Assembly (NCBI GenBank): GCA_015233725.1
Contig: JADFXD010000027.1
Span: 1 to 34,373, forward strand
Source of the DNA: Nitrospirota bacterium
GTDB taxonomy: Bacteria > Nitrospirota > Thermodesulfovibrionia > Thermodesulfovibrionales > Magnetobacteriaceae
DNA: 34,373 nucleotides
Reading direction: 5' to 3'
Below, piece by piece: positions 1-34,373 of this stretch; position 1 is the stretch's first letter; each line of letters begins with the position of its first letter. The notes beneath the pieces are model-generated. The model had not been told where the DNA came from. It did not search any database and was given only the letters and a program-made list of their open reading frames with translations. The translations under genes and the position numbers were made by a program.

Positions 1-59
1 CGCTCATGTATGCCACGTCTACAAAAAATTCTCGCTTGCTTGTCTGGAACTTCCGCTGG

Positions 60-125
60 AGCGCCGAAGAAGCGGCCAGGCGTCCTCCCTTCTTTTCTTG
101 TATTGCACACGATCGAAACGCGCTA
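60..125 (-). repeat. Partial dispersed GC-rich boundary repeat (copy I)
   Basis: This stretch lies just downstream of the cheR stop. It ends in a 28-base motif (98-125) that recurs with one mismatch at 10611-10638: TTGTATTGCA followed by Y, then ACGATCGAAACGCGCTA. In both places the motif follows a CCTCCCTT(C) segment that forms one arm of the hairpin in the copy at 10541-10638. The hairpin itself is degenerate here. I see no gene in bases 1-129. Confidence 0.6.
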
Positions 126-129
126 CCTA

Positions 130-1629
130 TTACAGAGTGACCAGTTTTAGTACATATGCGAGCAGTTCTGCTACAGTGTACTCGTCATAGGGTTCGATTA
201 TCTTATCGGGGGGTAGGTCTCTCAGGATTTCAATAGCAGCCTTGCGCATCCTGACGGCCTTGAGGTGGTCGTCCTGACGCTCATACAGTGCGCCCAGCTC
301 TATGTAGGCTGGGACAAATGAGGGGTCTATGTACATTATCTTCTGAAACAGCTCACTGGCCCTCTGAAGTTGGCCGGTGTCCCCTGCAATCTGCGCCAGG
401 ACAAAGTACGGTGTCACCTCAAGGGGGTTGAGGCTTATGGCCCTTTCACACCAACGCGTGGATTGACTGTAGTCTCCCGTATTAGCATAAATCCTTGCCA
501 GAAAGACGATAGCCGCGATGTTGCCTGGTTCAGCATCCATGACACTGCTCGCTCGTTGTATGGCGGCGTTGTAGTTGCCCTTCTTGTAGAGGTCAGCCGC
601 ATTGGCCAATAGTGCCCCAGCGGCGGTGTCAGCGACATGTGCAGCAGCGCCTTGAGCGTTGAGGTCTTTATTGAGCAAGTTGGTAACGGTCTGTGGGGGC
701 GGGATGTTTACTATGTTGTCGTAGATTATTTTACCAGGCAGGGGTGTTGCGCTGGAGGTCTTGTAACTCTTTTCTTCATCGATTATCTTCTCGGGTATTC
801 TCTCCGGCATTGGGTTTGTTACCTTCTGATAGATTATCGATGCCGGGTGTATGAAGGACTTTAACGTACCCAGCTCAACCGTATACAGCTCGGCGTGTCC
901 AGTCAGCAGATAACCGCCTTCGGCAAGCGTATCGGCAAACTTTTTGACAATTGAGGCCACCGTGTCCTTGTCAAAGTAGATAAAGACGTTTCTGCACACA
1001 ATGAGGTCAATGTCGCAGATGTCTGTGCTGTGTTGAGGATAGACATCCCTTACCAGGTTTCCGACTTGAAAGGTGACCATGTCTCTGATCTGTTTATCCA
1101 GTTGCCATGCGTCGTTTTTTTTGATGAAGTATCGACGCCTTATCTCAGGCTCAACCATCCTGAATGACCAATTGTTGTATATCCCGCGTCTTGCCCGTTC
1201 AATGGCCTTTGGGTTGATATCGGTGCCTATGATGGTGGTATTGAAATACCTGATCTGGGGCAACAACTCAAATAGTTCAATGGCGATGGAGTAAGTCTCC
1301 TCCCCCGTGGAGCATCCAGCGCTCCATATGCGGATGGTCTTTTGACCCTCCCTTCGTTTGATCAGCTCAGGGAAGATGTGTGTGCGCAGTATCTCAAACT
1401 GCCCACGGTCTCTGAAGAAGTAGCTCTCTCCTGTCGTTAAGGATTCCACCAGGTGTTGCCATTCGGCTGCGCTCTGTCTTGAATCGCCCTCAAGCAGGTT
1501 ATAGTACTGGTTGAGGTTGACCAACCCCACAGAGTGAACCCGCGCGGCTATCGTCTTTTGCAACAGCCTCAGGTCCTCCACCTGCAACCCTATGCGCAAT
1601 GAGATCAGTCGCTTAAAATGTTCCAGCAT
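130..1629 (-). CDS. cheR: CheR-type protein-glutamate methyltransferase with C-terminal TPR domain
   Basis: The 499-residue product fits the CheR family, which methylates glutamates of chemoreceptors using S-adenosylmethionine. Residues 1-75 match the CheR N-terminal helical domain. The SAM-binding motif WSAGCSTGEE lies near residue 102, GTDINP at 135-140 and the family motif CRNVFIYFD at 212-220. Residues about 340-480 form tetratricopeptide repeats, an arrangement known in CheR-TPR fusions used in alternative chemosensory pathways. No receptor or other che gene is in the window. The ATG at 1629 has no Shine-Dalgarno sequence. It is preceded by a (CTT)5 tract and then directly by repeat copy A, so the leader may have been altered by that repeat. 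Confidence 0.9.
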   Translation of the reverse strand: MLEHFKRLISLRIGLQVEDLRLLQKTIAARVHSVGLVNLNQYYNLLEGDSRQSAAEWQHLVESLTTGESYFFRDRGQFEILRTHIFPELIKRREGQKTIRIWSAGCSTGEETYSIAIELFELLPQIRYFNTTIIGTDINPKAIERARRGIYNNWSFRMVEPEIRRRYFIKKNDAWQLDKQIRDMVTFQVGNLVRDVYPQHSTDICDIDLIVCRNVFIYFDKDTVASIVKKFADTLAEGGYLLTGHAELYTVELGTLKSFIHPASIIYQKVTNPMPERIPEKIIDEEKSYKTSSATPLPGKIIYDNIVNIPPPQTVTNLLNKDLNAQGAAAHVADTAAGALLANAADLYKKGNYNAAIQRASSVMDAEPGNIAAIVFLARIYANTGDYSQSTRWCERAISLNPLEVTPYFVLAQIAGDTGQLQRASELFQKIMYIDPSFVPAYIELGALYERQDDHLKAVRMRKAAIEILRDLPPDKIIEPYDEYTVAELLAYVLKLVTL

Positions 1630-1653
1630 CTTGAAGAAGAAGAAGAAGAGGAA

Positions 1654-1717
1654 GGGGGCGGCTCCGCCCCCCCTTCAACCCCCCTGCAAGGGGTCACGGA
1701 CCCCTTGACCCCTTTTT
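1654..1717 (+). repeat. Dispersed two-hairpin boundary repeat (copy A)
   Basis: Two perfect inverted repeats lie side by side. GGGGGCGG-CT-CCGCCCCC spans 1654-1671, and CAAGGGGTC-ACG-GACCCCTTG spans 1687-1707, followed by ACCCC and five T. On the minus strand the first hairpin is followed by a C/T-rich tract. The element is therefore a plausible terminator in both directions, here after the unknown gene at 1744-2568. It is almost the exact reverse complement of copy B at 2665-2725. Confidence 0.8.
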
Positions 1718-1743
1718 GCGGAGGGTTTGACGCGGTGGGTTGA

Positions 1744-2568
1744 TTATACACAAGCTTTAAAATTACCTACCACTTCAGATAACTTCTTTTGGACAATCTT
1801 CTGGAGTTTAAATACAAGAGCTTTTCCTGTTATCTCTTGTAATATTTGTTCAGGTGAAATTTTTCTATCATGAGTAATAGAGTTACGTATCTTAGTGTAA
1901 ACAGTTTCATCTTTATCATTATTCCGAGGGTCAGGGGTTAGTTCTACATTTGGTTCAATTTTCTTTATATATTCTTCTACTTGTTTTTGTTTATTATCAC
2001 CATGTAATATCATTAATATTAAATATAGGAACATAAACTTTGCTATTTCATTATTAATGTTCAAAGCAGACTTAAAGACTTCAAGTACCATCTTGTTGTT
2101 TGTATAACTATAAGAAGTCAAACAAGGTAATTTATCTATAATTTCTTTAATCTCTTCTTCTCTAAGTTTTTTATCGCTATATGCTGTTCCTCCACCTTTA
2201 AACGCTGGAAAAATCGCATTTAAATACATTTCATTCGGTTTAGCTGCTTTGGGGATTACATTACATCCAATTATTCCTTCACTACTAAACGGTATTCCTA
2301 ATGTAAGAGATAAGGTATTTAAGACATCTTCTATTTTCTCATTACAGATTGTCTGTGCCTCATCGATTGAAGACACTGGCCCTAGGTAAAAAGTTATTAA
2401 TATATTGAAATTCGGGGGATTGCCATCTTGTGATTTTTCAATTTCAATTCTATTAATCTTATCGTATGATACATCACAAGAAAACTTCTCAAATACACAT
2501 ACTATTCCTGGTGTTGTGACCTTGTATTTTACATGTGCCCCTGGAAATAAATCTTCTGAATTATCCAT
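1744..2568 (-). CDS. Unknown A+T-rich gene with possible HEPN-like C-terminus
   Basis: I do not recognise this 274-residue protein. The start at 2568 is chosen over an in-frame GTG at 2577 because AAGGAG lies eight bases upstream of it. The protein is soluble-looking and lysine/asparagine-rich. One hydrophobic helix near residues 178-190 is probably buried rather than membrane-spanning. Near the C-terminus, IRNSITHDR (residues 227-235) contains the R-x4-H pattern of HEPN RNase or nucleotidyltransferase domains, a short and weak signal. The DNA is visibly more A+T-rich than the flanking housekeeping genes. The gene is bracketed by inverted copies of the GC-rich repeat, which suggests acquisition as a separate unit. 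A defence or toxin role is possible but not shown. Confidence 0.6.
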   Translation of the reverse strand: MDNSEDLFPGAHVKYKVTTPGIVCVFEKFSCDVSYDKINRIEIEKSQDGNPPNFNILITFYLGPVSSIDEAQTICNEKIEDVLNTLSLTLGIPFSSEGIIGCNVIPKAAKPNEMYLNAIFPAFKGGGTAYSDKKLREEEIKEIIDKLPCLTSYSYTNNKMVLEVFKSALNINNEIAKFMFLYLILMILHGDNKQKQVEEYIKKIEPNVELTPDPRNNDKDETVYTKIRNSITHDRKISPEQILQEITGKALVFKLQKIVQKKLSEVVGNFKACV

Positions 2569-2664
2569 AATCCACACTCCTTTTTTTTCTTAACCTACCA
2601 CCACACCGCTAATACATGTCAAGGCCATTGAACGCCTGTATGTAAGCATAAGCCCTCGCAAGAT

Positions 2665-2725
2665 GGGGTCAAGGGGTCCGTGACCCCTTGCAGGGGAGGT
2701 CAAGGAGGGGGCGGAGCCGCCCTCC
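2665..2725 (-). repeat. Dispersed two-hairpin boundary repeat (copy B, inverted)
   Basis: This is the reverse orientation of copy A: CAAGGGGTC-CGT-GACCCCTTG, then a GGGGGCGGAGCCGCCCTCC hairpin. On the plus strand the second hairpin is followed by a T-rich tract (2726-2748). The copy lies just downstream of the rdgB stop and upstream of the A+T-rich gene. Because A and B are inverted, the roughly 0.95 kb between them could behave as a unit with inverted ends. Confidence 0.8.
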
Positions 2726-2745
2726 TTGTTCTTTTTCTTTCTTTT

Positions 2746-3390
2746 TTACCCGATTAGATATTTCTTGAGGCGCTGTACGGCCATTGCGCGGTGGCTGATC
2801 GTGTTTTTCACCTCTTGCCCTAGCTGGGCGAACGTCTGGGTGTAACCGTTGGGGACAAAGACGGGGTCGTAGCCAAAGCCGGAATCCCCTAACGGCGTAT
2901 CGATGATCCTCCCGCGCACCTCACCCTCGAAATACCTCACGACTTCTTTTTGGCCGTCGTGCCTCACGACTCCGCCTTCGATCAGACACAGGACGGAGAC
3001 AAACCTGGCGCCACGCCTGGAGAGCGGCACATCGACAAGCAGACTGATAAGGTGCACGATATTGTCTGCGTCGGCGGAGCCATGCGACCCTGGAGAGCCG
3101 GGCTTATCCTGACGCTGGAGGCTTGCAAATCGCGCCGAGTACACCCCCGGCGCCCCATCCAATGCCTCCACCTCCAGACCCGAGTCCTCGGCCACGACGC
3201 TAACTCCCGTCTTTTGATAGAGGTAGAAGGCCTTTTTGTAGGCATTTTCGCGATAGCTCTTGCCATCCTCAAGCACCTCGGTATCCTTAAGGAGCTCCCC
3301 GGGGGCAAGGAACGTGTATGGAGTTGCCTCAAACAACCTGTTTAACTCCCTGACCTTTCCCTTGTTATTGGTTGCCAGATACAGGTTCAT
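2746..3390 (-). CDS. rdgB: XTP/dITP diphosphatase (non-canonical purine NTP pyrophosphatase)
   Basis: The enzyme hydrolyses ITP, dITP and XTP to monophosphates and keeps deaminated purines out of nucleic acids. The 214-residue protein begins with the family signature [12 protein letters not shown]. It has [16 protein letters not shown] (residues 67-82, the metal and catalytic acidic residues), GFGYDPVF and a C-terminal SHRAMA motif. Its start lies inside the end of rph (26-base overlap), so the two are probably co-translated. rph-rdgB adjacency is common in bacteria. It is slightly longer than typical family members because of an insert around residues 95-107. Confidence 0.95.
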
Positions 3391-4126
3391 CTTCCAATAC
3401 CTTCTTTTGAATATCTATGAGCTGCATTATACCGGAGGCCGCCAGGTCAAGGAGCTCGTTGACGGTCTGTCGTGGAAATGGGGTTCCCTCGGCACAGCCC
3501 TGAATCTCTACATACCTGTTGGAGGCCGTCATCACGACGTTCATATCGACGTCGGCACGGCTGTCCTCGGCGTAGCAGAGGTCTAGCCTCAGTTGGCCAT
3601 CCACGATACCGACGCTGGTGGCCGCAAGGTATTCCTTGAGCGGGAATCGGCGGATAATGCCATTTTTCTGGGCAAAGCGCAGGGCATCAACCAGGGCCAC
3701 AAACGCCCCCGTGATAGACGCCGTGCGTGTCCCGCCATCTGCCTGAATCACGTCGCAGTCTATGAGTATGGTCATCTCACCCATCTGGGACATGTTTACG
3801 ACGCTACGGAGGGCGCGGCCTATCATGCGTTGAATTTCGTGGGTTCGTCCGCCGATCCGGCCTGTCTTGGCCTCTCTTGTGGTGCGTTTCTGCGTGGAGC
3901 GTGGCAGCATCGAGTACTCTGCTGTTATCCAGCCCCGTCCGGTGTCCTTCAAAAAGGGTGGGACACCCTCCTCGATCGTGGCCGTGCATATGACCTTGGT
4001 GTTGCCCATCTCGATCAGCGCCGACCCCTCGGCATGTCCTATAAAGCCACGACGTATGGTTACAGGCCGTAACTGGTCTGCATTCCTTTTATCGCTGGTG
4101 CAGCCGCATCTTGCATCAGGTCTCAT
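3365..4126 (-). CDS. rph: Ribonuclease PH
   Basis: This phosphorolytic 3'-to-5' exoribonuclease trims tRNA 3' ends. The 253-residue protein carries the RNase PH signature RSTQKR...[20 protein letters not shown] (about 76-107) and the catalytic-site segment [19 protein letters not shown] (about 123-141). The ATG at 4126 is preceded by AGGT seven bases upstream, and that sequence belongs to repeat copy C. The repeat therefore appears to supply the ribosome-binding site. The 3' end overlaps rdgB. Confidence 0.95.
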
Positions 4127-4127
4127 G

Positions 4128-4274
4128 TTAAATACCTACCTATAATTCATTGTATACACGAAAGAGGGAAAGAAGGGGGGCTCCGCCCCCTGGCCCCCTG
4201 CAAGGAGGCGACTCTGTCCCCCCTTGACTCCCCTGCAAGGGCACCAGTGCCCTTGACCCATTAATTCTCAATCC
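4128..4274 (+). repeat. Full-length dispersed boundary repeat (copy C)
   Basis: It fills the murI-rph gap. It shares three segments with copies E and G: an A+T-rich end (TACCTACCTATAAT), the GC hairpin GGGGGGCTCCGCCCCC with a second stem GCAAGGGCACCAGTGCCCTTG, and a trailing ATTCTCAATCC. Read on the minus strand it first ends the murI transcript (hairpin plus C/T-rich tract). It then offers TACAAT and an AGGTAGGTA ribosome-binding-like sequence just before rph. Confidence 0.8.
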
Positions 4275-4277
4275 TAA

Positions 4278-5111
4278 TCAAATGGCCATCTCCAACGACG
4301 TTAGCTCTATGCTGGTTATATCCTCCATAGGTTCGGCCAGAAACCTCCTGCCAATATCTATGAACCTATCGGGGCTGTCCGTGACGTAGTATTTCCTGAA
4401 GGTGTCTTTATTGTCTCGCTTTAGGAGGTTGAGGTCTTTGAGGATGTTTTTGACGTTTTTTGCCTTCTCTATGCCGGAGTCTATCAAGACTATGTCGCTG
4501 CCCATGACCTTTTTGATCACATCCTTGAGCAGTGGATAATGCGTGCATCCCAGGACCAGGGTATCTATGCCGGAGCGTATAAGGCCCTTGAGGTATTTCC
4601 TCGCAACTGCCTCCGTTATATCGTCATTTAGCCATCCCTCCTCCACGAGCGGGACAAACAATGGACAGCACTGTTCATAGACAACAACACCCCCATTGTG
4701 ACTGTGTATGGCGCGACGATATGCCCCGCTCTTAATCGTGACCTCTGTGCCAATAACTCCAATGGCGCCATTTCTCGTGGCAGCCACCGCTGCCTTGGCC
4801 CCTGGCTCAATAACCCCCAAGACGGGGATGTCGAGCATGTTTCTTATGCTGTACAGGCTTATCGCCGATGAGGTGTTACATGCTATTATCAGGAGCTTTA
4901 TGCCCATCTCCATGAGATACATGCTGTTTTGCATAGAGTACCTCTTGACCGTCTCAGGGGAGCGCATCCCATATGGTACCCTGGCCGTATCTCCGAGATA
5001 GATGGTACTCTCGGCAGGCAACTGTCGGTGCAGCTCCCGCAAGACCGTAAGCCCCCCGATGCCAGAGTCAAAGATGCCAATCGGCCTGTCAGCCAGACTT
5101 GTGTGATCCAT
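4278..5111 (-). CDS. murI: Glutamate racemase
   Basis: It makes D-glutamate for peptidoglycan. The 277-residue protein has the family's FDSGIGGLTVL motif (14-24) and GDTARVPYG. Both catalytic cysteines are in context: IACNTSSA (Cys78) and LGCTHYPLL (Cys189). The start at 5111 has GGAG ten bases upstream and lies inside the end of the GerMN gene (23-base overlap). With the upstream amidase and GerMN genes it forms a small cell-wall operon. Confidence 0.96.
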   Translation of the reverse strand: MDHTSLADRPIGIFDSGIGGLTVLRELHRQLPAESTIYLGDTARVPYGMRSPETVKRYSMQNSMYLMEMGIKLLIIACNTSSAISLYSIRNMLDIPVLGVIEPGAKAAVAATRNGAIGVIGTEVTIKSGAYRRAIHSHNGGVVVYEQCCPLFVPLVEEGWLNDDITEAVARKYLKGLIRSGIDTLVLGCTHYPLLKDVIKKVMGSDIVLIDSGIEKAKNVKNILKDLNLLKRDNKDTFRKYYVTDSPDRFIDIGRRFLAEPMEDITSIELTSLEMAI

Positions 5112-5682
5112 CTACGACTATCTCCTGCGTAACAATCCCTTTTAGCGGATATTTTAAATAGAAGTGTCCCCCCAGACTTTCCGTTTCTGTGCCGTTTATG
5201 AGCACCTTCACGTCCTCTGCCTCCATGTTATTGACAACCGTTTCATAGATACTCTTGAGCAACATAAGCTCGGCCATCGCATCACCATGAAAGTTCCTCT
5301 GCAACTCGTTAGAGGCGTCTATGTAGAGTATCTTATCGATACCGTAGTATAGACCAAGCAGCTTGACATCCGATGGGATTGCGCTTCTATTTGGTATGTT
5401 TTTACCGCTAAAAACTTCCGTCAACGCTGCCTCTACTGTCTTTATAGCATCAAAGGTCTGTTTAGTCTTTATCGTTATCTTTTTTAGTCCTGTGCCCTCT
5501 GGATAGAATATCTTTAGCTCGATACTGTTGTCCAGTATTTTTTCCTGTTCCTTCCTGCCCACTATGTTTTGAGACACGGTCTCACCATCATCACGCCATA
5601 TAAAGAAATAATAGGTGACCGCAGCCACACACAACAGCACTATTGGCGCTACTATGACAATTATGAGCTTACCTTTGCGCAT
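5089..5682 (-). CDS. Membrane-anchored GerMN-domain protein
   Basis: The predicted start at 5682 (MRKGKLIIVI) follows GGTGG and sits within the last codons of the amidase gene. An upstream in-frame start at 5715 would add eleven residues without a better site. After a short basic stretch comes one hydrophobic segment (residues 5-25), then a periplasmic part. Residues about 50-185 resemble the GerMN domain found in spore-germination and cell-envelope proteins (IKTVEAALTEVF, VKLLGLYY, ILYIDASNEL). Position between an amidase and murI suggests a role in envelope or peptidoglycan upkeep. The exact function is unknown. Confidence 0.8.
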   Translation of the reverse strand: MRKGKLIIVIVAPIVLLCVAAVTYYFFIWRDDGETVSQNIVGRKEQEKILDNSIELKIFYPEGTGLKKITIKTKQTFDAIKTVEAALTEVFSGKNIPNRSAIPSDVKLLGLYYGIDKILYIDASNELQRNFHGDAMAELMLLKSIYETVVNNMEAEDVKVLINGTETESLGGHFYLKYPLKGIVTQEIVVDGSHKSG

Positions 5683-6685
5683 AATCCACCAATGCCTTGA
5701 TGATCGAAGCGGCAAGAGAGTTGATAGTCTCAGCGCTATAGGACAGGGTTGCCGGGGTGGGCAGCTCGATCATGATGGCAGGGGCCCTTATGGCCGAAAT
5801 AAGGGGTAAGGGGGCCTCCACGTATACGACATCCAGCTTCATGCCCTCCTTTATTGCCTCACCGATGGCATGTGCCAGCACCCTGCTGCGTTCAATGTAG
5901 GCGCTCTGTGCAAGGGCGACGTTGTACTTGATGTCTTTTGAGGAGGTGTTTGCAGGTATCTTGCTTATAAAGATGCTACAGTATTTCTGATTTGTCAGGT
6001 GTATGCTAAAGAACGCATCTATCCTTGTCTTTCCGGCATCGGTGATCCTCTGTTCAAGGGACTGATAGACGTCCTCCCTTCTGAGCAGCAAGACCTTTTG
6101 GGCCTTGGGGGCAAGCTGCTTGTACAGGTCGTTTGCGATAGAGAGCGTCAGGAGGCTTTCCTTAAACTGCTGCCCCGTGATGCCAGTATCGCTGCCGCCA
6201 TGTCCGGCATCGAGCATTAAGGTGAAGTTGCGGATCTCCTTTGCGTCAGCCTGAAGTATCTCTGTGGGTGGTTTCTTCTTTTGTTCTGGCAGGTAGGCGT
6301 CTATAACCAGGCGTGGTGGAGAGGAAAGTCGTACAACCTTTATCTTTTGAAGGTTCTTGACGTTGAGAAAGAGGCTGTCTTCCTTCTTGTATATCTTTAC
6401 AGACTCTACCACTGCCCCACCCTTATAGCTAAATGGTTCGCTAAAGGATATCTTTATAAGGCTGTAGGACTCAGAGACGTTTGACTGATTTATCAACGAC
6501 TCACTATCAGTTTCAAGGACAACCCTTATCATACCGCTTTGCTCAGAGCAATTTACCTTTATCGATGAATCGCCTGCTACGGCCACATCTACAAACACCA
6601 TAATCAATATAAGTATTAAAACACTAATCCTGCTCATAGGCTTCTTACCGTTAATATAATAGTCATATATGGGGAAGTTTTTCAA
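5669..6685 (-). CDS. N-acetylmuramoyl-L-alanine amidase (AMIN + Amidase_3)
   Basis: This is a zinc-dependent amidase that cuts the peptide from peptidoglycan in the periplasm. The long reading begins at a TTG (6685) with AGGA ten bases upstream. An ATG at 6637 (MSRISVLILI) gives a more typical signal peptide, so the start is uncertain. A hydrophobic signal is followed by an AMIN-like beta domain (about 40-135). The Amidase_3 domain has zinc ligands visible as DAGHGG (His162), FKES (Glu176) and SIHLT (His229). The catalytic glutamate is probably Glu307 in IELPTP, a motif that differs from the usual VELGFLSN. Confidence 0.88.
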   Translation of the reverse strand: MKNFPIYDYYINGKKPMSRISVLILILIMVFVDVAVAGDSSIKVNCSEQSGMIRVVLETDSESLINQSNVSESYSLIKISFSEPFSYKGGAVVESVKIYKKEDSLFLNVKNLQKIKVVRLSSPPRLVIDAYLPEQKKKPPTEILQADAKEIRNFTLMLDAGHGGSDTGITGQQFKESLLTLSIANDLYKQLAPKAQKVLLLRREDVYQSLEQRITDAGKTRIDAFFSIHLTNQKYCSIFISKIPANTSSKDIKYNVALAQSAYIERSRVLAHAIGEAIKEGMKLDVVYVEAPLPLISAIRAPAIMIELPTPATLSYSAETINSLAASIIKALVDYAQR

Positions 6686-6717
6686 TGATTTAATTTCCTG
6701 ATAGTTTTGGATAGCGC

Positions 6718-7167
6718 CTAATTCTTTTTGCCGGCAAAGATTTGATATAGCCCATTGATTGATTCAAACAGCTCCTTTAGATAGTGTTCCGTCTCTCTTG
6801 ACAGGATTATCCCTCTGTGTCTGAGGTCGTGTAGAAACATCTTCCACTCTGCATATCCCCAACCCTCCCTTGTCTGTTGGATGAATATTGCCATGGGGCA
6901 GGAGAGACCCGTCAATGCCCTATCTATCCCCTGGACTTGGTGCAGGGCATCATGGAACCTTCTTATGGAATCGCGCACGAGGCACATTTGAGGCTCCAGT
7001 TTGTCATCGGCCTCAAATCCGTGTCCTCTGACGTGTAACATCAGGTCAAGCCAGTTAGCGTGTGTCTCCTGGTCTTTGTGCTGTATGGCAAACCTGCATA
7101 TCAGCCTTATCAGGTCTTCAAATCCCATCGTCAGGATAGTATAACAAAATAGTGTCTGGGCGCGCAC
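6718..7167 (-). CDS. Small protein of unknown function
   Basis: I do not recognise this protein of about 149 residues. It is helical-looking and rich in His, Trp and Arg, with no signal peptide or membrane span. The open frame starts at a GTG (7167). An ATG at 7128 (MGFEDLIRL) is the likelier start. Neither has a Shine-Dalgarno sequence, and a TATACT box sits nine bases before that ATG, so a nearly leaderless mRNA is possible. It lies between the pyrimidine cluster and the cell-wall operon, all on one strand. Confidence 0.6.
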   Translation of the reverse strand: MRAQTLFCYTILTMGFEDLIRLICRFAIQHKDQETHANWLDLMLHVRGHGFEADDKLEPQMCLVRDSIRRFHDALHQVQGIDRALTGLSCPMAIFIQQTREGWGYAEWKMFLHDLRHRGIILSRETEHYLKELFESINGLYQIFAGKKN

Positions 7168-7219
7168 GATTAATTAGAAGGAAAGAAAGGGAAGGGTGCT
7201 CTCACAAGGACAGGCAAAG

Positions 7220-8095
7220 TTACCCATATGAAATGAGGAAGAACTCTTTTTTTACCATCAACCGTTGCCCGATGGAGATGTCAAACTGCCCAGAGGCACT
7301 TGCCTGGTTGACGAACAGCTCCAATAAACCACTGCTGTTAATCAGGGCGCTCAACTGTAGATGCCCTGCCTCCTGATAACAGCCCGTAAACGGTACCTCC
7401 TTGTCCCTGAAGACGACGCGCATCTCCCCCAGAGAAACGTCCTGCAACGCTGCATTGATAGCCCTTTCGTCTATGTTGGTGATGCAATTACCGAAATGGT
7501 CGATATAGATGACCTGCCCTCTGACAACCCTGCAGGTGACATCAACCGTGGGTGTTGGTATGTCAAGTGTGACGAAGTCATCGATCCTGTGCCCCAGGTT
7601 CTCTGCTTCAATGCCGTTGCTGATGTGTGCGCAGATGGGCGCGAATATGTCTCTACCGTGAAATGTCTTTCCGATGGAGGTGCGGAGGTATTCAGAGGCC
7701 GTTGCGTGGTAGACCTTAAAGTCCCCTTTTACCTGCCTGTATACACACGAAAAGATGCCATTGTCTGGCCCCACAAAGAAGTAGTCCTCCGTTACCACCA
7801 CGATTGGACGCCTGCCTGAACCCACCCCTGGGTCAACCACAGCCAGGTGAATTGTCCCCGCTGGGAAGACGCTAAAGCCCGACTCAAGCGTCAGTGCAGC
7901 CTCAACGACGTTGTAAGGTGTAATCAGGTGAGTGATGTCAACCAACGTCGCCAGCGGGTTGATGGTCAATATAACCCCCTTCATCTGTGCAACAAAGGAG
8001 TCGTGCAGACCAAAATCGCTCAGAAGAGTAATGATTAATCTACTCCCTACGGTAGTAGGTGATTTGCTCTCTACGGTAGTGGGCAGGGCGTCCAT
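7220..8095 (-). CDS. SAM hydrolase (S-adenosylmethionine hydroxide adenosyltransferase, DUF62)
   Basis: Members of this family use water to split S-adenosylmethionine into adenosine and methionine. The Asp-Arg-His set of the family is visible: VVDPGVGSGRRP (Asp88, Arg95) and TFHGRDIFAP (His146). LLSDFG (24-29) and GPDNGIF complete the fold signature, and IDHFGNCITNI marks the C-terminal domain. Residues 1-18 are a non-conserved extension containing the near-repeat PTTVES/PTTVGS. The gene starts 14 bases after pyrD and is probably in its operon. Nothing here suggests a halogenase. Confidence 0.9.
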   Translation of the reverse strand: MDALPTTVESKSPTTVGSRLIITLLSDFGLHDSFVAQMKGVILTINPLATLVDITHLITPYNVVEAALTLESGFSVFPAGTIHLAVVDPGVGSGRRPIVVVTEDYFFVGPDNGIFSCVYRQVKGDFKVYHATASEYLRTSIGKTFHGRDIFAPICAHISNGIEAENLGHRIDDFVTLDIPTPTVDVTCRVVRGQVIYIDHFGNCITNIDERAINAALQDVSLGEMRVVFRDKEVPFTGCYQEAGHLQLSALINSSGLLELFVNQASASGQFDISIGQRLMVKKEFFLISYG

Positions 8096-8109
8096 TTAAC
8101 AGATAACAC

Positions 8110-9021
8110 CTAACAGAGCACGCCTCCAACGATGTCGTTGATGTCTTCTATCTGATGCCTGATAAGGTACTGCTCTATGCCCCCAATGACCTGCAAGGTC
8201 GCCTGCGGGTTTACAAAGTTGGCCGTTCCAATGGCCACTGCCCTGGCCCCGGCAAGGATGAACTCTATGGCATCATCGGCGGTCATAATCCCACCCATGC
8301 CTATCAATGGCGTTGAGGGTAGCGCCCTGTGTACCTGCCAGAGCATCCTTATGGCAACTGGTTTTATGGCTGGTCCAGACAGCCCTCCTACTATGTTGGC
8401 TAACCTTGGCCTCTTGCTTTCTATGTCTATGGCCATACCGCTTAACGTGTTTATTAGCGACAGGGCATCGGCTCCGGCATCAACTGCCACCCTTGCCATC
8501 TCGACAATATCCGTTACATTTGGCGATAGCTTTACGATGAGGGGTAGGGTCGTTGCCTTCCTGACCTGACCCACCACCTCTGCTAAGACAACAGGATCGG
8601 TTCCAAAGGCGCTCCAGCCAGCCTCCTTGTTCGGACAGGAGACGTTTAACTCAAGGGCGTCAACGCCGCCTGCCTCGGTCAACATGCCGGCGCCCTGGAC
8701 AAACTCATCTATCGTGTTGCCAAAGAAGTTTGCTATTATGGTTGTGTCGTACTGGCGCAGCAGTGGGAGTTTATCCTGTACAAAGGCCGCTATCCCTATG
8801 TTTTGAAGCCCTATGCTGTTGAGCATCCCGCAGGAGGTCTCCCATATGCGTGGCGGGGGATTGCCCATTGAAGGCTTAATGGATAACCCCTTAACGACAA
8901 TGCCTCCAAGACTGTTGAGGTCAAGGAAATCGGCATACTCCAGCCCATACCCAAAGGTCCCCGATGCCGTCATCACGGGATTTTTCAATCGCAACCCGGC
9001 TATAGATATCTCAAGATTCAT
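8110..9021 (-). CDS. pyrD: Dihydroorotate dehydrogenase B, catalytic subunit
   Basis: This FMN enzyme oxidises dihydroorotate to orotate in pyrimidine synthesis. The 303-residue protein has the class 1B pattern: NPVMTASGTFGYG near the N-terminus and NVSCPNKEAGWSAFGTDP with the active-site Cys129. GMGGIMTADDAIEFILAGA is the phosphate-binding end. Class 1B enzymes need PyrK for NAD+ use, and pyrK is directly upstream. Confidence 0.96.
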   Translation of the reverse strand: MNLEISIAGLRLKNPVMTASGTFGYGLEYADFLDLNSLGGIVVKGLSIKPSMGNPPPRIWETSCGMLNSIGLQNIGIAAFVQDKLPLLRQYDTTIIANFFGNTIDEFVQGAGMLTEAGGVDALELNVSCPNKEAGWSAFGTDPVVLAEVVGQVRKATTLPLIVKLSPNVTDIVEMARVAVDAGADALSLINTLSGMAIDIESKRPRLANIVGGLSGPAIKPVAIRMLWQVHRALPSTPLIGMGGIMTADDAIEFILAGARAVAIGTANFVNPQATLQVIGGIEQYLIRHQIEDINDIVGGVLC

Positions 9022-9073
9022 AGTAATAGTTCAGGTACAGCCCCTCCCTTCTTTCTTTGTTCTTAGTGAAATA

Positions 9074-9883
9074 TTATGATTCATGAGCAGCCGTGATGAT
9101 ATCGTTTACGTTAAAGACCGGGCCATCCTTACACACCAGCCTGTAGCCGTCAACGGTACTGACGGTGCATCCCAGGCACGTTGCTATACCGCAGGCCATA
9201 CGCTCCTCAACAGACACAAAGGCCTCGACGGTAACTCCGCTGGTCTCTGAAGAATTGCCAGCTTTGACCGCGAACATCCTGCACAACTGCTCCGTCATGG
9301 CATGTGGCCCACAGGCGTAGACCTTGATGGCCATATCCCCCGCGGTTGAGGCTATATACTGCCGCAGGTGCTCAAGCACGTTGCCCATCAACCCCACCGA
9401 GCCGTCATCGCTTGTAATGTAGCTCCTGGCAACTGAGGGTAGTTGATCGACAAAGAGGTCGTTTGCACTCCTGACGCCATAAAACAGCGTAGCCTCAGGA
9501 TAATCCCTCAGAAGCATGGCAACCGAGGCGATGCCTATCCCCCCGGCCACAATCACAAGCCTCTCTCCTGGTTCTACGGCAGGAAAGCCACTTCCAAGGG
9601 GGCCAATCAGCTCAAGGACAGCACCCGGTGTACAGTTGCTGAGGATGCCGGTCAACCTCCCCCGTATCTTTATCATGAAGTACAGCAGGCCATCCCTGTA
9701 GTCCATGCAGCTAAATGGACGCTTAAGCAGAGGTTCACGCAGGGTCCCAACCCCTTGGCCAATCATGTAGAACTGCCCCGCATGTGGCCAGGGCGTCTCT
9801 GACATGGGGCTTAGGACAAGCATAAAGACCCCATCGCTTAGTCTTGTATTTGAAGCTACCTCGGCCCTGAACTGTCTACTCAA
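9074..9883 (-). CDS. pyrK: Dihydroorotate dehydrogenase electron-transfer subunit
   Basis: PyrK passes electrons from PyrD to NAD+ through FAD and a 2Fe-2S cluster. The flavin-binding RPFS motif is at 55-58, VAGGIGIAS (112-120) is the nucleotide-binding loop, and four cysteines (231, 236, 239, 251) in a C-x4-C-x2-C-x11-C spacing hold the cluster. The start codon is TTG, overlapping the greA stop by eight bases. There is no separate ribosome-binding site, so translation is probably coupled to greA. Confidence 0.95.
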   Translation of the reverse strand: MSRQFRAEVASNTRLSDGVFMLVLSPMSETPWPHAGQFYMIGQGVGTLREPLLKRPFSCMDYRDGLLYFMIKIRGRLTGILSNCTPGAVLELIGPLGSGFPAVEPGERLVIVAGGIGIASVAMLLRDYPEATLFYGVRSANDLFVDQLPSVARSYITSDDGSVGLMGNVLEHLRQYIASTAGDMAIKVYACGPHAMTEQLCRMFAVKAGNSSETSGVTVEAFVSVEERMACGIATCLGCTVSTVDGYRLVCKDGPVFNVNDIITAAHES

Positions 9884-10349
9884 AGCTGATATTTAGGATC
9901 TCGTAGGTAATCGTCTTTGCAGGGGCCTTGATAACGACCTCATCGCCTACCTGCTTGCTCATCAAGGCCTTGGCCACTGGTGAGGTAACGGATATCTTGC
10001 CGTTTTTGGCATTGGCCTCATCGGCTCCAACGAGCGTAAACTGCTTCTCCTCTTCCGTATCGACATCAAAGACGCTGACCGTGGCGCCAAAGGCCACGGT
10101 GTTTTGCTTGAGCTTGGCAGGGTCAATCACCTGGGCCCGTGAGAGCTTGTCCTGGAGCTCCTGTATCCTGCCCTCCAGGAAGGACTGCTTCTCCCGCGCA
10201 GCCTGATACTCGGCGTTTTCCGACAGGTCACCATGTGCCCTTGCCGTGGCTATGTCCTTGATATTCTGAGGTCTCTCTGTTTTTAGCAGTCTGTCAAGTT
10301 CCTCCTGTAGCTGCTTATACCCCCCTGGGGTCATCGGAACCCTTTCCAT
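9876..10349 (-). CDS. greA: Transcription elongation factor GreA
   Basis: GreA rescues backtracked RNA polymerase by stimulating transcript cleavage. The 157-residue length is normal. The N-terminal coiled coil carries GDLSENAEY with the two tip acids Asp41 and Glu44, and the C-terminal FKBP-like domain contains SPVAKALMSKQVGDEV. A strong AAGGAGG lies just before the ATG. It leads the greA-pyrK-pyrD-SAM hydrolase unit. Upstream lie two direct copies of ATAAATTCTTC (10372-10382 and 10391-10401), possibly regulatory. Confidence 0.96.
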   Translation of the reverse strand: MERVPMTPGGYKQLQEELDRLLKTERPQNIKDIATARAHGDLSENAEYQAAREKQSFLEGRIQELQDKLSRAQVIDPAKLKQNTVAFGATVSVFDVDTEEEKQFTLVGADEANAKNGKISVTSPVAKALMSKQVGDEVVIKAPAKTITYEILNISFE

Positions 10350-10837
10350 ACGAACCTCCTTATAAACATTTATAAATTCTTCATGTCTTCATAAATTCTT
10401 CGCTATACAGCCCGTAACGTCCCCTCGCTGAGATTAATCAGGTCTTGCTCCCTACGGTTGCTGGAGGTAAAACGGTCTTACCCCGCTTTCTTTCAATTAT
10501 AGCATATTTCGATTTGATTGAATACAACATACGTATAACTTTTATGGGGTCAAGGGGACTGGTTCCCTTGTGGGTGGGTCTGAGGGAGGGCAAAGCCCTC
10601 CCTTCTGTTTTTGTATTGCATACGATCGAAACGCGCTATATATACCATCTCATAAGAGATTAACAAATGCAAAAGAAAAAAAGGGGGACATAAGAAAGTT
10701 AGGGGTAATGGATTCCTACTTACGGATGAACCCGGGAATCCATCTTCAAAAACCGTATTAGATGTCTATTTGGGAAAAAGTGCAAAGGTGTACTAAACGA
10801 TGGTTCCATAATCCCCATGAAAAATTTATGCACCCAA
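10350..10837. other. Non-coding gap between the TPR gene and greA
   Basis: About 490 bases hold no convincing gene. They contain the greA leader, repeat copy D (10541-10638) and an A-rich purine stretch. There is also a 9-base inverted repeat, ATGGATTCC (10708-10716) with GGAATCCAT (10735-10743), resembling a worn copy of a REP-like palindrome. A small plus-strand open frame near 10570-10761 runs through the repeat and looks spurious. Confidence 0.6.
10541..10638 (-). repeat. Dispersed boundary repeat (copy D, inverted)
   Basis: The reverse complement reads GGGAGGGCTTTGCCCTCCC, then TCAGACCCACCCACA and a CAAGGGAACCAGTCCCCTTG stem. This matches copy F closely and marks a subfamily separate from copies A, C and E. 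On the plus strand the hairpin is followed by a TTCTGTTTTTG tract. It ends with the 28-base motif shared with copy I. Confidence 0.75.
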
Positions 10838-11785
10838 TTAAGCCTTCTTATAGTCTTTTAGGCGGTTATAAAAGGTATCGAGTCTTTGGACCAGGACGGT
10901 TTCGTCCTTTTTAAGGAGTCTTGCGTATCTCAGGGCCTCCTCGCGTCTTTGTCTGATTTCGTTGCTGTCCGGATATTGTTTCAACAGCTTGTTATATGCC
11001 ATTATAGCGCCAAGGAAGTGTTCTGACACTATATACTGATCAATGTCATGCAGTTGCTGTTGCAGGGGGGGCATCTGGGTTGATTGCTCGACCTGTTTTA
11101 TTAGCTCGCCGGCTTCCTGGGCACTCAGGTCTTCGGTATCGGGTTCATGCTCAATGTCGGCTGGGGTATCGTTAGAGGCTGATGCGTTTATTAGCTCGTT
11201 TGTGACCTCCTCGGAGATGACGTTATTGGGGACTTGTTCTTCTACGGCGTTGGGTATTTGCACCTGCTCATCTTGTGCCTCATCGATGATCTTCTCGGTC
11301 TTGGCCTCCGCGTATATTGTCTCATCGAGGATATCATCGGTCTTGACCTCCTGGAGTAGTTGCGTTTTAAGTTTGCGGATCGACTCTTGTGCGTCCTCGT
11401 CGTTGGGGTTTAGTAATAGTATCTTTTCAAGAGATGCCAGTGCTCTTGTGGTATCTCCGGTTGTCATGCCCCGCGACTGTAAGGAGCGATCCTGATATAA
11501 TTGTGCGAGTTTCCTGTGTGACAAAAGATTATCCGGGATAGCCATAACCACCGTTTCAAATTCCTCGATGGCGTTTTGCAGGTACCCTTGTTCCATATAT
11601 ATTTTACCGAGTGCTACCCGGGCGCTCATGTAGTTAGGGTGCTTCCCGATGCAGTACTTAAGCACCTTAACTGCCTCCTCGATCATGTTAATCTTCTTGT
11701 ATTCCTCCGCCAGGGGGATATACAGCTTTGAATCGGCCTTTTTAAAGACCTGTTCCTTGAGTTTCTCTAGTTTTTTAGAATTCAT
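10838..11785 (-). CDS. TPR-repeat protein with acidic middle region
   Basis: The ATG at 11785 is chosen because GGGAGG lies ten bases upstream; an in-frame TTG at 11803 overlaps that site. Residues about 5-140 form tetratricopeptide repeats (ALGKIYMEQGYLQNAIEEFE, AQLYQDRS). They are followed by an acidic, Asn/Glu/Thr-rich linker (about 145-240) and a C-terminal helical segment with another TPR-like unit (AIMAYNKLLKQYPDS). There is no signal peptide. The start overlaps the coaBC stop by eleven bases. Partner and role are unknown. Confidence 0.8.
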   Translation of the reverse strand: MNSKKLEKLKEQVFKKADSKLYIPLAEEYKKINMIEEAVKVLKYCIGKHPNYMSARVALGKIYMEQGYLQNAIEEFETVVMAIPDNLLSHRKLAQLYQDRSLQSRGMTTGDTTRALASLEKILLLNPNDEDAQESIRKLKTQLLQEVKTDDILDETIYAEAKTEKIIDEAQDEQVQIPNAVEEQVPNNVISEEVTNELINASASNDTPADIEHEPDTEDLSAQEAGELIKQVEQSTQMPPLQQQLHDIDQYIVSEHFLGAIMAYNKLLKQYPDSNEIRQRREEALRYARLLKKDETVLVQRLDTFYNRLKDYKKA

Positions 11786-12968
11786 ATAGCGCTGGCCTCC
11801 CAAGTTTTTGCAGGACTTTATTGAATATCACGTGTGAGACGTCTTCCTTGGACATCTTGGATAAGGGGTGCTCGTCCTGTGATGTTATGATCGTCACGAT
11901 ATTGGTATCCGTATCGAACCCTGCCCCATCGACGGTAATGTCGTTAAACACGATCATGTCAATACCCTTTTTGCGGAGCTTTTCCCTGGCCCTGTCGATG
12001 CGGCTACCCGTCTCGGCGGCAAAGCCAACGATGAAGGGTCTGTCTTTGTCAGCGGAGAGGCGTGACAGGATATCGTCGGTCTTTACGAGGTTTAGAGATA
12101 AGCCATTGGAGCGCTCTAGCTTGGTTGCTGCGACATCGACGGGTCTGAAATCACTCACGGCTGCCGACATGACAAGCACGTCTGCACCCCTGGTGGTGTC
12201 TATAACGGCTGTTTCCATCTCCTGAGCCGTCTCAACCGGAATAAATTTTACGGTCTTCAGGGGGGTCAGATTGGTGGGGCCGCTGACCAGCGTAACGTCT
12301 GCCCCACGCAAAGAGGCAGCCCTGGCCAGGGCAAACCCCATCTTGCCCGATGACCTGTTTGTGATAAATCGCACAGGGTCGATAAACTGCCGCGTTGCCC
12401 CGCCCGTGACCACGACTCTCAGGCCGTTGAGGTCCTGGGCGGTCAAGGCCTTCCTCAGTGCGTGTATTATGGTGGGTATGGAGGCCATCCTCCCTGTCCC
12501 TTGCTCACCACATGCAAGCTCGCCGACCTCGGGGGGAACCTCTATAACACCCTTGTCCTTAAGGTACTGGAGCTTGTCGCGAAATATGGGGCCTTCATAC
12601 ATCCGCCAGTTCATAGCCGGAGCCACCAGGACGGCCCCCCTAAAGGTTGTAAACAGGGTTGTCACCAGGTTGTCGGCTATACCCGCGGCAAACTTGGAGA
12701 TGGTGTTCAGGGTGGCAGGGGCTACAAGCAGCGCATCAGCCTCCTGAGCCATTTCCACGTGGGCCAGGGGGGCGTCAAACGTATCACTCAACACGCGCTG
12801 CCCCGATAGTATCTCTAATGTCAATGGGGCGACAAACCGTCCTGAGTCCCTTGTCATCACGACGTTGACCCCCATGCCCTCTGCCTGTAAGGCGCGCACC
12901 AGCTCGGGTGCCTTATAGGCCGCGATGCTTGCCGTCACTGCCAGGATTATGTCTCTACCATGCGCCAT
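11775..12968 (-). CDS. coaBC: Bifunctional phosphopantothenoylcysteine decarboxylase/synthase
   Basis: It performs two steps of coenzyme A synthesis: ligation of cysteine to 4'-phosphopantothenate (CoaB, using CTP) and decarboxylation (CoaC, FMN). The CoaC half (1-180) has the catalytic His70 in APLAHVEMA, the substrate motif APAMN (116-120) and Cys153 in LACGEQGTGR. The CoaB half begins near 184 with VVVTGGATRQFIDPVR and SSGKMG. The start at 12968 directly follows repeat copy E, whose end supplies AGGT ten bases before the ATG. rpoZ lies upstream beyond that repeat, an arrangement common in bacteria. Confidence 0.95.
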   Translation of the reverse strand: MAHGRDIILAVTASIAAYKAPELVRALQAEGMGVNVVMTRDSGRFVAPLTLEILSGQRVLSDTFDAPLAHVEMAQEADALLVAPATLNTISKFAAGIADNLVTTLFTTFRGAVLVAPAMNWRMYEGPIFRDKLQYLKDKGVIEVPPEVGELACGEQGTGRMASIPTIIHALRKALTAQDLNGLRVVVTGGATRQFIDPVRFITNRSSGKMGFALARAASLRGADVTLVSGPTNLTPLKTVKFIPVETAQEMETAVIDTTRGADVLVMSAAVSDFRPVDVAATKLERSNGLSLNLVKTDDILSRLSADKDRPFIVGFAAETGSRIDRAREKLRKKGIDMIVFNDITVDGAGFDTDTNIVTIITSQDEHPLSKMSKEDVSHVIFNKVLQKLGRPALYEF

Positions 12969-12973
12969 AAGAT

Positions 12974-13076
12974 TAAGTACCTACCCATAATACGAAAAAA
13001 GAAGAATGTGGGGCTCGCCCCCTGGCCCCCCGCAAGGAGGGCGGCTCCGCCCCCCTTGACCCCATAATCCTCAATC
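12974..13076 (+). repeat. Full-length dispersed boundary repeat (copy E)
   Basis: It lies between rpoZ and coaBC and shares both ends with copies C and G: TAAGTACCTACCCATAAT on the left and CCCATAATCCTCAATC on the right. The hairpin segments are shortened: GGGGCTCGCCCC and GGGCGGCTCCGCCC. Read on the minus strand it comes after rpoZ and immediately before the coaBC start. Confidence 0.8.
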
Positions 13077-13102
13077 CTTTGTTATAATCATGTTAAGGTT
13101 CA

Positions 13103-13519
13103 TTAGGATTCCTCCGCATCTGATTCCTCATCCTCTGGGGGTTCGTTCTCACCGAAGATGCTTTCCAGGGAACGTTTGCCGGTTTCCTCTTTTTCGTCCA
13201 GGTAGAATTTGAGGTCTTTTTCTAGTTCAGAGAGGTCTTCCTGTTCGGATTCTCTGCGTTTTTCCTCGAGGAACCTCTTGTAGTCGAGCTTCTTGGCATC
13301 CTCGTTTGCCTGTCTTGCCTCATCGCCGGTGATAAAGTCCAGCGCATAGGCAACGGCCTCTTCCAGGGCTATTGTTGTTATCTTCTTGGCCTTTGTTACT
13401 ACCTTTGGCTTACCCCTGTGGGCGAGTTCCTTGGCACGTTGTGTGATTATATTAACAAGCCTGAATCGCCCATCTATTTTATCTGGTTCCAACTCAATAG
13501 GTAAAGATATTATGTCCAC
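13103..13519 (-). CDS. rpoZ: RNA polymerase omega subunit
   Basis: Omega helps assemble and stabilise RNA polymerase. The N-terminal 65 residues match the family (GRFRLVNIITQRAKELA, TIALEEAVAYAL). The protein is long at 138 residues because of a highly charged C-terminal tail from about residue 70, ending in an acidic run. The start is GTG at 13519 with GGAGGG eleven bases upstream. The gmk-rpoZ-coaBC order is a classic conserved cluster. Confidence 0.92.
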   Translation of the reverse strand: MDIISLPIELEPDKIDGRFRLVNIITQRAKELAHRGKPKVVTKAKKITTIALEEAVAYALDFITGDEARQANEDAKKLDYKRFLEEKRRESEQEDLSELEKDLKFYLDEKEETGKRSLESIFGENEPPEDEESDAEES

Positions 13520-13582
13520 TGAAAAACAATCCCTCCTTTTATTGCCAGTGCGGCTCGCACCTTTTGCTTACTTTAATTGTTG

Positions 13583-14197
13583 CTAAAGAAGAAACGTCTT
13601 CTCTACCCAACCACTGTCTATGCAATTAGCCCTTACACGGTTAGCCGTGATTACAGAGGACAACTCCATCAGGGCATGTTCAAGGTCGTCGTTAATTATA
13701 ATGTAGTCGTAGTGCATACCCTCGCGTACTTCGTCTTTAGCCTTTTCCATGCGCCTGCGAATTATCTCTTCGCTTTCAGTGTTTCTCGTTTTAAGGCGCT
13801 GATACAGTGTGTCTATGGATGGGGGTATGATAAAGATTGACGTTGACTTGATGTGTTTATTCCTTATCTGTCTTGCGCCCTGGGTGTCGATGTCAAGCAA
13901 GACGTCGTTACCCTCTGACAGCACCTCTTGTATGGTTGCCAGGGCGGTTCCATAGAGATTTCCATGTACCTCGGCATACTCTATGAAATCGTTATTTTTT
14001 AGCATCTCCTTGAATGTCTCAACGGAGACAAAGATGTAATCAATCTTATCTATCTCAGTTGGTCTGGGCGCTCGCGTGGTATAGGAGACGGACTCCCGTA
14101 TGTGTGGGAGTCCCTGTAAGAGTCTGCGACTCAGGGTGGTCTTGCCTGTACCCGAGGGTGCGGAGATTATATAGAGCTGACCTCTATTTACTCTCAT
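13583..14197 (-). CDS. gmk: Guanylate kinase
   Basis: It phosphorylates GMP to GDP. The start at 14197 ([10 protein letters not shown]) is preferred over the longer open frame, whose extra 31 residues lack family similarity and would read over remA. The P-loop [10 protein letters not shown] is at 12-21, the GMP-binding segment [12 protein letters not shown] follows, and YGT and DIDTQGA are present. The 204-residue length is typical. It overlaps the end of remA by 14 bases. Confidence 0.96.
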
Positions 14198-14471
14198 TAT
14201 CGGTTTCTGATGAGCCTTGTGACATGAGTCTTTGTGTGAGGGTTTCTGTCTGCAAGGCGCTGAGCACCACGTGATCGCTGTCTGTGACAATTATAGACCT
14301 GGTACGTCTACCCTCGGTTGCGTCGATGAGTTTACCAACCTTCTTGGCCTCTTCCCTCAGACGCTTCATGGGCGCGGAGGCTGAGGTCAGTATGGTGACC
14401 ACACGATTTACCGATATGACGTTACCAAACCCTATGTTTACTAACACTGGGCCGTTACTACCTTTTTTCAT
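14184..14471 (-). CDS. remA: RemA-like regulator (DUF370)
   Basis: This 95-residue protein belongs to the RemA/DUF370 family, a DNA-binding regulator of extracellular matrix genes in Bacillus. The signature [18 protein letters not shown] is followed by [13 protein letters not shown] and [28 protein letters not shown] lies ten bases before the ATG. Position between yicC and gmk is the usual one outside Bacillus too. The C-terminal tail is polar and not conserved. Confidence 0.92.
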
Positions 14472-14522
14472 ATATGTTTTTCTCCTTTTCTGTCTCTAAA
14501 GACTTTATTAATCTCGCTCGAT

Positions 14523-15398
14523 TCATTGAACATTCTGGACCTGTTCCCGTAGCTTCTCCGTCTGGAGCTTCAGATCGGTTGCGAGGGTCTTGATCTCAAA
14601 ATCATCGGTCTTAGCCGTTATCGTATTTGCCTCTCTGTAGAGTTCCTGTAAAATAAAGTCGAGCTTCTTACCTATTTTATCATTTATTGATAGATTTTTT
14701 CCAAACTGTTTAATATGACTTCTTAGTCTCTCAATTTCTTCTGATATATCTATTTTTTCGGCATAAGTAGCGGCCTCTTGCAAGATTCTGGACTCATCCA
14801 GCTGGAGGTCATTGAGCAGTTGTCGCATCTTTTGTTTTGTCTTGTCAAACATCCTCATTGTGGCATCGATGCTCAGTGACGATATCTTATCCAGGAGTTC
14901 CTCCATGTAGTCAACGTGGGGCAGCATCTCTTGCAGGAGCAGTTGCCCCTCCTGTATTCTCATCTGTTTGAGCATGTTTATTGCGTCAATCAGGGCTGAC
15001 ATCAGACTGCCTTCGTCTATCTCTTTGGGGTCGTTAATGAGCGCCTCTTTAAATGAAAGGACGGTAGCGAGGTCTATCTCACCGCCAAGGGCGAAGTCGC
15101 TCTTGATCTGTCTTAAGACCGTTACCGTGTTTTTAATAAACTCGTTATTTAGGACAAGGGTGTTTTCGGGCATAATCGTTACAAACACGTCTATGTGACC
15201 TCTAAAGAAGTGCTCTTGCAAGAGCCTTCTGATTGCCATTTCGTATCTCAGCAGCGTTGAGGGCGCCTTTATGCTAATATCGAGGAATCTGTGGTTGACA
15301 GACCGCATCTCAACCGTTATTCCAGCTTTTTGGTTCTCTCTTTGGGCATCTCTTTGGCCCCCGTGGCTTACGCCGTAGCCTGTCATGCTCTGTATCAT
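14523..15398 (-). CDS. yicC: YicC/YloC family endoribonuclease
   Basis: This 291-residue protein starts with the family hallmark MIQSMTGYG and contains VEMRSVNHRFLD. It ends with the conserved C-terminal domain (ELYREANTITAKTDDFEI). YicC proteins are reported as RNA endonucleases. The start at 15398 forms an ATGA overlap with the hisS stop, a standard coupling signal, so the longer open frame to 15473 is not used. It is upstream of remA and gmk as in many genomes. Confidence 0.94.
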   Translation of the reverse strand: MIQSMTGYGVSHGGQRDAQRENQKAGITVEMRSVNHRFLDISIKAPSTLLRYEMAIRRLLQEHFFRGHIDVFVTIMPENTLVLNNEFIKNTVTVLRQIKSDFALGGEIDLATVLSFKEALINDPKEIDEGSLMSALIDAINMLKQMRIQEGQLLLQEMLPHVDYMEELLDKISSLSIDATMRMFDKTKQKMRQLLNDLQLDESRILQEAATYAEKIDISEEIERLRSHIKQFGKNLSINDKIGKKLDFILQELYREANTITAKTDDFEIKTLATDLKLQTEKLREQVQNVQ

Positions 15399-16654
15399 GG
15401 GATCAATGCGAGATATTCCTCGATCCTGGTGATTCCGGCAATGCCCTGTTGTCCATCGGAGAGACGACGCCACAGGGTCTCACCCCTGTCGATCTCCTCT
15501 TGTCCGATTATTATCACAAAGGCAGCGTTAAACCTGTCTGCGATCTTCATGTGCCTCTTTAACGAGAGGTCGCCTTCACCACAGAGGACGCCTATCCCTC
15601 TTAGTCGCAGGCTCTCACACAGTGACAACGATATCGCCTCGGCCTCCTTACCAAGGGGTGCAAAGTACAACCTCGTTGGAGGTTGGCAACGGGCGCTGGA
15701 GTCCTCCATCAGCTCGGCCATGCGTTCCATGCCGATGGCAAACCCTATGGCTGCCGTGGCAGGGGGACCGCCAAACTCCTGTACGAGATTGTCGTATCTG
15801 CCACCTGCGATAACTGCCTTCTGGGCACCCAGGTGTTGCGTGGTCACCTCAAAGGTCGTCCTTGTATAGTAATCCAGGCCGCGGACTATCATCGGGTTTT
15901 CCACGAAGGAGATTTTCAGGGTGTCAAGCAAGTCCTTTAGTCTCTGGTGGTGTCCCCTGCAGTTGTCGCAGAGGTAATCGGGTATGCTTGGGAGTCCGCC
16001 TCTGAGGGTGGCACAGGCCTCGTTTTTGCAGTCAAGCAGTCTCAGGGGATTGTTCTTGAGTCGCACCTTGCAATCGGTACATAGATGCGCCTCCTTTTCT
16101 GAAAAAAACGCCACTATCGCCGCTCTAAAGTTGGGACGACACTCCCTGCAACCGATAGAGTTTATCTCAAGCGTCGTATCGTTTATATTGAGCCTTTTGA
16201 GAAGCACGTTGATCATAGAAAGCATTTCGGCATCCACCTTGGGGCCTTCGCTGCCAAAGACCTCGGCGCCTATCTGGTGGAACTGTCGGAAACGCCCCTT
16301 TTGCGGCCTTTCGTATCTGAACATCGCCCCGGTGTAGTAAAACCTTTGAGGCGCGGGCAGGGTGTGCAGGTTATTCTGTACATAGCACCTCACCACGGAG
16401 GCGGTACCCTCGGGTCGCAGGCTGATGCCTCGACCGCCGCGGTCGTTAAACGTGTACATCTCCTTATCCACAATGTCGGTGCTCTGACCGATGCTGCGCG
16501 TAAAGACCTCTGTGTACTCTATTATTGGCGTCCTGATTTCGCTAAAGCCATACAGGGTAAAGACCTCCCTCGCCGTGTCCTCTATGGTCTGCCACCGGTA
16601 AATCTCCGGTGTATATATATCTGCAACCCCCTTGAGGGTGTTATATTTGCTCAA
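15395..16654 (-). CDS. hisS: Histidine--tRNA ligase
   Basis: It charges tRNA-His. The start is taken as TTG at 16654 (LSKYNTLKGVADI), which gives 419 residues and the usual short N-terminus. The longer frame to 16738 adds a low-complexity Arg/Glu run that is the divIVA tail in another frame. Motif 2 (FRYERPQKGRFRQFHQ) and the histidine-binding GLDYYTRTTFEV are visible. The insertion domain has several Cys pairs (CREC, CTDC, CDNC). A C-terminal anticodon-binding domain completes it. It overlaps divIVA by 14 bases and yicC by four. Confidence 0.93.
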   Translation of the reverse strand: MSKYNTLKGVADIYTPEIYRWQTIEDTAREVFTLYGFSEIRTPIIEYTEVFTRSIGQSTDIVDKEMYTFNDRGGRGISLRPEGTASVVRCYVQNNLHTLPAPQRFYYTGAMFRYERPQKGRFRQFHQIGAEVFGSEGPKVDAEMLSMINVLLKRLNINDTTLEINSIGCRECRPNFRAAIVAFFSEKEAHLCTDCKVRLKNNPLRLLDCKNEACATLRGGLPSIPDYLCDNCRGHHQRLKDLLDTLKISFVENPMIVRGLDYYTRTTFEVTTQHLGAQKAVIAGGRYDNLVQEFGGPPATAAIGFAIGMERMAELMEDSSARCQPPTRLYFAPLGKEAEAISLSLCESLRLRGIGVLCGEGDLSLKRHMKIADRFNAAFVIIIGQEEIDRGETLWRRLSDGQQGIAGITRIEEYLALIP

Positions 16655-17171
16655 TTTCCTTTCTCGACCCCTCCTGTCTCTGTCCCTCCTGTCCTCTCTC
16701 TCCCCAGAAGTCTGATTCGCCCTCTCGTTCCTTGTCAAACTCTATTTCCCTGACTAATCTGTCCACAAGCCGCTTGATCTCCTCTTTAAAATGCCGCCTG
16801 ATGCCCCGAAGGTCGACGATGTCCTCGTGTATCTTTACGACCTTTTCCTGGGCTCTTTTGATTATCTCATCGGACTTGATTTCGGCCTCTCTGGTTATCA
16901 GCTCTGCCTCTTTCCTTGCATTGGCCTTGTAGGCCTCGATCATCTGTTGTGCCGTTATCAGGGTCTCTCTGAGGGTGGTTTCCATGTTCTTGTGCTCCCT
17001 CAGTTGGCCTTCTATTATGTGCAACTGTTCTTTTAGCGATGTGTTTTCCCTGAGTAACTCTTCCATCTCCTCTCGTAGTACCTCTAAAAACGCGTATACC
17101 TCCTCAATGTCGAACCCCCTAAATTTCACAGGGAACTGCTTTTGCTGGATATCTAGCGGTGTTATCCTCAT
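16641..17171 (-). CDS. divIVA: DivIVA-family coiled-coil protein
   Basis: DivIVA proteins bind curved membrane and organise the cell pole or septum. Residues 1-35 match the N-terminal lipid-binding domain (ITPLDIQQKQFPVKFRGFDIEEV in part). A long coiled coil follows to about residue 140, and then a charged low-complexity tail. AAGGAGG lies six bases before the ATG at 17171. It is the first gene of the divIVA-hisS-yicC-remA-gmk-rpoZ unit. Confidence 0.92.
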   Translation of the reverse strand: MRITPLDIQQKQFPVKFRGFDIEEVYAFLEVLREEMEELLRENTSLKEQLHIIEGQLREHKNMETTLRETLITAQQMIEAYKANARKEAELITREAEIKSDEIIKRAQEKVVKIHEDIVDLRGIRRHFKEEIKRLVDRLVREIEFDKEREGESDFWGERGQEGQRQEGSRKEIEQI

Positions 17172-17231
17172 TCATGGCCTCCTTTTCAAGGCTTGTTCAA
17201 TGCCCTCTTAAACACAATATTATTATTAGCA

Positions 17232-17261
17232 ATGATATCACAAATATATTTAAAAAGTCAC
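17232..17261 (-). promoter_or_regulatory. Candidate sigma-70-type promoter for divIVA operon
   Basis: On the minus strand GTGACT (17256-17261) and TATCAT (17232-17237) are separated by 18 bases and lie in the A+T-rich gap upstream of divIVA. The match is four and five of six bases to the consensus. Confidence 0.4.
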
Positions 17262-17349
17262 CATATTTAAAAAAATTTTCAAAAAAAAGCCGATTGCGTA
17301 TCCTTGTCGCATGCTATAAGTATCGTTGCTGCATGGACCTGCTATAGAG

Positions 17350-17709
17350 TTATAACAGGTCGAGAAAAGAGGATTTAAACGCATGAGATATCCTTGCACC
17401 ATTCTGTATCCTGGCAAGCAATTCAGCCGATACAGGTTCTTTTAAGATTGCCATGTCATTTCTTACAGCCTTCTCTATCATCGATAGCTCCGATAGTCTT
17501 GCATCACCGTAATTGATAATTGAGTCATGAATGATAAAACTATGTTCACCGCTTTTTATTATACACGATGTATCACAGTTGTCTCTATATCTAGTAACAT
17601 TTACCATTAAGGCCTTTCCTTCTTGTATAGCGATTATTACAAATAAATGCCTTGTCTGATAAAGCGGTGGAGTTTTAATAAGAAAGGTACTACCTACCTT
17701 TAATATCAT
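17350..17709 (-). CDS. Probable toxin partner of Panacea antitoxin (small beta-rich protein)
   Basis: This 119-residue protein begins nine bases after the Panacea gene, so the two are one operon. Its core (HLFVIIAIQEGKALMVNVT, then NCDTSC and GEHSFIIHDSIINY) resembles a family of small SH3-barrel-like, MazF/PemK-like proteins from memory. This cannot be verified here. The C-terminal part (LLARIQNGARISH) is helical. In known PanAT systems the gene next to the Panacea gene encodes the toxin, which is the main reason for the call. The exact target is unknown. Confidence 0.6.
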   Translation of the reverse strand: MILKVGSTFLIKTPPLYQTRHLFVIIAIQEGKALMVNVTRYRDNCDTSCIIKSGEHSFIIHDSIINYGDARLSELSMIEKAVRNDMAILKEPVSAELLARIQNGARISHAFKSSFLDLL

Positions 17710-17718
17710 TAATAGCCT

Positions 17719-18339
17719 TCATTGGGCTATTGTCGCTTTACGATCACTGTAAGAGATATACCCCTTATCCTCACAATTGTATGTAATACTACCTATCAAA
17801 GAGTCCAGGTAATTTATCTCTGCGATATCCTCTGCGATATTATTAATCTCTTCGTCGGTCTTATTAAATGTCTTTAAAATGTCATCAGCAGTAATTGGTA
17901 TAGGGGGCTCGCCCGTGTTTTTACATTCACTGCAATCTCTTTGGCAAATTTCAATCATCTGCAAGGAATCATATGGTTTATACTTTTTGTCAATTTCAAT
18001 AACAAGGTCTAACTCCCTTTGACTTAACTCGCAGGTTTGAGGGGATTGCTTTAGAGAAACATCATCATCTTGTCTTGAGAGACGTGTGTACCAATAGGTT
18101 GCGTCACTTGAAATCTCTGCGTATCTGATTAAGTCATAGATATTACTTAATACCGGACCTTTTGACGTTAACACATAAGAATCCCCCGTCAAGGGACGTT
18201 CCCAACGGTTTAAAGCCTCTCTATCAGCGAGATAAAGAAGCTTTATAAGCTTGATATAATTAATCGTGCCTCCATTACATTCAATAAAAAGCGCAGCAAC
18301 ATGTGTCGACTTCTGTTGATTGAATTTAAAAGGTATCAT
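17719..18339 (-). CDS. Panacea-domain antitoxin (SocA-like, DUF4065)
   Basis: The 206-residue protein shows the Panacea core: GGTINYIKLIKLLYLADREA (23-42), then PLTGDSYVLTSKGPVLSNIY (49-68). These match the KL-KLLYfaDr and GD-Y-GPV-s-iY patterns of the family. Panacea domains neutralise many unrelated toxins and define PanAT toxin-antitoxin systems. The C-terminal region (about 90-206), with CQRDCSEC, is the variable part. The ATG at 18339 coincides with the expected transcription start of the promoter at 18345-18374, so the mRNA is probably leaderless. The pair is A+T-rich relative to its neighbours. Confidence 0.85.
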   Translation of the reverse strand: MIPFKFNQQKSTHVAALFIECNGGTINYIKLIKLLYLADREALNRWERPLTGDSYVLTSKGPVLSNIYDLIRYAEISSDATYWYTRLSRQDDDVSLKQSPQTCELSQRELDLVIEIDKKYKPYDSLQMIEICQRDCSECKNTGEPPIPITADDILKTFNKTDEEINNIAEDIAEINYLDSLIGSITYNCEDKGYISYSDRKATIAQ

Positions 18340-18344
18340 CCTTT

Positions 18345-18374
18345 TTTATATCATATTCCTAAACAACATGTCAA
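18345..18374 (-). promoter_or_regulatory. Strong promoter of the toxin-antitoxin pair
   Basis: On the minus strand a perfect TTGACA (18369-18374) and TATAAA (18345-18350) are 18 bases apart. Only five bases separate the -10 box from the antitoxin ATG. Transcription would start at or within one base of the initiation codon. Confidence 0.7.
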
Positions 18375-18402
18375 TATTTCAACCCCAGTCCACAACATAA
18401 AC

Positions 18403-18699
18403 TTACATCATTCGATGTGCAAATCCCATAAGCGACCCCACAAGAAACGCCCTTAGAAAGTATATAGCAAGTATAACAATCATGGGTGAGACATCTATGG
18501 AGCCAAGAAGGCCTATCTTACGCCTGATGGGTCTGTAGAGTGGTTCGGTAGCCGAGTGTAAGAACCTCACAACCGGATTGTAGGGATCGGGGTTTACCCA
18601 GCTTATGAGGGCTGAGATTATCACAATCCACATGTAAGCACCAAGCAACATATCGAGGATCCTTGCAACCGCTGAGACGAAATTCCCAAGTATAAACAC
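18403..18699 (-). CDS. YggT family membrane protein
   Basis: This 98-residue inner-membrane protein has two hydrophobic spans (about 5-32 and 68-92). Between them lies the family's conserved loop SWVNPDPYNPVVRFLHSATEPLYRPIRR (cited in part). YggT proteins are linked to envelope or osmotic functions, but the mechanism is unclear. The start is GTG at 18699 with AGGAGG nine bases upstream. Confidence 0.9.
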   Translation of the reverse strand: MFILGNFVSAVARILDMLLGAYMWIVIISALISWVNPDPYNPVVRFLHSATEPLYRPIRRKIGLLGSIDVSPMIVILAIYFLRAFLVGSLMGFAHRMM

Positions 18700-18735
18700 T
18701 ACAGCCTTCCTCCTTCTCTTCTCTGTCTCTTGGGT

Positions 18736-19284
18736 TTAACCACAGAGCATAGCCTGTCGTATGGTCTGGGCCTTTTGTCCGCCCCTGAAGATTTCCACCA
18801 GCTCCAGGGCAAACTCTATGGCAGTGCCCGGCCCCTGACTGGTAATCACGGTGCCATCCCTGACGACCTTCTGATCCTTGACAACGGTTGCCGCCTTCAA
18901 TCGCTCCTGAAACGTTGGATAGCTCGTTGCCCTCTTGCCGGTGAGTACGCCGGCCTCCGACAGCACATAGGGGGCAGCGCATATGGCGGCGGTGTATTTG
19001 CCTCTTTCGTTCATCTCCCTGACTATACGTATGACCCTTTCGTCTCTGGCCAGGTTATCGGTGCCGGGTTGACCACCTGGCAGCACCACCATGTCAAACT
19101 GCCCGATATCGACGTCCTTAAGCTGCATATCGGGGACTATCTTTATACGCCTTGCGCTTGTCATCACACCATCGCCCAGACCTGCCGTGACGATCTCTAT
19201 CTCCGCCCTCCTGAGGACATCAACTATCGCCACCGCCTCCAGCTCCTCAAAACCCTCTGCCAAGATCAATAAGACCCTTTCCAT
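18736..19284 (-). CDS. DJ-1/PfpI family protein
   Basis: The 182-residue protein has the nucleophile elbow AAICAAP with Cys102 and the partner glutamate in EGFEELEA (Glu16). This places it in the DJ-1/ThiJ/YajL branch, whose members are linked to deglycase or chaperone activity against carbonyl damage. LPGGQPGTDNL and SQGPGTAIEFAL are typical. GGAGG precedes the ATG. It ends 36 bases before yggT, so the two may be co-transcribed. A strong inverted repeat lies in its leader. Confidence 0.9.
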   Translation of the reverse strand: MERVLLILAEGFEELEAVAIVDVLRRAEIEIVTAGLGDGVMTSARRIKIVPDMQLKDVDIGQFDMVVLPGGQPGTDNLARDERVIRIVREMNERGKYTAAICAAPYVLSEAGVLTGKRATSYPTFQERLKAATVVKDQKVVRDGTVITSQGPGTAIEFALELVEIFRGGQKAQTIRQAMLCG

Positions 19285-19301
19285 CGTTATCCTCCATCCT
19301 G

Positions 19302-19326
19302 CTTATAAGCTGCTGGAGCTTATAAG
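19302..19326. promoter_or_regulatory. Inverted repeat in the DJ-1 gene leader
   Basis: CTTATAAGC (19302-19310) and GCTTATAAG (19318-19326) form perfect 9-base arms around a 7-base spacer, 17 bases upstream of the start codon. It could be an operator or an RNA hairpin close to the ribosome-binding site. Confidence 0.5.
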
Positions 19327-19346
19327 AATCATTGCCTGATACGTGT

Positions 19347-19376
19347 ATTATAATAATTAGCAGCGGCTTAAGTAAA
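19347..19376 (-). promoter_or_regulatory. Candidate promoter of the DJ-1 gene
   Basis: On the minus strand TTTACT (19371-19376) and a perfect TATAAT (19347-19352) are 18 bases apart. Transcription would start near 19340 and include the inverted repeat at 19302-19326. Confidence 0.5.
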
Positions 19377-19440
19377 GAAAAAAAAGAAGGGAGGGCGTTG
19401 TGCCCTCCCTCAGACCTACCCACAGGGGAGTGGGGTTGAC
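19373..19440 (+). repeat. Dispersed boundary repeat (copy F), acting as terminator
   Basis: GGGAGGGC-GTTGT-GCCCTCCC (19388-19408) on the minus strand is followed by a long T-rich run (complement of 19373-19387), a textbook intrinsic terminator for the giant gene ending at 19506. The segment TCAGACCTACCCACA places it in the same subfamily as copy D. Confidence 0.75.
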
Positions 19441-19457
19441 TGTGTTATGCAACTATC

Positions 19458-21988
19458 GGTTGTTATATAGCCCCTCCTTTGTCAGTTGTTTCTATACTCT
19501 GCTGGCTATTTTAGCTGCCAGTCGTTGGGAAGGCCATTTATTGCAAAGTTGCCACCTATTATGTTAATGCCATCCATGAGGTATAGGTAGACATCACCCG
19601 TTGCATTGTTCTGCCACACTATATCAGCCTTGCCATCACCGTTGTAATCCCCGACTGTCTTGATCTGCCAGTCGCTTGATACACCCTTTATCACATAACC
19701 GCCGCCTACTATGCTGGCGCCGTTCATCAACCATGTAGCAACATCGCCTGTTACACTGTCCTGCCACAGGATGTCAGCCTTGCCATCACCATCGAAGTCA
19801 TTGACTGCCTTCACCTGCCAGTTGCCAGGTATACCCTTTGCTATATAGCCTCCACCGACTATGTTTAAACCATCAAGCAGCCATACATATACATCGCCGG
19901 TCTTGGTGTTCTGCCACAGTATATCAGGCTTACCATCTCCATTAAAATCGGACACGGCCTTAATATCCCATTCTGCAGGCATGCCCTGTACTACATAACC
20001 ACCAGATGTTATCTTTGTTCCATCCAATAGCCATACATATATAGCGCCTGTTGAGGTGTTTCTCAACAAGATATCAGCCTTGCCATCACCGTTAAAATCA
20101 GAGACTGACTTTATTACCCATTCTTTAGCCAAGGCATTTACTATAGTGCCAGTAGACGTACGTGTTGTGCCATCCATGATCCAAAAAACAACCTGACCCG
20201 TATTGTTATTCTGCCAAACGATATCGCTCTTGCCATCGCCATCAATGTCGCCTACCCCTTTAACATCCCACTCTAATGATACATTCTTCATAACAACGTT
20301 ATTGTCAGATATGGATGCACCATTCATTAACCACATAACTACATCCCCAGATGTCGTACTGTGCCACAGCATATCGCTAGTGCCATCAGCATTAAAATCA
20401 TGGATGGCCTTCACGGGGACGGTAAACTCAACAGAAACGCTCTTTACATCAGTCATCTGCACCATGCACTCGTTACCCAACTCTGTATCACAGCCAGTCC
20501 ATCCCTTCAGTTGTGAGCCTGTATTAGCCGTGGCTGTCAGAATAACAGTTGTACCAACATTGTACGATGCTGTAGCTGTTTTGCCATTCCAGGAAAGACT
20601 CCCTGTAGATGCTGCTATTGTCCCACTACCAGTGCCTGTCTCAGACACCGTTAGGTTGACTAAACCTGGGGCGGTCTGCGTTACGGTAAAACTCGTCTGA
20701 CCAGATATGTTTATCAATCCTGTCCTTGAACCAGAGCCATTATTAGCTGATACCGAGTATACCACAGTACCATTGCCTGTACCTGAATTACCTGATTTTA
20801 TCGTCAACCAGGAAGAATCACTATTTGCCTTCCACTGACAAGTGCTGTCTGTTGTAACGATAAACGAATCATTACCAGAAGATGCTGAAAACGTCCTGCT
20901 TGTTGGGGTAATTGTATATGTACAGCCTGCATCCTGAGACACTGTAAAGGTCTGTCCGCCTATTGTAAGCGTACCTGTACGTGGTGCATTTGCCGTATTG
21001 GCCGCCACCGAGTACACAATCATACCACTTCCTGTAGCGGCACTGCCCGATGTTACCGTTATCCAGGTATTATTACTGGTAACTGCCCACTGACAAGATG
21101 AACCTGATGCTGTCACGCTTATACTATCACTACCGCCTGATGCAAGAAATGACTTGCCTGTCGGGCTTAACGTATAACTACAGCTTAAACCACTCTGCGT
21201 TACGGTAAACGTCTGCCCTGCTATAGTCATCGTACCAGTCCTGCTATTTGCTCCTGTATTTGCCGATACGGTGTAGCTCACGCTCCCGTTGCCATAAGTG
21301 ATACTCCCACTACCGCCACCCAATGTATTAATCTGTATCCATGTCGAATTGCTTATTGACTGCCATCCACATGTGCTGTTGGTAGATACGGTGATACTAT
21401 CAGTGCCACCCGACGTAGTGAATGACTTGCTAGTTGAGCTTAACGTGTAGGTGCAGTTGAGACCATCCTGCGTTACCGTAAGTGTCTGTCCCGCTATTGT
21501 TATCGTACCAGTACGCTGTGTTGTGCCTGTATTAGCCGACACCGTATAACTCATGCTACCACTACCTGTGCTGCCGGCATTAAATGTAATACCGTTAACC
21601 GTTATCCAGGATACGCTGCTTGTGGCTGTCCACCCACAGGTACCATTGGTGGTAACATTGACACTACCCGGGCCTCCTGATGAAGATAAATGGCTACTTA
21701 ATGCACTTAACGTGTAGCTGCAGCCGCCTCCATCCTGCGTTACCGTAAATGTCTGGTCTGCTACCGTTATTGTACCTGTCCTGGAGCTTGTGCCTGAGTT
21801 GGCCGCAACCGTGTAACTCACGCTGCCACTACCTGTACCTGAACCAGAGGTTACAGTTATCCAGCTAGCATGACTTAACGCCACCCATGTACATCCATTC
21901 GCTGTCACTATTATGCTATCACTACCACCTGACACCCCATAACTCTTGCTCGTCGGGTAAATAGACACACTCGTACATGATGATGTTG
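19458..21988 (-). repeat. 2.53 kb near-identical duplication, copy 1
   Basis: Bases 19458-21988 match 24229-26759 at a constant offset of 4771 with no gap. The visible differences are one base near 19496 (outside the coding region) and one at 21973 (a Thr/Met change). It covers the stop codon, a short downstream segment and the whole BACON to FG-GAP half of the gene. Confidence 0.95.
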
Positions 21989-24080
21989 GTGTCGGCGTTG
22001 GGGTTGGAGTAGGTGTTGGAGTCGGCGTTGGAGTAGTAGCCGGAGAGAATACGGCCACAATGTTATGAGGAGATGTAACATTCGTAATCGTATATGCTGT
22101 CCCACCCACTACCATCATCGTTACGTTTGTTCCGTTATCAATCAGCATTGACAGTGAGTATCCTGCCATAGGTGCAACTGTACAAACGGAGGTACCTCCA
22201 GAGGCAACTGTACTTGGGGTACAGGATATAGCGCCACTGCCTCCTGATACACTTGCCGCAATAGGATACGCTGCATCAAAGGACACCTGTAGGGTGTGAT
22301 TCAACAGTATATTACTCATCGTGTAAGTGGTACCGTTTACAAGAGTCGCCGTTACATCAACCCCGTTATCCGTAAATGTCTTAACAGCATATCCAGGCAG
22401 AAGCGTTATCGTGCACGTCTGAGTAGTAAAGGCGTTAAACAGTGCTCCAACAGTGGTACCACAACCTGAAGAGTAAGCACTAGCGCTGTCAGCGCCTGAG
22501 ACTGCATACTTGATCGTAAAGTGCCTGAGGGTAAAGTTCCCCCTCACGGTGTGTGACGCATTGATATTGGAGATTGTGTATGTCTGTGTAGAGGCTGGAT
22601 CACCAGAAGTAGTTACATCCACTCCATTATCATTCAGACCAGAGCCACTGGAGGTATCTATCTGATAACCGGTTGCAGGCGTTATAGTGCATGTAGAGCT
22701 TGCACCAATACCAGCGGTAACAGTTGATGGTGAACATGACACTGTGCCTGTATTATTTGATTTGCCTGTTATGGTGAACTGACCAGAACGTACCATCAAG
22801 AATCTCGAAGACGTTGTATCAAATTGTGTATTTACCAGGGCATTACTGCCTGATGACATATCTACGACAAACCTCTGGGTTGGGTCACGATCGGACGCAG
22901 TAGATGTCCAATAGGCGGCTGGTACGGCAACAGCGCTGCTAAACCCTGACGTCCTAAGCCATGCATCCTGAGAAATCTGTCCAAAGTTCATGAGGCTGAC
23001 CATCTCATTTACGTTGGGCATTCTCCAGTCCGTATAGCCGCAATAGCCATTGTTGTTATTGCTATTAGTTATGGCATCCATAGCGCTATTGTAGTCGCCA
23101 TATAAACCAGCGGTGGTATCACTGCCTGACCACACAAGCCCTGTATAGTTATCAGTTATACATGTCTTTGCATCACTCGCTGTTACCAGGGTAAACCTTG
23201 TTGCAGGTGGAGTCACACCTTGCAGCGTATCTCCATCCTGCCCGGTACCTGAACACGCAATAACTGAACCAGTTGCATTGTAACAGGTAGTCTGACCTGT
23301 CTGAGGTAAGATTGTTGTTGTACCACTTACAGGGATCAGATGACTGGAGTTGACATTTTTTGCAATAGCTACATGTGTATCGGTTATCATGTTAACCGCC
23401 AAGGCACTTGACGCAGTGCTGTTGCTCGTTGATGACCAGTATAACCCGATTGTAAGGTTAGAAAAGGAATTGTCTAATTTATTTCCATTACCTGGTGTAC
23501 CGGCTTGTGTTAGCCACATCACATTTGTCTGGGCTGTATTGTTTATACCTGCGGCGGAAGTCCAATTATAATAAGTAGGTGTACTCTCACCATGCCCCCT
23601 GTTGACAAGCGACATAATCTCAATTATATTTGGGAGCCTCCAGGTCGTAATACCAAGATACCCTGAGCCATCATAAGCGTTTAGGCATCCGACATACAAT
23701 AACGCGTTAGCCCAAGACACACCGCTGCCTGGTGCAATTCCACACACTATAGGTAAAGTGGTTGCATCCATCGGCCAAACCAGCCCTGTGGTATTATCAG
23801 TTATCGTACCGGCTGTTGGTCCGCTGGTGACAATGGAAAATCTTGTATTATCCCAGAACGCACCAGTTCTATAATACCCGTCCTGTCCAGCAATACTGCC
23901 GCCATTGCACGCTTGAACACTACCGGCTGTATCGAAACATAACTTTTGACCTGTCTGCAACGGAGTCGCAACATCTGCCCTGGCGATAACGGGTAAACAG
24001 ACCACCAGCATTGCAACAATCATCACATGAACACTGACAATATTTTTTAACACGTTGAACATCATGCCCCCTTGTTTCAT
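19506..24080 (-). CDS. Giant secreted protein: Lcl/DUF1566 x2, beta-repeats, five BACON domains, FG-GAP-like repeats
   Basis: The 1524-residue product starts with a signal peptide (about 1-36, cleavage after VIARA). Two Lcl/DUF1566 domains follow (about 42-255 and 262-435; WRLPNIIEIMSL and WRMPNVNEMVSL are their cores). Next come three InlB-B-like beta-repeats (CTPSTV...GYSL...DNG), a (TP)n linker near 685-699, and five BACON domains (about 703-1125; SWITVTSGSGTGSGSV, RTGTITV). One more beta-repeat precedes six calcium-loop repeats of the FG-GAP/VCBS type (DFNGDGKADILW, about 1211-1524). There is no visible sortase or other C-terminal anchor. It is likely an extracellular adhesin or carbohydrate-binding protein. 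Residues 704-1524 are identical to the neighbouring paralogue. GGAGG lies ten bases before the ATG. Confidence 0.85.
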   Translation of the reverse strand: MKQGGMMFNVLKNIVSVHVMIVAMLVVCLPVIARADVATPLQTGQKLCFDTAGSVQACNGGSIAGQDGYYRTGAFWDNTRFSIVTSGPTAGTITDNTTGLVWPMDATTLPIVCGIAPGSGVSWANALLYVGCLNAYDGSGYLGITTWRLPNIIEIMSLVNRGHGESTPTYYNWTSAAGINNTAQTNVMWLTQAGTPGNGNKLDNSFSNLTIGLYWSSTSNSTASSALAVNMITDTHVAIAKNVNSSHLIPVSGTTTILPQTGQTTCYNATGSVIACSGTGQDGDTLQGVTPPATRFTLVTASDAKTCITDNYTGLVWSGSDTTAGLYGDYNSAMDAITNSNNNNGYCGYTDWRMPNVNEMVSLMNFGQISQDAWLRTSGFSSAVAVPAAYWTSTASDRDPTQRFVVDMSSGSNALVNTQFDTTSSRFLMVRSGQFTITGKSNNTGTVSCSPSTVTAGIGASSTCTITPATGYQIDTSSGSGLNDNGVDVTTSGDPASTQTYTISNINASHTVRGNFTLRHFTIKYAVSGADSASAYSSGCGTTVGALFNAFTTQTCTITLLPGYAVKTFTDNGVDVTATLVNGTTYTMSNILLNHTLQVSFDAAYPIAASVSGGSGAISCTPSTVASGGTSVCTVAPMAGYSLSMLIDNGTNVTMMVVGGTAYTITNVTSPHNIVAVFSPATTPTPTPTPTPTPTPTPTSSCTSVSIYPTSKSYGVSGGSDSIIVTANGCTWVALSHASWITVTSGSGTGSGSVSYTVAANSGTSSRTGTITVADQTFTVTQDGGGCSYTLSALSSHLSSSGGPGSVNVTTNGTCGWTATSSVSWITVNGITFNAGSTGSGSMSYTVSANTGTTQRTGTITIAGQTLTVTQDGLNCTYTLSSTSKSFTTSGGTDSITVSTNSTCGWQSISNSTWIQINTLGGGSGSITYGNGSVSYTVSANTGANSRTGTMTIAGQTFTVTQSGLSCSYTLSPTGKSFLASGGSDSISVTASGSSCQWAVTSNNTWITVTSGSAATGSGMIVYSVAANTANAPRTGTLTIGGQTFTVSQDAGCTYTITPTSRTFSASSGNDSFIVTTDSTCQWKANSDSSWLTIKSGNSGTGNGTVVYSVSANNGSGSRTGLINISGQTSFTVTQTAPGLVNLTVSETGTGSGTIAASTGSLSWNGKTATASYNVGTTVILTATANTGSQLKGWTGCDTELGNECMVQMTDVKSVSVEFTVPVKAIHDFNADGTSDMLWHSTTSGDVVMWLMNGASISDNNVVMKNVSLEWDVKGVGDIDGDGKSDIVWQNNNTGQVVFWIMDGTTRTSTGTIVNALAKEWVIKSVSDFNGDGKADILLRNTSTGAIYVWLLDGTKITSGGYVVQGMPAEWDIKAVSDFNGDGKPDILWQNTKTGDVYVWLLDGLNIVGGGYIAKGIPGNWQVKAVNDFDGDGKADILWQDSVTGDVATWLMNGASIVGGGYVIKGVSSDWQIKTVGDYNGDGKADIVWQNNATGDVYLYLMDGINIIGGNFAINGLPNDWQLK

Positions 24081-24166
24081 ATTAATGGTACCTCCAAACT
24101 ATTTCCTTTATTTCAATCACATAAAATACGTGATATATTGATTCATTCATAAATAACCTGATATCT

Positions 24167-24210
24167 ACTATACATCACGCTGTGAGGGTACTTCTGTGAT
24201 CGCGATCACA
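24167..24210 (-). promoter_or_regulatory. CRP-type operator and class II promoter upstream of giant gene 1
   Basis: TGTGATCGCGATCACA (24195-24210) is a perfect 16-base palindrome with both TGTGA half-sites. On the minus strand a TATAGT -10 box lies at 24167-24172. The site centre is about 41-43 bases upstream of the expected transcription start, the geometry of class II CRP activation. The leader to the ATG at 24080 would be about 80 bases. Confidence 0.7.
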
Positions 24211-24228
24211 AAATTAAAAAAAAGGAGG

Positions 24229-26759
24229 GGTTGTTATATAGCCCCTCCTTTGTCAGTTGTTTCTATCCTCTGCTGGCTATTTTAGCTGCCAGTCGTTGGG
24301 AAGGCCATTTATTGCAAAGTTGCCACCTATTATGTTAATGCCATCCATGAGGTATAGGTAGACATCACCCGTTGCATTGTTCTGCCACACTATATCAGCC
24401 TTGCCATCACCGTTGTAATCCCCGACTGTCTTGATCTGCCAGTCGCTTGATACACCCTTTATCACATAACCGCCGCCTACTATGCTGGCGCCGTTCATCA
24501 ACCATGTAGCAACATCGCCTGTTACACTGTCCTGCCACAGGATGTCAGCCTTGCCATCACCATCGAAGTCATTGACTGCCTTCACCTGCCAGTTGCCAGG
24601 TATACCCTTTGCTATATAGCCTCCACCGACTATGTTTAAACCATCAAGCAGCCATACATATACATCGCCGGTCTTGGTGTTCTGCCACAGTATATCAGGC
24701 TTACCATCTCCATTAAAATCGGACACGGCCTTAATATCCCATTCTGCAGGCATGCCCTGTACTACATAACCACCAGATGTTATCTTTGTTCCATCCAATA
24801 GCCATACATATATAGCGCCTGTTGAGGTGTTTCTCAACAAGATATCAGCCTTGCCATCACCGTTAAAATCAGAGACTGACTTTATTACCCATTCTTTAGC
24901 CAAGGCATTTACTATAGTGCCAGTAGACGTACGTGTTGTGCCATCCATGATCCAAAAAACAACCTGACCCGTATTGTTATTCTGCCAAACGATATCGCTC
25001 TTGCCATCGCCATCAATGTCGCCTACCCCTTTAACATCCCACTCTAATGATACATTCTTCATAACAACGTTATTGTCAGATATGGATGCACCATTCATTA
25101 ACCACATAACTACATCCCCAGATGTCGTACTGTGCCACAGCATATCGCTAGTGCCATCAGCATTAAAATCATGGATGGCCTTCACGGGGACGGTAAACTC
25201 AACAGAAACGCTCTTTACATCAGTCATCTGCACCATGCACTCGTTACCCAACTCTGTATCACAGCCAGTCCATCCCTTCAGTTGTGAGCCTGTATTAGCC
25301 GTGGCTGTCAGAATAACAGTTGTACCAACATTGTACGATGCTGTAGCTGTTTTGCCATTCCAGGAAAGACTCCCTGTAGATGCTGCTATTGTCCCACTAC
25401 CAGTGCCTGTCTCAGACACCGTTAGGTTGACTAAACCTGGGGCGGTCTGCGTTACGGTAAAACTCGTCTGACCAGATATGTTTATCAATCCTGTCCTTGA
25501 ACCAGAGCCATTATTAGCTGATACCGAGTATACCACAGTACCATTGCCTGTACCTGAATTACCTGATTTTATCGTCAACCAGGAAGAATCACTATTTGCC
25601 TTCCACTGACAAGTGCTGTCTGTTGTAACGATAAACGAATCATTACCAGAAGATGCTGAAAACGTCCTGCTTGTTGGGGTAATTGTATATGTACAGCCTG
25701 CATCCTGAGACACTGTAAAGGTCTGTCCGCCTATTGTAAGCGTACCTGTACGTGGTGCATTTGCCGTATTGGCCGCCACCGAGTACACAATCATACCACT
25801 TCCTGTAGCGGCACTGCCCGATGTTACCGTTATCCAGGTATTATTACTGGTAACTGCCCACTGACAAGATGAACCTGATGCTGTCACGCTTATACTATCA
25901 CTACCGCCTGATGCAAGAAATGACTTGCCTGTCGGGCTTAACGTATAACTACAGCTTAAACCACTCTGCGTTACGGTAAACGTCTGCCCTGCTATAGTCA
26001 TCGTACCAGTCCTGCTATTTGCTCCTGTATTTGCCGATACGGTGTAGCTCACGCTCCCGTTGCCATAAGTGATACTCCCACTACCGCCACCCAATGTATT
26101 AATCTGTATCCATGTCGAATTGCTTATTGACTGCCATCCACATGTGCTGTTGGTAGATACGGTGATACTATCAGTGCCACCCGACGTAGTGAATGACTTG
26201 CTAGTTGAGCTTAACGTGTAGGTGCAGTTGAGACCATCCTGCGTTACCGTAAGTGTCTGTCCCGCTATTGTTATCGTACCAGTACGCTGTGTTGTGCCTG
26301 TATTAGCCGACACCGTATAACTCATGCTACCACTACCTGTGCTGCCGGCATTAAATGTAATACCGTTAACCGTTATCCAGGATACGCTGCTTGTGGCTGT
26401 CCACCCACAGGTACCATTGGTGGTAACATTGACACTACCCGGGCCTCCTGATGAAGATAAATGGCTACTTAATGCACTTAACGTGTAGCTGCAGCCGCCT
26501 CCATCCTGCGTTACCGTAAATGTCTGGTCTGCTACCGTTATTGTACCTGTCCTGGAGCTTGTGCCTGAGTTGGCCGCAACCGTGTAACTCACGCTGCCAC
26601 TACCTGTACCTGAACCAGAGGTTACAGTTATCCAGCTAGCATGACTTAACGCCACCCATGTACATCCATTCGCTGTCACTATTATGCTATCACTACCACC
26701 TGACACCCCATAACTCTTGCTCGTCGGGTAAATAGACACACTCATACATGATGATGTTG
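24229..26759 (-). repeat. 2.53 kb near-identical duplication, copy 2
   Basis: This is the partner of 19458-21988. Homology stops abruptly at codons for a Ser-rich linker, just before the (TP)n linker of the other gene. Upstream of that point the two genes differ in domain content. Beyond the coding region it begins in a GGTTGTTATATAGC segment found downstream of both genes. Confidence 0.95.
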
Positions 26760-28143
26760 ATACAGCAAAATCCGCAGCAACTGTATGATTTATTGCTACG
26801 CTATTAATGATATACTCGTTGTTGATTACAGAATTCATTACATTTACGCCATTGTCTGTAAGAGATGATAAGGCATAGCCTGCACTCGGTGCAAAAGTAC
26901 AAACAGAGCTATTGCCATATGCTACGACTGTTGGATCACACGTGATAGTCCCTTTGTAGCTTTGAATTACTACGGCATTTATAATATATGCCGCTTGAAA
27001 GCTTGCAATAACCGTGTGAGGTACTGTCACATTATTAAGTGTATACGTGTTGTTAACTACAGAACTAGTTACACTAGCACTATTGTCTATTAGAGACATC
27101 AAGACATAGCCTGAATTCGGTGTGACAGTACATACAGAATTCTGTCCACCTGAAACGGTCGATGGCGTACACGCTATACTACCATTACCACCACTAACCG
27201 ATCCTGTTATGGTGTATTGTTGTGCTTGTGAAGAAAACACGGTTATTGTAATATTCTGATTATCCACAATATATAGATTACCTGAACTACCTGCTGCTAT
27301 ACCAACAATATTACGAAATTGACCTGTTCCGTAGCCCCAGGAGCCAAAACCAGTTATATAGGTACCACTGGAACTATAAACTTGCACATTAGAACCATTG
27401 CCTAAAAGTACGTTATTTGAAATATCTACACTTATTGAGTTGCACCAGGATGACCACTGTAGGATAAAAGTACCTGTTGAATCAAATTTCTGCACCAAAC
27501 CATTGCCCTGATCTGCAACATAGACATCGCCTAAACTATCTACTGCTACACCAATAGGATTACTAAATTGACCGTTTCCATGACCGCCACCGCCCCACTG
27601 CGTTATATATGTGCCATTAAAGTCAAATTTCTGTATCCTATTATTACCTTGATCTACAACATATACATTGCCTGAACTATCTACTGCTATACCACGAGGC
27701 CCCCAAAATTGACCTTGTCCACTGCCATAACTACCCCACTGAGTTATAGTAGAATATGTGCCATTATCACTATAGCCAAATTTCTGTATCCTACTATTAC
27801 CTTGATCTACAACATATACATTGCCTGAACTATCTATTGCTACACCATTAGGACCCCAAAACTGACCGTTTCCACTGCCACCACTGCCCCACTGAGTTAT
27901 ATATGTGCCATTAGAGTCAAATTTCTGTATCCTATTATTATTTGTATCTGCGACATAGACATTGCCTGAACTATCCAATGCTATACCATTAGGCCAATTA
28001 AATTGACCGTTTCCATTACCAGAACTGCCCCACTGGGTTACATAGTTATACGTTCCCGCCGATACATTACCGACATTACCAAAAACAAACATCAGCAACA
28101 CAAGCAACACAAACAAGGCTACCAAGACACTCTTTCTTCTCAT
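24277..28143 (-). CDS. Giant secreted protein: NHL beta-propeller, beta-repeats, five BACON domains, FG-GAP-like repeats
   Basis: The start at 28143 (MRRKSVLVALFVLL) is chosen for its signal peptide and the AAAGGAGAG upstream; the open frame to 28245 runs into repeat copy G. The product is 1288 residues. After the signal (1-30) come about six NHL repeats (QWGS..GNGQF..P.GIA.DSSGNVYV.D..N.RIQKF), enough for one propeller (about 32-310). Two InlB-B-like beta-repeats follow (about 310-460). From residue 468 to the end it is identical to the 821-residue C-terminal half of the downstream paralogue. NHL propellers usually bind proteins, peptides or glycans. Secretion and a surface or matrix role are inferred. 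Confidence 0.85.
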   Translation of the reverse strand: MRRKSVLVALFVLLVLLMFVFGNVGNVSAGTYNYVTQWGSSGNGNGQFNWPNGIALDSSGNVYVADTNNNRIQKFDSNGTYITQWGSGGSGNGQFWGPNGVAIDSSGNVYVVDQGNSRIQKFGYSDNGTYSTITQWGSYGSGQGQFWGPRGIAVDSSGNVYVVDQGNNRIQKFDFNGTYITQWGGGGHGNGQFSNPIGVAVDSLGDVYVADQGNGLVQKFDSTGTFILQWSSWCNSISVDISNNVLLGNGSNVQVYSSSGTYITGFGSWGYGTGQFRNIVGIAAGSSGNLYIVDNQNITITVFSSQAQQYTITGSVSGGNGSIACTPSTVSGGQNSVCTVTPNSGYVLMSLIDNSASVTSSVVNNTYTLNNVTVPHTVIASFQAAYIINAVVIQSYKGTITCDPTVVAYGNSSVCTFAPSAGYALSSLTDNGVNVMNSVINNEYIINSVAINHTVAADFAVSTSSCMSVSIYPTSKSYGVSGGSDSIIVTANGCTWVALSHASWITVTSGSGTGSGSVSYTVAANSGTSSRTGTITVADQTFTVTQDGGGCSYTLSALSSHLSSSGGPGSVNVTTNGTCGWTATSSVSWITVNGITFNAGSTGSGSMSYTVSANTGTTQRTGTITIAGQTLTVTQDGLNCTYTLSSTSKSFTTSGGTDSITVSTNSTCGWQSISNSTWIQINTLGGGSGSITYGNGSVSYTVSANTGANSRTGTMTIAGQTFTVTQSGLSCSYTLSPTGKSFLASGGSDSISVTASGSSCQWAVTSNNTWITVTSGSAATGSGMIVYSVAANTANAPRTGTLTIGGQTFTVSQDAGCTYTITPTSRTFSASSGNDSFIVTTDSTCQWKANSDSSWLTIKSGNSGTGNGTVVYSVSANNGSGSRTGLINISGQTSFTVTQTAPGLVNLTVSETGTGSGTIAASTGSLSWNGKTATASYNVGTTVILTATANTGSQLKGWTGCDTELGNECMVQMTDVKSVSVEFTVPVKAIHDFNADGTSDMLWHSTTSGDVVMWLMNGASISDNNVVMKNVSLEWDVKGVGDIDGDGKSDIVWQNNNTGQVVFWIMDGTTRTSTGTIVNALAKEWVIKSVSDFNGDGKADILLRNTSTGAIYVWLLDGTKITSGGYVVQGMPAEWDIKAVSDFNGDGKPDILWQNTKTGDVYVWLLDGLNIVGGGYIAKGIPGNWQVKAVNDFDGDGKADILWQDSVTGDVATWLMNGASIVGGGYVIKGVSSDWQIKTVGDYNGDGKADIVWQNNATGDVYLYLMDGINIIGGNFAINGLPNDWQLK

Positions 28144-28230
28144 TCGTTTCTCTCTCCTTTGATTGAAATTTATCTTTAGCACCGTAAAACAGCGCCTGTT
28201 TTTATACATGCTCGTGGTTAAGTTAATATA

Positions 28231-28374
28231 TAAGTACCTGCCCATAATTAATTATATACACGCAAGAGGGAAAGAAAGGGGCGGCGGAGTTTCTTTGTCG
28301 CTCCAGGACGCTCCTGGCCCCCTTTAGAACCCCCTGCAAGGGGACCAGTGCCCTTGACCCCATAATGCTCAATC
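28231..28374 (+). repeat. Full-length dispersed boundary repeat (copy G) inside the leader of giant gene 2
   Basis: It shares TAAGTACCTGCCCATAAT and CCCATAATGCTCAATC ends with copies C and E, and the second stem GCAAGGGGACCAGTGCCCTTG with C. It lies between the CRP-type promoter (28434-28477) and the start codon at 28143, so transcripts must pass through it. On the minus strand it also contains a TATAAT close to its left end. Confidence 0.8.
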
Positions 28375-28433
28375 ATTAATGTTATATAAAAACTTTTGTC
28401 CATGTACTTATCGTCTAATCTAACCTAATATCT

Positions 28434-28477
28434 ACAATACATCACGATGGGAGGGCAATTCTGTGATCACTATCACA
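28434..28477 (-). promoter_or_regulatory. CRP-type operator and class II promoter upstream of giant gene 2
   Basis: TGTGATCACTATCACA (28462-28477) has perfect 6-base arms, and a TATTGT -10 box on the minus strand lies at 28434-28439. The spacing between site and -10 is exactly that of the copy at 24167-24210, and about 60 surrounding bases are also similar. The site lies four bases beyond the stop codon of the crp-like gene. Confidence 0.7.
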
Positions 28478-28480
28478 AAA

Positions 28481-29173
28481 TTAAAACTTGTGAAGAAAAT
28501 TAATATTAAAGTGGATGGACTTGTTGGATAGTATGGATATATCGCCGTTTTTCCTCCACTCACCGATTACCCTGCTGACCGTCTCTCTCGTGATGCCGGT
28601 TATATCGGCAATATCCTGGTGGGTAAACTTCATGTTTATGGTTATACCTGTATCGGTGGTCGTTCCATACTTATCGACATTGACAAGGAAGAACATCATT
28701 ATGCGCCTGGCCGAGTTATCAAATGACAACATCTCACAGGTATTCCACATATCCCTGAGCCGAACACAGAAAAATTGCAGCAGATTATCAAGCACATTCT
28801 TCTGGGAGGAGATGATCGTATGAAAGTTATCTCTTTCAATCAGCGCCACCCTCGATGGCTCCATCGCCATAGCCGAGGCTGGACACTCCTTGCCGTCTAT
28901 TACGGATATCTCACCAAAGGAGTCGCCACTTTGGTGAATAGCGAATATTATCTCCTTGCCGTTTTCATCGCTCCTGACCATCTTTACTTTACCCCTGATC
29001 AATGAATAAAAAATCTCATTGGTATCCTCTGGATAAATAACCATCTCACCCTTTTTAAAGTTCTTTATGTCTACATAATTCAGGATGCTTGTCAACTCAC
29101 TGTCCGTTAGATTGTGAAACAACCTGACCTTTCGCAACTCCACGAATTTGCCTTCATGACTGCACTTTTGCAT
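28481..29173 (-). CDS. Crp/Fnr family transcription regulator
   Basis: The 230-residue protein has an N-terminal cyclic-nucleotide-binding-like beta-roll (about 15-120), a dimer helix (about 125-165) and a C-terminal winged helix (about 183-215). The recognition helix contains RETVSR (196-201), keeping the Arg-Glu-x3-Arg set that CRP uses to read TGTGA. The ligand pocket keeps Gly-Glu (87-88) but has ECPASA instead of the Arg-Ser that binds cAMP phosphate, so cAMP may not be the ligand. There is no Fnr-type cysteine cluster. AGGAGG precedes the ATG. It lies directly upstream of giant gene 2 and is the obvious candidate to control both giant genes. Confidence 0.9.
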   Translation of the reverse strand: MQKCSHEGKFVELRKVRLFHNLTDSELTSILNYVDIKNFKKGEMVIYPEDTNEIFYSLIRGKVKMVRSDENGKEIIFAIHQSGDSFGEISVIDGKECPASAMAMEPSRVALIERDNFHTIISSQKNVLDNLLQFFCVRLRDMWNTCEMLSFDNSARRIMMFFLVNVDKYGTTTDTGITINMKFTHQDIADITGITRETVSRVIGEWRKNGDISILSNKSIHFNINFLHKF

Positions 29174-29297
29174 ATATCCTCCTGTAGAATATTCGCTATT
29201 TTCACATGGTAGCAGTATTGTATCATGGGGTTAGTTACATATCTGTTACCGATTAGGCAGACTTAGGAGTTTTTCTTGTTAAAACCTATTCGTTTGC

Positions 29298-29331
29298 TTG
29301 ACAAACATATGCCAACCTATGTTACTGTAAC
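29298..29331 (+). promoter_or_regulatory. Candidate promoter and palindrome upstream of cysteine desulfurase gene
   Basis: A perfect TTGACA (29298-29303) lies upstream of a weak -10 region. The palindrome GTTAC-T-GTAAC (29321-29331) sits over that region, next to the start codon. Two further GTTAC copies 11 bases apart occur at 29234-29249. No Shine-Dalgarno sequence is visible, so the transcript may have almost no leader. Confidence 0.4.
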
Positions 29332-29334
29332 CGT

Positions 29335-30495
29335 GTGGATATGCAAGAGATATATATAGACAACAACGCCACAACAGCGGTGGCCCAGGAGGTGTTTGAC
29401 GAGATGACACCGTATCTGAGGCAGTTGTACGGCAACCCATCAAGCTCTTACAGCTTTGGCGCTATCGTGCGCAGCAAGCTGGAGGAGGCAAGGGCGAAGG
29501 TGGCGGCCCTCATAGGGGCTGAGGCCGATGAGATCGTCTTTACGAGCTGCGGCACAGAGAGCGACAACACTGCCATCTTAAGCGCCCTGAAGACCAATGG
29601 GCACAGGAATCACATAGTAACAACGAAGGTGGAACACCCCGCCGTGCTAAACCTCTGTAAACTAAAGGAGGGCGAGGGATATCGCGTGACCTGCCTGTCA
29701 GTGGACAACGATGGGAGACTCGATATGGATGCCCTCAAGGCTGTCCTGGATGATACCGTTGCCGTTGTTTCGGTCATGCTTGCCAACAACGAAACAGGCG
29801 TTATCTTTCCCATCCAGGAGATAGGCCGGCTACTGAGGGAACGGGGCATACTGTTTCATACCGATGCAGTGCAGGCAGTTGGGAAACTGCCCATCAACGT
29901 CAGGGCGCTCTCCGTGGATATGCTGAGTATAGCGGGTCATAAGCTCCATGCACCCAAAGGGGTGGGCGCATTATACGTCAGAAAGGGGACCCCCTATCAT
30001 CCGTTACTTATCGGTGGACACCAGGAAGACGGCAGGCGCGCTGGGACCGAAAACGTTGCAGCCATCATCGGCCTTGGCAAGGCATGTGAACTGGCCAAGG
30101 ACAACATCAACGACGAATCCACCTATTTAAACCGTTTGAGGGATAAGCTACAAGACGCAATCCTGGCCAAGTGCCCAGATTGTAGGCCCAATGGCGCCAC
30201 GAGCAATAGACTGCCCAATACGACCAACATAAGTTTCCGATACATTGATGGCGAGGCGGTGCTGATGCTGCTGAACCAACACGGGATATGTGCCTCATCG
30301 GGTTCGGCCTGTTCATCGGGTTCCTCGGAGCCAAGCCACGTCCTTGCGGCCATGTCTGTGCCGGCAGATGTAATACGCGGCTCTGTGAGGTTCTCCCTCA
30401 GCCGCTACAATAACGAGGCTGAAATAGACAAGGTCATAGAAGTCCTGCCAGGGATTGTTAAATACCTGAGAGACATATCACCCTTTGGCCGATAG
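29335..30495 (+). CDS. Cysteine desulfurase (NifS/IscS family)
   Basis: This PLP enzyme takes sulfur from cysteine for Fe-S clusters and thio-modifications. The 386-residue protein begins YIDNNATTAV and has the PLP lysine in SIAGHKLHAPKG. Its active-site cysteine lies in the loop SSGSACSSGSSEPSHVL, the group I (IscS/NifS) pattern. The start is GTG at 29335 or ATG at 29341. No iscU, iscR or thiI gene is adjacent, so it is an orphan here. It is divergent from the crp-like gene. Confidence 0.93.
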   Translation: MDMQEIYIDNNATTAVAQEVFDEMTPYLRQLYGNPSSSYSFGAIVRSKLEEARAKVAALIGAEADEIVFTSCGTESDNTAILSALKTNGHRNHIVTTKVEHPAVLNLCKLKEGEGYRVTCLSVDNDGRLDMDALKAVLDDTVAVVSVMLANNETGVIFPIQEIGRLLRERGILFHTDAVQAVGKLPINVRALSVDMLSIAGHKLHAPKGVGALYVRKGTPYHPLLIGGHQEDGRRAGTENVAAIIGLGKACELAKDNINDESTYLNRLRDKLQDAILAKCPDCRPNGATSNRLPNTTNISFRYIDGEAVLMLLNQHGICASSGSACSSGSSEPSHVLAAMSVPADVIRGSVRFSLSRYNNEAEIDKVIEVLPGIVKYLRDISPFGR

Positions 30496-30590
30496 AGGGA
30501 GAGAAGGAGGGTAGCTCCACCTTGACGCTCATGGCCCCCTCAAAAGACCCCTTACCGCAAAGGGACCATTTCCCTTTGACCTCTTTTTTT
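30491..30590 (+). repeat. Dispersed boundary repeat (copy H), with terminator
   Basis: It begins at the cysteine desulfurase stop. It is a diverged forward copy, with GGAGGGTAGCTCCACC in place of the first hairpin. The second stem, AAAGGGA-CCATT-TCCCTTT (30559-30577), is followed by GACCTC and seven T, a good intrinsic terminator on the plus strand. Confidence 0.65.
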
Positions 30591-30845
30591 CGCTACAGTA
30601 CGCTCTTGGTTCCTACACAGGCTTGGGCTTAAGTTGTTGCCTGATTCAGTTTTGTTCCTACATATAATCTAAAATGCTATTGTCCTGCGACTACATAATT
30701 TAGCTTGACAAAGGGTCTTGTTTATGTTAGATTTAAGTATAAGCACCTCGTTCCTCCCCTAAACTGCTGCTCATCACCCAATGGGCAGCAGTTACTTATT
30801 TACGGGATAGAAAAGGCGTATAGAGAAATCTATCAGGAGGTAAGG
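30591..30845. other. Non-coding leader of the small lipoprotein gene
   Basis: A candidate promoter, TTGACA (30705-30710) with TAGATT (30728-30733) 17 bases apart, is followed by a 9-base-pair hairpin: AACTGCTGC (30762-30770) with GCAGCAGTT (30785-30793) around a 14-base loop. The rest shows no gene. The open frame that could run through it from 30705 is rejected in favour of the start at 30846. Confidence 0.5.
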
Positions 30846-31070
30846 ATGAAACGACTCATAATGACATTTATGCTGATTCTGAGCTTGATGGGATGCACTG
30901 CATACGTAGCACCTGACGGTAGTGCATACATAGCGCCTGATCGTGTTGTCGTGTTTCCAGGTCCATACGGTCCAGAGCCATACGGCTACGGCCATCCAGG
31001 TCCATACGGCCCAGAGCCATACGGCCATCCAGGTCCATACGGCCCAGCGCCATACGGTCCGCCACGATAG
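30846..31070 (+). CDS. Small lipoprotein with Pro-Gly-Tyr repeats
   Basis: The start at 30846 has AGGAGG close upstream and gives a 74-residue protein. MKRLIMTFMLILSLMGC is a lipoprotein signal with the lipobox LMGC and Cys17 as the lipidated residue. The mature part ends in repeated PGPYGPEPYG units (residues about 38-74), a flexible low-complexity tail. The role is unknown; it may be a surface or envelope spacer. It is convergent with another Pro-rich secreted protein. Confidence 0.8.
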   Translation: MKRLIMTFMLILSLMGCTAYVAPDGSAYIAPDRVVVFPGPYGPEPYGYGHPGPYGPEPYGHPGPYGPAPYGPPR

Positions 31071-31134
31071 CATAACTCAGTGGCACACAGATAACACAAA
31101 GGTAAGTGCAGGTAAAGCAAGGCAAAACTGAAGA

Positions 31135-31163
31135 GGGCAGTCTATACAACGACTGCCCTTTTT
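31135..31163 (+). terminator. Intrinsic terminator after the lipoprotein gene
   Basis: GGGCAGTC (31135-31142) and GACTGCCC (31151-31158) form an 8-base-pair perfect stem with an 8-base loop, followed by TTTTT. It lies between convergent genes and mainly fits the plus strand. Confidence 0.9.
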
Positions 31164-31171
31164 AGTCAACA

Positions 31172-32014
31172 TCAATGACCTGACGGAGGCAGTGAAAGCG
31201 GTGGAGGCGTAAACATCGGAGGTGGAGGTGTCGGCCTTGATGACTGAGGAGGCGGAGGTGGCGCACCTGTATGGGGCGGTGGTGTTGACGGTGGTGGATT
31301 GTGCATCACAGGGGGCGTCTGCATCATTGGTGGTGGAGGAGTATGTACCCCTGGTGGCGGAGTATGCATCACAGGAGGTGGAGTCTGTCCCATTGTTGGA
31401 GGCGGAGTTGGCCTCATTGGTGGTGGATTGTGCATCACAGGAGGCGGAGGTGGCACGTTTACATTAGGCGGTGGTGGTTGTAGCTCTCGCACTGGTGGCG
31501 GTGGCGGTTCTCGCCTATGTTGCTGCTGCACATCAGGCTCCATCATTGGTTGCGGTGGCATCTCCCGTCTATGTTGCGGTGGTACATCAGGTTGCATCAT
31601 TGGTGGAAGGGGCAGTATCAACGGTGGTACCTCTGGAGGTAGCGGTCTGTCTGTCAGCGCCTCGATGTCGCGTATGATGTTATCGATCTTTGATGACAGG
31701 AGCTCTCTTTCCTCATATGTGAGGAACCTCTTTGAGCGTTCTCGTCTTGCGGTCTCACCCCTGACCTTGTCAATCCTGCGTTGAAAGTTTACGACCTGCT
31801 TTTGTGAAAGCCATCCACCATCATCAGTATCATCGAGGACCCTCTGTGCATGTAGCAGTTTTTCCCCTATCACCGAATCCATTACCTCCTGAGCCAACAC
31901 AACATCAACTGGTAACAACGTCAGCGCCAATGCTGTCAATAGCGATACAAGCCCAGCGACTGTAAGCAGCGAATCCGATAATTTCAAATACCATTTGTTT
32001 AAAATCTGAATCAC
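31172..32014 (-). CDS. Secreted proline-rich protein
   Basis: A hydrophobic N-terminal signal (about 12-41, cleavage after VLAQ possible) is followed by a charged helical part (about 45-120). From about 125 to 280 comes a proline-rich tail with PPPPMM, PPVMHNPPP, MMQPDVPPQHRREMPP and MMEPDVQQQHRREPPP units. The function is unknown; such tails often span the periplasm or bind other proteins. The open frame begins at GTG 32014, but that codon lies inside the GGGAGGTG ribosome-binding sequence. The true start may be an ATT nine bases further on or another weak codon. Confidence 0.75.
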   Translation of the reverse strand: MIQILNKWYLKLSDSLLTVAGLVSLLTALALTLLPVDVVLAQEVMDSVIGEKLLHAQRVLDDTDDGGWLSQKQVVNFQRRIDKVRGETARRERSKRFLTYEERELLSSKIDNIIRDIEALTDRPLPPEVPPLILPLPPMMQPDVPPQHRREMPPQPMMEPDVQQQHRREPPPPPVRELQPPPPNVNVPPPPPVMHNPPPMRPTPPPTMGQTPPPVMHTPPPGVHTPPPPMMQTPPVMHNPPPSTPPPHTGAPPPPPQSSRPTPPPPMFTPPPLSLPPSGH

Positions 32015-32058
32015 CTCCCTTTTCTTGTAGGTATTTTATGGCATAGCCACTATAGTTT

Positions 32059-32088
32059 ATGGTACAACTGTTGCCAGGAGATTGTCAA
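32059..32088 (-). promoter_or_regulatory. Candidate promoter of the proline-rich protein gene
   Basis: On the minus strand a perfect TTGACA (32083-32088) and TACCAT (32059-32064) are 18 bases apart, in the short gap after the cyclase-like gene. Confidence 0.4.
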
Positions 32089-32092
32089 CTGC

Positions 32093-33046
32093 TCAATCAA
32101 TCCCATAACACCACAGCACTTCGTACAGCATGACGGCCTCATTTATCCCCTTGAGGCATTTGGAGTCTAAATAACTTATCTTGAAGCATTCGTCGTTTTC
32201 TAGCAGTTCGTAAAACTGCCCTGTGATAACGATATGGTCAGGCTGAGTGTGGCTCTGTGCCCTCGCGGCCACGTTGACCACGTTTCCAAAGACGTCCTTA
32301 CCGTCCGGGTTACAAACGTTACCGGCGTTTATGATGGTTTCAAGGATTTCGTTATGACTGTTTATCCATCGTACTGCGGCTACTGTCCCTTTTGTCTGAA
32401 AGTATTTACACGAATCCTTCAGATCGGTAAACATGATCGCCATGAATCTGCGGCTTTCTTCCAGTAAATTGCCTTCATCACACCAGCCTGACAACTCTTG
32501 TGCGATATCATCCATATTGCCGGAGGTTATCCATTCGTTCTTTTTGTCTATCAGACCTTTCATATCCAGGATCACCTCAACGGCCTTTGTTAATGCAGCG
32601 AGGTCTATTTTCGCTGAGTTCATAGCGCGTCTTATGGATTCTTCCGGGCCTTTCAGGATTACGGCAAGCATATGAAACACAGATATCTCTGTTGCACCTG
32701 TAAGGGTTGCGAGTTTCTCCGCCAAGGCAAATACCCTCTTGCAATCAGCGCTCCGATGTATTACCTTTCCCGTCCTCTGGTAGTCACTCTTGCCAAGAAC
32801 CCCTCTGAGCGAACATCTGAGGGTTGTTGTGTCGATATTTAGCCTGGTAAAAAAATCATTTAGAGCCTTCAGCCCGGCCTTTATATCGCTGCCGATATCA
32901 GCCTCTTTAAAGACCTCGTCCAGCATATCCGCAAGTTTCAATATACCGATGAAAATATGTTCTTTTTCTATATATTTATACCTGGCATAGCCAGCCTCAT
33001 AAGCCGCTATCTGCCAGGTTAAGTCAAGTATCGGAGAGGGATTCAT
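32093..33046 (-). CDS. Clp_N-like domain fused to an incomplete nucleotide cyclase domain
   Basis: Residues 1-150 resemble two halves of a Clp N-terminal (substrate-binding) repeat domain (EKEHIFIGILKLADM, TEISVFHMLAVILKG). From 200 a class III adenylate/guanylate cyclase domain begins with FMAIMFTDLKDS, whose Asp208 is a metal-binding position. It then jumps from INAGN (residue 243) straight to VCNPDGKDVFGNVVNVAARAQS. The family's middle part, with GG..(I/V)K..GD (second metal Asp) and the helix after it, is absent, although the frame stays open. The protein is therefore probably not catalytically active. It follows the kinase-TPR gene by 76 bases and is probably in the same transcript. Confidence 0.75.
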   Translation of the reverse strand: MNPSPILDLTWQIAAYEAGYARYKYIEKEHIFIGILKLADMLDEVFKEADIGSDIKAGLKALNDFFTRLNIDTTTLRCSLRGVLGKSDYQRTGKVIHRSADCKRVFALAEKLATLTGATEISVFHMLAVILKGPEESIRRAMNSAKIDLAALTKAVEVILDMKGLIDKKNEWITSGNMDDIAQELSGWCDEGNLLEESRRFMAIMFTDLKDSCKYFQTKGTVAAVRWINSHNEILETIINAGNVCNPDGKDVFGNVVNVAARAQSHTQPDHIVITGQFYELLENDECFKISYLDSKCLKGINEAVMLYEVLWCYGID

Positions 33047-33122
33047 ATTCGATTACTTCCAGAAGTTCATGTTATTTATTACATGCCTTGGCAGTATCAT
33101 GGTATTTTGAGATGTTCTATGG

Positions 33123-34307
33123 TTACCGCTGCCCTTTAAGTTCATTAATGACTGCTCTTACTGCTTCAACATGATCGGCATAATAATGAGGTGGTGCGTA
33201 TTTTATAAAATTCTCAAATTCCACGATAGCCTCATCAATCAGCCCTTTGTCTAATAGAACAACTCCCAGATTGCAGTAAGCCTCTGCATACTCAGGATTA
33301 ATATCGACGACTTTTCGGTATTCCACGATAGCCTCGTCAATCAGCCCTTTGTCTGATAGAGCAATCCCCAGATTGTAGTGAGCATTTTCATCCTCAGGAT
33401 TAATATCAACGGCGTTTTGGTATTCCCCGATAGCCTCGTCAATCAGTCTTTTATCTTTCAGGGCAATTTCCAGATTATTGTGAGCATTTGCATCCTCAGG
33501 ATTAATCTTGATGGCTTTTCGGTATTCCCCGATAGCCTCATCAATCAGTCTTTTGCCTTTTAGGGCAACCCCCAGATTATTGTGAGCATTTGCATCCTCA
33601 GGGTTGATCTTGATGGCTTTTCGATGTTCCACGATAGCCTCATCAATCAGCCCCAGATTGCTTAATGAGACTCCCTTATTAAAAAGTTCCCAGGCCTCAA
33701 GCTCTTTTGATTGCGGAGGCTTTGGTATAGATTCGCCTACATACTTCCTGTATAGGGACTCTAACTCCATTCTTAATTCATTAAATCCCCTGTACCTGCT
33801 ATTGGGTGATTTTTCAAGGCATTTGGTTATTATGGGAAACAACTCCGAATCGATGCCCCGAATTTTATATCTCTCATGAAATCCCTTCCACTCGCTAAAT
33901 CTTATCTGCATTGGCAGATCAAAAGGTAATCGGCCTCCGCTTACCATCTGATACATCACTATTGCAAAACTGTATATATCGCTCCTGACGTCAGCCTTTC
34001 CATCAAATTGTTCCGGCGCCATATAGAGGACTGTGCCGGCGCGTACTTCCTCTTTGGCGTTAAAGTCTTTCGTAAAATTTACACCTTGCAATAATCCGGC
34101 AAGGCCAAAATCGGCTACCTTTAATGTCTTATCGCTTGTTATCATGATGTTGTCTGGCTTTATATCCCTGTGCGGCGTTACCCCTCTGGATACGGCATAC
34201 TCCATAGCATAGCAAAATTGAATAGACCAGGTTAATGCTTGTCTAAGCGATATTGGGCCGTTAAGATATTGAGTCAGGGTGTTTCTTCCTTCCTGATCGG
34301 GCGCCAC
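33123..34307 (-). CDS. Ser/Thr protein kinase-TPR protein lacking its N-lobe
   Basis: The 394-residue reading starts at a GTG (34307) with AGGA nine bases upstream. Catalytic-lobe motifs are intact: HRDIKPDN (46-53), VADFGLAG (64-71), YMAPEQ (95-100) and DIYSFAIVMYQMVSGG. The glycine-rich loop and the VAxK lysine that bind ATP are missing, because a TAA lies in frame about 11 codons before the GTG. Residues about 205-390 are five to six TPRs encoded by near-identical 102-base units. It may be a truncated or frameshifted gene whose N-lobe lies beyond the window, or a pseudokinase scaffold. Confidence 0.75.
   Translation of the reverse strand: MAPDQEGRNTLTQYLNGPISLRQALTWSIQFCYAMEYAVSRGVTPHRDIKPDNIMITSDKTLKVADFGLAGLLQGVNFTKDFNAKEEVRAGTVLYMAPEQFDGKADVRSDIYSFAIVMYQMVSGGRLPFDLPMQIRFSEWKGFHERYKIRGIDSELFPIITKCLEKSPNSRYRGFNELRMELESLYRKYVGESIPKPPQSKELEAWELFNKGVSLSNLGLIDEAIVEHRKAIKINPEDANAHNNLGVALKGKRLIDEAIGEYRKAIKINPEDANAHNNLEIALKDKRLIDEAIGEYQNAVDINPEDENAHYNLGIALSDKGLIDEAIVEYRKVVDINPEYAEAYCNLGVVLLDKGLIDEAIVEFENFIKYAPPHYYADHVEAVRAVINELKGQR
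33221..33730 (-). repeat. Tandem 102-base units encoding TPRs
   Basis: The segment CGATAGCCTC(A/G)TCAATCAG recurs at an exact 102-base spacing (near 33221, 33323, 33425, 33527 and 33629), matching the 34-residue TPR unit. DNA-level similarity suggests recent expansion, or homogenisation between units. Confidence 0.8.
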
Positions 34308-34373
34308 AAACTCACATCCTACTTTGACAATGTCATATTAGAGTAAAATCGGATATTTAGTGGATTAACATGT

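Follow-up and report, generated by a model that had tools for sequence, protein, structure and literature searches.

A Clp_N- and cyclase-like gene of a Nitrospirota bacterium probably derives by deletion from an unfoldase–cyclase fusion

The 317-aa open reading frame at 32093–33046 on the reverse strand of the window (the whole 34,373-nt stretch analysed here, which is an entire contig, C123, of a 3.32-Mb Nitrospirota genome assembled in 168 contigs and 88.62% complete) probably arose from a Clp_N-AAA+-AAA+-cyclase fusion by deletion and most likely no longer does the job of its parent; we give this reading a probability of about 0.6. Compared with its closest relative, a protein of the genome designated G006, it lacks both a AAA+ motor and the core of the cyclase domain. 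Because the reading frame survived these losses and the adjacent upstream kinase gene contains a repeat end, the locus is most likely a recently dismantled kinase/unfoldase-cyclase operon, in which the gene is probably being lost and not becoming a new sensor. Its features are listed here, with the basis of each in brackets.

32093..33046, reverse strand: 317-aa ORF with a Clp_N-like region and two pieces of a class III cyclase domain (ORF list, Pfam, alignment)
32576..33046, reverse strand: N-terminal Clp_N-like region, residues 1–157, 68% identical to G006 (alignment)
32568..32580, reverse strand: junction 1, about 1.83 kb (ClpB/ClpC-type AAA+ core) absent relative to G006 (DNA alignment)
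32333..32560, reverse strand: linker and first cyclase piece with FTD, residues 163–238, 73% identical to G006 (alignment)
about 32328..32338, reverse strand: junction 2, 165 nt (55 codons) of the cyclase core absent relative to G006 (DNA alignment)
32111..32329, reverse strand: second cyclase piece, NAGNVCNPDGKDVFGNVVNVAAR..., residues 240–312, 76% identical to G006 (Pfam, alignment)
33123..34307, reverse strand: Ser/Thr kinase C-lobe and TPR repeats, N-lobe missing (Pfam, homology)
34323..34373, no strand assigned: 51-bp repeat end with the terminus ATATGACATTGTCAAA, common to five contig ends (exact matching)

Pfam recognised two parts of the protein: Clp_N (PF02861), the domain expected of a ClpB/ClpC AAA+ unfoldase, at residues 109–160 (E 2.8e-6; 27.8 bits, cut-off 20.7), and positions 124–177 only of the 183-position cyclase profile, at residues 251–306 (E 1e-9). 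AAA+ NTPase modules and D2-small gave no Pfam hit in the protein and are absent from it by alignment. The reading frame is open across all 317 codons, with neither a stop nor a frameshift. The evidence points to a small Nitrospirota family that joins a Clp-type unfoldase and a nucleotide cyclase in one protein.

A preliminary description of this gene had noted that the FTD metal site passes in frame into VCNPDGKDVFGNVVNVAAR without the segment of the second metal aspartate and that both flanks are conserved, and our alignment to the 976-aa protein of G006 bears this out. Sized against this full-length homologue, the gap is 165 nt or 55 codons, and chance is not an issue because the flanking pieces are 73% and 76% identical to G006. 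The missing segment extends from VIKQHNGNVVKKIGD, which contains the second metal Asp, to HHVRIS and includes the Lys and Asp of KKIGD; the cyclase region of G006 is uninterrupted (FTD...KKIGDAF...DVFGNVVNVAAR), whereas the window protein lacks the 55 codons preceding NAG. With residues of both proteins assigned by alignment to the metal Asp, Lys, Asn and Arg classes, just one of the two metal-binding aspartates of an active class III cyclase is present (D208, in FTD), the other lying within the missing codons. The transition-state Asn and Arg are in place (N258 and R262 of VNVAAR, invariant in a 4-row alignment), and DVFG is retained as well. The residue classes themselves are those of class III cyclases as given in PMC4886424. 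Around the join, the G006 borders share just AT-x-AA, a microhomology too weak to claim, and no long repeat is common to both borders in G006. The 80 nt following the junction (window 32250–32329) match G006 at 77 of 80 positions, compared with 81.5% across the aligned gene, a value equalled in 84 of 5000 codon shuffles; strong protein conservation there may account for it, as might gene conversion.

The same comparison revealed a larger in-frame loss at 32568–32580, which had been overlooked. Between Clp_N and cyclase, G006 has 1824–1836 additional nucleotides (about 610 codons) that encode a ClpB/ClpC-type double AAA+ motor, consisting of two AAA+ modules, a lid and D2-small. A Clp_N-cyclase protein, which had been assumed to be the full-length form, is thus not what the closest relative has: G006 is Clp_N-AAA+-AAA+-cyclase. 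Between the borders of junction 1 lies a 12-nt island, TTGAGGTGATCC, which, in the same codon phase and with one mismatch, matches the beginning of the first AAA+ module, as closely as did 2 of 500 mononucleotide shuffles. The island may be a remnant of that beginning and, if real, would split junction 1 into two losses of 162 and 1662 nt. With the G006 protein as query, no close copies of the missing parts were found elsewhere in the window's own assembly (88.62% complete): this locus was recovered in three pieces, and the other AAA+ and cyclase matches were 42–49% and 26–33% identical, respectively.

From a 4-row alignment, AlphaFold modelled the uninterrupted G006 cyclase with a modest mean pLDDT of 60.1, and this model matches class III cyclases in the PDB, Ma1120 being the best (E 8.8e-11). 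Its strands 57–63 and 66–71 and its helix 74–93 sit in the segment absent from the window, and, judged by this model, the two remaining pieces of the cyclase are not expected to fold into the usual palm. An equally shallow 4-row alignment gave the window protein a mean pLDDT of 40.8, with 234 of 317 residues below 50 and no strand at FTD; this low score is no proof of misfolding because the model is poor throughout, the Clp_N part included.

Directly upstream, DNA homology of the kinase gene to its counterpart in G015 ends at 34320, beside the repeat end. Contigs C101 and C121 each carry an exact copy of the 51-bp sequence at one end, and the copies at the ends of C27 and C46 lack one or two of its outer bases; the inner 32 bp are exact in all five contig ends and the flanks differ among them. 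Contig C58 starts with a different sequence yet contains ATATGACATTGTCAAA, as if it were the other end of the element. At the end of C46 (L123), a repeat end similar to that of the window adjoins an ORF that by eye resembles a transposase fragment. Up to three mismatches allowed, the repeat end was found in none of the 18 other genomes of the family. A close copy of the kinase N-lobe was not found elsewhere in the assembly, where the remaining kinase matches are 25–37% identical. The kinase gene therefore combines a multicopy element end with an abrupt loss of homology, as in genes disrupted by insertion sequences, and the repeat at 34323–34373, known here from its end only, looks like the end of an insertion sequence inside this gene. 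The contig stops within the repeat, 1.3 kb upstream of the start of the 317-aa gene. In PADLOC, many kinase models match the kinase remnant and none matches the window protein; weak PycC matches were obtained for the G006 and G001 proteins, and AAA+-type models for G006.

Elsewhere in the window, a 280-aa ORF at 31172–32014 has a strongly proline-rich C-terminal half and matches no family above its cut-off, and a Crp-family regulator with a cyclic-nucleotide-binding domain is encoded at 28481–29173, approximately 3 kb downstream of the broken cyclase gene. Two adjoining large proteins (1524 and 1322 aa; 19506–28245), whose C-terminal parts carry BACON and FG-GAP in the same order, are probably a partial duplication.

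The family was surveyed with a Clp_N profile, A1. With an E limit of 0.001, it detected 101 genomes among the 230 of the class; the weaker hits are mostly in frames near 880 residues long, which are taken to be ordinary ClpB. A cut at about 1e-18, chosen after the list was seen, left 12 genomes, seven of which match by construction since they supplied the rows of the profile (the window, G006, G093, G001, G013, G014 and G011); the six other than the window had first been found with the window protein alone (E 2.8e-60 to 2.0e-6). G166 (5.2e-11, a 71-aa frame) and G167 (1.4e-8) were dropped after inspection of the ORFs, and G164 is cut by a contig end. At E 0.01, Pfam misses the Clp_N region of G011. 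A 4-row profile, A2, matched at 1e-10 in 9 of 395 genomes of a partial draw from the phylum, all of them in the window's class. Against genome contigs, the window protein alone as query gave no relative and the 4-row Clp_N alignment gave four. By identity and tree path, the window protein is nearest to G006 (66–71%, the next being 37–38%), the Clp_N tree being used for nearest-neighbour distance only as it has no well-supported branch.

Cyclase remains occur in seven of the 12 genomes (the window, G006, G093, G001, G013, G011 and G069), and the cyclase middle is absent from the window protein only. The short form that would have spoken against a recent deletion was thus not found among these members: none of the other six cyclase-bearing ones lacks this segment. 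In G013, substitutions have removed the second Asp of the cyclase as well as its Asn. Both AAA+ modules are present in two of these seven (G006 and G093), one in G069, in broken frames, and none in four, which besides the window are G001 (462 aa), G013 (504 aa) and G011 (379 aa). No cyclase hit was obtained for G186 or, among the matches listed, for G181, G224 and G014; the listed matches include both AAA+ modules in G181 and G224, one in G186, and AAA modules with an M41 peptidase in G014. These listings covered hits to E 1e-10 for G181 and G224 and 25 of 26 families for G014. The G014 protein is a single 1185-aa chain (L037:6154–9711) with a Clp_N region, AAA_2, AAA and Peptidase_M41, and its gene adjoins a kinase with WD40 and MORN repeats. 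A same-strand upstream kinase gene is found in six of the 12 genomes, adjacent in the window, G001, G093 and G014 and at a distance of 1.9 kb in G181 and 3.7 kb in G164; the neighbours examined were those of the genomes other than G006, G186 and G069, and the one examined in G013 matched nothing at 1e-10. In G011 (L038:5493–10125, Clp_N-cyclase) and G224 (L080:5768–11737, Clp_N-AAA+), the second gene upstream is HSP70-like, with one ORF in between in each case, and this arrangement is possibly a chaperone cluster.

Between the window gene and G006, dS is 0.40 and dN 0.167 (dN/dS 0.41); by part, dN/dS is 0.44 for Clp_N, 0.29 for linker and FTD, and 0.63 for the cyclase end, where dS is just 0.23. 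Derived amino-acid changes numbered 27 in the window and 14 in G006 with G001 as outgroup (49 unresolved, two-sided P 0.060) and 24 and 12 with G093 (53 unresolved, P 0.065), an excess on the window branch that is not significant. By part, the window:G006 counts were 14:12 (Clp_N), 6:1 (linker and FTD) and 6:0 (cyclase end) with G001, and 14:6, 4:4 and 4:2 with G093; among the 53 positions where three outgroups agree, the window has a different residue at 10 and G006 at 6, with 5 in common. The kinase remnant has a dN/dS of 0.25 (C-lobe) and 0.56 (TPR part) relative to G015 and no acceleration on its branch (C-lobe 12:11 and 7:11, TPR part 7:12 and 4:13). In neutral simulations, zero stops had probabilities of 0.006, 0.064 and 0.23 at 0.2, 0.1 and 0.05 substitutions per site, so zero stops are unlikely after long neutral drift and constraint would have had to end recently. 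Every gap is a multiple of three (165 and 1824–1836 nt, or 162, 1662 and 165 nt if the island is real), for which frame-blind deletion gives a probability of 1/9 to 1/27. Since both genes were constrained through much of their history, either they were dismantled recently or what remains is still of use.

A recent deletion, one of the two origins considered in the preliminary description, fits the uninterrupted form in the closest relative, the kept frame without a stop and the presence of the cyclase middle in six of six other cyclase-bearing members. The other, repurposing as a non-catalytic sensor, is unsupported. It would agree with a frame and sequence that were constrained for much of the branch, but the gap removes not just a metal ligand but part of the cyclase core, namely two strands and one helix, the AAA+ motor is gone as well and the upstream kinase gene ends at the repeat end. 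A related and possible, albeit unlikely, explanation is a selected mini-protein, which lost motor and cyclase core but kept a use: it might, for instance, bind clients or partners of the genome's other Clp unfoldases as a free Clp_N adaptor or decoy, or act together with the kinase. The frame preserved across two or three gaps without stops, the AAA+-less forms in G001, G013 and G011 and a kinase C-lobe under constraint until recently would suit such a protein; on the other hand, no other cyclase-bearing member has its cyclase core removed, the kinase remnant ends at the repeat end, the window branch has more rather than fewer changes and the cyclase pieces should not yield the usual palm. Stepwise in-frame loss of parts could also have occurred because Clp_N itself is useful: the window protein and those of G001, G013 and G011 would then each have been converted, in some cases independently, from an unfoldase-cyclase fusion into a Clp_N adaptor without a motor. 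We regard this as a rather doubtful extension; if true, the window protein would be the barest form, acting on the other Clp machines of the cell.

Collapsed full-length or mixed-strain reads near a repeat contig end could have dropped both stretches during assembly or binning, and the fragmented, incomplete assembly and the contig end in a repeat so close to the gene invite this suspicion. Such an artefact is nevertheless improbable, as the internal gaps preserve the frame, the missing parts have no close copies elsewhere in the assembly and, for junction 2 only, the borders in G006 have no long repeat in common. Finally, it is extremely improbable that the window carries an old natural short form common to the family: three other cyclase-bearing members are also devoid of AAA+ modules, but the window protein is nearest to full-length G006 and not to the short forms, in a tree without a well-supported branch, and G001 and G013 retain D2-small and a full-length cyclase region, both missing here.

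Under the preferred reading of a dismantled fusion, the parent would have joined a Clp-type unfoldase motor to a class III adenylyl-cyclase-like domain, as in G006, and might have made cAMP output depend on the state of the unfoldase or chaperone. On the branch leading to the window, motor and 55-codon cyclase core would then have been lost in frame, and an element, putatively an insertion sequence, would have landed with its end in the kinase gene. Any remaining product would presumably be Clp_N with a tail unable to form the usual cyclase fold, lacking ATPase and cyclase activity; the order of events, their recency and the loss of function are what we infer from the comparison with G006. As one locus the finding is modest; it corrects the reading of this locus, which in place of a repurposed sensor probably holds a dismantled fusion. 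Comparing family members that have or lack the motor, and whose cyclase sites look intact or are degraded, would allow the purpose of the fusion to be tested.

In the open-licence PMC literature, we found no papers on Clp_N, ClpB or ClpC fused to an adenylate, guanylate or class III cyclase, on a Magnetobacterium casense adenylate cyclase, or on in-frame deletion with short repeats; the short available text of PMC2447327, on class III cyclases, contains no Clp- word and AAA in a reference only. Among known systems, ClpB/ClpC unfoldases have Clp_N in common with the window protein, and their AAA+ core is present in G006, whereas the window protein has no ATPase part. Class III nucleotide cyclases such as Ma1120 and Rv1900c are matched by the G006 cyclase model; compared with them, the window protein lacks the second metal Asp, the preceding Lys and the segment between. 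The protein of Candidatus Magnetobacterium casense MYR-1 (G001, a genome of the window's genus; 462 aa, Clp_N-D2-small-cyclase) resembles that of the window in having no AAA+ modules, and its gene likewise lies directly downstream of a Ser/Thr kinase-TPR gene, but it keeps D2-small and a complete cyclase region and is just 37% identical. The closest counterpart is the 976-aa protein of Nitrospirae bacterium nDJH13bin3 (G006; JADFXJ010000001.1, L032:6493–9423, reverse strand), which is 71% identical over the shared parts. In Pfam it has AAA, AAA_lid_9, AAA_2, ClpB_D2-small and, over residues 810–971, Guanylate_cyc, whereas the window protein is without any AAA+ domain; unlike the latter, it retains the AAA+ core and the 55 cyclase codons and, by alignment, both metal Asp residues, KKIGD, DVFG and the Asn and Arg of VNVAAR.
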